Shown: piece by piece, positions 1 through 64,000 of the stretch | Position numbering within the stretch: the first letter of the stretch is position 1 | Layout of the letters: every line of letters starts with the position of its first letter | NCBI GenBank assembly: GCA_024638165.1 | Contig: JAHEKV010000003.1 | Coordinates: 1-64,000, forward strand | Reading direction: 5' to 3' | Length of the DNA: 64,000 bases | From: Flavobacteriaceae bacterium | Lineage (GTDB): Bacteria; Bacteroidota; Bacteroidia; Flavobacteriales; Flavobacteriaceae | Notes under the pieces: model-generated | The model's database searches: none | The model's input: only the letters and a program-made list of their open reading frames with translations | What the model was told of the DNA's origin: nothing | Position numbers and translations under genes: made by a program

Positions 1-13
1 CGCTAATGTGCAT

Positions 14-40
14 AAAAAAAGGGTTCTGATAAACCCCTCT
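14..40 (-). terminator. Intrinsic terminator after tRNA-Arg
   Basis: On the minus strand GGGTTTATCAGAACCC (21-36) folds into a five-pair stem and is followed by seven T. It lies directly downstream of the tRNA gene. On the plus strand the same stem is followed by a C/T-rich run, so it may work both ways. Confidence 0.75.
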
Positions 41-54
41 TTTTTATCCTTAAG

Positions 55-128
55 TGACCGCGGGAGGATTCGAACCCCCAACCCTCAGAGCCGAAATCTG
101 ATATTCTATCCAGTTGAACTACGCGGCC
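55..128 (-). tRNA. tRNA-Arg (anticodon TCG)
   Basis: Reading the minus strand, a seven-pair acceptor stem (GGCCGCG with CGCGGTC, one G-U pair) closes a standard cloverleaf. The anticodon stem is TCAGA/TCTGA and its seven-base loop TTTCGGC places TCG at positions 34-36, which reads CGA arginine codons. The T arm contains GGTTCGAATCC. The discriminator base is A and the CCA tail is not encoded, so it must be added after transcription. The gene follows yqeY by six bases and precedes a terminator. Confidence 0.95.
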
Positions 129-134
129 AGTAAT

Positions 135-584
135 TTAGTTGTTTAGGTGATCTTTAACCTTTTGGGCGATAACTTTTCCTTCAGCTCTACCTGCTGCTCT
201 AGAATTAACTTCTTCAACAACTCTTCCCATATCTTTCATTCCTTCTGCAGAAAGTTCGGTTATGACCGCTTTAATCAGTTCGTCAAGTTCTGCCTCTGAT
301 AAAGGTTCTGGTAAGAATTGCTCGATAACTTTAGCTTGTGCTAGCTCTGGGTCAGCAAGGTCTAGTCTACCTTGTTCGTTATAGAGAGCCGCGCTATCTT
401 TTCTTTGTTTTACCAGTTTTTGTAGTAGCTTAATTTCATCAGTAGAACTCAATTCTTTTGAACCTGCTTCGCTTTGTTGAAGGAGTATTGCTGACTTTAT
501 TGCTCTTAGTGATTCTAAAGCAACAGCGTCTTTTGCTTTCATTGCTGCCTTGAGGGCATCCATTACCTGATTTTGTAAAGCCAT
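135..584 (-). CDS. yqeY: GatB/YqeY domain protein
   Basis: A 149-residue protein made up entirely of the YqeY domain, which resembles the tRNA-binding tail of the amidotransferase subunit GatB. The family is linked to tRNA amidation but its exact reaction is unknown. The start at MALQNQ was chosen because family members begin there and because a promoter core at 606-613 overlaps the longer reading frame (to 608). The C-terminal part contains the family pattern GxxDMGRVV. It is followed by tRNA-Arg on the same strand, which it may be co-transcribed with. Confidence 0.85.
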   Translation of the reverse strand: MALQNQVMDALKAAMKAKDAVALESLRAIKSAILLQQSEAGSKELSSTDEIKLLQKLVKQRKDSAALYNEQGRLDLADPELAQAKVIEQFLPEPLSEAELDELIKAVITELSAEGMKDMGRVVEEVNSRAAGRAEGKVIAQKVKDHLNN

Positions 585-605
585 ATTGATATCTGAGTTG
601 GGAGA

Positions 606-613
606 CAAAAATA
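606..613 (-). promoter_or_regulatory. Promoter core (-7 box) for yqeY
   Basis: The minus strand reads TATTTTTG, an exact match to the Bacteroidota -7 consensus TAnnTTTG, 21 bases before the yqeY ATG. I see no clear -33 TTTG at the usual spacing. Confidence 0.5.
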
Positions 614-624
614 ATTAAAATTCG

Positions 625-1596
625 CTAAGCCCTTTTCTGGATAGCATCACAAATCTTTAGTCCGTGATCTCTTGAATTATCGATGAACCAAGCGTTTGTT
701 TTTAATCCTCCGAGTACTACCCCAGCGAGGAATAGGCCTTCAACCTCAGTCTCTAAAGTTTCAGGGTTGTATTTCGGAGTTTGCATTGGGTCGTTTTCAA
801 AGGTTACCCCAGCCTGTTTGAGGAAATCATAGTCTGGTCGATATCCAATCATCAGCAGTACGTAATCAATAGATAATTTTTTAGTTTCATTCTCCTTAGA
901 AATAAGGAGGTGATTCTCGTTTATTTCTTTGAGATTGCTTTGGTAATGAGCGGTTATAGAGCCGTCAGCAATTCGATTAACAATTTCAGGTCTTACCCAA
1001 TATTTCACTCGTTCTCCGATAGCATCTCCTCTAATAATCATCTCAACCTTTGCTCCGGCTCGGTAGCATTGTAAAGCGGCATCCACGGCTGAGTTGTTGG
1101 CACCTACGATAGCAACTCGTTGATTGGCGTAAAAATGAGCATCATCGAAATAATGATGTACATGTGCAAGCTTTTCTCCTGGGATATTTAGTTTATTGCT
1201 GTAGTCGAAAAAACCTGTAGCAATCACCAGATTTGAACAGGAGTATGAGCCCTTTGAAGTGGTGATAGAAAAGTTGCCGTTAGGGGTTTTATGTGTCGTA
1301 TCAACGCGCTCGAATAATTTAATGTTTAGATTTCTCGACTGTGCAACTGCGCGATAGTATTGAAGTGCTTCAGATCGAAAGGGTTTTGGTTCTTTACAGA
1401 TAAAAGGGATGTTGTTGAGTTCTAAATTGTCTGAAGACGAAAAAAACTGCATTCCTTTCGGATAATGATAAAGTGAATTTACTAGTGTCCCTTTTTCGAT
1501 AATGGTGTATGACCACCCTCTTCTTTGCGCCTCTAGCGCACAAGCAATTCCTATCGGACCTGCACCTACGATGATTAAATCGTACTTTTTATCCAT
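625..1596 (-). CDS. ypdA: YpdA-type FAD/NADPH disulfide reductase
   Basis: A 323-residue flavoprotein of the YpdA (Bdr) family, the putative bacillithiol disulfide reductases that recycle low-molecular-weight thiols with NADPH. The FAD-binding GAGPIG lies at residues 11-16, ATG at 126-128, the NADPH-binding GANNSA at 165-170, and a second FAD contact (GLFLAGVV) near 287. There is no CxxC redox pair of the thioredoxin reductase type, which fits YpdA. Its start overlaps the end of rpe by eight bases, so the two are translated from one transcript. The function is inferred from the family; bacillithiol synthesis genes are not in view. Confidence 0.88.
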   Translation of the reverse strand: MDKKYDLIIVGAGPIGIACALEAQRRGWSYTIIEKGTLVNSLYHYPKGMQFFSSSDNLELNNIPFICKEPKPFRSEALQYYRAVAQSRNLNIKLFERVDTTHKTPNGNFSITTSKGSYSCSNLVIATGFFDYSNKLNIPGEKLAHVHHYFDDAHFYANQRVAIVGANNSAVDAALQCYRAGAKVEMIIRGDAIGERVKYWVRPEIVNRIADGSITAHYQSNLKEINENHLLISKENETKKLSIDYVLLMIGYRPDYDFLKQAGVTFENDPMQTPKYNPETLETEVEGLFLAGVVLGGLKTNAWFIDNSRDHGLKICDAIQKRA

Positions 1597-2236
1597 GAAG
1601 TCCTGTTATTGCCTCAACAATTGATGGAGTTCGAAAAACTGAACTTCCGGCAACTAAAATATCAGCGCCACAGCGGCTTAATTTCTCGGCATTATCCTTG
1701 GTAACTCCGCCGTCAATTTCAATTAGAGTATATGAGTTGGTCTCATCGATTAACTCTTTGAGAGCGATCACTTTATCGTAGGTGTTTTCGATAAATGACT
1801 GTCCTCCAAAACCTGGATTAACACTCATTACGCAAACAAGATCAATCTCTTTAATAGTATCCCTAAGTAATTCGATATTGGTATGAGGATTAATAGCGAC
1901 GCCTGCCTTACAACCCAGTTCCTTGATCTGATGAATGCTCCTATGTAAATGGGTGGATGCTTCTAGATGAATAGTAAGGTATTCGGGCTTAAATGCTGCA
2001 TAAGTACTTAAATATCTGTCTGGATCAACAATCATTAAATGAATGTCAAGGGGCTTGGTTGAAACCTTAGCAACTGTTTCAATCACAGGTACGCCAAAGG
2101 AGATGTTAGGAACGAACTGGCCGTCCATTACATCTAGATGTAATAAGGAAGCTGAACTCTTATTTACCTCTGAAATCGCCTCGTTGAGTTTTCCAAAATC
2201 AGCAGCTAGGAGTGAAGGTGCTATTGAATGTGCCAT
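1589..2236 (-). CDS. rpe: Ribulose-phosphate 3-epimerase
   Basis: Interconverts ribulose 5-phosphate and xylulose 5-phosphate in the pentose phosphate pathway. The 215-residue TIM barrel has the family landmarks: His33 and Asp35 in LHLDVMDG, His66 in DIHLMI, the phosphate loop SVNPGFGGQSF (138-148) and catalytic Asp175 in IDGGVT, followed by AGSSVF. Length is typical. It is the first gene of a pair with ypdA, separated from rpoD by a terminator. Confidence 0.95.
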   Translation of the reverse strand: MAHSIAPSLLAADFGKLNEAISEVNKSSASLLHLDVMDGQFVPNISFGVPVIETVAKVSTKPLDIHLMIVDPDRYLSTYAAFKPEYLTIHLEASTHLHRSIHQIKELGCKAGVAINPHTNIELLRDTIKEIDLVCVMSVNPGFGGQSFIENTYDKVIALKELIDETNSYTLIEIDGGVTKDNAEKLSRCGADILVAGSSVFRTPSIVEAITGLHG

Positions 2237-2263
2237 AGGGTAAAATTAGCGAAACGATTAGAA

Positions 2264-2296
2264 TTAAAATAGAAACGCCGGCAAAGCCGGCGTTTC
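2264..2296 (-). terminator. Intrinsic terminator after rpoD
   Basis: A perfect 11-base inverted repeat (GAAACGCCGGC, AAA loop, GCCGGCGTTTC; 2272-2296) followed on the minus strand by TATTTTAATT. It sits between the rpoD stop and the rpe start. Confidence 0.8.
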
Positions 2297-2357
2297 CATA
2301 ATCATCAATCAAAAAACGAACAGCCACGAAAACTGTAAGTTGAAGCAAGATAGTAAT

Positions 2358-3221
2358 TTATCCTAAATAAGTTTTAAGAATTTTACTTCTTGAGGTATGC
2401 TTTAATCTTCTGATCGCTTTCTCTTTAATTTGACGAACTCTTTCACGTGTTAGATCAAAGGTCTCACCAATTTCTTCTAGAGTCATAGAATGCGCACCAG
2501 CTAAACCGAAGTATAATCTAACTACGTCAGCTTCTCTAGGTGTAAGTGTTTCAAGAGCACGCTCAATTTCAGTTCTCAGTGACTCGTGAAGTAATTCTTT
2601 ATCAGGGTTCGGTGATTCTCCTGAGCGAAGAACATCGTATAAGTTAGAGTCCTCACCGTCGATGAGAGGAGCATCCATCGAAACGTGTCTTCCTGAGTTT
2701 TTAAGAGACTGCTTTACATCCTCTACGGTCATATCTAGTTCAGCAGCGATCTCTTCAGCAGATGGCATACGTTCATGCGCTTGTTCTAGGTGAGCGAATG
2801 TTTTATTGATCTTATTGATCGATCCAATTTTATTAAGTGGTAGACGTACGATACGAGATTGCTCTGCTAGGGCTTGTAAAATAGATTGTCTAATCCACCA
2901 AACTGCATAGGAGATAAACTTAAATCCTCTAGTCTCATCAAATCGTTGAGCTGCTTTGATTAATCCTAGGTTACCTTCATTAATAAGATCGGGTAGTGTT
3001 AATCCTTGGTTTTGGTACTGCTTGGCTACCGATACCACGAATCTTAGGTTAGCCTTGGTTAGTTTTTCTAAAGCACGTTGATCACCTGCTTTAATTTTCT
3101 GAGCTAATTCTACCTCTTCTTCAGCGGTGATCAGATCTACTTTACCAATCTCTTGTAAGTACTTGTCTAAGGATGCGGTTTCTCTATTAGTAACCTGCTT
3201 TGTAATTTTTAACTGTCTCAT
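2358..3221 (-). CDS. rpoD: Primary sigma factor RpoD/SigA
   Basis: The housekeeping sigma factor that directs RNA polymerase to most promoters. At 287 residues it lacks region 1.1 and the non-conserved insert, which is the usual form in Bacteroidota. Region 1.2 starts near residue 17 ([10 protein letters not shown]), region 2 includes [16 protein letters not shown] and the -10 recognition helix with [11 protein letters not shown], and region 4 has the helix-turn-helix [20 protein letters not shown] near the C-terminus. It is single-gene by context: a terminator lies on each side. It presumably reads the TAnnTTTG cores listed here. Confidence 0.96.
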
Positions 3222-3284
3222 GTGCGTATTGAAATGATGTCGCCTAGTTATACGCAGGAAGTTTCGAAAGGTTACAATTATTTA

Positions 3285-3316
3285 TAAAAAAAAAGGGGAG
3301 TTAAAAACTCCCCTTT
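3285..3316 (-). terminator. Intrinsic terminator after pnp
   Basis: The minus strand folds AAAGGGGAGTT with AACTCCCCTTT (3292-3316) and continues with an uninterrupted T-tract. A strong hairpin between pnp and rpoD. Confidence 0.9.
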
Positions 3317-3334
3317 AAGAATAGCTGGTCTGAA

Positions 3335-5593
3335 TTAGTCTTCAGAGCTTTCTTTTTGATCTCGGTCTGATCGGTGATTGCGATCTTTAGATCGATTGTC
3401 ACGGCCATGACGTGAATCTCTAGAACCTCTGTTATCTCTGCGATCGTTTCTTGGAGCTCTTTCTACATAACCTTCAGGCTTTTCTAAAAGGGCTTTACGT
3501 GAAACTTTCTCTTTCTTGGTTCTTGGGTCAAATCCAAAGTATTTTACTTCAAATTCATCACCCATGTTGATAACGTCGCTGACATTTTCAGTACGTTCCC
3601 AAGCAAGTTCTGATACGTGAAGTAGTATTTCGTTTCCAGGAGCGTCTACATATTCGACTACTGCACCAAAGTCAAGCATTTTGATCACCTTAACCTTATA
3701 GGTAGATCCAACTTCAGGCTTGAACATTAATGATTCAATTGAAGCGATTACACTATCAATACCTTCTTGGCTAGTACCTAGAATTTCAACGACACCTTCT
3801 CCGGTTTCGTTCTCGTTGATAACGATGGTACAACCGGTACTTTTTTGAAGTTCTTGGATGTTTTTACCACCGCTTCCGATAAACGCTCCGATAAGATCGC
3901 CAGGGATATTGGTAGTAACAATTTTAGGAGCATGCGCCTTAACTTCTGTTTTCGGAGTGTCGATGGTTTCGATGAGCTTACCAAGAATATGTAGTCTTCC
4001 GTCTTTAGCTTGCATTAAAGCTTTGGTAAGAATTTCGTAAGAAAGACCTTTCACCTTAATATCCATTTGACATGCGGTGATACCATCTGCTGTACCTGTT
4101 ACTTTGAAGTCCATATCACCAAGGTGGTCTTCGTCACCTAGGATATCTGAAAGTACTGCATACTTGCCACTCTCGCTATCAGTAATAAGTCCCATTGCGA
4201 TACCTGAAACTGGCTTTTTGATTTGAACTCCAGCGTCCATAAGAGCGATCGTTCCCGAACATACCGTAGCCATTGAAGAAGAACCATTCGATTCTAATAC
4301 TTCAGACACTACACGAACTGTATAAGGACAGTCCTCAGGAATCATATTCTTTAGTGCTCTCTGCGCTAGGTTTCCGTGTCCAACCTCTCTACGTGAAGTA
4401 CCTCTAATTGGTCTAGCTTCTCCTGTAGAGAAAGGAGGGAAGTTGTAGTGTAGGTAGAATGTTTCTTCTCCTTCTAATGAAGGCATGTCGATGATATTTG
4501 CCTCGCGAGAAGTACCTAGGGTTACGGTAGATAAAACCTGAGTCTCACCACGGGTAAAGATACCTGAACCGTGAGTTGATGGTAAATAATCAATTTCACA
4601 CCAGATAGGACGAATTTCGTCAGTCTTTCTACCGTCTAAACGAAGGCCTTCGTCTAAGGTTAGATTACGAACGGCCTCTTTTTCAACCTTGCTGTAATAG
4701 CTGCCGATTAGCTTACCTTTTTCTTCTAATTCTTCTTCAGAAAAACTCGCTTTTACTGCTTCTTTGATTTCAGCGAATGCGGCACTACGCTCCTTTTTAG
4801 AAGATCCAGCTTTCGCAACAGCATAAACTTTATCGTAAGCTAGTTCATGAATGCTTTGGTAAAGCGACTCATCTTTAACAGCTTCTTCAAATTCACGAAT
4901 TTCTTTCTTACCTACTTGTTCTACTAAACGATGTTGAGCATCACATTGTACGCGAATAGCTTCGTGAGCGAATTTAATGGCTTCAACCATTTCTTCTTCG
5001 CTGATCTCTTTCATCTCACCCTCAACCATCATTACTGAATCGTAAGAGGCCCCGATGATCATATCGATATCAGATTCTTTTAATTGTGCAAGGGAAGGGT
5101 TAAGAACAAATTCTCCGTTTACACGCCCGATACGAACCTCTGAAATAGCGGTTTCGAATGGGATATCTGATAATTGTAGTGCGGTTGAAGCCGCAAGACC
5201 TACCAGTGCATCAGGGGTAATCGATTCGTCGTAAGACATCATCTGAATCATTACCTGAGTCTCTGAGTGGTAATCTTTTGGAAATAATGGGCGGAGTACA
5301 CGGTCAACAATACGCATTGTTAATACTTCACCATCGCTTGGTCTAGCTTCTCTTTTGAAGAAACCACCAGGGTATCTACCTGCTGCTGCAAATTTCTCTC
5401 TGTAATCCACTGTAAGCGGAAGAAAGTCAACGTCAGCTGAATGATAGTTTGAGACTACTGTACATAGTAACATACAGTTTCCTGAGCGTACGACTACTGA
5501 GCCATGCGCTTGTTTGGCAAGTTTACCAGTTTCAATACTGATTGTTCTGCCATCACCGAGATCAATGATCTCTTGAAATGTTTTTGGAATCAT
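3335..5593 (-). CDS. pnp: Polynucleotide phosphorylase
   Basis: A 3'-to-5' exoribonuclease that degrades RNA with phosphate and can run in reverse. The 752-residue protein has two RNase PH folds separated by a helical domain, then a KH domain ([16 protein letters not shown]), an S1 domain ([20 protein letters not shown]) and a tail rich in Arg, Asp and Ser. I chose the start at MIPKTFQE; the longer frame to 5635 runs through two short hairpins of the leader and has no family counterpart. rpsO is the next gene upstream, as in many bacteria, with a terminator between them. Control through leader hairpins, as known for E. coli pnp, is plausible here. Confidence 0.96.
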
Positions 5594-5690
5594 AAAATTG
5601 TTAGGATAAATCCTAGTGTTTTGTGCCTGCGGCACGAGTTAAACAATTGGTCAATGGTTGTGTTGTTGTGAAGTGTGGTAGACCAATGAA
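5594..5690 (-). promoter_or_regulatory. pnp leader with three inverted repeats
   Basis: The region between the rpsO terminator and the pnp start holds three inverted repeats: TAGGA/TCCTA (5602-5615), GTGCC/GGCAC with a three-base loop (5623-5635), and ATTGGTC/GACCAAT with a 28-base loop (5646-5652 and 5681-5687). No exact TAnnTTTG core was seen. A regulatory leader is an inference. Confidence 0.4.
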
Positions 5691-5712
5691 AAACTGAGAA
5701 ACGACGAGCGTT

Positions 5713-5744
5713 TCAAAAAAAAGGGCATTCGTTGGAATGCCCTT
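5713..5744 (-). terminator. Intrinsic terminator after rpsO
   Basis: A ten-pair stem AAGGGCATTC/GAATGCCCTT with a four-base loop (5721-5744), followed on the minus strand by a run of T. It separates rpsO from pnp. Confidence 0.9.
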
Positions 5745-5750
5745 AATAGA

Positions 5751-6020
5751 TTATTTACGGATCCCTAGATCTTTAATAAGCGAACGATACTTCTCGATAT
5801 CATTAGCTTTTAAATAGTCTAGAAGACTACGACGCTTACCTACTAAGCGAATTAATGAACGCTCGGTATTAAAATCTTTGTGATTTTTCTTTAAGTGTTC
5901 AGTTAAGTGATTGATTCGGTAAGTGAAAAGAGCGATTTGCCCTTCTGTCGAACCCGTGTTAGTTTCAGAACCTCCGTATTGCTTGAAGATTTCTGCTTTT
6001 TTTTCTTGTGATAAATACAT
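5751..6020 (-). CDS. rpsO: 30S ribosomal protein S15
   Basis: Primary 16S rRNA-binding protein of the small subunit platform. The length of 89 residues is standard and the helix bundle carries conserved patterns including NTGSTEGQIA, HLKKNHKD and RLVGKRRSLLDYL. It has its own promoter core and a leader hairpin upstream, and a strong terminator downstream. Confidence 0.98.
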   Translation of the reverse strand: MYLSQEKKAEIFKQYGGSETNTGSTEGQIALFTYRINHLTEHLKKNHKDFNTERSLIRLVGKRRSLLDYLKANDIEKYRSLIKDLGIRK

Positions 6021-6048
6021 GCCAATATTCGTTAATGATTATTATGTA

Positions 6049-6069
6049 CCTGATTGACGCTCAATCAGG
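6049..6069 (-). promoter_or_regulatory. rpsO leader hairpin
   Basis: A perfect nine-base inverted repeat (CCTGATTGA, three-base loop, TCAATCAGG) lies between the promoter core at 6073-6080 and the rpsO start at 6020. It is not followed by a T-tract in the rpsO direction, so it is more likely a 5' leader structure than a terminator. S15 represses its own mRNA in several bacteria; that it does so here is an inference. Confidence 0.5.
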
Positions 6070-6072
6070 CGG

Positions 6073-6080
6073 CAAATATA
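6073..6080 (-). promoter_or_regulatory. Promoter core (-7 box) for rpsO
   Basis: The minus strand reads TATATTTG, an exact TAnnTTTG match, 52 bases before the rpsO ATG and directly before the leader hairpin. Confidence 0.55.
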
Positions 6081-6089
6081 GGTTATTTT

Positions 6090-6980
6090 TTAAGATAGCT
6101 CTTCTGCTTTTTCAGAAACTTTTCTCAGTGGTAGGTTGAGAATCAGGTCAATATATAAATTGATCTTTTTCTTCAATTCTTTTCTGTGAGTGATGAAATC
6201 TAAAAAACCATGCTCCTTTACAAATTCTGCGGTCTGAAAACCTTCTGGTAAATCTTGCCCCGTGGTATCCTTAACGACTCTGGGGCCTGCAAAACCGATT
6301 AGAGCACCAGGCTCAGCAATATTGATATCTCCTAACATCGCATAAGATGCTGTTGTACCTCCAGTAGTAGGATCAGTGCATAGTGAGATGTAAGGTAGTT
6401 TGGCTGCATCAAGTTGAGCTAGCTTTACAGAGGTTTTAGCCATCTGCATTAATGATAAAGCGGCCTCCATCATTCTTGCTCCTCCTGACTTTGATATGAT
6501 CACAAATGGCGCTTTTCTCTTAATTGCAACGTCCACCGCACGCGCAATTTTTTCTCCAACTACACTACCCATTGAGCCTCCGATGAAACTAAAATCCATA
6601 GAAGCGATAACAATCTCGCGTCCTGCAGATAATCCGTAGGCTGTTCTGATCGCATCGTTTAATTTGGTCTTTTTCTTAGCGTCAACCAGGCGATTCTTGT
6701 ATTTCTTAGTGTCCTCAAAATTTAAAGGGTCCTTTGAAGAAAGTTCTTGGTTGAACTCGGTAAATGTGTTGTCATCAAAAAGTAATTCGAAATACTCCTT
6801 ACTTCCAATGCGTACGTGATAATCATCTTCAGGACTTACAAACGCATTTTTAGCTAACTCGTCAGACTCAACTATTTTTCCGGTAGGAGACTTGTACCAA
6901 AGCCCTTTGGGGGTATCTTTTTTCTCCTCCGTAGCGGTTTGAATTCCCTTTTCTGTCCTTTTAAACCAAGCAGATGCCAT
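6090..6980 (-). CDS. accD: Acetyl-CoA carboxylase carboxyltransferase beta subunit
   Basis: With AccA it moves the carboxyl group from biotin to acetyl-CoA to make malonyl-CoA for fatty acid synthesis. The 296-residue protein has the full crotonase-like core ([42 protein letters not shown]). The N-terminal zinc ribbon region is present in length and flanking sequence, but its two CPxC pairs read SPTG (31-34) and SPED (49-52), so all four zinc ligands are absent. From memory, other flavobacterial AccD proteins share this. It lies 15 bases after fbaA and is likely co-transcribed with it. BirA, which attaches the biotin used by this enzyme, is encoded at 54872. Confidence 0.95.
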
Positions 6981-6995
6981 CGTTTGTTGTTTTTG

Positions 6996-8069
6996 TTATA
7001 GAGTATTCACGTTGTTCAGATCCTCGAACGCTTTTTTCAGACGAGAAGAGAAAGTATCTTCTCCTTTTCGTAACCAAACCCTTGGATCGTAATGCTTTTT
7101 GTTTGGAGATTCTTCTCCTTCTGGATTACCGATTTGCGTTCTTAAGTAATCGATTTTTTCAGTCATATAATCACGAATACCCTCTGCGAAAGCGAATTGA
7201 AGGTCGGTGTCAATATTCATTTTAATCACACCGTATCCGATCGATTCTTTGATTTCTTCAACAGAAGAACCAGAACCACCATGGAAAACAAAATCAATTG
7301 GGTTGTGCTCGCTGATATTATATTTCTCTTGAATGTATGCCTGAGAATCTTTAAGAATGGTTGGAGTCAACTTTACGTTTCCTGGCTTGTAAACCCCATG
7401 CACATTTCCGAATGCAGCGGCGATGGTAAAACGAGGTGAAATTTTTGAAAGTTCCTCGTAAGCGAAAGCAACCTCTTCGGGCTGAGTATATAGTTTAGAA
7501 ACATCTACATCACTGTTATCCACACCATCTTCTTCACCACCGGTTACTCCTAGCTCGATCTCTAAAGTCATGTCCATTGCAGACATTCTTTTTAGATATT
7601 CTTTACAAATTTCAATATTCTCTTCGATCGGCTCTTCAGATAAATCGATCATATGTGAGCTAAAAAGCGATTTACCTGTCTCTTTGTAAAATGCTTCACT
7701 GGCATCTAAAAGACCATCAATCCAAGGAAGTAGCTTTTTTGCACAGTGGTCGGTGTGTAAGATTACTCGTGCACCGTATGCCTCTGCTAGTTGATGAACG
7801 TGTTTTGCTCCAGCCACAGCTCCTGCAATTGCAGCCTTTTGGTTTTCGTTAGATAATCCCTTACCGGCATTAAACTGTGCTCCTCCATTCGAGAATTGAA
7901 TAATTACTGGGGCGTTTAATGCTACAGCAGTCTCCATAACGGCGTTGATCGTGTTTGAGCCAACTACGTTAACCGCAGGTAGGGCGAAAGACTTTTCTTT
8001 AGCAAGTTTGAAAATAGCTTGAACTTGGTCTCCAGTGGCTACCCCTGCAGGGATTGATGATAAACTCAT
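6996..8069 (-). CDS. fbaA: Class II fructose-bisphosphate aldolase
   Basis: Zinc-dependent cleavage of fructose 1,6-bisphosphate to two triose phosphates in glycolysis, reversed in gluconeogenesis. At 357 residues it matches the E. coli FbaA type. Visible landmarks are the zinc-site segment ILHTDHCAKKLLPW, the acidic stretch LEIELGVTGGEEDGVDN, the histidine in GNVHGVY and the phosphate-binding FVFHGGSGSS with KMNIDTD. It is first in a two-gene unit with accD, behind an exact promoter core. Pairing with accD is an operon inference from spacing. Confidence 0.96.
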   Translation of the reverse strand: MSLSSIPAGVATGDQVQAIFKLAKEKSFALPAVNVVGSNTINAVMETAVALNAPVIIQFSNGGAQFNAGKGLSNENQKAAIAGAVAGAKHVHQLAEAYGARVILHTDHCAKKLLPWIDGLLDASEAFYKETGKSLFSSHMIDLSEEPIEENIEICKEYLKRMSAMDMTLEIELGVTGGEEDGVDNSDVDVSKLYTQPEEVAFAYEELSKISPRFTIAAAFGNVHGVYKPGNVKLTPTILKDSQAYIQEKYNISEHNPIDFVFHGGSGSSVEEIKESIGYGVIKMNIDTDLQFAFAEGIRDYMTEKIDYLRTQIGNPEGEESPNKKHYDPRVWLRKGEDTFSSRLKKAFEDLNNVNTL

Positions 8070-8098
8070 TCGTTTGGTTTTTTGATTATGTTAGTCGA

Positions 8099-8106
8099 CA
8101 AATGTA
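8099..8106 (-). promoter_or_regulatory. Promoter core (-7 box) for fbaA-accD
   Basis: The minus strand reads TACATTTG, an exact TAnnTTTG match, 29 bases before the fbaA ATG. Confidence 0.5.
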
Positions 8107-8116
8107 AGAAATGCTT

Positions 8117-10519
8117 TTAAAAAGGATGATTGATTCCGACATTGAAAATGGGGCGATTGTTTGTTTGGTTATAAAACCAACGATTATCCCCCGAAAATGC
8201 GGGATTATAAATCTTCCAACCTAGATCTACCCGAAACAAGAAATAGTCGAAATCATAGCGCAGTCCGACCCCAGCACCTACAGCCACGTCTTTGAAAGAA
8301 GACCATCCCTTAAAAATTGCTTCTTCTACTTCGGTATCGTCAAGAACGTTCCAAATGTTTCCAATATCTGTGAATAGTGCTCCTTTAATACTTTGACTTA
8401 GATCAAAACGCAATTCGTTACTCCAGGTGATTTTGAAATTGGCATCGTTAAATTCATTGATTTGATTGGTTGTTCCTGGTCCTAAGGTATAAGCGTTCCA
8501 AGATCGGATATCGTTTGAGCCTCCTGCAAAATAACTTCTTACAAACGGAACGTTGTTTCCAGACCCAAAGGGTATTGCAACACCTGCAAAGAATCGAGTC
8601 GCAAATCGGGTATCGTCGCTCAATTCAAAATGTTTAATGGTATTGATTTCAGTTTTAACGTATTGAGCGAAGGGAACTTTAAATATCGATTCATTTGGAG
8701 ATGAATCAATAAAATCAAGAAGTGCTCCTGCGAGCTCAAATTTCAAACCAAACTGGGAGTAATTCGGAGTATTTCTGTTTTCTGAGTTTTGAAACGAATA
8801 ATTAAAACTTGAGGATACGATGAAGTTGTTTTCTGTAAGGCGGTTTCTGCGCTCCTCAATTCTTCTAACCTCTAAAGATTCCTCCTGAGAGAGCGGTAGT
8901 GTGCCTTGTAAGGCCGCCTCAATAAATGCATTTGCACCCTCAGGAACATCGAGTTTAGCTTCTTCTATCACTTGATCTGTATTGAAGAAATAGGTGTATG
9001 CACTATTTCCTTTGAGGGGATCTGCTAGTAGATTAAGCTGATCAAAGGTATTTCGATAGATGGAGAAAAAATTGTCTGGATTTAAATGATTCACATAGGT
9101 GACACTAGGAAACTCGAAAGAATACCTTCTTCTATCGGTACGATAATTAAATCTGTAAATCGCATTAAATGTTTGCCGATCAAGTCCTAGGTTTTTTTGA
9201 AAATTTGTTCCTATTTGTAGTGTAGTTTGGGGGTGTTTTTGTTCAGAAACAAGATTCGCAGCAGGTAAAATCATCCATAATCGAGGAACGCTAAGATTAA
9301 TGTCTACCCCTAATTCAGTGGTTAGATTATCGCTAGGAAGTAAGGAGTTTCCAATGCTACCACTAAGTGCAAGACTCAGGTTTTCATGGGAGCCAAAAAC
9401 ATTACGTGCGAGGATAGATGATCGGAGCGTAGTACCTAGTTGTTGAATGTTAGAGTGCGTTAAATCTAAATCTGCATTGAGCGCATAGCGCTTTCGATCT
9501 CTCAAATAGATAGAGGCGGTAAGTGTTTGATCCTTTTCTGCTACTAATTCGATATTGGGATAAAGAAAGTGATTGAGATCACCGATAAGGTCTACAGTCG
9601 TAGCTAAAAGTTTTTCGTTATAAATTACCCCAGGTTTATAGCTGATTCTTCTCGCTACCACTTTTGGGTCAAAGGACAGCTCGTCAAAACCAAAGAATTC
9701 AATTCCGCCTATAATGGCTAGCGTAAAGTCATCTTCAGTGGCACCTTGACTAAACACCTTTGTTCTACCAATTTGAAAAGGTCTGTAAACTGCACTGCTA
9801 TCAATGATTCTTCTAACCCGTAATTTTTTCGACTCTGATTGGGCGGTGGTGTCTCCTCTGATCTCATAGGAAATGAAACTTTTTTGAAAATCGTATATAC
9901 CTTGATTTCGTAAAAGAGAGGTGAGCTCTTGGCGATCTTCGTCGATATTGGTAAGGTTGAGTGTCATTCCCTCTTTTAAGGGTAAAACACTCTCGCTCTT
10001 GTTAATTATGGAATCAAATCTTGAGTCAGGACTCTGAATGTCAATTTCGTCGATTTCAAAAGGCTTATTAGTCTCGATAGTAATCGATTGTTTTGCTTTT
10101 GTGGCTTTATTATTTACATCGATTTCGCTGTTGACATTCACATTTAAATATCCTTTTCTCTTGTAAAAGTTTTTTAATCGATTGACACTGGCTTTTGCAA
10201 TTTCATCGGTGTAGATAACCGGTGGTTCTCCGATGCGCCTTAACCAGTTATTAAAAAAATTCGAACTACGCCCTGAGGAATTATAGAGCATCAGTTTTAC
10301 AGGTAATCCCAATATTCTTTGATTGGGTTTCTGTACGAGCTGGTTGATTACTAATGGGTTCTTCGATTGAACACCGTTTATATAAACGCGCTGCTTTTTT
10401 AACCAGAGGGTTTCTGGTTCTAGCTTTTTAGTACTGCTACAGGCAGATAAAAGAAAGACTAAGAGAATAACAATTACCTTTGTGGCTTGCGAACTTATTC
10501 TCGATACGTTCGATATCAT
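8117..10519 (-). CDS. tamL: TamL-type outer membrane lipoprotein of the BamA/TamA family
   Basis: An 800-residue Omp85-family protein with POTRA-like repeats in the N-terminal half (one around residues 95-150, with RLKNFYKRKGYLNVNV) and a C-terminal 16-strand-type barrel ending in Phe. Unlike classical BamA it carries a lipobox (LLSAC, Cys27), the hallmark of TamL in Bacteroidota, where it is reported to be essential in F. johnsoniae. The barrel part contains FVRSYFAGGSNDIRSW, which resembles the conserved RGF/RSW loop region. It is divergent from the neighbouring methyltransferase gene with 25 bases between starts. The partner TamB is not in view. The likely role is outer membrane protein assembly. 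Confidence 0.85.
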   Translation of the reverse strand: MISNVSRISSQATKVIVILLVFLLSACSSTKKLEPETLWLKKQRVYINGVQSKNPLVINQLVQKPNQRILGLPVKLMLYNSSGRSSNFFNNWLRRIGEPPVIYTDEIAKASVNRLKNFYKRKGYLNVNVNSEIDVNNKATKAKQSITIETNKPFEIDEIDIQSPDSRFDSIINKSESVLPLKEGMTLNLTNIDEDRQELTSLLRNQGIYDFQKSFISYEIRGDTTAQSESKKLRVRRIIDSSAVYRPFQIGRTKVFSQGATEDDFTLAIIGGIEFFGFDELSFDPKVVARRISYKPGVIYNEKLLATTVDLIGDLNHFLYPNIELVAEKDQTLTASIYLRDRKRYALNADLDLTHSNIQQLGTTLRSSILARNVFGSHENLSLALSGSIGNSLLPSDNLTTELGVDINLSVPRLWMILPAANLVSEQKHPQTTLQIGTNFQKNLGLDRQTFNAIYRFNYRTDRRRYSFEFPSVTYVNHLNPDNFFSIYRNTFDQLNLLADPLKGNSAYTYFFNTDQVIEEAKLDVPEGANAFIEAALQGTLPLSQEESLEVRRIEERRNRLTENNFIVSSSFNYSFQNSENRNTPNYSQFGLKFELAGALLDFIDSSPNESIFKVPFAQYVKTEINTIKHFELSDDTRFATRFFAGVAIPFGSGNNVPFVRSYFAGGSNDIRSWNAYTLGPGTTNQINEFNDANFKITWSNELRFDLSQSIKGALFTDIGNIWNVLDDTEVEEAIFKGWSSFKDVAVGAGVGLRYDFDYFLFRVDLGWKIYNPAFSGDNRWFYNQTNNRPIFNVGINHPF

Positions 10520-10544
10520 AGTGTAAAAATAGTCGAAATAAACG

Positions 10545-11276
10545 ATGCTGTCTCAGGCCAAAATACGTTTCATCAATCAACTTAGTCGTAAGAAAATACG
10601 ACAGGATCAGGGATGTTTTATTGTTGAGGGAAACAAAGGAGTAAGAGAAGGGTTAGAGGAAGGTTTAACAGCGAAAGAATTGTATGTAACCGATCAATCT
10701 TCTCTTACATTTTCAGATGCTCAAGTAATCACCGAAAAGGAGATGAAGATGATTTCTCAGCTTACGACTCCTTCAGACACTTTAGCGGTCTTTCATTTCC
10801 CTGAAATCAAAGATTGGAAAACCTCTGATTGGGTATTGGCTCTTGATGAGATTCAAGACCCGGGAAATCTGGGAACGATTATTCGAACGGCCGATTGGTT
10901 TGGTTTCAAGCATATACTCTGTGGTCAGGGGACGGTCGATCCCTTTCATCCTAAGGTGGTTCAGGCTACAATGGGTTCGTATGCTCGGATACAATGTCAT
11001 TTGATCGATCTTGAAGTCTGTTTGCAACAGCAAGAGCGTACTATTGTTGGAGCAGATCTTGAGGGTGTTCCTTTAGAAAATTACGAGGTGCCTACTAAGG
11101 GGGTCTTAGTAATTGGCAACGAAGGTAAAGGCCTGTCGAGCAACGTAGAGAAACTTCTAAATGCGAAAGTCACTATTGAAAGAGGAGAAGGGTCGAAAGC
11201 TGAAAGTTTGAATGCCGCGATTTCAACGGCGATTATCTTGCATACAATTTCCAACCGTCTTTCGTCTCAAAACTGA
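10545..11276 (+). CDS. TrmH/SpoU-family RNA 2'-O-methyltransferase
   Basis: A 243-residue SPOUT methyltransferase. An N-terminal substrate-binding domain (KIRFINQLSRKKIRQDQGCF, then VEG) is followed by the trefoil-knot catalytic domain with motif 1 DPGNLGTIIRTADWFG (105-120), motif 2 VIGNEGKGLS near 190 and motif 3 SLNAAISTAII near 225. The fold resembles RlmB, but the precise RNA target (23S rRNA or tRNA) cannot be read from the sequence. Its 3' end overlaps the end of porT on the other strand by 44 bases, with the coding of both intact. Confidence 0.88.
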   Translation: MLSQAKIRFINQLSRKKIRQDQGCFIVEGNKGVREGLEEGLTAKELYVTDQSSLTFSDAQVITEKEMKMISQLTTPSDTLAVFHFPEIKDWKTSDWVLALDEIQDPGNLGTIIRTADWFGFKHILCGQGTVDPFHPKVVQATMGSYARIQCHLIDLEVCLQQQERTIVGADLEGVPLENYEVPTKGVLVIGNEGKGLSSNVEKLLNAKVTIERGEGSKAESLNAAISTAIILHTISNRLSSQN

Positions 11277-11904
11277 TGGTGAAAAGTACCGCCTTTGACT
11301 GTAAATCTTTCAGTGTACTTATACCTGATTCTTTTTGATCAGATACGATCGGAGTAAGCATCCGAACTCCTAAAGCTAGTTTGCTTTTCTTTAAATAAAA
11401 ATCAACACCCGCACCGAGTTCGATAGAGTGCATCAGTCTGTTATACGGAATCGTCCAAGATTCAAGTTCTTGAGATGTTTTGTAGCTCGCTAGATACCCT
11501 CCAAGAATAAAGGGATTGTAATTCGCATGTCGCTCTCCTTGGAATTTGATTAGCAGTGGTAGCTGTACTTCGGTGATTCCTCCTTCTGGATTTCCAATCG
11601 CTGCTCTATTCAAAAGAATTCCAGGTTCAATTCTAAGGTCGGTTCTTTCCAAAATCCGATGTTCTGCAACTAATCGAAATCCTCCAGCAATCCCATCAAA
11701 GATGTTTAATGCCGTCTCGTCGATCGGAGGGTTTTCTATAGTATAACTGGTACCGTAATTGGTAAGATTGAAAAGAATGCCAAAGTTCCATGGCTCCTCG
11801 TCTGCACCCCGTAGATTTAGACCCGAGGGATGTCTCTTTTGCGCTTGACCAAAGAGGCTAAAGAGAATTGCGAAAATCGTAATGATTTGCTTATTTCTCA
11901 GCAT
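11233..11904 (-). CDS. porT: PorT family outer membrane protein (type IX secretion)
   Basis: A 223-residue predicted outer membrane beta-barrel of the PorT family, needed for type IX secretion and gliding in Bacteroidota. The start at MLRNKQ gives a clean signal peptide (hydrophobic IITIFAILFSLFG, cleavage near AQA/QKR); the longer frame to 11925 would add seven residues. Inside are alternating beta strands typical of small porins (IEPGILLNRAAIG, FILGGYLASY). It overlaps the end of ubiE by 14 bases, an arrangement I recall from other flavobacteria, so translation is probably coupled. Confidence 0.85.
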   Translation of the reverse strand: MLRNKQIITIFAILFSLFGQAQKRHPSGLNLRGADEEPWNFGILFNLTNYGTSYTIENPPIDETALNIFDGIAGGFRLVAEHRILERTDLRIEPGILLNRAAIGNPEGGITEVQLPLLIKFQGERHANYNPFILGGYLASYKTSQELESWTIPYNRLMHSIELGAGVDFYLKKSKLALGVRMLTPIVSDQKESGISTLKDLQSKAVLFTISFETKDGWKLYAR

Positions 11905-12631
11905 AATAGATACAGGCCGCACCAAAGGTTTGGGGATGAAAGCTTGCTTTTGAAAAACCTACACGGATAAGTACCTCGGTTAGTTTTTCGTTGTATGGGA
12001 ATTTCTCTGCAGAATCAGAAAGGTATTTATACGCTCTCGGATCTCTTGAAAAAAGTTTTCCGAAAAGGGGTAGTATGATTCTGCCGTGAATCTTGTAAAC
12101 TAATTTAAGGATCGGGTTGGTGGGCATCGAGGTCTCTAGTATGGCTAAGGTGCCTCCTGGTTTTAGAACTCGAAGAATTTCAGCTAAGCCGATCTCGAGA
12201 TTCTCAAAATTCCTCACTCCAAAAGCAACGGTAGCTGCATCGAAACATTGATCGGCATAGCTTAGGTTTTCGCTATCTCCGATAACCATATCTATTTGAT
12301 GTTTCAGCTGCTGGGATTGAACCTTTTGTTTACCTACTTCTAACATTCCTGGAGAGATGTCTAGGCCGGTTACCTTCGCCTTACTTGATGCTGCTATTGC
12401 GATGGCTAAGTCTCCAGTTCCTGTTGCGACATCAAGTACCGTTTCGGGATCTAGTGACACGATATGATGAACCAGTTTTTTACGCCATGACAAGTCAACA
12501 CCGAAAGTAATCATTCGGTTCAGTTGGTCATATTCGCTAGAGATGGTATCAAACATGGTTGATACCTGTATCTTTTTCGAATCCTTACGCTCTTTGTAGG
12601 GAACGATTTTCTGATGTTTCTCTGAGCTCAT
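11891..12631 (-). CDS. ubiE: Demethylmenaquinone methyltransferase
   Basis: The SAM-dependent C-methylation that completes menaquinone synthesis (UbiE/MenG). The 246-residue protein has the SAM site DVATGTGD (67-74), the UbiE signature FDTISSEYDQLNRMITFGVD near residue 27 (a key asset of the family) and RVLKPGGTLAILE in the C-terminal half. The menaquinone made here would be the electron acceptor of the Nqr complex encoded further on. A promoter core ends only six bases before the ATG, so the mRNA may be leaderless. It is co-transcribed with porT. Confidence 0.95.
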   Translation of the reverse strand: MSSEKHQKIVPYKERKDSKKIQVSTMFDTISSEYDQLNRMITFGVDLSWRKKLVHHIVSLDPETVLDVATGTGDLAIAIAASSKAKVTGLDISPGMLEVGKQKVQSQQLKHQIDMVIGDSENLSYADQCFDAATVAFGVRNFENLEIGLAEILRVLKPGGTLAILETSMPTNPILKLVYKIHGRIILPLFGKLFSRDPRAYKYLSDSAEKFPYNEKLTEVLIRVGFSKASFHPQTFGAACIYYAEK

Positions 12632-12637
12632 AGGCTA

Positions 12638-12645
12638 CAAAGATA
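12638..12645 (-). promoter_or_regulatory. Promoter core (-7 box) for ubiE-porT
   Basis: The minus strand reads TATCTTTG, an exact TAnnTTTG match, with only six bases between the core and the ubiE ATG. Transcription would start at or next to the start codon. Confidence 0.55.
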
Positions 12646-12657
12646 CGATTACCCTTT

Positions 12658-13848
12658 TTAAGACAGTGCTTCAGAAATACGACGAATTGCTTCTTTTAAC
12701 GAATCTTCAGAAGCCGCATAAGAAATTCGAACACAGTTCGAATCACCGAAAGCTTCACCAGTAACGGTAGCAACACTAGCCTCTTCTAATAGGTAGAGCG
12801 AGAAGTCTGAAGCATTATTAATGGTTTTGCCTCGAAGCGTTTTGCCAAAGTATTCAGAAATGTCAGGAAAAACGTAAAACGCTCCCTCGGGTACGTTCAA
12901 TTTAAACCCTGGAATAGCACCTAGAAGTTTTAAGACTAAATCTCTTCTTTGGTGAAACGCCTCAATCATGTAATCAATTTTTGATACAGGTGCTTCTAAG
13001 GCGGTGATAACTGCTCTTTGGGCGATAGCATTTGCACCACTAGTTACCTGACCTTGTAGTTTATTGCAAGCCTTTGCAATCCAAGCTGGGGCACCGATAT
13101 AACCGATACGCCAACCGGTCATCGCAAATGCTTTTGAAACACCATTGACGGTAACTACTCGATCGTAGAGCGATGGAATCGATGCGATCGATGCATGGGA
13201 TTCGTTACTGAAATTGATATGTTCGTAGATTTCGTCAGAAACGACGATGATATTTGGGTGATCATTTAGTACTTCTGCAAGGGCCTCTAGCTCTGATTGG
13301 TGATAGAAAGATCCACTAGGATTGCATGGAGAGCTGAACCAAAGCATACGTGTTTTATCTGTAATTGCTGCACGCAATTGCTCAGGTGTCATTTTAAAGT
13401 CAGCATCGATGGTAGTTTTAACTTCTACAGGTACTCCTTCAGCTAGCTTTACAATATCTCGATACGACACCCAGTAAGGAGCGGGTAAAATAACTTCATC
13501 ACCAGGGTTGATAATTGCCATTGCTACGTTGTAAAGCGATTGTTTAGCCCCTGTAGAAACTACAATTTGATCTAGACCATAAGTCAGACCGTTATCTCTT
13601 TTAAATTTTAAAGCGATGGCTTGTTTTAGATCTGCATAACCGTCAACTGGAGAATAGCTATTATAGTTTTCGTCAATAGCTTGTTTTGCTGAATCTTTAA
13701 TGAATTCAGGAATGGTGAAGTCTGGCTCACCAAGGCTCAAGCCGATGATATCTTTGCCTTCGTTTTTTAATTCTCTTGCTTTTGCAGCCATTGCTAGAGT
13801 GGCTGAAATTTCCATTTTTTGGACGCGTTCTGACGGATGTGAATTCAT
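12658..13848 (-). CDS. Aspartate aminotransferase (class I)
   Basis: A 396-residue fold-type I PLP enzyme of the aspartate/prephenate aminotransferase subgroup (Ib). The PLP lysine is Lys239 in NGVSKAFAMTGWRIGY, with Asn176 in SSPCNPSGS, Asp205 and Tyr208 in SDEIYEH and the substrate-binding arginine region at the C-terminus (CVRISYA). It interconverts aspartate and glutamate with their oxo acids; aromatic substrates cannot be ruled out. It lies 26 bases upstream of ubiE on the same strand, and ubiE has its own promoter core within that gap. It is divergent from rsmG. Confidence 0.9.
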   Translation of the reverse strand: MNSHPSERVQKMEISATLAMAAKARELKNEGKDIIGLSLGEPDFTIPEFIKDSAKQAIDENYNSYSPVDGYADLKQAIALKFKRDNGLTYGLDQIVVSTGAKQSLYNVAMAIINPGDEVILPAPYWVSYRDIVKLAEGVPVEVKTTIDADFKMTPEQLRAAITDKTRMLWFSSPCNPSGSFYHQSELEALAEVLNDHPNIIVVSDEIYEHINFSNESHASIASIPSLYDRVVTVNGVSKAFAMTGWRIGYIGAPAWIAKACNKLQGQVTSGANAIAQRAVITALEAPVSKIDYMIEAFHQRRDLVLKLLGAIPGFKLNVPEGAFYVFPDISEYFGKTLRGKTINNASDFSLYLLEEASVATVTGEAFGDSNCVRISYAASEDSLKEAIRRISEALS

Positions 13849-13866
13849 AATTTCTTTACTATGCAG

Positions 13867-13897
13867 TTTTCAGACTGCAATGTTAGTGATAATTTTG
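13867..13897 (+). promoter_or_regulatory. Promoter for rsmG
   Basis: TAATTTTG (13890-13897) matches TAnnTTTG exactly; TTTT at 13867-13870 is one base off the -33 TTTG with a 19-base spacer. The box lies 17 bases before the chosen rsmG ATG. Confidence 0.55.
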
Positions 13898-13914
13898 CTT
13901 TCTTAACGTCTACT

Positions 13915-14544
13915 ATGAAAGCGCAAGATCTACTTCATTACTTCCCTCAACTAACTGATATTCAAAAAGAAAGATTTGAATTACTGGGTGAATTATATCA
14001 GGATTGGAATCAAAAAATCAATGTGGTATCACGAAAAGATATTGAAGAGTTATATCTGCGTCATGTATTGCATTCTTTGGCTATTGGGTTGTTTCAAGAA
14101 TTTAAGCCTGAATCAAAAATTATTGATGTGGGAACGGGTGGTGGATTTCCAGGTATTCCCTTAGCAATACTTTTCCCAGAGGTTTCCTTCACCTTAGTTG
14201 ATTCCATAGGTAAAAAAATTAAGGTGGTTGATGAGGTCGTTACAGGTCTTGGGTTAACCAATGTAATTCCAATTAACGATCGAGTAGAAAATGTGGCGGG
14301 AACTTTTGATTTTATTGTAAGTCGTGCGGTAGCTGCAATGCCTACTTTTGTTCACTGGGTTGAAGGAAAAATTAGTTTAGAAAACAAGCATGAGCGGGCT
14401 AACGGTATTCTCTATCTCAAAGGAGGAGATTTAACTGAAGAATTGGCTCCCTTTAAAAATAAAATAACGGTATACGATTTATACGATCGCATACCGTTAG
14501 ATTTCTTTGAAACGAAACGTCTCGTTTATTTGCCCTTATCCTAA
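13915..14544 (+). CDS. rsmG: 16S rRNA (guanine-N7) methyltransferase RsmG
   Basis: Methylates G527 of 16S rRNA with SAM. The start at MKAQDLLHYF gives 209 residues, the usual length; the longer frame to 13861 runs through the promoter core. The family patterns are NVVSRKDIEELYLRHVLHSL (about 37-55), the SAM site IDVGTGGGFPGIPLA (70-84), VDSIGKK and VSRAVA. Its last nine bases overlap the 3' end of pruA on the other strand. Confidence 0.95.
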   Translation: MKAQDLLHYFPQLTDIQKERFELLGELYQDWNQKINVVSRKDIEELYLRHVLHSLAIGLFQEFKPESKIIDVGTGGGFPGIPLAILFPEVSFTLVDSIGKKIKVVDEVVTGLGLTNVIPINDRVENVAGTFDFIVSRAVAAMPTFVHWVEGKISLENKHERANGILYLKGGDLTEELAPFKNKITVYDLYDRIPLDFFETKRLVYLPLS

Positions 14545-16164
14545 AAACGGATATTTATAATCAGTAGGGGTTAGGAAGGTCTCCTTAATTAATCTTGGCG
14601 AGACCCAACGTGTAAGGTTCAGCACTGATCCCGCTTTATCATTGGTTCCAGATGCTCTTGCTCCTCCAAAGGGCTGTTGACCAACAACGGCTCCAGTTGG
14701 CTTGTCGTTTAGATAGAAATTACCTGCGGCGTTTTGAAGCGCTGTAATCGCCTCATTCATCGCATAACGATCTTCTGAGAATACGGCTCCCGTTAAAGCA
14801 TATTCTGAGGTTTCGTCAACTAGTTTTAAGGTGTTTGACCAATCCTTGTCTTGATACACATAAACGGTAACTATGGGTCCAAATAGTTCGGTCTCCATAG
14901 TGGTATATTTTGGGTCTGTGGTGACAATAACGGTTGGTTCAATGAAGTATCCTTTCGATTTGTCATATCCTCCACCGGCGAAAACTTCAGCATTCGAATC
15001 GCTCTTAGCTCGATCGATAACAGCAGCAAGTTTATCGAAGGATGCTTCGTGAATCACGGCAGTTACGAATCGACTCATATCTTCAGGACTTCCTGGCTCG
15101 CCAATCGTTTCAATATCTGCTTTAACGTACCCTAAGATTTCTTCCGCTTTTGACTGCGGTAAATAAACTCTCGAAGCAGCACTACATTTTTGACCTTGAA
15201 ATTCAAAAGCTCCTCGAATAATTGCTGTAGCGACTTGCTTCGCTTGAGCCGAAGGATGGGCAATAATAAAATCCTTTCCTCCAGTCTCTCCGACGATCCT
15301 TGGATACGTTTTATAGGTTTCTATATTTGACCCAATCTGCTTCCAAAGTGATTTGAAAACAAACGTTGAGCCTGTAAAGTGAAGCCCTGCAAAATCAGGA
15401 GACGATAAAACTTTGTCAGTTACCATTACAGGGTCTCCAGTGATCATATTAATTACACCGCTTGGCAGTCCAGCTTCTTTGAAAATTTCAACGATAACTC
15501 TCGCTGAAAATACTTGCGCATCACTGGGTTTCCAAACAACAGTATTACCCATCATGGCTGGAGCAGCTGGTAAATTTCCGGCGATTGCTGTAAAGTTAAA
15601 AGGGCTAATCGCGTATACGAAGCCTTCTAACGGTCTAAATTCAAGGCGATTCCAAATACCATCACCTGATTCAGGTTGTTCATTGTATATCTCTGTCATG
15701 AAGTATACGTTGAAGCGTAGGAAATCAGCAAATTCACAAGCAGCATCAATTTCAGCTTGGTGTACTGTTTTTGACTGAGCTAACATGGTAGCTGCATTGA
15801 TTCTCGCTCTGTAGGGACCCGCGATAAGATCGGCAGCCTTTAAGAAAATAGATGCGCGTTGCTCCCAAGGTAGCGCTGACCATTTAGCTTTTGCAGATAA
15901 TGCTTCATTGATTGCCAGTTCTACATGCTGAGGTTCAGCGTAATAATAAGAACCGATTTGGTGCTGGTGATCATGTGGCGGATACAATCCTCTCTGATCA
16001 CTGGTGCGAATTTCTTCCTTACCGATGTACATTGGAATATCGGCATGGCCATTATATTGTTCTTGGTAAGAAGCCAAAACTTCTTCTCTTTCTTTTGTTC
16101 CTTTTGCGTAGCTAAGCACGGGCTCATTAACGGGTAGTGGAACTTGGAAAATAGCATTACTCAT
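14536..16164 (-). CDS. pruA: L-glutamate gamma-semialdehyde dehydrogenase
   Basis: The second step of proline catabolism: oxidation of the semialdehyde (1-pyrroline-5-carboxylate) to glutamate with NAD+. The start at MSNAIFQVPL gives 542 residues, the length of the single-function form; an upstream in-frame extension to 16299 crosses the promoter region. Catalytic Glu293 (VGETGGKDF) and Cys327 (FQGQKCSAASR) are present, as is the C-terminal PFGGARASGTNDKAG. Proline dehydrogenase (PutA domain or prodH) is not in view. It stands alone, divergent from nqrA. Confidence 0.95.
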   Translation of the reverse strand: MSNAIFQVPLPVNEPVLSYAKGTKEREEVLASYQEQYNGHADIPMYIGKEEIRTSDQRGLYPPHDHQHQIGSYYYAEPQHVELAINEALSAKAKWSALPWEQRASIFLKAADLIAGPYRARINAATMLAQSKTVHQAEIDAACEFADFLRFNVYFMTEIYNEQPESGDGIWNRLEFRPLEGFVYAISPFNFTAIAGNLPAAPAMMGNTVVWKPSDAQVFSARVIVEIFKEAGLPSGVINMITGDPVMVTDKVLSSPDFAGLHFTGSTFVFKSLWKQIGSNIETYKTYPRIVGETGGKDFIIAHPSAQAKQVATAIIRGAFEFQGQKCSAASRVYLPQSKAEEILGYVKADIETIGEPGSPEDMSRFVTAVIHEASFDKLAAVIDRAKSDSNAEVFAGGGYDKSKGYFIEPTVIVTTDPKYTTMETELFGPIVTVYVYQDKDWSNTLKLVDETSEYALTGAVFSEDRYAMNEAITALQNAAGNFYLNDKPTGAVVGQQPFGGARASGTNDKAGSVLNLTRWVSPRLIKETFLTPTDYKYPFLG

Positions 16165-16200
16165 AAGGGCAATTTTTAAGTTAATGATCTGCGTTGTTAA

Positions 16201-16208
16201 CAAAGGTA
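16201..16208 (-). promoter_or_regulatory. Promoter core (-7 box) for pruA
   Basis: The minus strand reads TACCTTTG, an exact TAnnTTTG match, 36 bases before the pruA ATG. Confidence 0.5.
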
Positions 16209-16237
16209 CTTTAATTATAAGTTTTTCTTCTTTGAGG

Positions 16238-16270
16238 TTTGCCTTAAGTATGCTTTTAGCTGTATTTTTG
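16238..16270 (+). promoter_or_regulatory. Promoter of the nqr operon
   Basis: The -33 element TTTG (16238-16241) and the -7 element TATTTTTG (16263-16270) both match the Bacteroidota consensus exactly with a 21-base spacer. The nqrA ATG is 27 bases downstream. This is the best promoter in the window. Confidence 0.7.
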
Positions 16271-16297
16271 CAACCAAATATTAACGGCCTTAAAGAC

Positions 16298-17650
16298 ATG
16301 TCTCAAGACATCAAAATCAAGAAAGGACTCTCAATCAATCTCTTAGGAGGTGCTGAGCATACCTTTCACAAGGAAGTAGCTTCGCCTACTTATGTTATTT
16401 ATCCGACAGATTTTCATGGTTTAACCCCTAAATTGGTGATCAAAGAAGGCGCTCATGTGAAAGCAGGAGAAACCCTATTCTTTGATAAAAACAGACCAGA
16501 GGTAACTGTAGCTTCTCCCGTAAGTGGTGAGATTACAGAAATCGCTAGAGGAGAACGAAGAAGAGTGTTGAGTATTAAGATTGCTGCCGACAAGGATCAG
16601 AAAGCTATTGAAAACAAAATGATTTCTTTTTCAGAAGCTTCTGCTGCTGAATTGAAGGCTTATTTGTTAGCTTCAGGTGTATGGCCTTTCGTGAAACAGC
16701 GTCCTTATGATGTGATCGCAAATCCAGCGGGAATACCCAAAGCGATTTTTATTTCAGGATTAAACACAGGGCCCCTAAACCCTGACCTGGATTTTGTTCT
16801 ACGAGGACAAGAGGAAAAGCTTCAGGCTGCACTCACTGCGCTTAAAAAATTAACGCCAGGTTCTATTCATGTAGGAGTAGAGTCGAAAGAAAACTCTGTT
16901 TTTGGAACCTTAGACCATATCGATCTACATACCGTTAGTGGGCCTCACCCGGCAGGATTGGTAGGAACTCAAATTGCTGCCATCGATCCCATAAGTAAAG
17001 GTGAATTGGTTTGGACCATTGCCGCTCAAGATCTAGTGGTTATTGGTGAGCTTCTTTTAACGGGCAAATACAATGCCTCAAGGACGCTTGCGGTAACGGG
17101 TTCTTCAGTAGGAGCACCTCAATATATAAAAACAAAAATCGGAGCCGAGCTCACAGGTATCTTTGAAGCTTTAGGAGTTAAAGAGGGTGATCAGCGATTT
17201 ATCAATGGAGATGTGCTTACCGGTAAGAAAACTTCTAAAGAAGGCTCTTTAGGTTTCTACAATACGCAATTGACGGTGATCCCTGAAGGGAATGACTACG
17301 AATTTTTCGGATGGAACAAACCTGTCTTTAATAAGATTTCTCCGACTAGAGCACTTACATTCTCATGGTTAAATAAAAAGAAGAAATACGATTTAGATAC
17401 CAACACCAACGGAGAGCACCGTGCCTTTGTAATCACAGGTAGTTATGAAGAGGTTTTTCCCTTAGATATATTCCCTATGCAATTGCTAAAAGCTTGTATG
17501 GTAAAGGATCTAGATGATATGGAGAACTTAGGTCTTTACGAGGTAGCTCCTGAAGATTTTTCTCTTACTGAATTTATATGTATCTCAAAACAGCCCCATC
17601 AGGATATTATCCGAAAAGGGCTTGATTTAATGCAACAAGAACTCGGTTAA
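16298..17650 (+). CDS. nqrA: Na+-translocating NADH:quinone reductase subunit A
   Basis: Cytoplasmic-side subunit of the six-subunit Nqr complex, which couples NADH oxidation and quinone reduction to sodium export. NqrA binds quinone and carries no flavin. The start at MSQDIKIKKG gives 450 residues, the normal length; the longer frame to 16184 covers the promoter. The Rnf/Nqr barrel-sandwich region is visible (TPKLVIKEGAHVKAGETLFF, then SPVSGEITEI). First gene of an operon in the order A to F. Confidence 0.96.
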   Translation: MSQDIKIKKGLSINLLGGAEHTFHKEVASPTYVIYPTDFHGLTPKLVIKEGAHVKAGETLFFDKNRPEVTVASPVSGEITEIARGERRRVLSIKIAADKDQKAIENKMISFSEASAAELKAYLLASGVWPFVKQRPYDVIANPAGIPKAIFISGLNTGPLNPDLDFVLRGQEEKLQAALTALKKLTPGSIHVGVESKENSVFGTLDHIDLHTVSGPHPAGLVGTQIAAIDPISKGELVWTIAAQDLVVIGELLLTGKYNASRTLAVTGSSVGAPQYIKTKIGAELTGIFEALGVKEGDQRFINGDVLTGKKTSKEGSLGFYNTQLTVIPEGNDYEFFGWNKPVFNKISPTRALTFSWLNKKKKYDLDTNTNGEHRAFVITGSYEEVFPLDIFPMQLLKACMVKDLDDMENLGLYEVAPEDFSLTEFICISKQPHQDIIRKGLDLMQQELG

Positions 17651-17658
17651 CTTTTGTT

Positions 17659-18909
17659 ATGAAACAGAAACTTCACGAAATCAAAGAAAGTTTTAAGGGC
17701 AATAAGTGGGCTCCTGCATTCAATGCGATCCACACGTTCTTATACACGCCTAATGAGGTAACTCATTCAGGAACTCACGTTAAGGCAGTTGACGATCTTA
17801 AACGTACCATGAATACAGTAATCCAGGCGCTTATCCCTGTATTGCTTTTTGGAATATTTAACGCGGGCTATCAGCACTATAGTGCTATCGAAGGTTTTCC
17901 AGAAAATTTCTCAGTACTTGAACACTTTATTACTTGGAGAAACTTTGTAGTAGGGCTTACTACTGTACTGCCATTACTTATTGTTTCTTACGGGGTCGGT
18001 CTTGCTATCGAATTCGTTTTCGCTGTTATTAAAGGGCACGAAGTTGAGGAGGGGTATCTGGTAACAGGTATTCTTGTTCCGCTTATTGTACCTGTTGATA
18101 CTCCACTTTGGATGCTTGCTATTGCTGTAGCTTTCGGTGTAGTCATCGGTAAAGAAGTTTTCGGAGGAACTGGTATGAATATCCTAAACCCGGCATTAAC
18201 GATTCGTGCGTTCTTGTTCTTCGCATACCCAACTTGGATGAGTGGGGATAAAGTTTGGGTTCACGGTGCGGTTGATGGCTTAACTAAAGCAAACTCTGCG
18301 GATGCAATCTCTGGTGAGACCATTTTAGGTTTTCTAGCACAGAATAGAGCCGAGGATTATGCCTATTCTATATCAGATATGTTCTTCGGATTCATTCCCG
18401 GTTCGGTTGGTGAAACATCAGCGCTTCTTATTCTATTAGGAGGTCTTTACCTCATCTTTACTAAGATCGCGAGTTGGAGAATTATGCTAAGTGCCGTATT
18501 AGGTGCACTTACCATGGGTCTTGTTTTCAACGCAGTAGTTGATTTCGGATGGATCGGTACCTACAGCAAATTCTACAGCCTGATGGCCTTTGACTTTTGG
18601 AAGCATCTGATTGTTGGTGGTCTAGCATTTGGTATCGTTTACATGGCAACTGATCCTGTAACCGGCTCTCAAACGAATAAAGGAAAGTGGTTCTACGGGT
18701 TCTTTATCGGATTCATCTCTGTGATGATTCGCGTATTCAACCCAGGTTATCCAGAAGGAGTTTTCTTAGCGATTCTTCTGATGAATGTATTCGCTCCAAC
18801 GATTGACCACTATGTAGTTCAAGCAAATGTTAAACGTCGTAAAAAGCGTGCGGAAAAAGCGGTTGTGTATACCGAAGAGTCGGCATCTTTAGAGACTCAA
18901 TCTGCATAA
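17659..18909 (+). CDS. nqrB: Na+-translocating NADH:quinone reductase subunit B
   Basis: Integral membrane subunit forming most of the sodium path; it carries a covalently bound FMN and a riboflavin. The 416-residue protein has about ten hydrophobic segments and the conserved GKEVFGGTGMNILNPAL. The flavinylation site that ApbE recognises (consensus DxxSGAT) reads DAISGET at residues 215-221 (18301-18321): the acceptor Thr221 is kept but the preceding Ala is Glu. The N-terminus has the typical FNAIHTFLYTPNEVTHSG. It follows nqrA by eight bases. Confidence 0.96.
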   Translation: MKQKLHEIKESFKGNKWAPAFNAIHTFLYTPNEVTHSGTHVKAVDDLKRTMNTVIQALIPVLLFGIFNAGYQHYSAIEGFPENFSVLEHFITWRNFVVGLTTVLPLLIVSYGVGLAIEFVFAVIKGHEVEEGYLVTGILVPLIVPVDTPLWMLAIAVAFGVVIGKEVFGGTGMNILNPALTIRAFLFFAYPTWMSGDKVWVHGAVDGLTKANSADAISGETILGFLAQNRAEDYAYSISDMFFGFIPGSVGETSALLILLGGLYLIFTKIASWRIMLSAVLGALTMGLVFNAVVDFGWIGTYSKFYSLMAFDFWKHLIVGGLAFGIVYMATDPVTGSQTNKGKWFYGFFIGFISVMIRVFNPGYPEGVFLAILLMNVFAPTIDHYVVQANVKRRKKRAEKAVVYTEESASLETQSA

Positions 18910-18921
18910 TTTAAATTAGCT

Positions 18922-19674
18922 ATGGCAATTAATACAGATAAGAATTCATATACCATCGTTTTCTCAGTAGTGATGGTAGCTATTGTAGGTTCAATCCTGG
19001 CTCTTGCTGCGACTGGACTTAAGGATAAGATTGGAGAGAATCAACGCTTTGAAAAACAGCAAAATATTCTCTACGCGATGGGTGTCGATGCAAATACAGA
19101 TGCTGGTAGCGTGTCCTTTGTCCCTACGACAGAGGTAGCTGAGAAGTTTCAGGAAATCATCAAAGAGCAATATGTGATTGTTGATGGTAAGGCAGAACAG
19201 TTTGAGGATGCCTACGCTAAGATTGATCTCAAAAAAGAACTTGATTTAATTAAATCAGGAAAAGAAGGTAAGCTTCCTTTCTTCATCGGAGAAAATGACG
19301 GTAAGCGATACTACATCATTCCTATGTACGGTAAAGGATTATGGGATGCGATTTGGGGGTATTTAGCACTTGACGAAAACCTTGTGGTTTCAGGTGTTTA
19401 CTTCGACCACAAAGGAGAAACTCCCGGTCTTGGAGCCAACATTAAAATGCGTTTTTTCATGGATGATTTTGCTGGCGAATCGATTTACCGTGATGGTGGA
19501 TACAAAGGGGTAGCTGTAGTTAAAGGAAATAACGATCCCCTAAACCAAGACAAAACCGACGGTCAAGTGGACGCATTAGCCGGTGCTACGATTACAGGTA
19601 ATGGAGTTACCGCTATGATCAACGAAAGCGTTAAGCTTTATCAACCTTATTTAGAAACTTTACGAATCCAATAG
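18922..19674 (+). CDS. nqrC: Na+-translocating NADH:quinone reductase subunit C
   Basis: Membrane-anchored periplasmic subunit with covalent FMN. A single N-terminal membrane helix (IVFSVVMVAIVGSILALAA) precedes the FMN-binding domain. The flavinylation motif DALAGAT (217-223) with acceptor Thr223 fits the ApbE consensus. The pattern KGLWDAIWGYLAL and GETPGLGA are also conserved. Length is 250 residues. Confidence 0.96.
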   Translation: MAINTDKNSYTIVFSVVMVAIVGSILALAATGLKDKIGENQRFEKQQNILYAMGVDANTDAGSVSFVPTTEVAEKFQEIIKEQYVIVDGKAEQFEDAYAKIDLKKELDLIKSGKEGKLPFFIGENDGKRYYIIPMYGKGLWDAIWGYLALDENLVVSGVYFDHKGETPGLGANIKMRFFMDDFAGESIYRDGGYKGVAVVKGNNDPLNQDKTDGQVDALAGATITGNGVTAMINESVKLYQPYLETLRIQ

Positions 19675-19676
19675 AT

Positions 19677-20324
19677 ATGGGACTACTTTCAAAAAAGGAT
19701 GCTCAACTCATTTTAGATCCGCTAGCTGATAACAACCCAATTACTATTCAGGTACTTGGTATTTGTTCGGCACTTGCGATTACTGCAGAGTTAAAGGCCT
19801 CATTGGTTATGGCCTTTTCGGTACTTTTCGTACTCGGAGTTGGTAACGTGGTGATTTCTTTATTAAGAAATGTGATTCCATCTAAAATTCGAATCATCGT
19901 ACAATTAGTGGTTGTTGCAACCCTTGTAATTATCGTTGATCAAGTTTTAAAGGCGTTTGCTTACGAGTTAAGTAAGACCCTCTCGGTATTCGTAGGTTTA
20001 ATTATTACCAACTGTATTATTATGGGTCGTTTTGAAGCCTTTGCGCTTGGTAATGGTCCTTGGAAATCTTTCTTAGACGGTATAGGTAATTCACTTGGAT
20101 ACGGTGTGATCCTAATCATTATCGGATTCTTTCGTGAATTATTAGGTTCAGGAACTCTTTTAGGCTATGCTGTGTTAGGCGATCCTATCGCCAAGACAGG
20201 ACTTTATGCCTATGGATATGAAAATAACGGATTTATGATTATTCCACCTGCTGCACTCATTGTGGTAGGGATTATCATTTGGGTTCAGCGCTCGCGCAAC
20301 CCACAATTAATTGAAGAAGCTTAA
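19677..20324 (+). CDS. nqrD: Na+-translocating NADH:quinone reductase subunit D
   Basis: One of the paired membrane subunits (with NqrE) that hold an iron centre between half-helices. The 215-residue protein has six hydrophobic segments and the family pattern VGLIITNCIIMGRFEAFALGN, in which the Cys belongs to the intramembrane iron site. It begins two bases after nqrC. Confidence 0.96.
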   Translation: MGLLSKKDAQLILDPLADNNPITIQVLGICSALAITAELKASLVMAFSVLFVLGVGNVVISLLRNVIPSKIRIIVQLVVVATLVIIVDQVLKAFAYELSKTLSVFVGLIITNCIIMGRFEAFALGNGPWKSFLDGIGNSLGYGVILIIIGFFRELLGSGTLLGYAVLGDPIAKTGLYAYGYENNGFMIIPPAALIVVGIIIWVQRSRNPQLIEEA

Positions 20325-20335
20325 CAACTACGGTC

Positions 20336-21100
20336 ATGTTAGAACACTTAGAATTATTTTTCAAGTCAATATTTATTGACAACATGGTATTCGCCGTTTT
20401 CTTAGGGATGTGTTCCTATTTAGCGGTTTCTAAAAAAGTATCTACAGCAGTAGGTTTGGGTGCAGCAGTAATCTTCGTACTTGCAGTTACTGTTCCCATG
20501 AACTGGCTTCTTGATCAGTATGTTCTTCAACCAGGTGCATTAGCCTGGCTGGGTGCGGAATTTGTTGATTACGACTTGAGCTTCCTTTCTTTCATTCTTT
20601 TTATTGCAACCATTGCAACCATGGTTCAGCTGGTAGAGATTGTCGTTGAGAAGTTTGCACCTGCACTTTACAATTCATTAGGTATTTTCTTACCTCTTAT
20701 CGCTGTAAACTGTGCGATTTTAGGAGGGTCTTTATTTATGCAAGCGAGAGAAATACCTAGCCTTGCTCTTGCTTTCAACTATGGTGTTAGCTCAGGTATC
20801 GGATGGTTCTTAGCTATCCTAGCTATTGCTGCGATCAGAGAGAAAATTAGATATTCTGCAGTGCCTGCACCATTAAGAGGTCTAGGTATCACTTTCATTA
20901 TTACCGGACTTATGGGTATTGGTTTTCAAAGTTTTGGTGGAATGTTAACGGGTGACAATGAACCACCAGTAGTTGAAGAAACGGTTGTTGAAGCAACTGA
21001 GGTGGAGGTACTAACTACCTCTGATGAATTAAATGAAACAAAGGGTTTAGAAGCTGAAGAAACTTCAGATGCTGAAGAAACCATCGCGTCGATTAACTAA
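20336..21100 (+). CDS. nqrE: Na+-translocating NADH:quinone reductase subunit E with acidic tail
   Basis: Membrane partner of NqrD; the conserved VNCAILGGSLFM carries the intramembrane iron-ligand Cys. Residues 1-204 correspond to the usual subunit. Residues 205-254 form an extra acidic tail with about a third Glu or Asp and only one Lys, rich in Thr and Val, with no hydrophobic segment. The usual NqrE ends near residue 200, so this tail is unusual and probably disordered. The tail is in frame and the gene is intact; nqrF follows after 20 bases. Confidence 0.95.
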   Translation: MLEHLELFFKSIFIDNMVFAVFLGMCSYLAVSKKVSTAVGLGAAVIFVLAVTVPMNWLLDQYVLQPGALAWLGAEFVDYDLSFLSFILFIATIATMVQLVEIVVEKFAPALYNSLGIFLPLIAVNCAILGGSLFMQAREIPSLALAFNYGVSSGIGWFLAILAIAAIREKIRYSAVPAPLRGLGITFIITGLMGIGFQSFGGMLTGDNEPPVVEETVVEATEVEVLTTSDELNETKGLEAEETSDAEETIASIN

Positions 21101-21120
21101 ACGAAATAAAGGAAGAAACT

Positions 21121-22428
21121 ATGTTTTTAGCAGCTATAGGAGGAACCGTTATCGTAACCGTAATTGCGTTTCTAGTTTTAACGCTATTATTGGTTGGTTT
21201 ATTGCTTTTCACTAAACAAAAGCTTTCACCATCGGGTCCTGTTACCATTACGATTAACGGAGAGCGTAAAGTTGAAGTACCTTCAGGTTCTTCATTGCTT
21301 TCAACTTTAGGAAATCAAAAGGTTTTCTTGCCATCGGCTTGTGGAGGTGGTGGAACTTGTATCCAGTGTGAGTGCCACGTACTATCGGGTGGTGGAGAGG
21401 CACTTCCTACTGAAACTCCACACTTCTCTAAAAAAGAATTACAGCATGGGGCTCGTCTTGCTTGCCAGGTTAAGGTAAAGCAGGATATGGAAATCGAAAT
21501 TCCTGAAGAGGTTTTTGGAATTAAGAAATGGGAAGGAAAAGTGGTTCGTAATTACAACGTTGCCTCTTTCATCAAAGAATTTGTAGTTGAAATCCCTGAA
21601 GACATGAACTACAAGGCAGGTGGATATATTCAAATTGAAATTCCTGCCTGCGAGGTGAAGTATAGCGATATTGATATTACTGCCCACCCTGAAGAGCACG
21701 ATGATCCTGAGAAGTTTAGAGCTGAGTGGGATAAATTTAATCTTTGGCCACTTGTAATGAAAAATCCAGAGAATGTAGAGCGTGCTTATTCAATGGCTTC
21801 TTTTCCAGCAGAAGGAAGAGAGATTATGCTTAACGTTCGTATTGCTACTCCGCCTTGGGATCGCAACAAGAACGGATGGGCCGATGTTAACCCTGGAGTA
21901 GCTTCATCCTATATTTTTGGATTAAAAGCGGGTGACCCTGTAACTATTTCAGGACCTTTTGGCGAATTCTTCATCAACGAGTCTGAAGCAGAGATGTTAT
22001 ACGTTGGTGGTGGAGCGGGTATGGCTCCGATGCGTTCACACCTTTATCATTTATTTAAAACACTTCGTACGAATCGTAAAGTTACTTATTGGTATGGAGG
22101 TCGTTCGAAGCGTGAACTTTTCTACATCGATCACTTTAAGCAGTTAGAAAAGGAGTTCCCTAACTTCAAATTCTATATGGCCCTTTCTGAACCACTAGAA
22201 GAAGATAACTGGAAAGTTAAAAAGGATATTAATGATGAGTCTGGTGATGGTTTTGTCGGTTTTATTCACAATTGTGTAATCGATCAATATCTGAATCAAC
22301 ATGAAACGCCTGAAGATATTGAGCTTTATTTCTGTGGGCCACCACTTATGAATCAAGCTGTAACGAAGATGGGACAAGATTTCGGTATTCCTGATGAGAA
22401 TATTCGATTTGACGATTTCGGCGGATAA
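21121..22428 (+). CDS. nqrF: Na+-translocating NADH:quinone reductase subunit F
   Basis: The electron entry point, oxidising NADH. An N-terminal membrane helix (residues 3-31) is followed by a [2Fe-2S] ferredoxin domain with Cys74, Cys80, Cys83 and Cys115, an FAD domain (RAYSMASFPAE) and an NADH domain (VGGGAGMAPMRSH, YFCGPPLMNQA). The C-terminus RFDDFGG is typical. Length 435 residues. It closes the nqrA-F set before a terminator. Confidence 0.97.
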   Translation: MFLAAIGGTVIVTVIAFLVLTLLLVGLLLFTKQKLSPSGPVTITINGERKVEVPSGSSLLSTLGNQKVFLPSACGGGGTCIQCECHVLSGGGEALPTETPHFSKKELQHGARLACQVKVKQDMEIEIPEEVFGIKKWEGKVVRNYNVASFIKEFVVEIPEDMNYKAGGYIQIEIPACEVKYSDIDITAHPEEHDDPEKFRAEWDKFNLWPLVMKNPENVERAYSMASFPAEGREIMLNVRIATPPWDRNKNGWADVNPGVASSYIFGLKAGDPVTISGPFGEFFINESEAEMLYVGGGAGMAPMRSHLYHLFKTLRTNRKVTYWYGGRSKRELFYIDHFKQLEKEFPNFKFYMALSEPLEEDNWKVKKDINDESGDGFVGFIHNCVIDQYLNQHETPEDIELYFCGPPLMNQAVTKMGQDFGIPDENIRFDDFGG

Positions 22429-22436
22429 TCATAACA

Positions 22437-22466
22437 AACCGACACCTAAACGTGTCGGTTTTTTTA
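22437..22466 (+). terminator. Intrinsic terminator after nqrF
   Basis: A nine-pair stem AACCGACAC/GTGTCGGTT (22437-22460) with a six-base loop, followed by seven T. It separates nqrF from the small gene and apbE, so apbE expression depends on read-through or a separate promoter. Confidence 0.88.
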
Positions 22467-22475
22467 ACCGATAAA

Positions 22476-22844
22476 ATGAGCGCGCTAAGTACCAACGAAA
22501 TACATCAGATTGCCATGAATTTGGTCGGCTCCCAGTTAAAGGCTGCAGGTTATGAATTCTTAGGTGTAAATTCTAAGCCAGGCGTTGACCCTCAGTTTGT
22601 TTGTACTTTTAATAGAGAGCTCCATTTTATTGTTGTAAGAGGATTTCTTTATCCTGCTGATCCTCTGTCTCCTGATCGTGTATTACTAGAAAAAGTTGCG
22701 GATCATGCAGCAAAATTTGACGCCAAAGCCTATTGGGCGGGAGTTGGTGTATATCATCCTAAAGATCGAAAATTACCGATTTCGAAATCAACGGGATATG
22801 AACTAGATTTTAAAGGACTATATCTAGCCGAAGAAGTATTATGA
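22476..22844 (+). CDS. Conserved hypothetical protein between nqrF and apbE
   Basis: A 122-residue soluble protein without signal peptide or membrane helix; I do not recognise a characterised family. The start at MSALSTNEIHQ was chosen because the longer frame (to 22452) begins inside the terminator. It alternates beta strands and helices (FVCTFNRELHFIVVRGF, then AYWAGVGVYHP). A gene at this place is, from memory, common in flavobacterial nqr loci. Its stop overlaps the apbE start (ATGA), so the two are translationally coupled. A role in Nqr assembly or flavinylation is an inference from position only. Confidence 0.8.
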   Translation: MSALSTNEIHQIAMNLVGSQLKAAGYEFLGVNSKPGVDPQFVCTFNRELHFIVVRGFLYPADPLSPDRVLLEKVADHAAKFDAKAYWAGVGVYHPKDRKLPISKSTGYELDFKGLYLAEEVL

Positions 22845-23827
22845 ATCGTCTATTATTAGTTTTAGTATTTGTTATAGCGTCTTGCACAAATGCTCCTACG
22901 CGCCAGCAGTACACGGGAGAAGCATTAGGTACCACTTACTCTATCATTGCCTACGCTAATGATGATTTAGAGTTAGACCAGTCGCTTTCTGAACTATTTG
23001 ACCGACTTAACCAATCCATGTCTACGTATCACCCACAGTCGGATATAAGTAGAATTAATCGAGGAGAGCGGGTTCAAGTAGATTCCTTATTTCGCTTTAT
23101 GTTTGAGAAGTCTGCTCAAATTAACCGCTTGACTTCAGGTTATTTTGACCCTACCGTTGGTATACTCGTAGATGCCTGGGGATTTGGAGCCGAATCTTTG
23201 AACGCCTTCAACGCAGTACAAGTAGATAGTTTGCTTGAGTTTGTTGGCTTTTCTAAACTAAGCCTAACGGATACAAATGAATTAGTTAAAGCTTATCCTG
23301 GTATTCGGATCGATTTCAATGCAATAGCTAAAGGGTATGCCTTAGACTTGATTGCTGATTTACTCGCTGCCAAGAATAGTTCAAATTTTCTCATTGAGTT
23401 AGGTGGTGAGATTGTTACCCGAGGAATTAATTTGGATCGTGCTAAGCCTTGGCGTGTAGGAATTGATGATCCTAAAGCTACCGTCGGAGAACGATCGATT
23501 ACAAGAACGATTACACTCACCGATGAAGCTATGGCCACATCAGGGAATTATCGAAAATTTCGAATTGATTCTTTAACTGGAGAGCGTTACGTTCATACTA
23601 TTAATCCTTTAACCGGTCTTGCTGTTCCTTCTTCAGTCTTATCAGCTAGTGTAATTGCTTCAGATTGTGCTACTGCTGATGCCTTTGCTACTGCACTTAT
23701 GACCATGCCATTAGAAGATTCGAAACGATTGATCGCGAAAGAAGATTTATCTGTTTTCTTAATCTACGCTGTTGAGGACCGTTTAGAGACTTATCAAACT
23801 GGTAGATTTACAGAGTCTTCTGAATAA
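22841..23827 (+). CDS. apbE: FAD:protein FMN transferase ApbE (lipoprotein)
   Basis: Attaches FMN from FAD to threonine in NqrB and NqrC, outside the inner membrane. The N-terminus is a lipoprotein signal with Cys15 (VIASC). Family patterns are GEALGTTYSI, FDPTVGILVDAWGFG, DFNAIAKGYALDLI, ATSGNYRKF, HTINPLTG and DCATADAFATALM (Mg-binding acidic residues). Length is 328 residues. It overlaps the preceding small gene by four bases and the methyltransferase on the other strand by 20 bases. The substrate motifs in NqrB and NqrC are present in the same locus. Confidence 0.96.
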   Translation: MNRLLLVLVFVIASCTNAPTRQQYTGEALGTTYSIIAYANDDLELDQSLSELFDRLNQSMSTYHPQSDISRINRGERVQVDSLFRFMFEKSAQINRLTSGYFDPTVGILVDAWGFGAESLNAFNAVQVDSLLEFVGFSKLSLTDTNELVKAYPGIRIDFNAIAKGYALDLIADLLAAKNSSNFLIELGGEIVTRGINLDRAKPWRVGIDDPKATVGERSITRTITLTDEAMATSGNYRKFRIDSLTGERYVHTINPLTGLAVPSSVLSASVIASDCATADAFATALMTMPLEDSKRLIAKEDLSVFLIYAVEDRLETYQTGRFTESSE

Positions 23828-24584
23828 CCGGGATGATTTCGTTGACATCTAAGCCGTAGCGATTGATCTCTTCTTTAGAGAAGAATTCATCTACGTTTAC
23901 TTTTTGAGTGGTAAAGCCTACACTTTCTAATCGTATAAAGTAATCCTCTCTACCATACCACCTCACGTGATCATACTGTCCGAAATGCTTTACTCGTTCT
24001 TTTGCGGTGGTAATGCTAAAATCTTCGTAAGTCTTAAGGCGATTAGGTTGCATGGGTACTTGAACGATTCCGTATCCGCCCGGTTTCATTACTCGAAATA
24101 ACTCTTTCATGGCTAGGCTGTCGTTTTCAATATGTTCAAGCACATGATTGCAAAGGATACAATCAAAAGTGTTTTCCATGAACGGAAGTTTTGTGATATC
24201 ACCGTGAATCTCGGCAAGTGGAGAATTTAAGTCGAAAGTGGTGTAATTAATATTTTCTTTTTTGTTGAAAACAGAATAAAAGCACTGTTCGGGGGCAATA
24301 TGTAGTAAGTCAATTTTCGCCGAGTTATGGAGTAATTCAGTCTCTTTTATAAGATATAACCAAAGTGATCGATGTCTTTCGAGGGATAGGGTAGAAGGGG
24401 AGAGCACTCCTTTTCTAAGTTGTTTGTATCCATAAGGGAGAAAGCTTCTAAAGCTTCTCTGATCGATGGGATCGGTAACTTGATCTCCTTTGTAAAACCA
24501 AATAAGTAGTGGTCTTATGAAATAGCTTAAGCGTATGAGCCATGGACGCGGTACACTATTTAAAATAAGTTTGGTGACACTCAT
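23808..24584 (-). CDS. Class I SAM-dependent methyltransferase
   Basis: A 258-residue methyltransferase of the type-11 group. The SAM-binding strand is degenerate (LLHIAPEQC where most have a glycine-rich loop), while the acidic and core motifs DLNSPLAEIHGDITKLPF and FDCILCNHVLEHIEND and MKPGGYGIVQVP are clear. The first 40 residues (NSVPRPWLIRLSYFIRPLLI) are hydrophobic and basic, suggesting membrane attachment. The substrate is unknown. It overlaps map by four bases, so it is translated in the gpmI-map unit. Confidence 0.82.
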   Translation of the reverse strand: MSVTKLILNSVPRPWLIRLSYFIRPLLIWFYKGDQVTDPIDQRSFRSFLPYGYKQLRKGVLSPSTLSLERHRSLWLYLIKETELLHNSAKIDLLHIAPEQCFYSVFNKKENINYTTFDLNSPLAEIHGDITKLPFMENTFDCILCNHVLEHIENDSLAMKELFRVMKPGGYGIVQVPMQPNRLKTYEDFSITTAKERVKHFGQYDHVRWYGREDYFIRLESVGFTTQKVNVDEFFSKEEINRYGLDVNEIIPVIQKTL

Positions 24585-25387
24585 TTAAAGGGAACTTCCT
24601 CTTCGGTTTTAATGCCTAGGGCATCGTAGATGTATTGAAAGGTTGAAAGTAATTTTGGTTTGCCGGCTACAATTGCAATATTGTGTTCAAAGTGAGCGCT
24701 TGGTTTGCCATCGGCTGTCTTGATCGTCCAACCGTCTCTTCCTTGTATGACGCGATGCGTGCCCATGTTTATCATGGGTTCGATCGCAACCACAAGGCCT
24801 TCTTTGAATACCTTTCCTCTACCGCGTTTACCATAGTTTGGCATTTCAGGGCCTTCATGTAAACTGTTCCCTAAACCATGTCCTACAAGCTCGCGAACGA
24901 TTCCATAGCCCTGGGCTTCATTATACTTTTGAATTGCAAAACCTACATCTCCAACGCGATTGCCCGCTTTGAATTCTTCAATTCCAATGTATAGTGATTC
25001 TTTTGCTGTTTTTAATAGCGCTTTCGTCTCTTCTGCCACTTCACCTACTTCGAAAGTATAAGCGTGATCACCGTAAAAGCCATTCATAAATACGCCGCAG
25101 TCAATAGAGATAATATCTCCATCTTTGAGCGGGGTTTGGTCTGGTATACCGTGTACCACTTGCTCATTTGGGCTCCAGTTTAAGGTATTTGGAAAGTCGT
25201 ACATCCCTAGGAATCCAGGGGCACCACCATGATCTCGAATGAACTCCTCTGCTAACTTATCTAATTCGAGGGGCTTTGCTCCTGGCTTCACCTCCTTAGC
25301 GAGCATTCCCAATGTTTTAGAAACAAGTTGGGCACTCTCGCGCATTAACTCGATTTCTTCTGGTGTCTTAAGTATAATTGCACCCAT
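24581..25387 (-). CDS. map: Type I methionine aminopeptidase
   Basis: Removes the initiator Met from nascent proteins. The 268-residue creatinase fold shows the metal ligands: Asp in ISIDCGVFMNGFYGDHA (two Asp), His in VGHGLGNSLHEGPEM, Glu in AIEPMINMG and Glu in FEHNIAI. It begins directly after the gpmI stop with no spacer, and its own stop overlaps the next gene, so three genes are tightly packed. It is a single domain without the N-terminal zinc finger of eukaryotic forms. Confidence 0.96.
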   Translation of the reverse strand: MGAIILKTPEEIELMRESAQLVSKTLGMLAKEVKPGAKPLELDKLAEEFIRDHGGAPGFLGMYDFPNTLNWSPNEQVVHGIPDQTPLKDGDIISIDCGVFMNGFYGDHAYTFEVGEVAEETKALLKTAKESLYIGIEEFKAGNRVGDVGFAIQKYNEAQGYGIVRELVGHGLGNSLHEGPEMPNYGKRGRGKVFKEGLVVAIEPMINMGTHRVIQGRDGWTIKTADGKPSAHFEHNIAIVAGKPKLLSTFQYIYDALGIKTEEEVPFK

Positions 25388-26908
25388 TTAAACTAGCGGT
25401 TTTTGGGTCATTGATGCAGGTTGATCAATTCCCATTAATTTAAGGATAGTCGGTGCGATATCTCCAAGCACTCCGTCTTTTACTTCTTTTAGCTCCTTGT
25501 CAACTAAAATAAGTGGAACAGGATTAGTCGTATGCGCAGTATTTGGTGAACCATCTTCATTAATCATGGTATCACAATTACCGTGATCCGCAATAACTAG
25601 TATAGTATAATCTTGATTAAGTGCTTCAGTAATTAAGGTTTCAGCACAACTATCGACGGTTTCACAGGCTTTAATCGCTGCATTCATATCACCGGTATGT
25701 CCTACCATATCTGGATTGGCAAAGTTGAGACAGATAAAATCAAATGTACCCTTTGCTAAATGGGGCTTCAATGCATCTCTAATCTCAAAGGCGCTCATTT
25801 CGGGTTGAAGATCGTAGGTTGCTACCTTGGGTGACGGACAAAGAATACGTTCTTCTCCTTCGAATGGGGCTTCTTTACCACCGTTAAAGAAGAAGGTAAC
25901 GTGCGGATATTTTTCTGTCTCTGCAATTCGTAGTTGGGTCTTTTGAGCTTTTGAAACTACTTCGCCTAACGTCTCATTTAAATTGTCTTTGTCAAATACG
26001 ATACTGACATTTTTAAAGTTGTCGTCATATCGGGTCATGGTTACAAAATGCAACTTAAGGGGTTGCATTTCTTGCTCAGGAAATGCATTTTGTGATAAGG
26101 CTTGCGAGAGTTCCCTACCACGATCTGTTCTGAAATTAAAGAATAGGACAACGTCTTTTTCTTGAATGCTTCCGATCGTATTTCCTTGTTCATCTACCTT
26201 GATTATTGGCATGATAAACTCGTCTGTAACGCCATTTTCATAAGAAGCTTCCATTTCGCTAACGATATCCTTGGTTTGGTTACCTTGTGCTTTGACGATG
26301 GCGTCATAGGCAATCTTCACACGCTCCCAACGTTGGTCGCGATCCATGGCGTAATAGCGTCCTGTAACTGAAGCTAAAACGGCCTTTTTATTTGCGATAT
26401 AGTCTTCTAAGTTTTTAATATAACCCGCACCACTTTTTGGATCCACATCTCTTCCGTCTGAAAAGGCGTGAATAAAGGTGTTCGAATGCTCGTTGCTCGC
26501 CTCAAAGAAGTCGATGAGTGCTCTCAAATGACTCGTGTGCGCATGAACGCCACCATCACTACATAGACCTAAAAGGTGGACATTCACACCTTCTTTGTTC
26601 GCGTAGTCTAGTGCGCTTTGAAGTACCTCGTTCTGGGCAAAGCTTCCTTCGGCAACCGCCTTGTTAATCTTCGCAAAGTCTTGATAAACAATTCTTCCTG
26701 CACCGAGGTTCATGTGTCCCACTTCGCTATTACCCATTTGCCCGTCAGGTAAACCAACATGCATACCATAGGTTTTCAGAGTGGCATGAGGATAATTTTG
26801 ATATAGGCTATCTATAAACGGAGTGTTGGCTTGTTCAATGGCAGAGATTTTTGGATCAGGAGACATCCCCCATCCATCTAAGATCATTAGAAGTGCCTTT
26901 TTATTCAT
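25388..26908 (-). CDS. gpmI: 2,3-bisphosphoglycerate-independent phosphoglycerate mutase
   Basis: Converts 3- to 2-phosphoglycerate in glycolysis with two manganese ions. The 506-residue protein of the alkaline phosphatase superfamily has metal ligand Asp11 (LMILDGWG), catalytic Ser61 in GNSEVGHMNLGAGR, SDGGVHAHTSHL, HAFSDGRDVDP and the C-terminal NFANPDMVGHTGD and IADHGNCD. Behind an exact promoter core. First gene of the gpmI-map-methyltransferase unit. Confidence 0.97.
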   Translation of the reverse strand: MNKKALLMILDGWGMSPDPKISAIEQANTPFIDSLYQNYPHATLKTYGMHVGLPDGQMGNSEVGHMNLGAGRIVYQDFAKINKAVAEGSFAQNEVLQSALDYANKEGVNVHLLGLCSDGGVHAHTSHLRALIDFFEASNEHSNTFIHAFSDGRDVDPKSGAGYIKNLEDYIANKKAVLASVTGRYYAMDRDQRWERVKIAYDAIVKAQGNQTKDIVSEMEASYENGVTDEFIMPIIKVDEQGNTIGSIQEKDVVLFFNFRTDRGRELSQALSQNAFPEQEMQPLKLHFVTMTRYDDNFKNVSIVFDKDNLNETLGEVVSKAQKTQLRIAETEKYPHVTFFFNGGKEAPFEGEERILCPSPKVATYDLQPEMSAFEIRDALKPHLAKGTFDFICLNFANPDMVGHTGDMNAAIKACETVDSCAETLITEALNQDYTILVIADHGNCDTMINEDGSPNTAHTTNPVPLILVDKELKEVKDGVLGDIAPTILKLMGIDQPASMTQKPLV

Positions 26909-26932
26909 GGTATTCGTTTTTGGTTGAGGTTA

Positions 26933-26940
26933 CAAAGTTA
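26933..26940 (-). promoter_or_regulatory. Promoter core (-7 box) for gpmI
   Basis: The minus strand reads TAACTTTG, an exact TAnnTTTG match, 24 bases before the gpmI ATG and immediately after the stop of the M15 peptidase gene. Confidence 0.5.
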
Positions 26941-26946
26941 CGATTT

Positions 26947-27705
26947 CTAAGGTAGAAGAAGCGGGTTGATATCTAGAAGCTGCTCCCTCAGATAGGAAGC
27001 TTTCAGGCTTGAGTTCATTACTTCTACACCCTTTACTTGTTGTCTCAATGCGATTTCGTAAACATCCTTTTTGATATAACGTTTTAGAATAGAAATAGAT
27101 TCGGGTGCATAAGATAAATGCCAAGGTTCGTATTTAAATCCTTTACGCTCTGGGTGATTGGTGTAGACCAAATAGAATCCGTAGTTGGCTGCGTTATCAG
27201 TCAACCAGTGATGTAGATTTTCGAAGGCTCCTCCACTGTTAAAATGCTCTTCAAGCAAAACATCGCCTTCCATTTTTATTTTGCCCTGTATTACGTCAAT
27301 ATCGGTTCCCCAATGATGTCTTGAGGTTCCTGGAATGGTTGAGTATTCAATAATTTTATTAACCGATTCTATTGGCGATAGACCCTCAGTTTGAAATCTC
27401 TTAAATTTACTTTCGAAGATGGCCTTTTGTCTTGAATAAGATCTAAAACTGGAGACAGGACTGATCACAATTCCATCCTCCCATGCGGCCACTCGCATTT
27501 TATTAAAAGCTTTGAATGTTTTTCTAGTTAAGACAAGTGGGTCTTCCCCTTTCAAAGAAGCCCGATTCATTCCCATCAATCGGTTAACGCTCCAGAAAAA
27601 AGGATTTTCTGAGTCTATTAATGAGTCTTTTGCCCAGCTAGGTAAGCATCCGGCCGCTAGGGCAGTAGTAGCGCTTTGTTTTAAAAATACTCTTCGATTA
27701 ATCAT
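26947..27705 (-). CDS. M15 family D-Ala-D-Ala carboxypeptidase with Tat signal
   Basis: A 252-residue secreted zinc peptidase of the VanY/D-alanyl-D-alanine carboxypeptidase type, which trims peptidoglycan stem peptides. The N-terminus has a twin-arginine motif (NRRVFLKQSATTALAAG), so export probably uses the Tat system, of which tatA is encoded at 32618. Zinc and catalytic residues are visible in SRHHWGTDIDV (His, Asp) and EPWHLSYAPES (His). The stop of the upstream GNAT gene overlaps its start by four bases. Exact substrate is inferred from the family. Confidence 0.87.
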   Translation of the reverse strand: MINRRVFLKQSATTALAAGCLPSWAKDSLIDSENPFFWSVNRLMGMNRASLKGEDPLVLTRKTFKAFNKMRVAAWEDGIVISPVSSFRSYSRQKAIFESKFKRFQTEGLSPIESVNKIIEYSTIPGTSRHHWGTDIDVIQGKIKMEGDVLLEEHFNSGGAFENLHHWLTDNAANYGFYLVYTNHPERKGFKYEPWHLSYAPESISILKRYIKKDVYEIALRQQVKGVEVMNSSLKASYLREQLLDINPLLLP

Positions 27706-28139
27706 AAGATCTCTTTCAACATTTTGTAGTGCGGACCAACACCTTCAATTATGAATTCATTTCCTAGTGCTTGGTATCCGTATTTTTGATAAAAACCAAC
27801 CGCAGAGGTTCGTGCATTAAACCACAAAACTTTTTGACCTAGTTCGATTAGTTTAGATTCGGCTGCGAGAAGTAATTTTCGTCCGATTCCACTTCCCTGG
27901 TAATCTTCTAAAACTGCCATTCCTCTGAGTTGATAATAGCTGTCTTTAATCATGGATTGCGGGTTAACCGTTAGGGTACAACATCCAATAATGTGGTCAC
28001 TATCGAAAGCAGCAAAATGAATGCTTTCAGGATCATTGTCTCCGCTAAAGTGACAGTCTTCTAGGGTCATCCCTTTGCGTAAGATGTCTAAACGAACCTT
28101 TAAAATTTCCGAGGCTTCGGTGGTTTTTATGGATAGCAT
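27702..28139 (-). CDS. GNAT family N-acetyltransferase
   Basis: A 145-residue single-domain acetyltransferase. The acetyl-CoA-binding motif A reads RGMAVLEDYQGSGIGRKLL (Q/R-x-x-G-x-G/A), followed by FNARTSAVGFYQKYGY, typical of motif B. I start at MLSIKTTEASE; the longer frame to 28184 shares a palindromic GCATGC with the start of the divergent gene. The substrate is unknown. It forms a translationally coupled pair with the M15 peptidase. Confidence 0.83.
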   Translation of the reverse strand: MLSIKTTEASEILKVRLDILRKGMTLEDCHFSGDNDPESIHFAAFDSDHIIGCCTLTVNPQSMIKDSYYQLRGMAVLEDYQGSGIGRKLLLAAESKLIELGQKVLWFNARTSAVGFYQKYGYQALGNEFIIEGVGPHYKMLKEIL

Positions 28140-28182
28140 TTCGACTGATTTTATAGTAAATTTAAACTTTAGAAAAGTTAGC

Positions 28183-28926
28183 ATGCGGATAAAACTCTTT
28201 TTTGGCCTCTTTTTTACTTTCGGGTTACTTTTTGCTCAGCAATCGAAATCCCCCGATTTACATCTATTACGTGGCCAGGTTCTTTATAGAAATAGTTTCG
28301 TGCAAGATGAAGCTGTAGTGAATTCTACCCGTAACTTCAGCACGATAACCGATCAAAACGGTGCTTTTGAGATTTATGTAGCCGTAGGAGATGAGCTGGT
28401 CTTTAAGGCCGTTAACTATCAATTAGAAGTTGTTAAAATCACTACAGATATCATTCAGAATAATCGCTTAGTAGTTGAAGTTACTGAGCGAGTCAATGAG
28501 CTTGATGAGGTGGTTGTAGGGCCAGAAAATCAACAGAAATTTATTGAACTGAAAAATGAGGAGTTTAAAGGGTACGATTATGGAATTGATCGATCTACTC
28601 CCGTTCAAAATACGGTATTGTCACCATCGGCTACGGGGATGCGAGACGGACTCAACTTTGTAGCCATGTATAAATTACTTAAAAGCTTGCTTTTTAGTAC
28701 TGATCCTGAAAAGCCTTCAGTTCCCCTTTCAAAAGCGCTACGTACGGTCTATGAAGATGACTTTTTTCTCAATGACCTGGGACTCGAACTGGCTGAAATT
28801 GAACTTTTTCTTCAGTTTTGCGATGAAACCATCCCAGCTCGTGATCTTCTTCGTAAAGAAAACGAATTCGAACTTATTGAATTCTTAGTAAATAGTTCTG
28901 CTGTCTTTAAAGAACAAAATCGTTGA
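28183..28926 (+). CDS. Exported protein with carboxypeptidase-regulatory-like domain
   Basis: A 247-residue secreted protein: signal peptide (LFFGLFFTFGLLFAQ) and then a beta-sandwich of the CarboxypepD_reg-like kind (residues 28-100: GQVLYRNSFV, TITDQNGAFEIYV, GDELVFKAVNY) ending in the linker NELDEVVVGP. The last 130 residues are helical with a conserved-looking FLQFCDE and LLRKENEFELIEFL. Such domains are common at the N-terminus of TonB-dependent transporters, but no barrel follows. The downstream gene encodes a related protein. The function is unknown. Confidence 0.75.
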   Translation: MRIKLFFGLFFTFGLLFAQQSKSPDLHLLRGQVLYRNSFVQDEAVVNSTRNFSTITDQNGAFEIYVAVGDELVFKAVNYQLEVVKITTDIIQNNRLVVEVTERVNELDEVVVGPENQQKFIELKNEEFKGYDYGIDRSTPVQNTVLSPSATGMRDGLNFVAMYKLLKSLLFSTDPEKPSVPLSKALRTVYEDDFFLNDLGLELAEIELFLQFCDETIPARDLLRKENEFELIEFLVNSSAVFKEQNR

Positions 28927-29687
28927 GAGCACTCCTTTTACTGTTCTGTTTTCTGAGCACTGCTCTATTTGCTCAAGCCCAAAATCGGCTTGTACAGATT
29001 AATGGAAAGATCAAAGCAGATTCAGATGACATAGAATCGGTTACCGTGCAAAATCTTCGTTCGGGAGCAGCTACAATTACTGATTCTAATGGGCGCTTTC
29101 AAATACAGGTACAATTGGGAGATACCTTGGTTCTGTCAGCGGTTCAGTTTAAAACGAAACAGTTCGTTTACGATCAATCTTTTCGCGGCGTAACTTCTAT
29201 TGAAATTCCTATGGATTCCTTTGTTAATAAATTGAAAGGAGTAACTCTACAGCCTTTTGGTTTAAGCGGGAGAATTAGTACAGATTTAGACTCACTTGCC
29301 ATTGAAGGTCCGCCAACAGCAACTTCTTTGGGATTACCTAATGCTAACATCTACATTCCTACGAAAAATGAACGAATGCTGTACGAGGCTACCTCGGGAG
29401 GCGGATTGATTCCCCTTAATCCCTTGCTCAATGCACTAACCGGAAGAACCAAAGAGCTCAAAAATCAAGTTCGATTGGAGCGAAAGAACCAAACGTTGGA
29501 GCTCGTTATCAAACGCTATGAACAATTGCTTTTTGAAGATCAGCTAGGAATCAAAAAAGACGACGTTCGTCGATTCTTATACTTTTGTGAGGCAGATTCT
29601 CTTTTTGTTTCAACACTCGAAAAGGAGGATGAGATCTTATTTTATGAATTTTTAAAGTCCAAAGCACTGCAGTTTAACTCATTATGA
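28923..29687 (+). CDS. Second exported protein of the same type (TTG start)
   Basis: A 254-residue protein with signal peptide (ALLLLFCFLSTALFAQA), the same beta-sandwich (TITDSNGRFQIQV, GDTLVLSAVQF) and a helical C-terminus (RRFLYFCEADSLFV, EDEILFYEFLK) that lines up with its neighbour. The start codon is TTG, overlapping the previous stop as TTGA. No ATG is available before the signal peptide, which supports TTG. The pair looks like a diverged tandem duplication. Function unknown. Confidence 0.75.
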   Translation: MRALLLLFCFLSTALFAQAQNRLVQINGKIKADSDDIESVTVQNLRSGAATITDSNGRFQIQVQLGDTLVLSAVQFKTKQFVYDQSFRGVTSIEIPMDSFVNKLKGVTLQPFGLSGRISTDLDSLAIEGPPTATSLGLPNANIYIPTKNERMLYEATSGGGLIPLNPLLNALTGRTKELKNQVRLERKNQTLELVIKRYEQLLFEDQLGIKKDDVRRFLYFCEADSLFVSTLEKEDEILFYEFLKSKALQFNSL

Positions 29688-30190
29688 TGAAAACCTGGCT
29701 ACTTTTTTTTCTCACGCTTTTTCCTGTAACGAGTCTGCAACCGCTCGATCATAAATTCTATTTAAGTGTAACTCAAATGGAGTTTGATGCTGATAAGAAT
29801 CGTATTACCGCAATAAGTAGGGTATTTGTTGACGATCTTGAAGAGACCTTACGACAACGTTACGATGTTCAATTAGCTTTAGGTACTGATCGAGAAGATG
29901 AAAAGGCGTCTTTTTACATTCGTCGTTATGTGGAGCAAAAGCTTACTGTTGAAATAAACAACGTGCTGCTCAAATTTAGTTTTGCGGGTTTTACCTATCA
30001 AAACGATCAAATTGTTTTGCTTTCAGAATTCAGTATTATTGATAGCGATGAATACGAAATCAAGGTGACTAACACGCTTATAACCGATGCTTATTCAGAA
30101 CAACAGAACCTAGTTCATTTTCGGATGAATCAAAAAAAGCAAAGCGAAGTGTTGACCAAGGAACGGCCTTTCTTTGTTGTAGCACTCTAG
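29684..30190 (+). CDS. DUF6702-like exported protein
   Basis: A 168-residue protein with a signal peptide (WLLFFLTLFPVTS) and the DUF6702 layout: HKFYLSVTQMEFDADKNRI, then repeated beta strands (SRVFVDDLEETLRQRY, VEINNVLLKFSFAGFTYQ) and EQQNLVHFRMNQKK. It is consistently found, from memory, just upstream of M1 peptidases in flavobacteria, as here. The start ATG overlaps the preceding stop (ATGA). A role with the downstream peptidase is an inference. Confidence 0.72.
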   Translation: MMKTWLLFFLTLFPVTSLQPLDHKFYLSVTQMEFDADKNRITAISRVFVDDLEETLRQRYDVQLALGTDREDEKASFYIRRYVEQKLTVEINNVLLKFSFAGFTYQNDQIVLLSEFSIIDSDEYEIKVTNTLITDAYSEQQNLVHFRMNQKKQSEVLTKERPFFVVAL

Positions 30191-30252
30191 AATTCTTTGT
30201 TTAAGCTCAAGAAAAGGGCTAACTTAACCCCTCTAAAAATTAACTCATTCTA

Positions 30253-32553
30253 ATGAAAAAACTAATTCATTTGTTTGCTGCGCTTGCCATGGTGTTTTCA
30301 ATCCCCCTGGCAGCCCAAGAAGAGGCTTCACAGGGTGAGCCTGGTCACTACAATAATAACCGTTTTAAGCAGTTGTATGAAGAGTTTTCAACTCCAAATA
30401 CCTATCGTTCGGCGAGCGGAGCTCCCGGTCCAGATTACTATCAGCAACGAGCTGATTACAAAATGGATATTACGTTAGACGATAAGAATGCTAGAATCTA
30501 TGGTGAAGAAACCATCACCTACACGAATAATTCGCCAGACAACTTAGAGTTCTTGTGGGTGCAATTAGACCAAAACGTAAGAGCGAAGGATTCAAAGTCT
30601 CCACTTAGAAATGGGAGCGGAGTAAACCTTGCTTATACGGCTGGTAATTTTGCCCAATCATTTATGGGTGAACCCTTTGATGGCGGATTTAACATCGAAT
30701 GGGTAAAGGATAGTAGAGGTAACTTACCATACACCATCAACCAAACGATGATGCGTATTGACTTAGCGACTCCACTTCTAAGTGGTCAGAGCTATAGTTT
30801 TAGTATCAAATGGTGGTACAATATTCCTGATCATACGGTGAATAGAGCAAGATCGGGTTACGAGTATTTTGCTGAAGATGGCAACCGCGCCTACGTAATT
30901 GCTCAATTCTTCCCAAGAATGGCTGTTTACAGCGACGTTGAAGGTTGGCAAAACCATCAGTTCTGGGGTAGTGGTGAATTCGCACTTCCTTTCGGAGATT
31001 ACGAGGTAAATATTACCGTGCCTGAAGACCATGTGTTAGACGCTACCGGTGAATTACAAAATAGAAAACAAGTATTCTCTAGGGAGATGATGAAACGATA
31101 CGAGCAGGCTAAAAAGTCATACGATGAGCCTGTAATGATTGTTACCCAAGCGGAAGCAGAGGAATCTGAAAAAGGGTTTGCTGAGAAAACGAAGACTTGG
31201 AAATTTATCGCTAGAAATGTACGAGACTATGGATTTGCGACTTCTCGCAAGTTTATTTGGGATATGATGGCGGTGAAAATTGGTAACAAAGACGTTATGG
31301 CGGTTTCCCTTTATCCAAAAGAAGGAAATCCACTTTGGGAGGAATGGTCAACTCGTGCTGTTGCTTCTACATTGAAATCCTATTCGAAATACACTTTTGA
31401 TTATCCCTATCACAAGGCAATCTCTGTTCATGCAAAGAATCAAGGAATGGAGTACCCGATGATTTGCTGGAACTACGGACGTCCGAATAAAGACGGAACG
31501 TACTCAGATCGAACCAAATTCGGAATGATGAGTGTAATTATTCACGAGGTTGGTCACAACTTTTTCCCGATGATTGTAAACTCTGATGAGCGTCAGTGGG
31601 GATGGATGGACGAAGGTCTAGATACCTTTATGCAATACCTTGCTGAACAGGAGTTTGGAGAGGCTTACCCTGCTGCTATTGAAGGGTTAGATAAGTATCC
31701 TTCACGCAGAGGTGCGCCTTCAGCAATTGTTCCTTACATGGCTGGTGATCAAAGTTATATCGCACCTATCATGTCAAATCCTGAAAATGTTTATCAGTTA
31801 GGGCCTAATGCCTACGCTAAGCCGGCAACTGCACTAAATATTTTACGCGAAACAGTAATGGGAAGAGAATTATTCGATCACGCATTTAAAACGTATGCGC
31901 AGCGATGGATGTTTAAGCACCCGACACCAGAAGATTTCTTCAGAACGATGGAGGACGCTTCTGCAGTGGATCTAGACTGGTTCTGGAGATCTTGGTTCTA
32001 CACAACAGATTATGTAGACATCGGAGTGGGAGAAGTGAAGAGCTACTATGTATCGAATGAGCCAACCCCAGAGATGAAAGAGTACATGGCTGCAAATGGT
32101 TTAACTGAGGCAGATCTTCCTCCGCTAGTGTATCTAGCTGATTTAAATGCTGAAGATGTTGATCCGAACTTAGCAGCAGCTGCACCGTCTGAAACCTCTA
32201 CAACTCTTAAGGAGTTTATGATGGATAACATGACTGAGGCAGAGCGTGCTGAGGTTAAAGAGCCCAAGTACTTCTATGAGATTTCTTTTGAGAAACCGGG
32301 AGGTATTCCAATGCCACTGATCGTTGAGTACACCTACGAAGACGGAAGCTCTGAGATGGTGACCTATCCACCTGAAATTTGGAGAAAGAACGATGCTGAG
32401 GTAAAGCGCGTGATCTCATCAGATAAAAAGCTTACAGGGATTGTCATTGATCCTAAAGCAGAAACAGCTGATATTGATACTGCAAATAATTCTTGGCCTA
32501 AAAAAGAAGAAGGATCTGAATTTGACGCATTAAAAGCGCAAATCAAAGGATAA
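30253..32553 (+). CDS. M1 family metallopeptidase
   Basis: A 766-residue secreted zinc peptidase. A signal peptide (LFAALAMVFSIPLAA) is followed by an N-terminal beta saddle (YKMDITLDDKNARIYGEET) and the thermolysin-like domain with HEVGH at residues 431-435 and the third zinc ligand Glu454 exactly 18 residues after the second His (WGWMDEGLDTF). The aminopeptidase GxMEN exopeptidase motif is replaced by QGMEYPMIC, so it need not be a true aminopeptidase. The C-terminus is long and acidic. It closes the unit 28183-32553 before a terminator. Confidence 0.92.
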   Translation: MKKLIHLFAALAMVFSIPLAAQEEASQGEPGHYNNNRFKQLYEEFSTPNTYRSASGAPGPDYYQQRADYKMDITLDDKNARIYGEETITYTNNSPDNLEFLWVQLDQNVRAKDSKSPLRNGSGVNLAYTAGNFAQSFMGEPFDGGFNIEWVKDSRGNLPYTINQTMMRIDLATPLLSGQSYSFSIKWWYNIPDHTVNRARSGYEYFAEDGNRAYVIAQFFPRMAVYSDVEGWQNHQFWGSGEFALPFGDYEVNITVPEDHVLDATGELQNRKQVFSREMMKRYEQAKKSYDEPVMIVTQAEAEESEKGFAEKTKTWKFIARNVRDYGFATSRKFIWDMMAVKIGNKDVMAVSLYPKEGNPLWEEWSTRAVASTLKSYSKYTFDYPYHKAISVHAKNQGMEYPMICWNYGRPNKDGTYSDRTKFGMMSVIIHEVGHNFFPMIVNSDERQWGWMDEGLDTFMQYLAEQEFGEAYPAAIEGLDKYPSRRGAPSAIVPYMAGDQSYIAPIMSNPENVYQLGPNAYAKPATALNILRETVMGRELFDHAFKTYAQRWMFKHPTPEDFFRTMEDASAVDLDWFWRSWFYTTDYVDIGVGEVKSYYVSNEPTPEMKEYMAANGLTEADLPPLVYLADLNAEDVDPNLAAAAPSETSTTLKEFMMDNMTEAERAEVKEPKYFYEISFEKPGGIPMPLIVEYTYEDGSSEMVTYPPEIWRKNDAEVKRVISSDKKLTGIVIDPKAETADIDTANNSWPKKEEGSEFDALKAQIKG

Positions 32554-32573
32554 TTTCTTTTACTCAAAATTTT

Positions 32574-32605
32574 AAACCCACAGTGAAACCGCTGCGGGTT
32601 TTTTT
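32574..32605 (+). terminator. Intrinsic terminator after the M1 peptidase
   Basis: Ten-pair stem AAACCCaCAG/CTGcGGGTTT (one mismatch) with an eight-base loop (32574-32601) and seven T. Its T-tract runs into the promoter core of tatA. Confidence 0.82.
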
Positions 32606-32612
32606 ATATTTG
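32605..32612 (+). promoter_or_regulatory. Promoter core (-7 box) for tatA
   Basis: TATATTTG, an exact TAnnTTTG match, starts at the last T of the terminator. Only five bases separate it from the tatA ATG, so transcription would start at or beside the start codon. No -33 TTTG is seen; the terminator stem occupies that position. Confidence 0.5.
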
Positions 32613-32617
32613 TATTC

Positions 32618-32890
32618 ATGCATTCTCTCTTTATTAGCGGCGCAGAAATATTCTTCATACTCTTTATGGTGGTGATCATTTTTGGTACAGATCGCTTGCC
32701 AGAAATTGTACGGGGTCTAGCTAAAGGAATACGCCAACTAAAAGATGCAGCTGACGATGTTAAGCGTGAAATTCAGAAGTCTGCGGATAAAAGTGGTATC
32801 GACACTTCCATAGCCGATGATCTTAAAAAGAGTGCAGATCAAGTAAAAAAGTCGGTAGAAGAAGTGACCGGTACTATTAAACGTCAGTAA
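32618..32890 (+). CDS. tatA: Twin-arginine translocase TatA/E family subunit
   Basis: Pore-forming component of the Tat system for folded proteins. The 90-residue protein has one N-terminal membrane helix (EIFFILFMVVIIFG), the conserved FGxDRLPEIVRGLAKGIRQ hinge and amphipathic helix, then a charged tail (KSADKSGI). The FG pair is at the expected place. tatC is not nearby. It ends one base before the O-methyltransferase stop on the other strand. The M15 peptidase at 26947 is a candidate substrate. Confidence 0.93.
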   Translation: MHSLFISGAEIFFILFMVVIIFGTDRLPEIVRGLAKGIRQLKDAADDVKREIQKSADKSGIDTSIADDLKKSADQVKKSVEEVTGTIKRQ

Positions 32891-32891
32891 G

Positions 32892-33533
32892 TTATAGGTA
32901 TCGGGCTACACTTAATCCGTCTCTTACGGGTAAAATGAGGTGTTCGAAACGGTCGTCTTCAGTTAGTCGTTGATTATACTTTAACAATGCCTCGGTAGCT
33001 TTATCACCTTTTTGAAGCGGTTCTACTACTTTACCACTCCACAAAATGTTATCAGATACTACAAGACACCCTTTGCTTAGTTTAGGAATTACGGCATCTA
33101 GGTATTCGTTGTAATCGGCTTTTTTAGCGTCAATAAAGACTAAATCAAACCGATTTTTCAGAGTAGGTATGATTTCTAAGGCATCCCCGACGATAGGTTC
33201 GATACTTTTATAGTAAGGGCTTAATTTCCAATACTTCTGTTGTAGCCAAGCCAATTCCTCATTCACTTCAATAGTAGTGATGGTTCCTTCATCGCCTAAC
33301 CCCTCTGCTAGACATAGTGCTGAATATCCTGTGTAAGTACCGAGTTCAAGAATACGATTGGGTCGAACTAATCTGCTTAAAAAAGAAAGTAGCCTGCCTT
33401 GGTAATGACCCGAAATCATTCTTGGTTGAATTACTTTCTGATGCGTTTCATGGCTTAGGTTTTTAAGATAGGTTGGTTCTACCTCTATATGCTGGTTTAA
33501 ATAAGATTCTAAGGCCTCTGAAAAGAAGTGCAT
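32892..33533 (-). CDS. O-methyltransferase (family 3)
   Basis: A 213-residue SAM-dependent O-methyltransferase of the caffeoyl-CoA/catechol type. Visible motifs are ILELGTYTGYSALCLAEGL (SAM site), ITTIEVNEEL, and LVFIDAKKADYNEYLDAVIP with the metal ligands Asp and, further on, VSDNILWSGKV. I start at MHFFSEALES; the longer frame to 33593 overlaps kynU and has no family support. The substrate is unknown. A promoter core lies 26 bases upstream. Confidence 0.9.
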   Translation of the reverse strand: MHFFSEALESYLNQHIEVEPTYLKNLSHETHQKVIQPRMISGHYQGRLLSFLSRLVRPNRILELGTYTGYSALCLAEGLGDEGTITTIEVNEELAWLQQKYWKLSPYYKSIEPIVGDALEIIPTLKNRFDLVFIDAKKADYNEYLDAVIPKLSKGCLVVSDNILWSGKVVEPLQKGDKATEALLKYNQRLTEDDRFEHLILPVRDGLSVARYL

Positions 33534-33559
33534 CGCTCTATTTTTAAGTAAATTTAGGG

Positions 33560-33567
33560 CAAAAATA
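33560..33567 (-). promoter_or_regulatory. Promoter core (-7 box) for the O-methyltransferase
   Basis: The minus strand reads TATTTTTG, an exact TAnnTTTG match, 26 bases before the chosen ATG. It lies only a few bases from the kynU ATG (33573) on the other strand, so the two divergent promoters share this gap. Confidence 0.45.
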
Positions 33568-33572
33568 AGGCT

Positions 33573-34850
33573 ATGTTTCAAAGTTCTCTTCAATTCGCTA
33601 AAGACCTTGACGCTAATGATTCACTCGCGAGCTATCGCGATCAATTTCATTTTCCGAAAACAGCTGAAGGAGAGAAGAAATTATACTTTACCGGGAACTC
33701 CTTAGGGTTGCAGCCTTTGAATGCTAAAAACCGTATTGGTCGAATACTAGACGAGTGGGCAGAATATGCGGTAGATGGCCACTTTTATTCTGAACATCCT
33801 TGGTGGGACTATCACGAAAGAATGGTACCTAAATTGGCCAAGGTCGTTGGTGCAAAGCCTAGTGAAGTTACAATCATGAATACCTTGACGGCCAATCTTC
33901 ATTTACTCATGGTTTCTTTTTACCGCCCAACTTCTTCGCGTTACGTCATCTTGTGTGAAGAAAAAGCATTCCCTTCTGATCAATATTTGATGAAATCTCA
34001 ATTGAAGTTTCACGGATTTGATTTTGAAAGTGCACTCATTGAAGTTTCGGGTAACGGATCGGCTCCAACTACCGAAGATTTCGTAAAGGCTATTGAAGAA
34101 AATAAGGATAGAGTTGCGCTTATACTTTTGGGTGGAGTAAATTATTACACCGCTGGGGTTCTCGATATTGAGACGATCACTAGAGTTGCTCGTTCACATG
34201 GTATTACGATCGGATGGGATCTAGCCCACGCAGCAGGTAATATTTCATTAAAATTACATGATTGGGGAGTAGATTTTGCGGCGTGGTGTAGTTATAAGTA
34301 CATGAATGCTGGCCCTGGTAGCTTATCGGGTGTTTTTATCCATCAACGCCATCACGACCAGGCTTCAATTCCTAGATTCGAAGGTTGGTGGGGTGTAGAT
34401 AAGTCAGAGCGCTTTCAAATGAATGAATCCTTTAAGCCGGCGGTAGGAGCAGAGGCTTGGCAGTTGTCTAACCTGCCCATTCTAGCTTTAGCTCCATACG
34501 ATGCTTCTTTAGATCTCTTTGAAGAAGTAGGAATGGAGCGACTAACCGCAAAAAGCAAACAGCTTACTGACTATTTAGAATTTAAGATTAGAGAGATTGC
34601 AGATGAAACGGGATATCCTCTCGAGATCATTACCCCTCAAAATAGAGGTGCTCAGCTTTCTATCTATATGCCTAATAAGGGACGGGCCATTTTCGATCAT
34701 CTCTGCGAAAATGGAGTGGTACCCGATTGGAGAAATCCGAATGTAATTCGCGTTGCTCCGGTACCCTTTTATAATTCCTTTGAAGATATATATCTGTTTG
34801 CTGAGCGTTTCAAGGATGCGATCTATTCTACCGATAGTTCGGTAAAATAA
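33573..34850 (+). CDS. kynU: Kynureninase
   Basis: A PLP enzyme of tryptophan degradation, cleaving kynurenine to anthranilate (or 3-hydroxykynurenine to 3-hydroxyanthranilate). The 425-residue protein is close to full family length: FTGNSLGLQP at the start, VTIMNTLTANLHLL, WDLAHAAGNISLKLHDWGVD and the PLP lysine in WCSYKYMNAGPGSLSG, then GWWG. No other gene of the kynurenine pathway lies next to it. Its 3' end overlaps the lipoprotein gene on the other strand by 28 bases. Confidence 0.95.
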   Translation: MFQSSLQFAKDLDANDSLASYRDQFHFPKTAEGEKKLYFTGNSLGLQPLNAKNRIGRILDEWAEYAVDGHFYSEHPWWDYHERMVPKLAKVVGAKPSEVTIMNTLTANLHLLMVSFYRPTSSRYVILCEEKAFPSDQYLMKSQLKFHGFDFESALIEVSGNGSAPTTEDFVKAIEENKDRVALILLGGVNYYTAGVLDIETITRVARSHGITIGWDLAHAAGNISLKLHDWGVDFAAWCSYKYMNAGPGSLSGVFIHQRHHDQASIPRFEGWWGVDKSERFQMNESFKPAVGAEAWQLSNLPILALAPYDASLDLFEEVGMERLTAKSKQLTDYLEFKIREIADETGYPLEIITPQNRGAQLSIYMPNKGRAIFDHLCENGVVPDWRNPNVIRVAPVPFYNSFEDIYLFAERFKDAIYSTDSSVK

Positions 34851-35491
34851 AGAGCCCCACTTGAATTCGGTCGTTCATGGCGCTGCGCGATCAGTAAACC
34901 GCCGAGGTTGAGGTATTCTTTGCAAATCGATATAATGTTTGGATCCTCTCCATTGGAGCGTCTGAACACCCACTCTTTTACCGTATAATTGTTATCTACA
35001 TAAAAATCATAGGCATCTCCTGGGGTGTATCCGCCCTCGTTCCCATAGACAATAGTTAATTTATTTAAGGTTTTTCTTTCACCCGGAGATTCGACATTTT
35101 CTGTGTAAGTGGCTGTAAAGTTATCTTGATCCCATACCAGCTGAAATGGTGCTAGGAGCCAATACTTATCATTGATAAAACCTTTGTTAACCTCATTGGA
35201 AAGAGAATCAAGCTTTTTCCAATGATATCTATAATCGCCCTTAGCACGCACAGCAGTTACTGAATCAACCTTAGGGTTCCAGATCCATTTGCGAGAAAAA
35301 GGTGCTCCATTGGCGCGAGCTACATTCCAATTAAAAACGATCTTTTCAATTTTTTCAAACTCAGAGAGCCCGTGTGCTTCTGCAATACGGTCTGCTACCT
35401 TGTAAGCTTCTGACTTCTGGGTGGTTGAAGGGGTTTCTGAACAGCTATTCAGAAAACCTATGGCTGCTAAAGAGAGGAATAACTTTTTCAT
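34823..35491 (-). CDS. Putative lipoprotein of unknown function
   Basis: A 222-residue protein with a lipobox (IGFLNSC, Cys17) and no domain I can name. It is rich in aromatic and acidic residues (YRYHWKKLDSL, FQLVWDQDNFTATYTENV, DAYDFYVDNNYTVKEWVF), which suggests a beta-rich outer membrane or periplasmic lipoprotein. The pattern recalls other small conserved lipoproteins of flavobacteria, but I do not recognise it. It is divergent from clpP and alone in its unit. Confidence 0.75.
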   Translation of the reverse strand: MKKLFLSLAAIGFLNSCSETPSTTQKSEAYKVADRIAEAHGLSEFEKIEKIVFNWNVARANGAPFSRKWIWNPKVDSVTAVRAKGDYRYHWKKLDSLSNEVNKGFINDKYWLLAPFQLVWDQDNFTATYTENVESPGERKTLNKLTIVYGNEGGYTPGDAYDFYVDNNYTVKEWVFRRSNGEDPNIISICKEYLNLGGLLIAQRHERPNSSGALYFTELSVE

Positions 35492-35543
35492 ATTTCTTTT
35501 AGGTTAAAGGTAGGAAATGCTAGGCTAAAATAGCATTAGATGC

Positions 35544-35551
35544 TACCTTTG
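35544..35551 (+). promoter_or_regulatory. Promoter core (-7 box) for clpP
   Basis: TACCTTTG, an exact TAnnTTTG match, 16 bases before the clpP ATG. No clear -33 TTTG. Confidence 0.5.
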
Positions 35552-35567
35552 TAGGTGTCTAAAATTT

Positions 35568-36125
35568 ATGGCTATGGCTGCAACATCTAAGGTTCGTGAC
35601 TTAATAGAACATTCGCTTTTAACCGATCGCAAGGTCTTTTTATGGGGAATGGTAGACGATCACAGCGCAAAACACGTAATTGATCGATTGCTTTATCTGG
35701 ATAGTCAAAGTCATGACGAAATTCAGTTGATCATTAATAGCCCTGGGGGTTATGTGACCTCTGGTTTTGCTATTTATGACACCTTGAAAGCGATCAAAAG
35801 CCCTGTCTCAACTGTTTGTTCAGGTTTAGCTGCTTCAATGGGTTCAATTCTATTGTCTGCTGGTGAAAAGGGTCGTCGCTTTATACAGCCTCATGCACGA
35901 GTGATGATTCATCAGCCAAGTGGAGGTGCTCAGGGTCAAGCCTCTTCTATAGAGATACAAGCTCGAGAGATAATAAAAACCAAAGAGATTGGTGCTAGAA
36001 TTCTTGCTGAGAATTGCGATCAACCCATCGAAAAGGTGATGAAAGATTTTGACCGTGATTATTGGATGGATGCTGAAGAATCTACCCAATATGGTATCGT
36101 AGACGGTGTCATTGATACCATCTAA
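35568..36125 (+). CDS. clpP: ATP-dependent Clp protease proteolytic subunit
   Basis: A serine peptidase ring that degrades proteins unfolded by ClpA/X/C. The 185-residue protein has the catalytic triad Ser90 (GLAASMGS), His115 (MIHQPSGG) and Asp164 (DRDYWM). It is shorter than most ClpP and starts without a long propeptide; ATG at 35568 and 35574 are both possible. It stands alone, without a clpX neighbour, so it may be a second ClpP copy. The overlap with the photolyase 3' end is four bases. Confidence 0.92.
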   Translation: MAMAATSKVRDLIEHSLLTDRKVFLWGMVDDHSAKHVIDRLLYLDSQSHDEIQLIINSPGGYVTSGFAIYDTLKAIKSPVSTVCSGLAASMGSILLSAGEKGRRFIQPHARVMIHQPSGGAQGQASSIEIQAREIIKTKEIGARILAENCDQPIEKVMKDFDRDYWMDAEESTQYGIVDGVIDTI

Positions 36126-37669
36126 AAGGCATCTGGATTTCGAATAATCGCTTCTGCTCTCCTAATCTGTGCTTCTAACTCGTCTGGGTTCTTCTTGTCA
36201 AGTAAGCGATACATCATACCCATTCTAGGATTGTCTTTTAGGGTCTCTCGTTTCTTACTAAGGAAGTTCCAGTACAAGGAATTAAACGGACAAGATTGTT
36301 CTCCAGTTTTATCTTGTACCCGGTAACTACAGCTTTTACAGTAATTACTCATCTTGTTGATGTAGGCTCCACTGCTGATATAAGGTTTGGTCGCAATGAT
36401 TCCTCCGTCAGCGAATTGCGACATTCCACGAGTATTAGTGATCTCCACCCAGTGTATCGCATCGATATAAACCCCCAAATACCAATCATCTAATTGATCA
36501 GGATCTATTTCAGTGAGCAGTGCGTAGTTACCTGTAACCATTAGGCGCTGTATGTGATGGGCATAGCTATGTTCTAGCGTTTGTTTAATAGACTCAGAAA
36601 GACACTTCATCTTGGTTTTTGAGGTCCAATAAAAGTCTGGGAGGTCTTGCTTGTGATTGAAGTAATTGAGCGTTTGATAATTGGGCATTTCTTTCCAGTA
36701 AATACCTCGCATATATTCTCGCCACCCTAAAATTTGACGAACGAAGCCCTCAATTTGTGAAAGCGAAATAGTATCGTCTTTATAATAAGTAGCGATAGCA
36801 GTATCAATAACTTCTCTCGGATGTATCAGTTTGGAATTCAGTGCAAAGGATAGCCTTGAGTGAAAGAGATACGGTTTTCCGACGGCCATGGCATCTTGAT
36901 AGGTGCCGAACCTTGATAATAAATGATCGCAGAAGTACTGTAGTATTTGCAATCCCTCTTTTCGACTGGTTGGCCAAGGGAACTCCTCACTATGGATTAC
37001 ACCTAGCGTTTTAATCTTACTTTCAAGTATATCGTGATAAACCTCGGTGACGTCAGTTTTAAAATCTAACTCTTTTGGAATTTGGAGATTCGTATCAATA
37101 CCTTTTCGATTTTCACTGTCGTAGTTCCATTTACCTCCTTCAGGCTTACCGTTAGGAAGCATTAATATATGATGCTTTTTACGCATCATTCGATAAAACG
37201 ACTCCATCAGGAGCTGTTTCTTGCCTTCGAAGTGTTTTGATAATTCTTCTCGAGAAGTTAGAAAGTGTTCGGTGTCAAAGGCTTCGCTTTGAATTCCCCT
37301 AGATTCAAGCAGGCTACAAATTTCTTTGAGCTCTTTATCTAAACGGTAGTTGTCGGGTAATTGGTATTCAAACTTTTCGATGGGGTGGGTTTGGCAGTAT
37401 TCTAATATTCGAGTCTTAAGGCTACGATCTCCAGATTGATTGATCTTTTGATAGTCTATCTGCGCACCAACCTTTTTTAATGCACCTGCGAAATTTCGCA
37501 TGCTCTGAAAGAAAGCTGTCACCTTCTGTATATGGTGGGTGATATTATTGCTTTCTTGATACATCTCGGCCATACAATAGAGCGTATGAGTATCGACCTC
37601 TTTATACCAGCTGTGTCGGGCGTTTAATTGGTCGCCTAAGATCAATCGGAGCCTTTTTATTGTAGCCAT
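36122..37669 (-). CDS. Iron-sulfur (6-4)-type photolyase (FeS-BCP/PhrB)
   Basis: A 515-residue protein of the cryptochrome/photolyase superfamily, FeS-BCP class, which uses blue light, FAD and a [4Fe-4S] cluster to repair UV lesions. Cys356, Cys444, Cys447 and Cys460 lie six residues behind the four cluster ligands of the class member PhrB (350, 438, 441, 454). The FAD region shows RQILGWREYMRG and GMSQFADGG, and the N-terminus RLILGDQLNARHSW is typical. Its start overlaps the end of the CRY-DASH gene by 13 bases, so they are co-transcribed. Confidence 0.93.
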   Translation of the reverse strand: MATIKRLRLILGDQLNARHSWYKEVDTHTLYCMAEMYQESNNITHHIQKVTAFFQSMRNFAGALKKVGAQIDYQKINQSGDRSLKTRILEYCQTHPIEKFEYQLPDNYRLDKELKEICSLLESRGIQSEAFDTEHFLTSREELSKHFEGKKQLLMESFYRMMRKKHHILMLPNGKPEGGKWNYDSENRKGIDTNLQIPKELDFKTDVTEVYHDILESKIKTLGVIHSEEFPWPTSRKEGLQILQYFCDHLLSRFGTYQDAMAVGKPYLFHSRLSFALNSKLIHPREVIDTAIATYYKDDTISLSQIEGFVRQILGWREYMRGIYWKEMPNYQTLNYFNHKQDLPDFYWTSKTKMKCLSESIKQTLEHSYAHHIQRLMVTGNYALLTEIDPDQLDDWYLGVYIDAIHWVEITNTRGMSQFADGGIIATKPYISSGAYINKMSNYCKSCSYRVQDKTGEQSCPFNSLYWNFLSKKRETLKDNPRMGMMYRLLDKKNPDELEAQIRRAEAIIRNPDAF

Positions 37670-38934
37670 AATCGTCTATAGTCGTTATTAGGATCGTACA
37701 TCTCTGCTTGTCTTTGGGTATTAAATTTGCGGTCTCTAGGATCATTACCCACTCCGCTTACATAACACCAATTACCCCAATTGGCCGAGGCATCGTAATC
37801 GATAAGTTGAGCTTCGAAGTACTTTGCTCCCCAAATCCAGTTTTGCTTCAAGTTCTTTGCCCAATAACTAGCTACATTTTGTCTTGCTCGGTTACTGATC
37901 CATCCCGTAGATTTTAATTCCATCATGGCCGCATTGACGAAATCATCTTTGGTCTTCCCATCGATCCACTTTTCAAAAAGGGTGTTGTTCTCTCCCCACT
38001 CATAGGAGCGATTAAGAATTCCTTCAATCTTAAAGATGCGATCCTTGTGTTTGAAACTAATCAGCTTAAAATATTCTCTCCATAGCAGTTCGAAGAAGAG
38101 CCAATAGGTATCCTGATTCGCAACTACCGACGATTCAAATTCTTTTATCTCTGTATAAATAGATCGGGGAGAAAGACATCCGAAAGCTAAAAATGCTGAA
38201 AGCTTCGAACTAAAGTCTAAGCCAATCAATCCGTTTCTTGTCTGTTTGTATTTAGCGAGGGCCTCAGTTTGCCAGAAATAATGATCTAACCGCTCCCAAG
38301 CGGAGTCTTCTCCACCTTTAAAGGGATGTGCAGATCGATTATCAATGGTGTTATTTGAATAACCTAGTTTAGTTAAGGAAGGAATTTTGCTTGATTCCAT
38401 CGATAAGCAATTGGATAAAGGATTTTCTGGCGCATCAAATGAGGTCTCAGGAGTATGGTATCGTTCTACCTTTTTTCTAAACACCGTAAAGACTTCTGGT
38501 AACTCCATGACATCGAACGGTAATTTCTGTAAAGGGTATAGTAGGTCTGAGTGGTCTTTGATCCATGTTACCTCGTTCTTTGCCTTTTTGATGGCCTTAT
38601 CGATGAATCGCCGCTCGTTAGAGGTAGCAAAATCAATACTGTATAAGGATTCGATCGAATAGCGATCTATAAGTGTGGCAAGATGATCAGACCCTACCTG
38701 ATCGATAATTAAAGGAATATTTAAGCGTTCTAGGTCAGCCTTGAGATTATGGAGTGATTCAAGTTCAAATTTTCTTGCAAAGTAGGATTTGTTAGGAAAC
38801 GTCTTTGAGCCTATTTCAATCGATTGACGATCTAAAAAATAGTAAGCAAATAGACCTTTGTTTTTCATTGCCTTGATGAGCAATGGATTATCCTTAATCC
38901 TTAATAATTGATTGACGATCAGTATACTATTCAT
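37657..38934 (-). CDS. Cryptochrome DASH
   Basis: A 425-residue photolyase-family flavoprotein of the DASH type, repairing cyclobutane dimers in single-stranded DNA. The start at MNSILIVNQLLR is preferred over a longer frame (to 38958). The C-terminal FAD domain has WLFFELLWREYFKLIS, TGWISNRARQNVASY and the DASH-type tail DYDASANWGNWCYVSGVGNDPR. The N-terminal antenna domain is Rossmann-like. The downstream gene is an iron-sulfur photolyase and the upstream one a DUF2256 protein. Confidence 0.94.
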   Translation of the reverse strand: MNSILIVNQLLRIKDNPLLIKAMKNKGLFAYYFLDRQSIEIGSKTFPNKSYFARKFELESLHNLKADLERLNIPLIIDQVGSDHLATLIDRYSIESLYSIDFATSNERRFIDKAIKKAKNEVTWIKDHSDLLYPLQKLPFDVMELPEVFTVFRKKVERYHTPETSFDAPENPLSNCLSMESSKIPSLTKLGYSNNTIDNRSAHPFKGGEDSAWERLDHYFWQTEALAKYKQTRNGLIGLDFSSKLSAFLAFGCLSPRSIYTEIKEFESSVVANQDTYWLFFELLWREYFKLISFKHKDRIFKIEGILNRSYEWGENNTLFEKWIDGKTKDDFVNAAMMELKSTGWISNRARQNVASYWAKNLKQNWIWGAKYFEAQLIDYDASANWGNWCYVSGVGNDPRDRKFNTQRQAEMYDPNNDYRRLWLQ

Positions 38935-38938
38935 TGAA

Positions 38939-39076
38939 CTATTTCTTTTGTGATGCACATTTTTTACTACAGTATTTTACCTGTTCCCAATTCTTATCCC
39001 ATTTTTTACGCCAGGTAAAGGGGCGGCCACAGACCACGCAAATTTTTTGAGGAAGGTTTACTTTCTTGTGTGCCAA
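38939..39076 (-). CDS. DUF2256 small zinc-ribbon-like protein
   Basis: A 45-residue protein, absent from ordinary gene finding because of its size. The reading frame begins [18 protein letters not shown] and ends in [12 protein letters not shown], with the four cysteines (CVVC, CSKKC) and the WRKKW centre of DUF2256. The start codon is TTG, immediately after the in-frame TAA of the flavin reductase gene, and no ATG or other plausible start exists. It ends four bases before the CRY-DASH ATG. From memory, DUF2256 genes are often beside cryptochrome genes. Its function is unknown. Confidence 0.88.
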
Positions 39077-39721
39077 TTATTCAAGAATAGATTTGGGGGT
39101 TCTATCGGGTTGGGCGTAACTGTATCGATCGATAAGTGATACTTTATAATAGGCATCTAGCCCACCAATCGAAGCAGACATTGCTTTCTCGTGATTTAAC
39201 CAATGCGCCCCGTCAATACTATCAGAATTTACCCAGAAACGTTCAATGGTTGCTGTGAGTAGTATGCAATCATTTTCAAGTAGATGCTCTCTGCTATAAG
39301 CACAGAGTAGCTGAATATTACTTTCCTTTACAAAAGGCACAATGCATCCTTCTCGATGAAGGGATTCAATATTGCAATATTCAAACTCAGATTGCTGGTC
39401 CTCAAATTTTGCTGAGGTATGATGCGCATTGGCAGACATCGTTTCAGTAATCTGATTGATGCTGAAATATTTAATCTCTTTGATGTTATTGTAGGTATGA
39501 CGCTCCACGGTTAGTGGACGAAATATCATACCTAAAAGAGGAGGGTTGCTTCCTAAATGGATTACCGAATTAAATACGGCGAGATTGTCTGTAGAACCGT
39601 CTGAGGTGCCAATAAGATTGGCAGATCTCAATCCACAAAGATTATTAATTAGATGGGCCCGTTCTCGATTAGGAATCGATTCTATTTGCGTCGAATCAAA
39701 CTCAATCATTTTGTTTAACAT
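39077..39721 (-). CDS. Flavin reductase family protein
   Basis: A 214-residue FMN-binding split-barrel of the flavin reductase type, with SANLIGTSDG, NLAVFNSVIHLGSNPPLLGMI and NDCILLTATIERFWV. It starts at ATG 39721 or 39709. Its promoter core is at 39741-39748. As first gene of a unit with two photolyases it could reduce flavin for them, but this is an inference; the family also includes other oxidoreductases. Its stop is contiguous with the TTG start of the DUF2256 gene. Confidence 0.85.
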   Translation of the reverse strand: MLNKMIEFDSTQIESIPNRERAHLINNLCGLRSANLIGTSDGSTDNLAVFNSVIHLGSNPPLLGMIFRPLTVERHTYNNIKEIKYFSINQITETMSANAHHTSAKFEDQQSEFEYCNIESLHREGCIVPFVKESNIQLLCAYSREHLLENDCILLTATIERFWVNSDSIDGAHWLNHEKAMSASIGGLDAYYKVSLIDRYSYAQPDRTPKSILE

Positions 39722-39740
39722 TACTTCTATTGATGTTAAA

Positions 39741-39748
39741 CAAAAATA
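39741..39748 (-). promoter_or_regulatory. Promoter core (-7 box) of the photolyase unit
   Basis: The minus strand reads TATTTTTG, an exact TAnnTTTG match, 19 bases before the flavin reductase ATG. It begins three bases after the T-tract of the preceding terminator. Confidence 0.55.
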
Positions 39749-39751
39749 ACT

Positions 39752-39777
39752 AAAAAAGGCGGTCATTAGACCGCCTT
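39752..39777 (-). terminator. Intrinsic terminator after the zinc-ribbon-family gene
   Basis: A perfect nine-pair stem AAGGCGGTC/GACCGCCTT with an ATTA loop (39756-39777), followed on the minus strand by six T. Confidence 0.9.
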
Positions 39778-39816
39778 AGTTATATTCTAATCTGCTTCGA
39801 GCAGAAGTACTGGATG

Positions 39817-40599
39817 TTAGCTTAATTTATCGAAAAGAGATTGCATTTTCTCAGTCTCTTCTTCAGCTAAAACAGGATCTACTAGAATTCTTCCACTGTG
39901 TTCGTCAGTGGTGATACGCTTACGTGAAGCGATTTCAACTTGAACCTGAGGTGGAAGTGTGAAGAAAGAACCTCCAGAAGCGCCTCTGTGAATAGGAACT
40001 ACTGCCAGACCATTTTTCACTGAACTTCTGATACGCTTGTACGCAGTAAATAGTCGCTCTTCGATGTCTGTACCGTATTTTTCTGAAAGTTTGATTAGCT
40101 CTTTTTCTTCTTTCTCAGTCTCAGCAAGGATGTTTTGAAGTTCACCTTTCTTGTGCTCTAGGTGCTCTTCTCTTCCGTTCAGCTTTTCGGTAGTTTGCTC
40201 GATACTCTCATTCTTGTGCTCAATTTTTACTTTGAATTCACGAATGTGTTTTTCAGCAAGTTGAATTTCTAATTCTTGAAATTCAATTTCTTTCGTTAAT
40301 GAATTGAACTCTCTGCTGTTTCGAACGTTTTTCTGTTGTTCGGCGTATTTCTTCATAAGAGCCTTAGCTTCTTCAATCGAATTTTTCTTCGTTGCGATTT
40401 CAGAATTTAAGGTGCTAATGTCTTCTTGAAGTTTTGCAAGTCGAGTGCTTAAACCAGCAACTTCATCTTCAAGGTCTTCAACTTCCATCGGAAGTTCTCC
40501 TCTTAGATTTTTAATTTCATCAATTCTTGAGTCGATAAGTTGCAAATCGTAAAGAGCTCTTAGCTTGTCTTCTACGCTCATTTCTTTATTCTTCGCCAT
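39817..40599 (-). CDS. Coiled-coil protein of the C4 zinc-ribbon (zf-RING_7) family, ligands lost
   Basis: A 260-residue cytoplasmic protein. Residues 7-185 form a long coiled coil of alternating helices (LRALYDLQLIDSRIDEI, QQKNVRNSREFNSLTKEIEF). The C-terminus is the usual C4 ribbon in sequence and length, but its cysteine pairs read SGGS (208-211) and DEHS (232-235); all four ligands are gone while the PPQVQVEIASRK core between them is kept. From memory, other flavobacterial homologues are the same. The function of the family is not settled. Its start overlaps the Nif3-like gene by 14 bases. Confidence 0.9.
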   Translation of the reverse strand: MAKNKEMSVEDKLRALYDLQLIDSRIDEIKNLRGELPMEVEDLEDEVAGLSTRLAKLQEDISTLNSEIATKKNSIEEAKALMKKYAEQQKNVRNSREFNSLTKEIEFQELEIQLAEKHIREFKVKIEHKNESIEQTTEKLNGREEHLEHKKGELQNILAETEKEEKELIKLSEKYGTDIEERLFTAYKRIRSSVKNGLAVVPIHRGASGGSFFTLPPQVQVEIASRKRITTDEHSGRILVDPVLAEEETEKMQSLFDKLS

Positions 40600-41377
40600 A
40601 CGGATAGTACCCTACAGGGTTAGTATTTATTTCAGATAAATTGACGGCAAAATTACTAAATTTTTCTTGAAGGTATTTAGCAATTGCGTTTTTTGTAAAT
40701 CGCTCAGATTCAAAGTGTCCGACATCGGCGAGCAGGAGCTCTCCTTGGGGTTTGAAAAAATCGTGATATTTCAAATCTCCTGTAACGTATGCATCTGCCT
40801 TTTGTCGAAGTGCTTCTTCGATGGCAAATGCGCCACTTCCCCCTAAAACAGCCACTTTACGAATCATGTTGCCCTTGAATTTACTATGTCTAATCACCGG
40901 TGTTCTAAAGGTTTCTTTGACTTTTTTCAAAAATGACTCAGAGTCTATGGCTTCTCTTAAAATTCCGATTCGTCCCATTCCGCATTTATCGTCATCAGGC
41001 AAGAGAAAGGAAACTTCGCTTAGTCCTAACTGAGTTGCCATTAAATCGCTAACACCTCCAATTACTTTATCTAATGCTGTGTGCATCGCATAAATACTAA
41101 TATTATAGGTGATTGCTTTTTGAATGGCCCGTGATACATAGTCGGTTTGATCGATACGTTTTAACCCATTAAATAGGATTGGGTGGTAACAAACTACCAT
41201 TTCACATTTCTTTTGATGAGCTTCTTCGATGATTTCTTCGAGTGCATCATGACAGACAAGGACTCCACTGATGTCTAAGGTTGTGGATTGATATAGCCAA
41301 CCAACGTTATCGAAATCTTCGGCGCCTGTTAAAGGCGCCCACATTTCGAGTGCATTTGAAATATCGGTGCGTAGCAT
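40586..41377 (-). CDS. Nif3-like dinuclear metal centre protein
   Basis: A 263-residue member of the Nif3/GTP cyclohydrolase 1-like (YbgI) family. Metal-site segments CYHPILFNGLKRI, YAMHTALD and DVGHFESERF are present. Bacteroidota proteins are often near 365 residues with an inserted ferredoxin-like domain; here the insert is missing and the protein is the short form. The start at MLRTDISNAL was chosen over a longer frame to 41422. The catalysed reaction is not known. Translated together with the downstream coiled-coil protein. Confidence 0.87.
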   Translation of the reverse strand: MLRTDISNALEMWAPLTGAEDFDNVGWLYQSTTLDISGVLVCHDALEEIIEEAHQKKCEMVVCYHPILFNGLKRIDQTDYVSRAIQKAITYNISIYAMHTALDKVIGGVSDLMATQLGLSEVSFLLPDDDKCGMGRIGILREAIDSESFLKKVKETFRTPVIRHSKFKGNMIRKVAVLGGSGAFAIEEALRQKADAYVTGDLKYHDFFKPQGELLLADVGHFESERFTKNAIAKYLQEKFSNFAVNLSEINTNPVGYYPYGEE

Positions 41378-41416
41378 AGAAAAGAAATGAGCCACTAATT
41401 TATTATAAATTCGCAT

Positions 41417-42418
41417 ATGCATATTTTGAAACTCGCTCTATCCCCATTTTCATGGCTTTATTCGATAGTGGTCTATTTACGGAATAAGGCTTTTGATTTA
41501 GGGTGGTTCAGTTCTAAGAGGTTTTCGGTTTCAACCTTGGTTGTTGGTAATTTGAGTTTTGGAGGAACCGGTAAAACACCAATGATTCTTTGGTTGATAA
41601 AGGAGGTTTTCAACGCTAACAATGCAGTAGTTCTAAGTCGAGGCTATGGCAGAAAATCAGTGGGTTTTAAGTGGGTGAAAAGGGAATCTATCCCTGAAGA
41701 GGTAGGCGATGAGCCCTTGCAAATTTTCAATGCTTTTGACCAGCTCCCTGTAGCCGTTTGCGAGGATAGAAGCCATGGTATTGAGCGAATTGTAAACGAA
41801 TATTCTCCTGAAGTCATTTTACTTGATGATGCTTTTCAACACCGCAAAGTCAGTGCTAAAGCAAACATTTTACTCACTACCTATTTGAACCCGTTTTATA
41901 ACGATTGTTACTTTCCTAAGGGTAGGTTAAGAGATCATAAGACTCAAGCAAACCGAGCGGATATCATCGTGGTTACTAAATGTCCGGAGGACCTTACCAA
42001 AAAGGAAGCCGAAAGGATTAAAAATCGTGTGAGTAAGTGGTCTTCAGCCTCAGTCTTTTTTGCCTCTTTAAAGTATCCGGCATTAAATGATGAAAGCTTC
42101 ACTTCGCTTAGATCCGCAAAGAATCTATTGATAACCGGAATAGCAGACGCAAGTCCTCTGGAGTCTTATTTGTTAGATCTCGGTATCTCTTTTGATCATT
42201 TGCGATTTAAGGATCATCATGCCTACCAAGCATCTGATTTTTCGAACCTGAATAGTTATGATCAAATACTTACGACTGCTAAGGATAAAGTGAAACTAGA
42301 GGCTGTAATTCCCAATCAATTCATTCAAGTAATCGAGGTGGAACATTCGATTTGCTTTGATCAAAAGGATGAGCTTATCCATTTAATTCTACGAAAGACG
42401 TTTAATGAGATCAATTAG
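41417..42418 (+). CDS. lpxK: Tetraacyldisaccharide 4'-kinase
   Basis: Phosphorylates the lipid A precursor disaccharide at the 4' position, at the inner membrane. The 333-residue protein has an N-terminal hydrophobic segment, the Walker A loop GNLSFGGTGKTP near residue 45, LSRGYGRKS, VGDEPLQI and the LLDDAFQHR pattern. Its 3' end overlaps gap on the other strand by 30 bases. Divergent from the Nif3-like gene, with 39 bases between the start codons. Confidence 0.95.
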   Translation: MHILKLALSPFSWLYSIVVYLRNKAFDLGWFSSKRFSVSTLVVGNLSFGGTGKTPMILWLIKEVFNANNAVVLSRGYGRKSVGFKWVKRESIPEEVGDEPLQIFNAFDQLPVAVCEDRSHGIERIVNEYSPEVILLDDAFQHRKVSAKANILLTTYLNPFYNDCYFPKGRLRDHKTQANRADIIVVTKCPEDLTKKEAERIKNRVSKWSSASVFFASLKYPALNDESFTSLRSAKNLLITGIADASPLESYLLDLGISFDHLRFKDHHAYQASDFSNLNSYDQILTTAKDKVKLEAVIPNQFIQVIEVEHSICFDQKDELIHLILRKTFNEIN

Positions 42419-43381
42419 TCGGCTACTATATCCCGATTCATTATCGTACCAGCCGATGACTTTTACCATTTTTCCGATGACAGAGGTCATTTCTGAGTCG
42501 AATACACAGGAGTATGTATTTCGAAGAATATCAACAGAAACGATGGGGTCGGTAGTATAGGATAAAATGCCTTTCCATCTAGATTCTTTACTTGCGTTTA
42601 AAAAGTGCTGATTGATTCTTTCTACATTCACCGATTCCTTCACATTAAAGGTGATATCGGTTAAAGAGCCATTTGATACAGGTACGCGTATACCGCAACC
42701 TCCCATGGCGTCAGATAGATTAGGAAATATTCTAGTTAGTGCCTTTGCTGCACCGGTAGTCGTTGGAATAATCGAAGCAGGAGCAGAACGCGCTCTTCTT
42801 AGATCTTTGTGATACTTATCGTGTAGCGACTGATCTGAGGTAAAGGAGTGAACAGTGGTTACATAAGCCTGATCAATACCGCATAAATCTTCAATGAGTT
42901 GAATCATTGGTGCTGCATTATTCGTGGTACAGGAAGCCCCTGAAAGTATTTTATTAGATAAGTCTACGGTTTGATCATTGACTCCTAATACCACCATTGG
43001 TATGGTATTCTCTTCAGGAACGGCCGCGAGGATTACCCTTTTTGCCCCTGCGTTTAGATGTTTTTCAAGGTGGATACGATCCTTAAACTGTCCGGTAGAT
43101 TCTATGACTACATCAATGTTGTGAGCACCCCAATCGATGTCTTCGATATTTCTCTCATTAAAGAAAGCAATAGGCCTATTATTTACTACTAGCTTTTGAT
43201 CTTCAACCTGAATGTTCTTTTCAAGAATCCCGAAAATACTGTCGTATTTTAATAAATGGGCTGCTGAATCTACACCGCCTAACTCGTTAATAGCGACTAC
43301 TTCTAGGTATTCACAATCTAAGGAAAGTCTTAGGAATCGTCGACCAATTCGGCCTAAGCCATTAATGGCTACTCTGGTCAT
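42389..43381 (-). CDS. gap: Glyceraldehyde-3-phosphate dehydrogenase family protein
   Basis: A 330-residue type I GAPDH fold, NAD(P)-dependent oxidation and phosphorylation of glyceraldehyde 3-phosphate. NAD motif INGLGRIGRR at residues 7-16, catalytic Cys in SGASCTTNN and His in VHSFTSDQ, followed by DLRRARSAPASIIPT. Two features differ from common GapA: INEL replaces INDL at the coenzyme site, as in erythrose-4-phosphate dehydrogenase, and CTTNN replaces CTTNC. It may be a second GAPDH or an Epd-like enzyme. Its start overlaps the last base of lipA. Confidence 0.88.
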   Translation of the reverse strand: MTRVAINGLGRIGRRFLRLSLDCEYLEVVAINELGGVDSAAHLLKYDSIFGILEKNIQVEDQKLVVNNRPIAFFNERNIEDIDWGAHNIDVVIESTGQFKDRIHLEKHLNAGAKRVILAAVPEENTIPMVVLGVNDQTVDLSNKILSGASCTTNNAAPMIQLIEDLCGIDQAYVTTVHSFTSDQSLHDKYHKDLRRARSAPASIIPTTTGAAKALTRIFPNLSDAMGGCGIRVPVSNGSLTDITFNVKESVNVERINQHFLNASKESRWKGILSYTTDPIVSVDILRNTYSCVFDSEMTSVIGKMVKVIGWYDNESGYSSRLIDLIKRLS

Positions 43382-44250
43382 TAGTTAACGTGCTTATGCG
43401 CTTTGTACGAAGAACGAACTAGTGGGCCACTCTCTACATGTCTAAATCCTAATTCAAGACCGTACTCTTCGTATTTCTTGAATTGTTCTGGGCTAATGAA
43501 GTCTTTGACAGGCAGGTGCTTTTTCGAAGGTTGTAAATATTGACCAATGGTTACTACATCCACTTGATTAGCTCTCAGATCACGAAGAGTTTCGTAAACT
43601 TCTTCTTCGGTTTCGCCTAGGCCTAGCATGATTCCCGATTTAGTTCTTCTTGCTCCTGCGTTTTTGAGGTAATTCAATACTTCCATACTTTTTTCGTATT
43701 TCGCTTGAATTCGTACCTCACGGGTTAGACGCTTCACGGTTTCAATGTTGTGTGAAATCACCTCTGGGCCTGCCGCTATAATTCGATCGAGATGTTCGGT
43801 GATTCCTTGAAAATCAGGAATAAGTGTCTCTAAGGTGGTAGATGGACTCATTCTTCTTACTGCCCCGATAGTCTCGGCCCATAGAATAGATCCCATGTCT
43901 TTTAAATCATCTCGATCAACTGAGGTGAGCACCGCATGTTTAATTTTCATGATTTTAATAGAACGCGCAACCTTTTCAGGTTCAGCCCAATCTACTGATT
44001 CTGGACGCCCAGTTTTTACCCCACAAAATCCACAGCTTCTTGTACAGATATTACCTAAAATCATAAAGGTGGCAGTTCCCTCACCCCAACATTCACCCAT
44101 ATTTGGGCAACTTCCTGAGGTGCAAATGGTATGTAGGTTGTATGTGTCTACTAAGCCTCTAAGTTGCTTGTATTTCTCTCCAGTAGGAAGAGTTACTCGC
44201 AACCATTTCGGTTTTCCTTTCTTAGTAATTTTTTCAGGGGCAACTTCCAT
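43381..44250 (-). CDS. lipA: Lipoyl synthase
   Basis: Radical SAM enzyme that inserts two sulfur atoms into octanoyl groups to make lipoyl cofactors. The 289-residue protein has both clusters: the auxiliary CTSGSCPNMGEC and the radical SAM CTRSCGFC (CxxxCxxC), followed by SVDRDDLKDMGS and QYLQPSKKHLPV. LipB is not next to it. It overlaps gap by one base and follows the ECF sigma gene by 19 bases. Confidence 0.97.
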   Translation of the reverse strand: MEVAPEKITKKGKPKWLRVTLPTGEKYKQLRGLVDTYNLHTICTSGSCPNMGECWGEGTATFMILGNICTRSCGFCGVKTGRPESVDWAEPEKVARSIKIMKIKHAVLTSVDRDDLKDMGSILWAETIGAVRRMSPSTTLETLIPDFQGITEHLDRIIAAGPEVISHNIETVKRLTREVRIQAKYEKSMEVLNYLKNAGARRTKSGIMLGLGETEEEVYETLRDLRANQVDVVTIGQYLQPSKKHLPVKDFISPEQFKKYEEYGLELGFRHVESGPLVRSSYKAHKHVN

Positions 44251-44269
44251 TATTTTCTTTTTGACAAAA

Positions 44270-44821
44270 TTAGGAGTTATTCTTCAAATTATCTGCAAGA
44301 GACCTCCTTGCTCTTAGTAATAATACCTTAATGTTTCCTTCAGATTGATCGAGTCGATTGGCAATTTCAGCAATAGGCAGTTCATCGAAGTATCGGAGCT
44401 GAAGAACGGTCTTGTGCTTAGGTGTTAGTTTTTCAATTCCAGCTTTGAGCTGACGATCCTGAATTTCATCTGCTTCTCTTTCTTCAAGGGTAGTTGAGTC
44501 ATCAATAACTTCAGAATTCTCTTCTATAAACGCATCGAAAATTTCACCCTTCTTTCTAGATCTGAGAAGGTCAATGTGTAAGTTTTTTGAGATGGTGATG
44601 AGCCAAGTATTGAATTGAAAATTGGAGTCGTAACGATCTAATTTGTCAAAAGCCTTTGCAAAGGTTTGAATACATAAATCTTCAGCATCAAAGGGATCTA
44701 CGTTTCGGCTAAGATGAAAATGATAAATCTGATCCCAATACTCATTAAGGAGTTGATTGAAAGCAAGTTGATTCCCTTGTTTAGCTTCTAGAATCAGTTG
44801 TTGTATTTGATCCTTACCCAA
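44270..44821 (-). CDS. ECF-type RNA polymerase sigma factor
   Basis: A 183-residue extracytoplasmic-function sigma factor with only regions 2 and 4. Region 2 spans residues 18-85 (AFNQLLNEYWDQIYHFHL, DAEDLCIQTFAKAFDKLDRY, FNTWLITISKNLHIDLLR) and region 4 residues 125-175 (LTPKHKTVLQLRYFDELPI, AEIANRLDQSEGNIKVLLLR). There is no recognisable anti-sigma gene; the nearest partner is a 65-residue membrane protein directly upstream by six bases. The regulon cannot be read from this window. Confidence 0.92.
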   Translation of the reverse strand: MGKDQIQQLILEAKQGNQLAFNQLLNEYWDQIYHFHLSRNVDPFDAEDLCIQTFAKAFDKLDRYDSNFQFNTWLITISKNLHIDLLRSRKKGEIFDAFIEENSEVIDDSTTLEEREADEIQDRQLKAGIEKLTPKHKTVLQLRYFDELPIAEIANRLDQSEGNIKVLLLRARRSLADNLKNNS

Positions 44822-44827
44822 ATTAGA

Positions 44828-45025
44828 TTAATTAAGGGCTTCTTTTTTACATTGCTCCGAAGGAGCTTTTCCGCAATAACTGCAGTTTTCACCCTCTTTA
44901 TTAAGGAATGGGCTCTGACTCGCACAAGTTCCCGCGAACTCACCATCTTTTTTAGCCCATAGTTTAATCGCGATACCAGCAACTGCTAGGAGTAAAATGC
45001 CGGCGGTTAATAGAACTAATTTCAT
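44828..45025 (-). CDS. Small membrane protein with four cysteines
   Basis: A 65-residue protein with one N-terminal membrane helix (VLLTAGILLLAVAGIAIKLW) and a short tail with Cys34, Cys48, Cys51 (CSYC) and Cys59. Such proteins are, from memory, conserved in flavobacteria as small membrane or secreted proteins of unknown role. It lies six bases before the ECF sigma gene. A role as a redox or metal sensor for it is a guess. It has its own promoter core five bases before the ATG, so it would be leaderless. Confidence 0.82.
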   Translation of the reverse strand: MKLVLLTAGILLLAVAGIAIKLWAKKDGEFAGTCASQSPFLNKEGENCSYCGKAPSEQCKKEALN

Positions 45026-45029
45026 AGCG

Positions 45030-45037
45030 CAAATTTA
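45030..45037 (-). promoter_or_regulatory. Promoter core (-7 box) of the small-protein/ECF/lipA/gap unit
   Basis: The minus strand reads TAAATTTG, an exact TAnnTTTG match, with four bases between the core and the ATG. It lies just after the murB stop. Confidence 0.5.
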
Positions 45038-45045
45038 CGAACAAA

Positions 45046-46035
45046 CTAGAGAATAGTTACTTCGGGTTCTAGTCTAATTCTAAATTGATCAAATACTTCT
45101 TTTTGAATCTGAATAGAGAGATTGGCGATCTCTGTACCAGAGGCATTTCCTTTGTTGACTAGAACCAATGCTTGTTGGTCGTGAACTCCTGCATCTCCTT
45201 TGAAATAGCCTTTGAATCCGGCTTTTTCGATAAGCCATCCGGCTGCCACCTTGACACCATCAGATGCAGGGTAAAGCGGCAAATCACTGAATTCACCCTT
45301 GAGTTGAAAGGCAAGGTCTTCTTTGATCACCGGATTTTTGAAAAAACTACCAGCATTTCCTAATTTATTGGGGTCGGGTAGTTTCGATTTTCTGATTTCA
45401 ATGACTAATTCTGCAATCTTTTTGGGGGTGGGTTGAATTTCTGGATGCTCCTCAAAATAGTTTTTAAGTGGAGCGTAGGTGATGTTTAATTCTGCAGCTT
45501 TAGATGGGAGTACATAGGATACCGCCCAGATAATAAAACGACCTTTACCTTCGTTCTTGAAAAAGCTATTTCTATAACCAAACTGACATTGCTCCTTAGA
45601 AAATTGAACCCAAGTTAGATTTGAACAGTCTAATGCAAGGCAGGATTCAAAAAATTGATTTTGTTCTACCCCATATGCACCTATATTTTGAATAGGTGCG
45701 GCTCCTACACTACTCGGTATCAATGAAAGATTTTCTAAACCACACAGATCTAGTGAAAGTGTATACTGAACAAGATCATCCCAAGACTCACCAGCTGCCG
45801 CCGTTACTTTTACCAGGTCATTCTCCCAATTTTCGGTAGTAATCCCTTTGTTCGCTATCACGATGACGGGTTGTTCGAGATCCTTAGTAAATAGGATGTT
45901 ACTACCCTTTCCTAGAATCAACGCGTTGGGGTACAGCTGCAGAGCTTCTACCAAAGCTTGTTTACTTTCAACAGTGATTAGGTGAGGAGTTTTTACAGAT
46001 ACTCCAAAAGTATTGTACGGTTTTAGGTCGATCAC
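45046..46035 (-). CDS. murB: UDP-N-acetylenolpyruvoylglucosamine reductase
   Basis: The second committed step of peptidoglycan precursor synthesis, reducing the enolpyruvyl group with NADPH and FAD. The 329-residue protein is the E. coli type: FAD loop ILGKGSNILF near residue 40, SSVGAAPIQNIGAYG, catalytic Ser in NAGSFFKNP and Glu in the C-terminal LEPEVTIL. It follows the aminotransferase by seven bases. Confidence 0.96.
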   Translation of the reverse strand: MIDLKPYNTFGVSVKTPHLITVESKQALVEALQLYPNALILGKGSNILFTKDLEQPVIVIANKGITTENWENDLVKVTAAAGESWDDLVQYTLSLDLCGLENLSLIPSSVGAAPIQNIGAYGVEQNQFFESCLALDCSNLTWVQFSKEQCQFGYRNSFFKNEGKGRFIIWAVSYVLPSKAAELNITYAPLKNYFEEHPEIQPTPKKIAELVIEIRKSKLPDPNKLGNAGSFFKNPVIKEDLAFQLKGEFSDLPLYPASDGVKVAAGWLIEKAGFKGYFKGDAGVHDQQALVLVNKGNASGTEIANLSIQIQKEVFDQFRIRLEPEVTIL

Positions 46036-46042
46036 TTTATAT

Positions 46043-47242
46043 TTACACGTTGGTTTTTTTATAGGAGTTTAAGGCAATTTCTAATAATCGAATAGCTCTT
46101 TTGAGTGATTCTATTTCTAATACATAGGCGATGCGCACTTGATTAATTCCTTGTCCTTTTGTGGCATAAAAACCGGCTGCAGGAGCGAGCATGACTGTTT
46201 CACCTTCAAATTCAAAATGTTCTAAAAGCCATTGTGAAAAATGTTCTGCATCTGACACCGGTAGCTCTGCAATTAAATAGAACGCCCCTTGAGGATCAGA
46301 TACTCGAATCCCATCGATTACTGATAATCCTTCTTTCAGTACAAGCCTTCTATTGTTGTATTCCGTATTGACCTCTTTTAAATAGGATGGAGGAGTTTCT
46401 AAAGCCGCTTCACTTGCAATTTGGGCTAATGTCGGAGGAGAAAGTCGAGCTTGCGCAAATTTCATAATGCAAGACCGAACTTCTTTGTTTTTTGTCACCA
46501 CGTAGCCAATTCGTGCTCCACACATACTGTAACGTTTAGAAACAGAATCTACTACAACAACGTGCTCTTGCATGCCTTCGAGAAGAAGCGCCGAATGAAA
46601 TTGATTTTCACCGTAGACAAATTCTCTATAAACTTCGTCGACAATCAAAAATAAGTCATGTTTTTTGCACAGGTCAGCTAGAAATTCAAGCTCTTCTAGC
46701 GTATATACATAGCCCGTTGGATTTGACGGGTTACAAATTAGAATTGCCTTGGTTCGCTTACTGATTTTGGATTCAAATGCCTCACGATTAGGTAGGGCAA
46801 AGTTATTGTCGATGGATGCAGTGACTGACTTTACAACTAAATTATTTGCAGCAGCAAATCCGTTATAATTCGCATAAAAGGGTTCAGGGATAATAATTTC
46901 ATCTTCGGTGTCTAATAGACTTGCCATAACAAAAGACAGTGCCTCAGAACCCCCGGTAGTGATAATTAAATCGTCTGCTGTAACATTTGCACCAAAACTA
47001 TTATAGTAGGATGCAACTTTAGATCTGTGCTCATCACTCCCTTCAGTTCGACTGTATGCAAGGGTGTCTAAACTTAAATTCTTTATCGCATGAATAGCAC
47101 TATCTGGTGTCTTTATATCGGGTTGTCCGATATTTAGATGAAGTACATGAATACCTCTATTCTTAGCTGATTGAGCGAAAGGAACGAGTTTGCGAATAGG
47201 GGATTGCGGCATCGCACTTCCCTTAGCAGATATCTTAGGCAT
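46043..47242 (-). CDS. Class I PLP-dependent aminotransferase
   Basis: A 399-residue fold-type I enzyme of the aspartate/aromatic branch. Motifs are LNIGQPDIKTP, TTGGSEALSF, NPSNPTGYVY, DEVYREFVYG and the PLP lysine in DSVSKRYSMCGARIGY. The C-terminal arginine region reads VRIAYVL. The specific amino acid cannot be read from the sequence. It is the first gene of the unit with murB and lies 26 bases from the DUF1573-like gene. Confidence 0.9.
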   Translation of the reverse strand: MPKISAKGSAMPQSPIRKLVPFAQSAKNRGIHVLHLNIGQPDIKTPDSAIHAIKNLSLDTLAYSRTEGSDEHRSKVASYYNSFGANVTADDLIITTGGSEALSFVMASLLDTEDEIIIPEPFYANYNGFAAANNLVVKSVTASIDNNFALPNREAFESKISKRTKAILICNPSNPTGYVYTLEELEFLADLCKKHDLFLIVDEVYREFVYGENQFHSALLLEGMQEHVVVVDSVSKRYSMCGARIGYVVTKNKEVRSCIMKFAQARLSPPTLAQIASEAALETPPSYLKEVNTEYNNRRLVLKEGLSVIDGIRVSDPQGAFYLIAELPVSDAEHFSQWLLEHFEFEGETVMLAPAAGFYATKGQGINQVRIAYVLEIESLKRAIRLLEIALNSYKKTNV

Positions 47243-47268
47243 ACGGTTTTGGTAGTAAAGGTACCAAA

Positions 47269-47649
47269 TTAGTCGATGATATTCCCGCTGATTTTAATGC
47301 TGTAAACACCAGGACTTTCACTTGTTATCAAGGTAAGTACCTTTCTGAACGGGCCTTTCAAAAGATCATTAGAAATACGAATTCCTATACTATCTCTTCG
47401 GTTAGGCTGAATGAGCTCAGGTTTATAAACTACGTCGTAGCCATAAGATACGTGGGTTTCTAGAAGCTTAACCGTATCCTTAGAGCGGTTATTGAAATGA
47501 AGGTAATGCACCCTAGGATTACTCTTAGAAACAGATCCGATGGTAATTAAGTCTGATTCAAAAGCTAGCCTAGCCTCTTGTGCGTGCATCTTTGTTGTAA
47601 AAATGAACGACGCTAAAAAGAGTACAAATATAACTTCTTGCTGTCGCAT
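47269..47649 (-). CDS. DUF1573-like exported protein
   Basis: A 126-residue protein with a signal peptide (VIFVLFLASFIFTTKMHAQ) and a single immunoglobulin-like domain of the kind found in DUF1573/ASH proteins: FESDLITIGSVSKSNP, HYLHFNNRSKDTV and ESPGVYSIKISGNI. It has no visible catalytic residues. It may be cell-surface or periplasmic. The promoter on the minus strand probably includes TAAAATTG (one base off the core) preceded by TTTG with 19 bases between. Confidence 0.72.
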   Translation of the reverse strand: MRQQEVIFVLFLASFIFTTKMHAQEARLAFESDLITIGSVSKSNPRVHYLHFNNRSKDTVKLLETHVSYGYDVVYKPELIQPNRRDSIGIRISNDLLKGPFRKVLTLITSESPGVYSIKISGNIID

Positions 47650-47712
47650 GATACAATTTTACAGTAATGTGTCTTAGAGGCAAATAACTTTTATAAATGA
47701 TATGATCTTTCC

Positions 47713-47720
47713 TATTTTTG
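47713..47720 (+). promoter_or_regulatory. Promoter core (-7 box) for valS
   Basis: TATTTTTG, an exact TAnnTTTG match, 39 bases before the chosen ATG. It overlaps the TTG codon that opens the longer reading frame, which argues against that start. Confidence 0.5.
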
Positions 47721-47759
47721 TCGGTATTTGAAGAATCACCTTATCCTTATCTTTTCCCT

Positions 47760-50393
47760 ATGGAAATAGCTGCCCAATATAGCCCTGAGAACATCGAGCA
47801 AAAATGGTACGAACATTGGATCGCTAATCAGCTTTTTGAATCGAAAGTTGATGAGCGCGAGCCTTATACCATCGTTATACCTCCACCGAATGTCACAGGA
47901 GTACTTCATATGGGGCATATGCTGAATAACACTATTCAGGATGTTTTGATTCGTCGCGCTCGACTGCAAGGAAAAAATGCCTGTTGGGTGCCTGGTACAG
48001 ATCACGCCTCTATTGCAACAGAAGCAAAAGTGGTTGCCCGACTAAAGGAGCAGGGTATTGAGAAATCTTCACTTTCTAGAGAGGAGTTTTTGAAGCACGC
48101 TTGGGATTGGACCGATGAGTATGGAGGGGTTATTCTTAAGCAGTTACGACGATTAGGTGCTTCATGTGACTGGTCTAGAACCAAATTCACCATGGATCCA
48201 GATCTTTATGATTCTGTGATTAAGGTCTTTGTAGATTTATATGATAAAGGGTTGATTTATAGAGGGTACCGAATGGTTAATTGGGACCCAAAAGCCCAAA
48301 CTACCCTTTCTGATGAAGAAGTGATCTACAAAGAAATGCAGGGCTCACTGTACTACTTAAGTTATCGTTTTGTAGAGGGAGAAGGGGAAATAACCGTTGC
48401 TACTACTAGACCTGAAACGATATTTGGCGACGTTGCTATCTGTGTCAACCCTGAAGATGAACGATATCAATCGTTAATTGGTAAAAAGGTTCGAGTACCG
48501 ATTTGTAATCGTGAAATTCCTATTATCGCAGATTCCTACGTTGATCCCGAGTTTGGGACAGGTTGCCTTAAAATTACTCCCGCGCACGATATCAATGATA
48601 AAACTATCGGAGATAAGTACGACCTAGCCATCTATGATGTATTTAATGCAGACGGAACGCTCAATGCTCATGCCATGCATTATGAGGGTAGAGATCGTTT
48701 TGAAGTTCGTGATTCAATAGCTGAAGAGTTAAATGAACTCGGATTGTTAATTAAGAAAGAGTCACATCTGAATAACGTTGGTACTTCTGAGCGTACAGGG
48801 GCTGTTATTGAACCAAGGTTATCAGATCAATGGTTCTTAAAGATGGAAGAGTTGGTCAAGCCTGCTATAACTTCTGTACTTGAAGATCATTCGATTCAAC
48901 TTTATCCGAAAAAATTCGAAAACACCTATCGCCACTGGCTAGAGAATATCAGAGATTGGAATATTTCTCGACAGCTTTGGTGGGGTCAACAAATCCCTGC
49001 CTATTACTACGGTGATGGTCAAATGGTCGTTGCGACCTCTATAGAAGAAGCCGTTGAAAAAGCGAATCAGCTAGCAATACAGAAAGGAGAGGCAACGACT
49101 TATACTGCTGAAGATTTGACTCAAGATGCAGATGTTTTAGACACTTGGTTCTCTTCTTGGCTTTGGCCGATTAGTGTGTTTAACGGTATCCTTGATCCTG
49201 AAAATGAAGAGATCAACTATTATTATCCTACCCAAGATTTAGTAACCGGTCCAGATATCCTCTTTTTCTGGGTAGCTCGTATGATTATCGCGGGTTATGA
49301 GCACCGAGATGCGCCACCATTTACTAGCGTGTATTTAACAGGATTGGTTAGAGATAAACAAGGCCGAAAGATGAGTAAGTCTCTAGGGAATTCTCCAGAC
49401 GCTCTAGGTCTGATTGATACCTATGGTGCAGATGCAGTTCGTGTCGGATTATTACTCAGCTCCGCTGCCGGTAACGACTTACTTTTCGACGAATCGCTAT
49501 GCGATCAAGGTCGTAGTTTCGCTAATAAAATCTGGAATGCATTTCGATTAATCAAGAGCTTTGAGGTAGCTGATATTGAACAACCTTTATATGCCAAACA
49601 GGGGATTGAATGGTTTGAAGCGTCCTTTGCCGCAGCATTAGAACAGATTGAGGATCACTATCAGAAGTACCGTATTTCAGATGTTCTGATGAGTATTTAT
49701 CGTTTGATATGGGATGACTTCTGTTCTTGGTTGTTAGAAATTATCAAGCCAGCATATGGTAGTCCCATTGATCAAACCACCCTAAACCAGGTAATTGATA
49801 TTCTAGACAGGCTGTTAGTTACTTTGCATCCATTTATGCCGTTCCTTACCGAGGAACTGTGGCAATCTTTAACATTAAGAGACTCAAAGGACTCGATTTG
49901 TGTCGCAAGTATGCCTAAGGCAAAAGTGTATAATCAAGACACTTTAAGGGCCTTTGAAACGTCAAAGGAGGTGGTTAGTGCGATTCGATCCATAAGAAAA
50001 GAGAAGAGTATTACCTTTAAAGAGTCGTTAGAGCTCTTAGTGACCGATGTTATTGATTTTGAATTATATGCTGAGGTAGCTGCCAAGTTGGCCAATACGA
50101 GTTTACCTCAAAGGGTTGAAGCGGCTCCAGGGGCTTGTTCTAGTTTTAGAGTAAGTAAAACAGAGTTTTTTATTCCACTGAGCGAAGGGGTAGATCTTGA
50201 GGCAGAACGGGAAAAGATTCAAAAAGAAATTGATTACCTCAAAGGATTCTTGGCTTCAGTAGACAAGAAATTAAGCAATGAGCGATTTGTATCAAACGCC
50301 CCTGAAAAGGTTATTGAATTAGAGCGTAAAAAGGCCGCTGATGCTCAAGAAAAAATTGAAGGATTAGAGAAGAGCCTCGGATTACTCCAATAA
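47760..50393 (+). CDS. valS: Valyl-tRNA synthetase
   Basis: Charges tRNA-Val and edits threonine. The 877-residue protein (start at MEIAAQYSPENIEQKWY) has the class I signatures HMGH in PPPNVTGVLHMGHMLN and KMSKS in GRKMSKSLGN, the editing domain around TTRPETIFGDVAICV, an anticodon-binding domain and a C-terminal coiled coil (EAEREKIQKEIDYLKGFL). The editing domain is intact. The 3' end overlaps psd on the other strand by 12 bases. Confidence 0.97.
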   Translation: MEIAAQYSPENIEQKWYEHWIANQLFESKVDEREPYTIVIPPPNVTGVLHMGHMLNNTIQDVLIRRARLQGKNACWVPGTDHASIATEAKVVARLKEQGIEKSSLSREEFLKHAWDWTDEYGGVILKQLRRLGASCDWSRTKFTMDPDLYDSVIKVFVDLYDKGLIYRGYRMVNWDPKAQTTLSDEEVIYKEMQGSLYYLSYRFVEGEGEITVATTRPETIFGDVAICVNPEDERYQSLIGKKVRVPICNREIPIIADSYVDPEFGTGCLKITPAHDINDKTIGDKYDLAIYDVFNADGTLNAHAMHYEGRDRFEVRDSIAEELNELGLLIKKESHLNNVGTSERTGAVIEPRLSDQWFLKMEELVKPAITSVLEDHSIQLYPKKFENTYRHWLENIRDWNISRQLWWGQQIPAYYYGDGQMVVATSIEEAVEKANQLAIQKGEATTYTAEDLTQDADVLDTWFSSWLWPISVFNGILDPENEEINYYYPTQDLVTGPDILFFWVARMIIAGYEHRDAPPFTSVYLTGLVRDKQGRKMSKSLGNSPDALGLIDTYGADAVRVGLLLSSAAGNDLLFDESLCDQGRSFANKIWNAFRLIKSFEVADIEQPLYAKQGIEWFEASFAAALEQIEDHYQKYRISDVLMSIYRLIWDDFCSWLLEIIKPAYGSPIDQTTLNQVIDILDRLLVTLHPFMPFLTEELWQSLTLRDSKDSICVASMPKAKVYNQDTLRAFETSKEVVSAIRSIRKEKSITFKESLELLVTDVIDFELYAEVAAKLANTSLPQRVEAAPGACSSFRVSKTEFFIPLSEGVDLEAEREKIQKEIDYLKGFLASVDKKLSNERFVSNAPEKVIELERKKAADAQEKIEGLEKSLGLLQ

Positions 50394-51035
50394 TTCAGCG
50401 ATAATCGTTTCACCTCCCTTGACTTTTTGGTCGAGGGACACATTTATTTTGGCGTCATTGGGTACGATCACGTCTATTCGTGAACCGAACTTGATAAAGC
50501 CTGCGTCTTCACCGGCTTTAACGGCATCTCCGACCTTAGCGTAATTAATAATTCTTCGTGCAAGCGCTCCTGCAATTTGTCGGTAAAGTATGGGCTCACC
50601 ACTCGGATGCTCAATTACCACTGTGGTTCTTTCATTGTGCGTGCTTGATTTTGGGTGCCAAGCTACTAGGTATTTTCCGTGATGGTATTGACTGTAGAGT
50701 ACCTTTCCATCGAATGGATATCTCGTCACGTGAACATTGAGTGGCGACATGAAAATTGAAATCAGTGTTCTTGGTTCTCCGAAATATTCATGATCGGTAA
50801 AAGGTTCAATTTTGACGACCGTACCATCAGAAGGTGCGATTATACCCTTTTCAGATTTGGGTGTGATTCGCTTAGGGTTGCGAAAAAACTGCAAGATGAT
50901 GATCCATAGTAATACACCAGCTATAATTGGTAAACTACCCAGAAATGTAGACTCGATACTCATACCAAGCCAGATGCATAAAACCAAAACTAGCGTAGCT
51001 AGTGCAATACTAGGGTAACCTTCTTTGTGAAACAT
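50382..51035 (-). CDS. psd: Phosphatidylserine decarboxylase
   Basis: Makes phosphatidylethanolamine from phosphatidylserine. The 217-residue short form has membrane helices at the N-terminus and the self-cleavage site FGSR in AGFIKFGSRIDV, where the Ser becomes the pyruvoyl group. Conserved IAPSDGTVVKI and IFMSPLNVHVTRYP are present. It follows cdsA by ten bases in the phospholipid unit. Confidence 0.94.
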   Translation of the reverse strand: MFHKEGYPSIALATLVLVLCIWLGMSIESTFLGSLPIIAGVLLWIIILQFFRNPKRITPKSEKGIIAPSDGTVVKIEPFTDHEYFGEPRTLISIFMSPLNVHVTRYPFDGKVLYSQYHHGKYLVAWHPKSSTHNERTTVVIEHPSGEPILYRQIAGALARRIINYAKVGDAVKAGEDAGFIKFGSRIDVIVPNDAKINVSLDQKVKGGETIIAELLE

Positions 51036-51045
51036 AGATGTTTAA

Positions 51046-51792
51046 TTAAAGGATTAAAAGTAGATAAATGACTGGAGATAGATAAATCAAACTATCGATA
51101 CGGTCTAAAATCCCTCCATGTCCGGGAATGACTCTTCCACTGTCTTTGACATGAGTTAGTCGTTTCATTTTAGAAGCTACTAAGTCTCCAAAGTTTGCTA
51201 GAAGACTTGTAGTGAGGCTCAGAATAAACCAGTGAGGAAGTGGGAGGTATTGATTCAAAAAATATCCGACAACAATGGTTGCTATTGTGCCTCCGATATA
51301 ACCCTCTAAGCTTTTGTTCGGTGAAATAGAACTGACCTTTGTTTTTCCAATTTTTGATCCGACCAAATAGGCCACAGAATCATTGGTCCATACCAATAAA
51401 AGAATACCTAAACACCACATGGTGTTGAGTTGGTAGATTAAGAAAAGATTGAATATTCCTAATACAGCATAGAGTGGAGAGAAGTATCGGTGAAAATAAT
51501 TGTTTTTGCACTTTTTAAGAAGCATGATGCTCATAAGAAGCGTAGCAATCACTCCGGCATAAACAAAAATGGTTTTAGACTCACTGGTATAAGCAAGTAA
51601 AAGAATCACCGAGGACCCCACAAAGACCAATTGCCTCGGAAGCCGAAACATCCCTCTTATTTCTAGGGCTGCACCGATACCTAGTAAGGCGCACCACATA
51701 AAAAACACCTCTTCTCTAGGAACATATATAGCGCCTAAGAACAACAGAATATACGCTAATCCACTAATAGATCGAAGTACGAGGGTGTTCAT
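51046..51792 (-). CDS. cdsA: Phosphatidate cytidylyltransferase
   Basis: Makes CDP-diacylglycerol, the precursor of all phospholipids. The 248-residue membrane protein has about eight hydrophobic segments and the CTP-transferase signature SKMKRLTHVKDSGRVIPGHG followed by GILDRID. SPNKSLEGYIGG is also conserved. The gene begins directly at the LUD gene stop (no spacer), in the rsfS-ftsH-LUD-cdsA-psd unit. Confidence 0.95.
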   Translation of the reverse strand: MNTLVLRSISGLAYILLFLGAIYVPREEVFFMWCALLGIGAALEIRGMFRLPRQLVFVGSSVILLLAYTSESKTIFVYAGVIATLLMSIMLLKKCKNNYFHRYFSPLYAVLGIFNLFLIYQLNTMWCLGILLLVWTNDSVAYLVGSKIGKTKVSSISPNKSLEGYIGGTIATIVVGYFLNQYLPLPHWFILSLTTSLLANFGDLVASKMKRLTHVKDSGRVIPGHGGILDRIDSLIYLSPVIYLLLIL

Positions 51793-52395
51793 TTAAAAGT
51801 CTTCTAAAAGCAGAAGATATAGGTTTTTGGTTTTGGTTCCATAATGCATGAAGTCATCTTTATTCTCTTGATTAACTTCATTATTTTTGAAGGAGGTGAT
51901 CTTAGTAGGTAAAGGACCCCCTAAATGACGTTGTTTGATGGATCGAAGCGCCTCTGAAATGGACGCTACCATTTGAGAAGTACGAGCAAAAACAATTAGA
52001 TTTTCGGGCAGTTCCTCGTTTTTTATACCTTTTAATTGCTTTGAACAAACGAGTACAGATCCTTGATTTGCGATTAGGTGTTCACATCTAGTAGTGAAAA
52101 TCGTTGGTTTACTGTACCTGTCGGTGAAATGAGCAATCGAAGCGTACCGATCGATAAGTTCTGCGTCAAGACATAGAATATCGTTCTCTTGCCAACTATT
52201 TTCTTCGATGATCTTATCGAAAAAACGATCTACTTCTTCTTGATTTTCACAGTATAAAAACTTTCCACCACTGCCAGTAAATTCTCTGAGAAAAAGCTCA
52301 TCGACTGGTAAAGATTCTGATTCACTCTCTTTGGGACCTGACGTATTCTCGTCAGATTCGATTTTCTTTCCAAAGATGCGATCAAAAAATCCCAT
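51793..52395 (-). CDS. LUD domain protein
   Basis: A 200-residue protein resembling the LUD (LutB/LutC-like) family. An acidic N-terminus (residues 14-30) follows a short [11 protein letters not shown]. Patterns VLVCSKQLKGIKNEELPENLIVF and SEALRSIKQRHLGGPLPTKI fit the LUD alpha/beta fold. No cysteine clusters are present, so it is not an iron-sulfur LutB. Role unknown. Its start shares a base with the ftsH stop. Confidence 0.8.
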   Translation of the reverse strand: MGFFDRIFGKKIESDENTSGPKESESESLPVDELFLREFTGSGGKFLYCENQEEVDRFFDKIIEENSWQENDILCLDAELIDRYASIAHFTDRYSKPTIFTTRCEHLIANQGSVLVCSKQLKGIKNEELPENLIVFARTSQMVASISEALRSIKQRHLGGPLPTKITSFKNNEVNQENKDDFMHYGTKTKNLYLLLLEDF

Positions 52396-54386
52396 TATGC
52401 GTCTAAGCCTTCTTCTTTATGTTCAGGTGTTACTTCTGTCTCTTCCTGAGATACTTCGGATTGCGTTTCTTTTTCGAACGGTCGTTTTCCGAAAATCTCC
52501 TCTAAGTCATCTTTAAAAATAACCTCTTTTTCTAACAATCGCTCGGCAAGCTTGGTGAGTTTATCCTTATTCTTTTTGAGAATAGTAATTGCGCGTTGAT
52601 ATTGACCTTCGATTAGATCAGAAATTTCTTTATCAATAGTTTGTGCAGTTACTTCACTATAAGGTTTTGTAAACCCATATTCACTTTGACCACTCGAATC
52701 GTAATAAGTAACGTTACCGATCTTATCGTTTAATCCATAGACCGTAACCATCGCACGCGCCTGTTTGGTTACTTTTTCTAAATCACTTAGTGCTCCTGTA
52801 GAAATAGTGTCGAAGATAATTTTCTCTGCAGCACGACCTCCCATAGTTGCACACATTTCGTCTAGCAACTGTTCAGGTCGAACAATCTGACGTTCTTCAG
52901 GTAAATACCAAGCTGCTCCTAATGATTGACCTCTGGGCACAATAGTAACTTTAACAAGGGGAGCGGCGTATTGTAGCATCCAGCTAACGGTCGCATGGCC
53001 TGCCTCATGAAATGCAATGGCTCGTTTTTCATCAGGAGTTATGATTTTACTGCGTTTCTCTAGTCCTCCTACAATTCGATCAACAGCATCTAAAAAGTCT
53101 TGCTTAGTAACTGATTTCTGCTCTTTACGTGCTGCAATTAATGCCGCCTCATTGCATACATTGGCGATATCAGCTCCTGAGAAACCTGGAGTTTGACGGG
53201 CTAGAAATTCTAGGTCTAGGGTTTCTGAAGTTTTGATTGGTTTTAGATGTACTTCGAAAATTTCCTTTCTTTCATTCAGATCGGGTAGGTCTACATAGAT
53301 CTGTCGATCAAAGCGTCCTGCTCTCATTAGCGCCTTGTCTAAAACATCTGCACGGTTTGTTGCTGCAAGTACAATAACATTGGTATTGGTACCAAAACCA
53401 TCCATTTCTGTTAATAGTTGGTTAAGGGTATTTTCACGCTCGTCATTAGAACCTGTCATGTTGTTTTTTCCTCTTGCTCGACCAATAGCATCAATCTCAT
53501 CGATGAAAATGATCGCAGGGGACTTGTCCTTAGCTTGTTTGAATAGGTCGCGAACTCGTGAGGCTCCAACACCTACAAACATTTCTACAAAGTCAGATCC
53601 TGAAAGGGAAAAGAAGGGTACTTTTGCCTCACCAGCAACGGCTTTAGCGAGTAACGTTTTACCCGTACCTGGAGGGCCTACTAGTAGTGCTCCTTTTGGT
53701 ATTTTACCGCCTAAAGAAGTATACTTCTCTGGGTTTTTTAAGAACTCGACAATTTCTTGAACTTCTTCTTTCGCACCCTCTAAACCAGCTACATCCTTGA
53801 ATGAAGTTCTAGTATCTGTTTTCTCATCAAAAAGCTTCGCTTTTGATTTTCCAATACTGAAAATTTGACCACCACCTGATGCTCCTGATCCACCTGACAT
53901 TCGTCGCATAAGGAATATCCAAACCCCGATAATAAGTACAAAAGGCAGAATTGAAATAAGGAGTTCTAACAGATAATTATTCTCCTTGTCATAGTCAATA
54001 ACCGTTGCCAGGTTGTTCTCTGACTTAATCGTCTTTATGGTGTTTTCGAAATTTTGTAAATCACCAAAGTCTAGAACATACTGTGCAGTTGGAGCAGCAG
54101 AAGGGAGTAGGCTCGGTTCAGCAACTTTTTTGTGCACCTCTTTTTGGAGGGCGTTATCGTTTAGATAAACCTTTGCTTGACGGGTATTGGTGATGATTAC
54201 GATCTTGTCTACATCACCCTCTCTAAGGTATTCTTCTAATTGAGAAGTGGTTGTTTTTTCTTGATTATCTAGGGCTAAACCACCAAATAGATTAAAGGCC
54301 ACGAACACTAGAATCGCGGCATAAAAAATCCAGCCGTATTTAGAAGGCTTTTTTTTGGTATTGTTATTCATAGGATTATTACTCAT
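52395..54386 (-). CDS. ftsH: ATP-dependent zinc metalloprotease FtsH
   Basis: Membrane-bound AAA+ protease for quality control of membrane and short-lived proteins. The 663-residue protein has two N-terminal membrane helices ([18 protein letters not shown] and [17 protein letters not shown]), Walker A GPPGTGKT, Walker [12 protein letters not shown], the second region of homology [20 protein letters not shown] and the zinc site HEAGH, followed by the C-terminal helices. The C-terminus is acidic. It is 15 bases downstream of rsfS. Confidence 0.97.
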
Positions 54387-54401
54387 AGCAAAAGGGAAAA
54401 A

Positions 54402-54776
54402 TTAAGAAAAGGAACGTTCGATGGTGGTTAGTTTCGCATCCCCCCAAAGTCCTTCGATATCATAGCGCTCTCTGATGGGTCTTTGAAAAACATGAACGAC
54501 CACATCGACATAATCGAGAAGTACCCATTCGCTGTTTTCGGTACCCTCCACTTTCCATGGTTTCGATTTAATCGATTTACTTACCTTCTTCTGAATAGAA
54601 GAGACGATTGCATTCACGTGCGTATTCGAAGTTCCGTTGCAAATCACAAAATAGTCACAAACTGTATTTTCGATTTCTCTTAAATCTAACAGGTTTATTT
54701 CAACGCCCTTAACATCTTCAATTCCGTCGATGATTAGCGCTATAAGTTCCTCAGTACTCGCTTGTGTTTTTTGCAT
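54402..54776 (-). CDS. rsfS: Ribosome silencing factor
   Basis: Binds L14 on the large subunit and blocks joining of subunits when nutrients are scarce. The 124-residue protein has the RsfS patterns IEDVKGVEINLLDLREIEN, DYFVICNGTSNTHVNAI and WVLLDYVDVVVHVFQ, ending in YDIEGLWGDA. It is the first gene of the unit leading to psd and has a promoter core 23 bases upstream. Confidence 0.96.
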   Translation of the reverse strand: MQKTQASTEELIALIIDGIEDVKGVEINLLDLREIENTVCDYFVICNGTSNTHVNAIVSSIQKKVSKSIKSKPWKVEGTENSEWVLLDYVDVVVHVFQRPIRERYDIEGLWGDAKLTTIERSFS

Positions 54777-54799
54777 TCAATCGGTTTAATTTTCGTGCA

Positions 54800-54807
54800 C
54801 AAAGTTA
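54800..54807 (-). promoter_or_regulatory. Promoter core (-7 box) for rsfS-ftsH unit
   Basis: The minus strand reads TAACTTTG, an exact TAnnTTTG match, 23 bases before the rsfS ATG. Confidence 0.5.
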
Positions 54808-54871
54808 ATTTATTTTAACTTGTCATGCCTTAGTTTTTCAGCTCTCCTCAGAATATTAAAGATAACTCTAA

Positions 54872-55591
54872 ATGAATATTATCAAAGTCGATGCCACGAA
54901 TTCTACCAGCACTTTAATTGCATCGCTTTTTCGATCGGGAGCTATCGAAATTCCTTCGGCATTATATGCCATCGATCAAACGGGCGGACGTGGTAGACTC
55001 GAGCGTCCCTGGAGCTCTGAGCCCGGTAAAAACCTGACTATAAGCTATGTTTTGCCTGATTTTGGTTCATCACCTAAATCAGTATTTCGAGCAATGAGGC
55101 AGATTACCTGGTCTGTACTAGAGATTTTAGAAGCTGCAGGAATTCCTGATTTATCGGTCAAGTGGCCAAACGACATTATGGCAGGTGATCGTAAGATTGC
55201 GGGAATTTTAATCGAAAGAAGTTTACGGCAAGGGAAATCCTCTTTTGTTATTGTTGGGATTGGGTTGAACGTGAATCAAGTCAGTTTTAAGGATGAATAT
55301 AAAGCTACTTCGATGTGTGAATTAACCCAAAAGGATTTTGAGATTGACCCATTAGCTTATGGGCTATCTGTTTCGATAGTCAATCATTTACTTCAAGGTC
55401 AAGAAATTACTATCGATCAGTTTCATAGTAAACTGTATGGAATAAACCAGATGCATCGATGGCAATTAGGAGATAAGGTTGTCGAAGCTACTTTGTTAGG
55501 GGTAACAGAAGATGGATCGGTCCTTTTGTGTTCGAGTGAGGGTAAACCTTTAAAATTTACCTCTGAAGCGATTCGTATGTTACGCGTTTAA
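54872..55591 (+). CDS. birA: Biotin-[acetyl-CoA carboxylase] ligase
   Basis: Attaches biotin to the biotin carboxyl carrier protein, which serves the acetyl-CoA carboxylase of accD. The 239-residue protein lacks the N-terminal helix-turn-helix, so it is a ligase without repressor function. Biotin/ATP-binding GGRGRLERPWSS and the core VKWPNDIMAGDRKIAGILIE are clear. It overlaps the end of the SRPBCC gene by four bases. Confidence 0.95.
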   Translation: MNIIKVDATNSTSTLIASLFRSGAIEIPSALYAIDQTGGRGRLERPWSSEPGKNLTISYVLPDFGSSPKSVFRAMRQITWSVLEILEAAGIPDLSVKWPNDIMAGDRKIAGILIERSLRQGKSSFVIVGIGLNVNQVSFKDEYKATSMCELTQKDFEIDPLAYGLSVSIVNHLLQGQEITIDQFHSKLYGINQMHRWQLGDKVVEATLLGVTEDGSVLLCSSEGKPLKFTSEAIRMLRV

Positions 55592-55986
55592 GCGTTGAAG
55601 TGTTGAGAGGCTTTTTCAGCTAGAGATTCTATAAAGTGCGTAAGAGGCGCCTTAATCATCATAGAGATCATCGCGTTAAATTCTCCCTGGAAATTTAATT
55701 GTAACGTACATCCCGTCTCGATGGCCTTCAAATTTGCCTGCAATGAAAATGGAAACTGTGGGTTGGTTGAACCAAGTGTAACTCGTTCTGATTCAATACG
55801 CTCAGTGATTTCTAAGACAATCTCAGGCATTCCTTTTAGAGCGAATGCAAAACGGTTTTCATCGATTACCTTGAATACTTTGTTGTTTTCTGGCATAATC
55901 GATTCGAAGTTCGAAACGTTCGATAGAAAGCTAAATACTTCCTGAGCTGATTTGTTAATGGTGTGAACCGGTGAATTTAATTCCAT
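55588..55986 (-). CDS. SRPBCC family protein
   Basis: A 132-residue helix-grip fold of the polyketide cyclase/START type, a hydrophobic-ligand binding domain. The start at MELNSPVHTINKSAQEVF leaves seven bases to the pyrE stop; a longer frame to 56025 would overlap pyrE. The sequence SFLSNVSNFESIMP and the C-terminal LTHFIESLAEKAS fit the fold. The ligand is unknown. It is second in a unit with pyrE. Confidence 0.83.
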   Translation of the reverse strand: MELNSPVHTINKSAQEVFSFLSNVSNFESIMPENNKVFKVIDENRFAFALKGMPEIVLEITERIESERVTLGSTNPQFPFSLQANLKAIETGCTLQLNFQGEFNAMISMMIKAPLTHFIESLAEKASQHFNA

Positions 55987-55993
55987 AATACGA

Positions 55994-56638
55994 TTAATTA
56001 GTTCCCCAGCCTTGTGGGTTTTCACTCCACTGGTCTAGAAGGTCTAGTTGTTCAATAGAAAATTTATTTGTGGTTTTTGCGTAAGCAACTAAATGCTTGT
56101 AGTCACTCAAGGTAAACACATCTAAATCACGCTCTTTAAATTGAGAAGTGGCGGATTCAAAATTATAGGTAAAGATGGCGGCCATTCCTTTGATGTTAAC
56201 CTCTGCGCCTTCTAAGGCATCTATAGCTTTAAGACTACTCTTTCCTGTTGAGATCAGGTCTTCGATAACCACGACATTTTGTCCTTTGTCAATCTTACCC
56301 TCAATTTGATTTTTTCTTCCATGACCTTTAGCTTCAGGTCGAATATAAACGAAAGGAAGACCCATCGCCTCAGCGACAAGGATACCTATACCTATTGCTC
56401 CAGTAGCAACTCCGGCGATTACTTCAGGTTTACCGTAACGTTCTTCTATTTTTCGAACAAATTCTTGTCGAAGATAGTTTCTAACCGCTGGATAAGACAA
56501 TGCGAGTCGATTGTCACAATAAATTGGAGATTGTATTCCCGAAGCCCACGTAAAAGGGGTTTCGGGATTCAATTGAATTGCCTTTATTTGTAGCAACAAT
56601 TCAGCTGTTTTATAAGCAGTTTCTTTGTCCAAAATCAT
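55994..56638 (-). CDS. pyrE: Orotate phosphoribosyltransferase
   Basis: Makes orotidine 5'-phosphate in pyrimidine synthesis. The start at MILDKETAYK gives 214 residues; the longer frame to 56734 overlaps the NUDIX gene and is not supported. The PRPP-binding motif VVVIEDLISTGKSS and PEAKGHGRKNQIEG are visible. Divergent from the NUDIX gene with only seven bases between the two ATGs. Confidence 0.95.
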   Translation of the reverse strand: MILDKETAYKTAELLLQIKAIQLNPETPFTWASGIQSPIYCDNRLALSYPAVRNYLRQEFVRKIEERYGKPEVIAGVATGAIGIGILVAEAMGLPFVYIRPEAKGHGRKNQIEGKIDKGQNVVVIEDLISTGKSSLKAIDALEGAEVNIKGMAAIFTYNFESATSQFKERDLDVFTLSDYKHLVAYAKTTNKFSIEQLDLLDQWSENPQGWGTN

Positions 56639-56645
56639 AGCGCGA

Positions 56646-57236
56646 ATGTACGAAGTTTTCGTCAATAATAGCCTTCTAATTCTTGAGTCTGACCGCTCAT
56701 TACCTCGTAAAAATCGAGTGCCAATCAGCACCAAGAAGGAGCTTAAAAAACTGCTTGAAGAGTTAGGGTCGAAGAAAAAATCAGTGACCTATTTCGTAGA
56801 AGTAGCTGACCCTAACCCCCTTAAGTTTTTGACTGGTGTAATTAAGGAAGTCGTTGCGGCAGGCGGACTTGTTAGAAATAGTAAAGGTCAAGTACTCTTT
56901 ATTTATCGAAACGATAAATGGGATTTGCCGAAGGGTAAGCGAGAATCTTCTGAGAGTTTAGAAGAGGCTGCCATACGCGAAGTCATGGAAGAAACGGGGA
57001 TAGATTCTCTAGATATTCAGTATAAACTCGGTAAGACGTACCATATTTTCAAAAGAAAGGGTGAGATGAGATTAAAAACGACCCACTGGTACGAAATGAC
57101 TTCTGATGATTTAGGACCGTTCACGCCTCAGTTAGAGGAGGGGATCACCGACGTGTTGTGGCTTAATCAAGAACAACAGGAAGTTGCACTTCGAAATTCA
57201 TACCGAAACATTAGACAGTTATTCGTTACAGATTAG
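56646..57236 (+). CDS. NUDIX hydrolase
   Basis: A 196-residue protein. The N-terminal 70 residues are a separate helix/strand region (VNNSLLILESDRSL) of unknown role; the C-terminal Nudix domain has the box GKRESSESLEEAAIREVMEE followed by TGI (Gx5Ex7REUxEExGU). The start ATG at 56646 was preferred over a TTG at 56625 that would overlap pyrE. The substrate is unknown. Its stop overlaps coaD by 18 bases on the other strand. Confidence 0.88.
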   Translation: MYEVFVNNSLLILESDRSLPRKNRVPISTKKELKKLLEELGSKKKSVTYFVEVADPNPLKFLTGVIKEVVAAGGLVRNSKGQVLFIYRNDKWDLPKGKRESSESLEEAAIREVMEETGIDSLDIQYKLGKTYHIFKRKGEMRLKTTHWYEMTSDDLGPFTPQLEEGITDVLWLNQEQQEVALRNSYRNIRQLFVTD

Positions 57237-57686
57237 GTCGTATGCTCCTTCTGGGACAAAGGCTTTTATATCCCCTTGATTTCGAAGTACATCACGCACT
57301 ATTGAAGAACTGATAAAATCCTTATTTGAGGCTGTTAACAGAAATACTGTTTCAATTTCAGTCAGGGTTCTATTGGTATGAGCAATCGCTTTTTCAAACT
57401 CGAAGTCGGCAGGGTTTCGAAGGCCTCTTAAGATAAAATCCGCATTAATTTGTTTGCAGTAATCTACGGTTAACCCTTGGTAGGTAGTTACCGTGATTTT
57501 TGGTTCGTCTTTAAAGGTAGCTCGAATAAAGGCAAGTCGCTCTTCTAGACTAAATTGATAACGCTTATCGGCATTGATTCCTACGGCTACTACGATTTCA
57601 TCAAATAGGTCTAGGCCTCGTCGAATGATATCCTCGTGACCGATCGTGATCGGGTCGAAAGAGCCTGGAAATACCGCTTTTTTCAT
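57219..57686 (-). CDS. coaD: Pantetheine-phosphate adenylyltransferase
   Basis: The fourth step of coenzyme A synthesis. The 155-residue protein has the nucleotidylyltransferase motif GSFDPITIGHEDII, RGLRNPADFEFE and the C-terminal ISSSIVRDV. Length is typical. It is downstream of ddl, 18 bases away. Confidence 0.97.
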   Translation of the reverse strand: MKKAVFPGSFDPITIGHEDIIRRGLDLFDEIVVAVGINADKRYQFSLEERLAFIRATFKDEPKITVTTYQGLTVDYCKQINADFILRGLRNPADFEFEKAIAHTNRTLTEIETVFLLTASNKDFISSSIVRDVLRNQGDIKAFVPEGAYDLICNE

Positions 57687-57704
57687 AGAGTCAAAGATAC
57701 AACT

Positions 57705-58676
57705 TTACAATGCGTCGTTAATCAAACGATCAAAAAGGCGAGCTTCTGAGATATCGGCACACCTTGCCTGTTGAGGCAGTATACTTTGCTCTGTAAGGCC
57801 CGGAGTAGTATTAACTTCAAGAAGATAGGGGATACCCTCCCTGATAATAAACTCGCTTCTCGTTGCACCTTTGAATCCGAGGTCTTGATAAATTTTTGAG
57901 GCATACTGAGTTAGTTGTTTCTCGAGAGATGGATCAATTGGAGCAGGAGTAATTTCTTCACTCTCTCCCAGATATTTTGCCTGGTAATCAAAGAATTCAT
58001 GTTCCGTTTTTATAAGAGTCATTGGTAAGACTTGCGGACCATTTTCTCCCGGTATTACCCCTACAGTAATCTCGATACCTTCGAGGTGTTCTTCGATAAT
58101 TAGCTCATCGTTCATCTCGAAAACATCTAAAATTGCCTGCTTTAGCTCTTCTTCTGTCTTGACCTTATATACTCCAAAGCTACTTCCTGAGCGATTCGCC
58201 TTAACAAAGCATGGAAACCCCATATGTTCTATTTCTTCGGAAGATAAGGTTTGACCTTTGTTCAGCGAGAGGTGTTTGGCTCTAGGAATACCTAAATCAC
58301 TAGTCACACTCAGCAGATCTCTTTTGTTAAAACTAAGGGCAGAGATATAGCTGTTTGACCCCGTGTATTTAATCCCTAAAAGATCAAAATAGGCCTGTAA
58401 AATTCCATCTTCACCTGGAGTTCCATGAATGGCGTTAAAAATGAGATCGAATGAAATCTTTTCTCCATGAAGGGTAACACTGAAATCAGCTCGATCTATG
58501 GCGACTCTATTTGAGTCAACTTCGCAAAACCAACCTTCTTTACTTATATCGATAGCATACACCTTGAAACGGGTAGCGTCTACATGGCGAATGACTTGTG
58601 CGCCACTCTTTAAGGAGATTTCTCTCTCCTGACTATATCCGCCCATGATAACTCCTAGATTCATTCGCTTTTCCAT
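57705..58676 (-). CDS. ddl: D-alanine-D-alanine ligase
   Basis: Makes the D-Ala-D-Ala dipeptide of peptidoglycan; the M15 peptidase at 26947 would act on the product in the wall. The 323-residue ATP-grasp protein has the N-terminal GVIMGGYSQEREISLKSG, ATP-binding residues FVKANRSGSSFGVYKVK, and the C-terminal LLEVNTTPGLTEQS. The start at M1 or M5 is uncertain. First gene of the pair with coaD. Confidence 0.95.
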   Translation of the reverse strand: MEKRMNLGVIMGGYSQEREISLKSGAQVIRHVDATRFKVYAIDISKEGWFCEVDSNRVAIDRADFSVTLHGEKISFDLIFNAIHGTPGEDGILQAYFDLLGIKYTGSNSYISALSFNKRDLLSVTSDLGIPRAKHLSLNKGQTLSSEEIEHMGFPCFVKANRSGSSFGVYKVKTEEELKQAILDVFEMNDELIIEEHLEGIEITVGVIPGENGPQVLPMTLIKTEHEFFDYQAKYLGESEEITPAPIDPSLEKQLTQYASKIYQDLGFKGATRSEFIIREGIPYLLEVNTTPGLTEQSILPQQARCADISEARLFDRLINDAL

Positions 58677-58723
58677 CGATTATTACTTACAGGTTTCAAA
58701 GTAACGAAAATCAGCCCTTTTTC

Positions 58724-58731
58724 TATCTTTG
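58724..58731 (+). promoter_or_regulatory. Promoter core (-7 box) for the PASTA-rluD-yaaA unit
   Basis: TATCTTTG, an exact TAnnTTTG match, 16 bases before the PASTA gene ATG. Confidence 0.55.
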
Positions 58732-58747
58732 CATTCGATTCTTCTTT

Positions 58748-59314
58748 ATGAAAAAGTTTTTATCCTTTTGGGTTTCCATTTCCTTTTTAAAGCAACTGAT
58801 TATTCTCGGGCTGGTTCTTGTAATCTTAATTCAAGGAGTAAGCTGGGGGCTAAAATCATACACTCAGTACGGCGATACTTATGTGGTTCCTGATTTGAGC
58901 GGTCTTAGCTTTGAGGAGGCCTCAGAGGCGTTAACCAATATTCAGCTCATTGGGGTAGCTAACGACACCCTTTCTTATAATCCCGAAATCATTCCTTATG
59001 GTGTGATCAGACAGTTGCCTATTGCAGGTAAAAATGTAAAGTCTGGAAGAAAAGTTTACCTCAGTCTTAACGATGCTGAATTTGCGAGAAGAGCACTTCC
59101 TGATGCGATTCAAATGACTAGACGTAATGCGCTTAGTCAATTGAGGTTGTTAGGTTTTACGGTTAGTGATTCGGTGGAATACATTGATGCTATTGGATTA
59201 GATATGGTTTATGGTATCAAAGTCGGCGACTCGTCGGTTGATGTAGGTAGTCAAATTTCTATTAAAGATACCCTGCTATTAGTCTTGGGTAACGGAAAGG
59301 ATAGTATCCAATGA
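58748..59314 (+). CDS. PASTA domain membrane protein
   Basis: A 188-residue protein with one N-terminal membrane helix (residues 15-35, ISFLKQLIILGLVLVILIQG) and two or three PASTA repeats facing the periplasm (VVPDLSGLSFEEASEAL, then PDAIQMTRRNALSQL). PASTA domains bind peptidoglycan or muropeptides in other proteins. There is no kinase domain. It overlaps rluD by four bases (ATGA), an arrangement I recall from flavobacteria. The function is unknown. Confidence 0.88.
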   Translation: MKKFLSFWVSISFLKQLIILGLVLVILIQGVSWGLKSYTQYGDTYVVPDLSGLSFEEASEALTNIQLIGVANDTLSYNPEIIPYGVIRQLPIAGKNVKSGRKVYLSLNDAEFARRALPDAIQMTRRNALSQLRLLGFTVSDSVEYIDAIGLDMVYGIKVGDSSVDVGSQISIKDTLLLVLGNGKDSIQ

Positions 59315-60327
59315 GCCTAGATTCCCTTGACACCGATTCGCTCCACGAGCATTATAGCTTTGAAGCTTCTAAAGGACAGGAGCCTTTACGCGTAGATAAG
59401 TTCCTCATGAACTTCATTGAAAACGCTACTAGGAATAAGATTCAAGCCGCGGCCAAAGAAGGAAATATCTGGGTAAATAAAAACCCTGTAAAGTCTAATT
59501 ACAAGGTCAAAGCGGGGGACAAGGTTCAGGTGATGTTTGAACATCCGCCTTATGAGAATCTGTTAGTGCCTGAAGATATTCCATTGGATATTGTTTATGA
59601 GGATGAGGTGTTACTTGTTGTGAATAAACCAGCCGGAATGGTGGTACACCCCGGTCACGGGAATTATTCAGGAACCCTGGTTAACGCCCTTCTTTATCAT
59701 TTCAAAGATTTACCGCTGAATAGCGACTCGAGGCCGGGGCTCGTTCATCGCATTGATAAAGATACCTCTGGATTATTGGTTGTAGCTAAAACCCCAGAGG
59801 CGATGACCCATTTGAGCAAACAGTTTTTTAATAAAACCTCCACTAGAGAATATATCGCCCTTGCTTGGGGGGTGTTTTCTGAAGCTTCAGGTACTATTGA
59901 AGGTCATATCGGACGAAGCTTGAAGAATCGTCTTCAAATGGATGTTTTTGAGGATGAAAGTTTCGGGAAACCGGCGATTACGCATTACCAAGTTTTAGAA
60001 GACCTGCGCTACATTAGTCTCATACAGTGTCAATTAGAAACGGGTCGAACACATCAAATTCGTGCCCATATGAAGCATATTGGACATCCACTTTTCAATG
60101 ATGAACGGTATGGAGGAGATAAAATTTTAAAAGGGACCACTTTTACGAAATACAAACAGTTTGTCGACAATTGTTTTAAGTTACTTCCTCGTCAGGCGCT
60201 TCATGCTAAGACCTTAGGATTTGAACATCCGATCACTAAAAAAGCCTTAACTTTTAACTCTGATTTACCTGAAGATTTTACGGCTTGTTTGGAAAAATGG
60301 CGAGCCTATGTCGGTGTAATAGAATAA
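59311..60327 (+). CDS. rluD: RluA/RluD family pseudouridine synthase
   Basis: A 338-residue enzyme converting uridine to pseudouridine in 23S rRNA. It has an N-terminal S4 domain (VDKFLMNFIENATRNKIQ) and the catalytic motif PGLVHRIDKDTSGLLVVAK with the catalytic Asp in HRIDKDTSG. ETGRTHQIRAHMKHIGHP is also conserved. RluD is the likeliest assignment but the position modified cannot be read from the sequence. Confidence 0.9.
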   Translation: MSLDSLDTDSLHEHYSFEASKGQEPLRVDKFLMNFIENATRNKIQAAAKEGNIWVNKNPVKSNYKVKAGDKVQVMFEHPPYENLLVPEDIPLDIVYEDEVLLVVNKPAGMVVHPGHGNYSGTLVNALLYHFKDLPLNSDSRPGLVHRIDKDTSGLLVVAKTPEAMTHLSKQFFNKTSTREYIALAWGVFSEASGTIEGHIGRSLKNRLQMDVFEDESFGKPAITHYQVLEDLRYISLIQCQLETGRTHQIRAHMKHIGHPLFNDERYGGDKILKGTTFTKYKQFVDNCFKLLPRQALHAKTLGFEHPITKKALTFNSDLPEDFTACLEKWRAYVGVIE

Positions 60328-60338
60328 AATAATTAGCT

Positions 60339-61100
60339 ATGAAAATTTTACTCTCACCAGCGAAATCTCTTGATTTTGAAACTCCGCTGGCAACCAACTA
60401 CAGAACTGAACCTCTTTTTTCTAAAGAAACTAAGAAGGTTCAGATTGCCCTTAAGAAGAAAAGTGTGAGCGATTTAGAACAATTAATGAGTTTATCAAAC
60501 GTACTTGCAACTTTGAATTTCGAACGTAATCAACACTTCAAAAGTAACCCTACTGAAGAAGAGACCAGACCTGCTCTTTTTGCCTTCGATGGCGATGTTT
60601 ATAAAGGTTTAGAAGCGCAAACTTTAAATGAGAATCAACTCGAATCTGCAAAAGATCGTATTCGAATTTTATCTGGTCTGTATGGTATGCTCAGACCCTT
60701 TGATTCGATTCAACCTTACCGTTTAGAGATGGGTACCAAAATGGAGGTAGCAGGTGTAAAGTCGCTTTATGAACACTGGCGCAAGAATCTAACCTCCTAT
60801 CTTGAAAATGAACTCTCAGAGAATGAAATAATTGTCAATCTGGCAAGTAAGGAATACAGCAAAGCTATCGATTTAAAAGCCTTTTCGGGTCGAGTGATTA
60901 GTCCTGAATTTAAAGATTACAAGGACGGAAAGTTGAAGATTATTTCCTTTTACGCAAAGCGTATGAGAGGGGTGATGGCTCGTTTTCTTCTAGAGACCCC
61001 AGATAACGAGCTTTCGGTGTTTGAGCAGTTTGAAAGTGATGGATATCGCTTCGATGCATCACAAACGACTGACCCTTTACAGCCTGTTTATACCCGCTGA
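60339..61100 (+). CDS. yaaA: Peroxide stress protein YaaA
   Basis: A 253-residue protein of the YaaA/DUF328 family, linked to tolerance of hydrogen peroxide by lowering intracellular iron damage. Family patterns are LLSPAKSLDFETP at the N-terminus, LSGLYGMLRPFDSIQPYRLEM and NLASKEYSKAID. It closes the unit PASTA-rluD-yaaA and ends one base before the small membrane protein stop on the other strand. Confidence 0.92.
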   Translation: MKILLSPAKSLDFETPLATNYRTEPLFSKETKKVQIALKKKSVSDLEQLMSLSNVLATLNFERNQHFKSNPTEEETRPALFAFDGDVYKGLEAQTLNENQLESAKDRIRILSGLYGMLRPFDSIQPYRLEMGTKMEVAGVKSLYEHWRKNLTSYLENELSENEIIVNLASKEYSKAIDLKAFSGRVISPEFKDYKDGKLKIISFYAKRMRGVMARFLLETPDNELSVFEQFESDGYRFDASQTTDPLQPVYTR

Positions 61101-61101
61101 T

Positions 61102-61326
61102 TTAATCGTTTAATTGAAATCCTGCTTTACCCCATTTTATAAGTACAATGATGAGGTAGATAAAAGGTGAGCCATGAAGTAAGGCATCAAAATAGTCCAT
61201 GGGCTGCATTCCCACGGCTCCGCCCAAGATCCATTTTACTTTACCAACAATATGCGGCTCACTACTGAATGGTAAAAGGCCTGGTATAACACAGAACAAC
61301 AAGGCGTTTAAAAGTTGCTTTTTCAT
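61102..61326 (-). CDS. Small membrane protein after trpA
   Basis: A 74-residue protein with two predicted membrane helices (LLNALLFCVIPGLLPF and SPFIYLIIVLIKWG), joined by a loop EPHIVGKVKWILGGAVGM. Similar small proteins are, from memory, sometimes annotated in flavobacteria; I do not know a function. Its start overlaps the trpA stop by four bases, so it is co-translated with the trp genes. Confidence 0.75.
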   Translation of the reverse strand: MKKQLLNALLFCVIPGLLPFSSEPHIVGKVKWILGGAVGMQPMDYFDALLHGSPFIYLIIVLIKWGKAGFQLND

Positions 61327-62093
61327 GATTTTGAACGAATACTTTGAATAAATGGGGGTATTCCTTCAATACCATCCTTTGAAAGAGCTTTGATAAATGC
61401 AGAACCAATAATGGCACCTTTAGAGTGTGAAGTGGCTTGGTGGTAACTCGAAGCGTTCGAAATACCGAAACCAACTACGGTTGGTACTTGAAGGTTCATT
61501 GCTTCAATTCTTTTGAAGTATTCCATGCTTTCTTCGGTAAAACCTTCTTGGGCACCTGTCGTACTAGAGGTACTCACCATGTAGATAAAGCTAGTGCTCG
61601 CTTGTTCAATTTGACGAATGCGCTTCTCAGAAGTCTGTGGTGTGATCAGAAAAATCATTGATAAGCCATAAGATTCGAACAAAGCTTGATACTCTCTTTC
61701 ATACACCTCAAGAGGTAGATCGGGTAAAATCACTCCATCAATCCCTATCTCAGTCGCCTTCTGTAGAAATTTTTCAACTCCGAATTGTAAAACTGGATTG
61801 AAATATCCCATCAGAATGAGCGGAATCGATAGGTGGTTTCGTACCTCTTTTAATTGTTCAAAAAGTAGCTCTGTGGTCATTCCATTCATGAGAGCCTTTG
61901 TTGAACTTTCTTGTATGGTTGGCCCATCAGCTAATGGGTCGCTGAATGGCATTCCAATTTCAATGAGATCTACCCCGACGTTTTCAAGTTCTTTTAAAAC
62001 TGGCAGTGTGTCCTTGAACTGCGGAAACCCAGCCGTTGCATAAATAGATAGAATCTTTCCTTCTGCGGATAGTCTTTCGGTCAATCGATTCAT
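61323..62093 (-). CDS. trpA: Tryptophan synthase alpha subunit
   Basis: Cleaves indoleglycerol phosphate to indole for the beta subunit. The 256-residue TIM barrel has the catalytic Glu in [20 protein letters not shown] and the Asp in SDPLADG, with YATAGFPQF at the N-terminus and [12 protein letters not shown] near the C-terminus. It overlaps trpB by four bases. Confidence 0.97.
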
Positions 62094-63280
62094 AGGTTGA
62101 AATAGTCAATATAGGTTTGTAGATCTTTATCGCCTCGCCCCGATAGATTAACAACGACGATTTCATCCTTTTTGAAATTGAGTTCATCAAAAATGGCAAA
62201 GGCGTGTGCTGTTTCTATCGCAGGAATAATACCTTCTAATTCTGAAAGCTTACGTCCTGCACTCATGGCATGTTCATCGGTAATTGAAATAAACTGTCCT
62301 CTTCCCGATTTGAAAAGGTGTGCATGCATTGGTCCAACCCCTGGATAGTCAAGGCCAGCAGAAATTGAATATGGTTCGGTGATTTGGCCATCATCTGTTT
62401 GCATCAGTAAGGTTTTACTGCCGTGAATGATACCCACTTTCCCTAGTGCTGAGGTTGCTGCGCTATGTCCTGAAGAAACCCCTTTTCCTGCTGCTTCGAC
62501 TGCGATGATATTGACTCTTGGATCGTCTAGATAGTGATAGTAAATACCGGCAGCGTTGCTTCCGCCTCCCACACAAGCAACTACATGATCCGGATAGTCT
62601 CTACCGTGAAGCTCATTCAGTTGCCATTTGACCTCTTCTGAAATTACCGATTGAAAACGAGCCACCATATCGGGATAGGGGTGAGGACCCACTACTGAAC
62701 CAATAATGTAATGGGTGTCAACGGGGTTGTTGATCCAATCGCGTATGGCTTCGTTAGTTGCATCTTTTAGCGTCTTACTTCCTGATGTTGCCGCTCTAAC
62801 TGTCGCACCTAGCATTTTCATTCGTGCTACATTGGGGGCTTGGCGTGCAATGTCAATTTCTCCCATGTAAACCACACATTCAATACCCATAAGTGCACAA
62901 ACTGTTGCCGTTGCTACACCGTGTTGTCCCGCTCCAGTCTCAGCGATAATTCGATTTTTCCCCAGAGCTTTGGCGAGAAGTATTTGACCAATGGTGTTAT
63001 TGACTTTATGAGCACCTGTATGGCAAAGATCTTCTCTTTTCAAGTAGATTTGAGTGTTGTACCGATCACTTAATCGCTCTGCCTTGTAGAGCGGTGTAGG
63101 TCGTCCCACGTAATCTCTTAAGAGCTGGTCAAACTCTTTTTTAAAGGACTCCCTTGAGGTAATTTCCAGATACGAATTACGTAGTTCTTCGGTATTGGGA
63201 TAGAGCATTTCTGGAATGTATGCTCCTCCAAATTCCCCGTAATAACCTTCTTTGTCTACATGATAACTTTTCATAGCCAT
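62090..63280 (-). CDS. trpB: Tryptophan synthase beta subunit
   Basis: Makes tryptophan from indole and serine with PLP. The 396-residue protein has the N-terminal [14 protein letters not shown], the PLP lysine in [13 protein letters not shown] and the phosphate-binding [15 protein letters not shown]. It is the catalytic TrpB1 type that partners with TrpA. Its start overlaps the trpF stop by ten bases. Confidence 0.98.
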
Positions 63281-63906
63281 GCTTCGTTTTTTAGAGAAGA
63301 CACGAAGTTAGTTAGTTTTTCAACGTTCTTAACTCCAGGTAAATCTTCGAATTTACTATTAAGGTCAACCCCAACAAATTGGGGGTGATTGAGTTGTTTT
63401 TTAAAGTTTCTTATCGCATCGATATCACTAGGTCCAATACCCCCACTGAGAAGGAATGGGATAGTACCCTTATACTCGGATAATATATTCCAGTCAAACT
63501 GGATTCCGTTACCGCCAGGCAGTCTTCCTTTGGTGTCGAAAATGAATAGATCAACCATCTTTTCAAATCTATTTAAATGGACTAGGTCTTCTGTGGTAGC
63601 AACAGCTAAAGCTTTGATAATCAATATGTCGGGAAGTTTGACTTTTAACTGTTCAATGTATTTTTCATCCTCATTGGCGTGCAATTGAACCCCTTTAAGA
63701 TTAAGTTTTTTAGCGATCTTACTAACGGTCTCAATCGACTCATCAACGAAAACTCCAACCCTTTTATTATTGGTCGGTTGCAATGCGATTTGTTCAGGAT
63801 TAACATATCGTTTCGAGGGTTCCCAAAAGATATGTCCGATATAATCAATACCTAAATTATCGATGATTACGGTTTGACTCGTTATACCACAGACCTTGAT
63901 TTTCAT
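63271..63906 (-). CDS. trpF: Phosphoribosylanthranilate isomerase
   Basis: The third step of tryptophan synthesis. The 211-residue TIM barrel has the catalytic Cys7 in KVCGITS and Asp in IFDTKG, with the phosphate loops [12 protein letters not shown] and [11 protein letters not shown]. It lies between trpC and trpB. Confidence 0.96.
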
Positions 63907-63910
63907 GAGC

Positions 63911-64000
63911 TTATTTCAAACAATTATTCCACTTGGCTAATAATTCTTCAGGAGCCTTGTGTTTCATGATTGATTCTCCGATCAAGAAACCTTTGAAGCC
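63911..64000 (-). CDS. trpC: Indole-3-glycerol phosphate synthase, C-terminus (partial)
   Basis: The last 29 residues of a protein whose gene continues beyond the window. The sequence GFKGFLIGESIMKH matches the C-terminal phosphate-loop region of TrpC, and its position directly before trpF fits the order trpC-trpF-trpB-trpA. The stop is four bases before the trpF ATG. Confidence 0.85.
   Translation of the reverse strand, partial: GFKGFLIGESIMKHKAPEELLAKWNNCLK

What the first reader, a model, noticed from the sequence alone, without database searches (positions are those of the whole stretch)
39895..39978. A second zinc ribbon, in a different family, with all four cysteines replaced
The C4 ribbon of the coiled-coil protein has SGGS and DEHS where other members have CxxC. 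The residues between are conserved. Together with AccD this is loss of zinc from two unrelated proteins of one genome, which could reflect adaptation to scarce zinc or to oxidants. DUF2256 in the same window keeps its four cysteines, so the loss is not general.
Basis: partly seen in the sequence, partly recalled or inferred. Interest (0 to 1): 0.6.

Follow-up and report, generated by a model that had tools for sequence, protein, structure and literature searches.

The report
Zinc-free ribbon protein of flavobacteria
A protein that in most bacteria holds a zinc atom with four cysteines has none of them here; this was already published for flavobacteria, but across the sampled phylum the loss tends to go together with loss of zinc ligands in a fatty-acid enzyme, which I did not find in print.

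Summary
The ORF at 39817-40599(-) is a DUF164/COG1579 coiled-coil protein related to HP0958 and CT398. Its ribbon reads SGGS-x20-DEHS instead of two CxxC. That is already in print: PMC3372290 (2011) gives SxxS-x20-DxxS as general in Flavobacteria. The 80 best named loci all lack the four cysteines (76 SSDS, 4 ASDS), and the replacement residues are nearly invariant: a maintained zinc-free ribbon, not decay.

The AccD link holds better than I expected. Of 83 Bacteroidota genomes scored for both proteins, 44 lack the full set in both, 28 keep both, 11 are mixed. The tree needs 5 changes for DUF164 and 8 for AccD; a dependent-loss model beats independence (p 0.0003), but counting independent pairs is too weak to confirm it.

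Present zinc scarcity is not supported as the cause. The loss is old and clade-wide, and ZnuA shows no link. LigA keeps its cysteines; L32 and DksA lost theirs on other patterns. The neighbouring NIF3 has also lost a metal-site histidine. Function is inferred: an RpoN/RNA-polymerase-type adaptor whose ribbon is probably held by hydrogen bonds.

The parts
39817..40599 (-). DUF164/COG1579 coiled-coil protein with zinc-free C-terminal ribbon (260 aa)
   Evidence: PF02591 29.4 bits, cut-off 29.1; CT398_CC PF24481 21.3 bits, under its cut-off of 27; PDB HP0958 3na7 E 3e-8, CT398 4ilo E 1.7e-7; top Foldseek hits 3na7, 4ilo, then 5y06
39967..39978 (-). first knuckle, SGGS in place of CxxC (residues 208-211)
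39895..39906 (-). second knuckle, DEHS in place of CxxC (residues 232-235)
40586..41422 (-). NIF3/DUF34 gene, overlapping the DUF164 gene by 14 bases; usual operon partner
   Evidence: PF01784 241.7 bits; a NIF3 ORF lies beside DUF164 in 79 of 80 named loci; partner ranking from passages of PMC8469502
41183..41188 (-). NIF3 dual-histidine motif reading Tyr-His (CYHP) instead of His-His
   Evidence: the motif is described in passages of PMC8469502
6090..6980 (-). AccD, carboxyltransferase beta subunit
   Evidence: PF01039 79.7 bits; PDB 2f9y E 1.1e-76
6825..6890 (-). AccD N-terminal ribbon with S, G, S, D in place of four cysteines
38939..39076 (-). DUF2256 small protein that keeps CxxC...CxxxC (control in the same window)

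Best explanation
It is a DUF164/COG1579 protein whose C-terminal ribbon has become independent of zinc. SHOWN: the four cysteines are replaced by Ser, Ser, Asp, Ser; the replacements are conserved across Flavobacteriaceae-type genomes and arose once at the base of a Flavobacteriales clade on my tree; an Asp-x-x-Ser second knuckle is reached in five separate places of the phylum tree; degeneration of this ribbon and of the AccD ribbon is statistically associated. INFERRED: the ribbon keeps its shape through hydrogen bonds from Asp and Ser, as in the zinc-free adenylate kinase lid; the protein still works as a coiled-coil adaptor of the HP0958/CT398 type, probably for RpoN and RNA polymerase, together with NIF3; and the joint loss with AccD belongs to a gradual removal of structural zinc in this phylum, fixed long ago and not a response of this organism to its present habitat.
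For: Homology. Replacement and conservation: (S211, D232 and S235 invariant in 29 rows; DEHSGR invariant in 66 rows). Asp at the third position of a TGY codon needs two base changes, so conservation points to selection (inference). Repeated DxxS: Flavobacteriales, f21, part of f22, f46 G165, and f35/f37/f56/f64. A single origin of all degenerate rows is rejected for DUF164 (p-AU 3e-35) and for AccD (7e-58). Association: 83 genomes, 44 both degenerate, 28 both intact, 8 DUF164 only, 3 AccD only; dependent against independent loss p 0.0004 on the quick tree and 0.0003 on the careful tree; p 0.00003 to 0.0026 when any one clade is left out. RpoN is in 59 of 59 relatives searched, including a genome of about 345 kb that also keeps DUF164 and NIF3. 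Precedent for a lid held by zinc or by hydrogen bonds: passages of PMC4155613. Bacteroidetes carry the C- form of seven of eight listed ribosomal proteins, L32 being +/-: passages of PMC3087516.
Against: AlphaFold gave the ribbon low confidence: segments under pLDDT 50 in the full-length model, mean 53 for the domain alone, so the retained fold and the hydrogen bonds are not shown. Foldseek matches rest mainly on the coiled coil (rmsd 10-13 A). In H. pylori FlgZ, C202S and C223S greatly lower RpoN (PMC3372290, abstract and passages), so a serine ribbon may not serve RpoN. RpoN is universal in the relatives searched, so its presence cannot be correlated with the cysteine state. Independent pairs do not reach significance: 7 pairs on supported branches, on average 3.2 the same way, 0 the other way, 3.8 without difference, median p 0.25. 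The 11 mixed genomes show that neither loss needs the other.
Confidence: 0.6

Rival explanations
1. Adaptation to scarce zinc or to oxidants: the lineage cut its zinc quota because of its habitat.
For: Two ribbons were lost together; L32 and DksA are degenerate as well in this genome; low zinc induces C- ribosomal paralogues in other bacteria (passages of PMC3087516); ZIP transporters are commoner with degenerate AccD (37/39 against 27/36).
Against: The state is shared by every one of the 80 named loci fetched, whose titles name Flavobacterium, Tenacibaculum, Polaribacter, Arenibacter and others that, from recall, span soil, fresh water and sea. ZnuA does not differ (14/39 against 15/36). LigA and DUF2256 keep their cysteines.
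Confidence: 0.2
2. Functional link: the NIF3-DUF164 pair helps to load metal into AccD and other zinc ribbons; once DUF164 gave up zinc, AccD was driven to become zinc-free.
For: In the model the AccD loss rate depends on DUF164 (0.043 intact, 1.071 degenerate, LR 14.4) more strongly than the reverse (LR 7.1). NIF3 has been proposed as a metal insertase (passages of PMC8469502), and its first histidine is Phe or Tyr in 31 of 45 scored genomes with degenerate DUF164 against 4 of 26 with intact DUF164.
Against: Eight genomes keep a C4 AccD with degenerate DUF164, and three the reverse. DUF164 is absent from Alpha-, Beta- and Gammaproteobacteria (PMC3372290), of which E. coli has a zinc AccD (recalled). 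The NIF3 histidine changed only about twice on the tree (58 rows), so its association rests on few events.
Confidence: 0.12
3. Coincidence: each loss is neutral, fixed on a few deep branches, and the association comes from a handful of clades.
For: Only 5 and 8 changes on the tree; the independent-pairs test is not significant; the genomes were not drawn at random with respect to DUF164 (one search took 30 low scorers).
Against: Leave-one-clade-out keeps p at or below 0.0026; on the same 27 genomes L32 shows no association with AccD (p 0.53) or DUF164 (p 0.57) while the pair does (p 0.0001) (those 27 were picked with the two states known).
Confidence: 0.3

Closest known systems
DUF164 of Flavobacteria as described by Pereira et al. 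2011 (PMC3372290)
   Same: Same family and same motif, SxxS-x20-DxxS; the paper also says many Bacteroidetes and Actinobacteria members lack cysteines (abstract and passages).
   Different: In the passages I saw, AccD is not mentioned and the number of separate losses is not given.
HP0958/FlgZ (3na7), CT398/CdsZ (4ilo), MSMEG_4306 (5y05, 5y06)
   Same: Coiled-coil hairpin followed by a C-terminal ribbon; best sequence matches in the PDB are 3na7 and 4ilo, best fold matches 3na7 and 4ilo.
   Different: These have a C4 zinc site (passages of PMC5947703); here it is absent.
Adenylate kinase lid
   Same: The same lid is held either by a metal on four cysteines or by a hydrogen-bond network at matching positions (passages of PMC4155613). 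The E. coli pattern HxxS...DxxT is recalled.
   Different: Unrelated protein; the network is only inferred here.
C- forms of ribosomal proteins (S14, L31, L32, L33, L36, S4 and others)
   Same: Zinc-free variants of zinc-ribbon proteins with repeated origins (passages of PMC3087516).
   Different: Often kept as paralogues regulated by zinc; here a single fixed copy (one match in this genome).

Membership tests
DUF164/COG1579 homology family | Match to PF02591 over the curated cut-off | tested here: met
   29.4 against 29.1 bits; 32.7 bits in the genome search
DUF164/COG1579 homology family | N-terminal coiled-coil hairpin | tested here: met
   Two long helices 9-90 and 95-178 with high confidence; Foldseek 3na7 E 3.3e-6. 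The Pfam model CT398_CC stays under its cut-off (21.3 against 27)
DUF164/COG1579 homology family | NIF3 as neighbour (frequent, not obligatory) | tested here: met
   Window 40586-41422; 79 of 80 named loci
C4-type zinc ribbon | CxxC-x18-26-CxxC | tested here: not met
   SGGS-x20-DEHS. It is therefore a DUF164 homologue but not a C4 zinc-ribbon protein
C4-type zinc ribbon | Bound zinc | not testable with these tools
   needs metal analysis of the protein
C4-type zinc ribbon | Ribbon fold | tested here: inconclusive
   Helix and two short strands are predicted, but with pLDDT around 50 or lower
RpoN chaperone (FlgZ-like function) | RpoN encoded in the same genome | tested here: met
   59 of 59 relatives and the own genome
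RpoN chaperone (FlgZ-like function) | Binds and stabilises RpoN | not testable with these tools
   needs pull-down and knock-out
AccD | Carboxyltransferase beta subunit by homology | tested here: met
   PF01039, 2f9y E 1.1e-76
AccD | Four-cysteine N-terminal ribbon | tested here: not met
   S, G, S, D

The most novel reading that the evidence does not exclude
In Bacteroidota two unrelated structural zinc ribbons, DUF164 and AccD, have become zinc-free in a correlated way several times, with Asp/Ser knuckles repeatedly taking the place of CxxC, and with a metal-site histidine of the DUF164 partner NIF3 lost in the same Flavobacteriales clade: a lineage-level programme of structural zinc removal, perhaps because NIF3-DUF164 takes part in supplying zinc to such ribbons.
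Probability: 0.3. Interest if true: 0.65.

Novelty: already known. Interest (0 to 1): 0.42.

Why it matters
The zinc-free DUF164 ribbon itself is in print. If the association with AccD stands, it turns a curiosity about single proteins into a testable question: why do some bacterial lineages strip structural zinc from several essential proteins, in what order, and what replaces the metal. It also warns against assigning zinc binding by family name in flavobacteria, and offers natural zinc-free ribbons for protein engineering.

Tried and rejected
RpoN as explanation of the cysteine state: rejected as uninformative, RpoN is in 59 of 59 relatives. ZnuA as correlate: no difference. ZIP: weak, uncorrected. 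LigA as a third co-lost ribbon: it keeps its cysteines (26 of 28 read by eye; G216 has an altered spacing, G223 has lost one; G165 and G330 had no match). L32: 27 of 30 could be read, 6 C4 and 21 degenerate, pattern unlike AccD/DUF164. DksA: 29 of 30 genomes matched, several with a second copy, and my extraction failed for G202, so only the own genome's reading (C, T, S, A by eye) is used.

Structure prediction did not settle the ribbon, and I made no fold search with the domain model. A first script for AccD letters used faulty regular expressions and was discarded; one search replaces it. In one search one locus (L218) was unread through a regular-expression miss; one search reads all 80.

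Counting rules: 'degenerate' or 'lost' means not all four cysteines; some rows keep one (for instance A-CT, C-DS, TSSC, ACDS in DUF164; CTFS, TGCD, VTCS in AccD). The 83 genomes are those in which both proteins could be read, out of 116 read for DUF164 and 100 for AccD; the tree used 75 of them, 8 of the same family as the window being left out for speed. Genomes were chosen to span families and, for low DUF164 scores; AccD state was unknown at that point. Families carry codes only, so their names and habitats are unknown to me.

Papers on an AccD-DUF164 joint loss: none found in searches, which cover open-licence PMC papers only.

Full report
What is there. The ORF at 39817-40599 on the minus strand encodes 260 residues. 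It just passes the Pfam C4 zinc-ribbon model (29.4 bits, cut-off 29.1), and its only sequence relatives of note in the PDB are HP0958 of Helicobacter (3na7, E 3e-8) and CT398 of Chlamydia (4ilo, E 1.7e-7). The predicted model has two long helices (9-90, 95-178) and its best fold matches are again 3na7 and 4ilo, then 5y06 at E 0.005; these matches rest mainly on the coiled coil. Relatives in the same order with an intact site read ACGGC...CEHCGRI in the same columns.

It is already in print. Pereira and co-workers (PMC3372290; abstract and passages) state that DUF164 proteins from Flavobacteria generally have SxxS-x20-DxxS in place of the two CxxC motifs, and that 43 of 349 family members lack one or more cysteines, mostly in Actinobacteria and Bacteroidetes. 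In H. pylori, C202S and C223S lower RpoN strongly.

It is not decay. The 80 named loci kept (the best 80 of 585 relatives found, so biased to near relatives) read SSDS in 76 cases and ASDS in 4. Over 29 aligned sequences the ribbon is better conserved than the coiled coil (0.92 against 0.77), and S211, D232 and S235 are invariant, S208 28 of 29; DEHSGR is invariant in 66 rows. The domain was found in 57 of 59 relatives and 293 of 296 genomes of the phylum sample. A genome of about 345 kb keeps DUF164 (letters A, S, D, S), NIF3 and RpoN.

When it was lost. A tree of 75 genomes from AccD, DUF164 and NIF3 without the trait columns puts a single DUF164 loss below the split of families f7, f14 and the f1-f5, f10, f12 group from families f6, f8, f11, f13 and f15, which keep C4. 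The branch that unites the whole clade of losers has support 78/96 or better. Family f14 (G048) reads T, S, S, C, an intermediate-looking state. Other degenerate states stand elsewhere on the tree: f21 (SSDS), part of f22 (ACDS) next to C4 members of the same family, f46 G165 (C-DS) next to C4 G216, f35/f37/f56/f64 (C-DS or A-DS), and a group f27-f58 that keeps the third cysteine (A-CT, A-CS). The fewest changes are 5. Holding all degenerate rows as one clade is rejected. An Asp-x-x-Ser second knuckle thus appears in five places of the tree.

The AccD link. The AccD ribbon was read in 100 genomes and DUF164 in 116; 83 have both. Both degenerate 44, both intact 28, only DUF164 degenerate 8 (f7 twice, f21, f27, f32, f43, f51, f53), only AccD degenerate 3 (f22: G133, G249, G328). 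By family and state: 20 intact/intact, 16 degenerate/degenerate, 7 DUF164 only, 1 AccD only, with f22 and f46 counted in two classes each. AccD needs 8 changes on the careful tree (9 on the quick one). In a two-trait loss model, dependence beats independence: LR 15.7, p 0.0004 on the quick tree, LR 16.1, p 0.0003 on the careful tree; when one clade at a time is left out p ranges from 0.00003 to 0.0026. The AccD loss rate is 0.043 with intact and 1.07 with degenerate DUF164. Caution: such models can be moved by few events (from recall), and the test on independent pairs has 7 pairs, 3.2 on average the same way and none the other way, median p 0.25. I take the association as likely but not proven.

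Is it zinc economy? The own genome also has a degenerate L32 and a degenerate DksA/TraR protein, but its LigA ribbon and DUF2256 are intact. In the panel of 30, LigA keeps four cysteines in 17 of 17 AccD-degenerate genomes read (one of 18 had no match). L32 is C4 in 6 and degenerate in 21 of 27 read, and shows no association with AccD or DUF164 on these genomes (p 0.53 and 0.57), while DUF164 and AccD do on the same 27 (p 0.0001; the 27 were picked with these two states known). ZnuA: 14 of 39 against 15 of 36; ZIP: 37 of 39 against 27 of 36. Published tables give Bacteroidetes the C- form of seven of eight ribosomal proteins and both forms of L32 (passages of PMC3087516). So zinc ligands have gone from several families of this phylum at different times, and DUF164 and AccD are a pair that tends to go together. 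A present shortage of zinc is not needed to explain it and is not supported by importer content.

A third metal site. The gene before DUF164 is NIF3/DUF34, a frequent partner for which a metal chaperone or insertase role was proposed. Its dual-histidine motif reads FHP in 72, HHP in 5 of the 80 named loci, with 2 cut and 1 absent; the five are two MAGs titled Flavobacteriales and three titled Cryomorphaceae. In the unnamed panel it is Phe or Tyr in 31 of 45 scored genomes with degenerate DUF164 and 4 of 26 with intact DUF164, but with only two changes on the tree. The first histidine is Tyr in eukaryotes as well (passage of PMC8469502).

Mechanism. Most likely the ribbon keeps its turn geometry by hydrogen bonds from Asp and Ser, as the adenylate kinase lid does in its zinc-free form (passages of PMC4155613), and the protein acts as a coiled-coil adaptor, probably of RpoN and RNA polymerase, with NIF3. 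The hydrogen bonds, the retained fold (low confidence) and the partner are inferred.

Verdict.

Noticed in passing
window 40586-41422(-): NIF3 is short here and in its genus (about 264-289 aa, also in L200) against about 365-398 aa in most other complete Flavobacteriaceae copies, so the inserted domain seems to be missing; the dual-histidine motif reads YHP or FHP.
   Followed up: partly
G000 C21:15271-15438 and C21:181792-181878 (loci L352, L403): Ribosomal L32 and a DksA/TraR protein of this genome also have degenerate zinc ribbons.
   Followed up: partly
G050, loci L156: A genome of about 345 kb keeps RpoN, NIF3 and DUF164 (degenerate) together, which hints that they act together.
   Followed up: no
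G133, G249, G328 (family f22; loci L262, L263, L266): AccD reads T, G, C, D while DUF164 is still C4: the only cases seen of AccD degenerate with DUF164 intact.
   Followed up: partly
window 36122-39766(-): Two photolyase/cryptochrome-like genes, a DUF2256-type small protein and a flavin-reductase-like gene stand in a row behind DUF164; the photolyase names are from recall, the flavin reductase.
   Followed up: no
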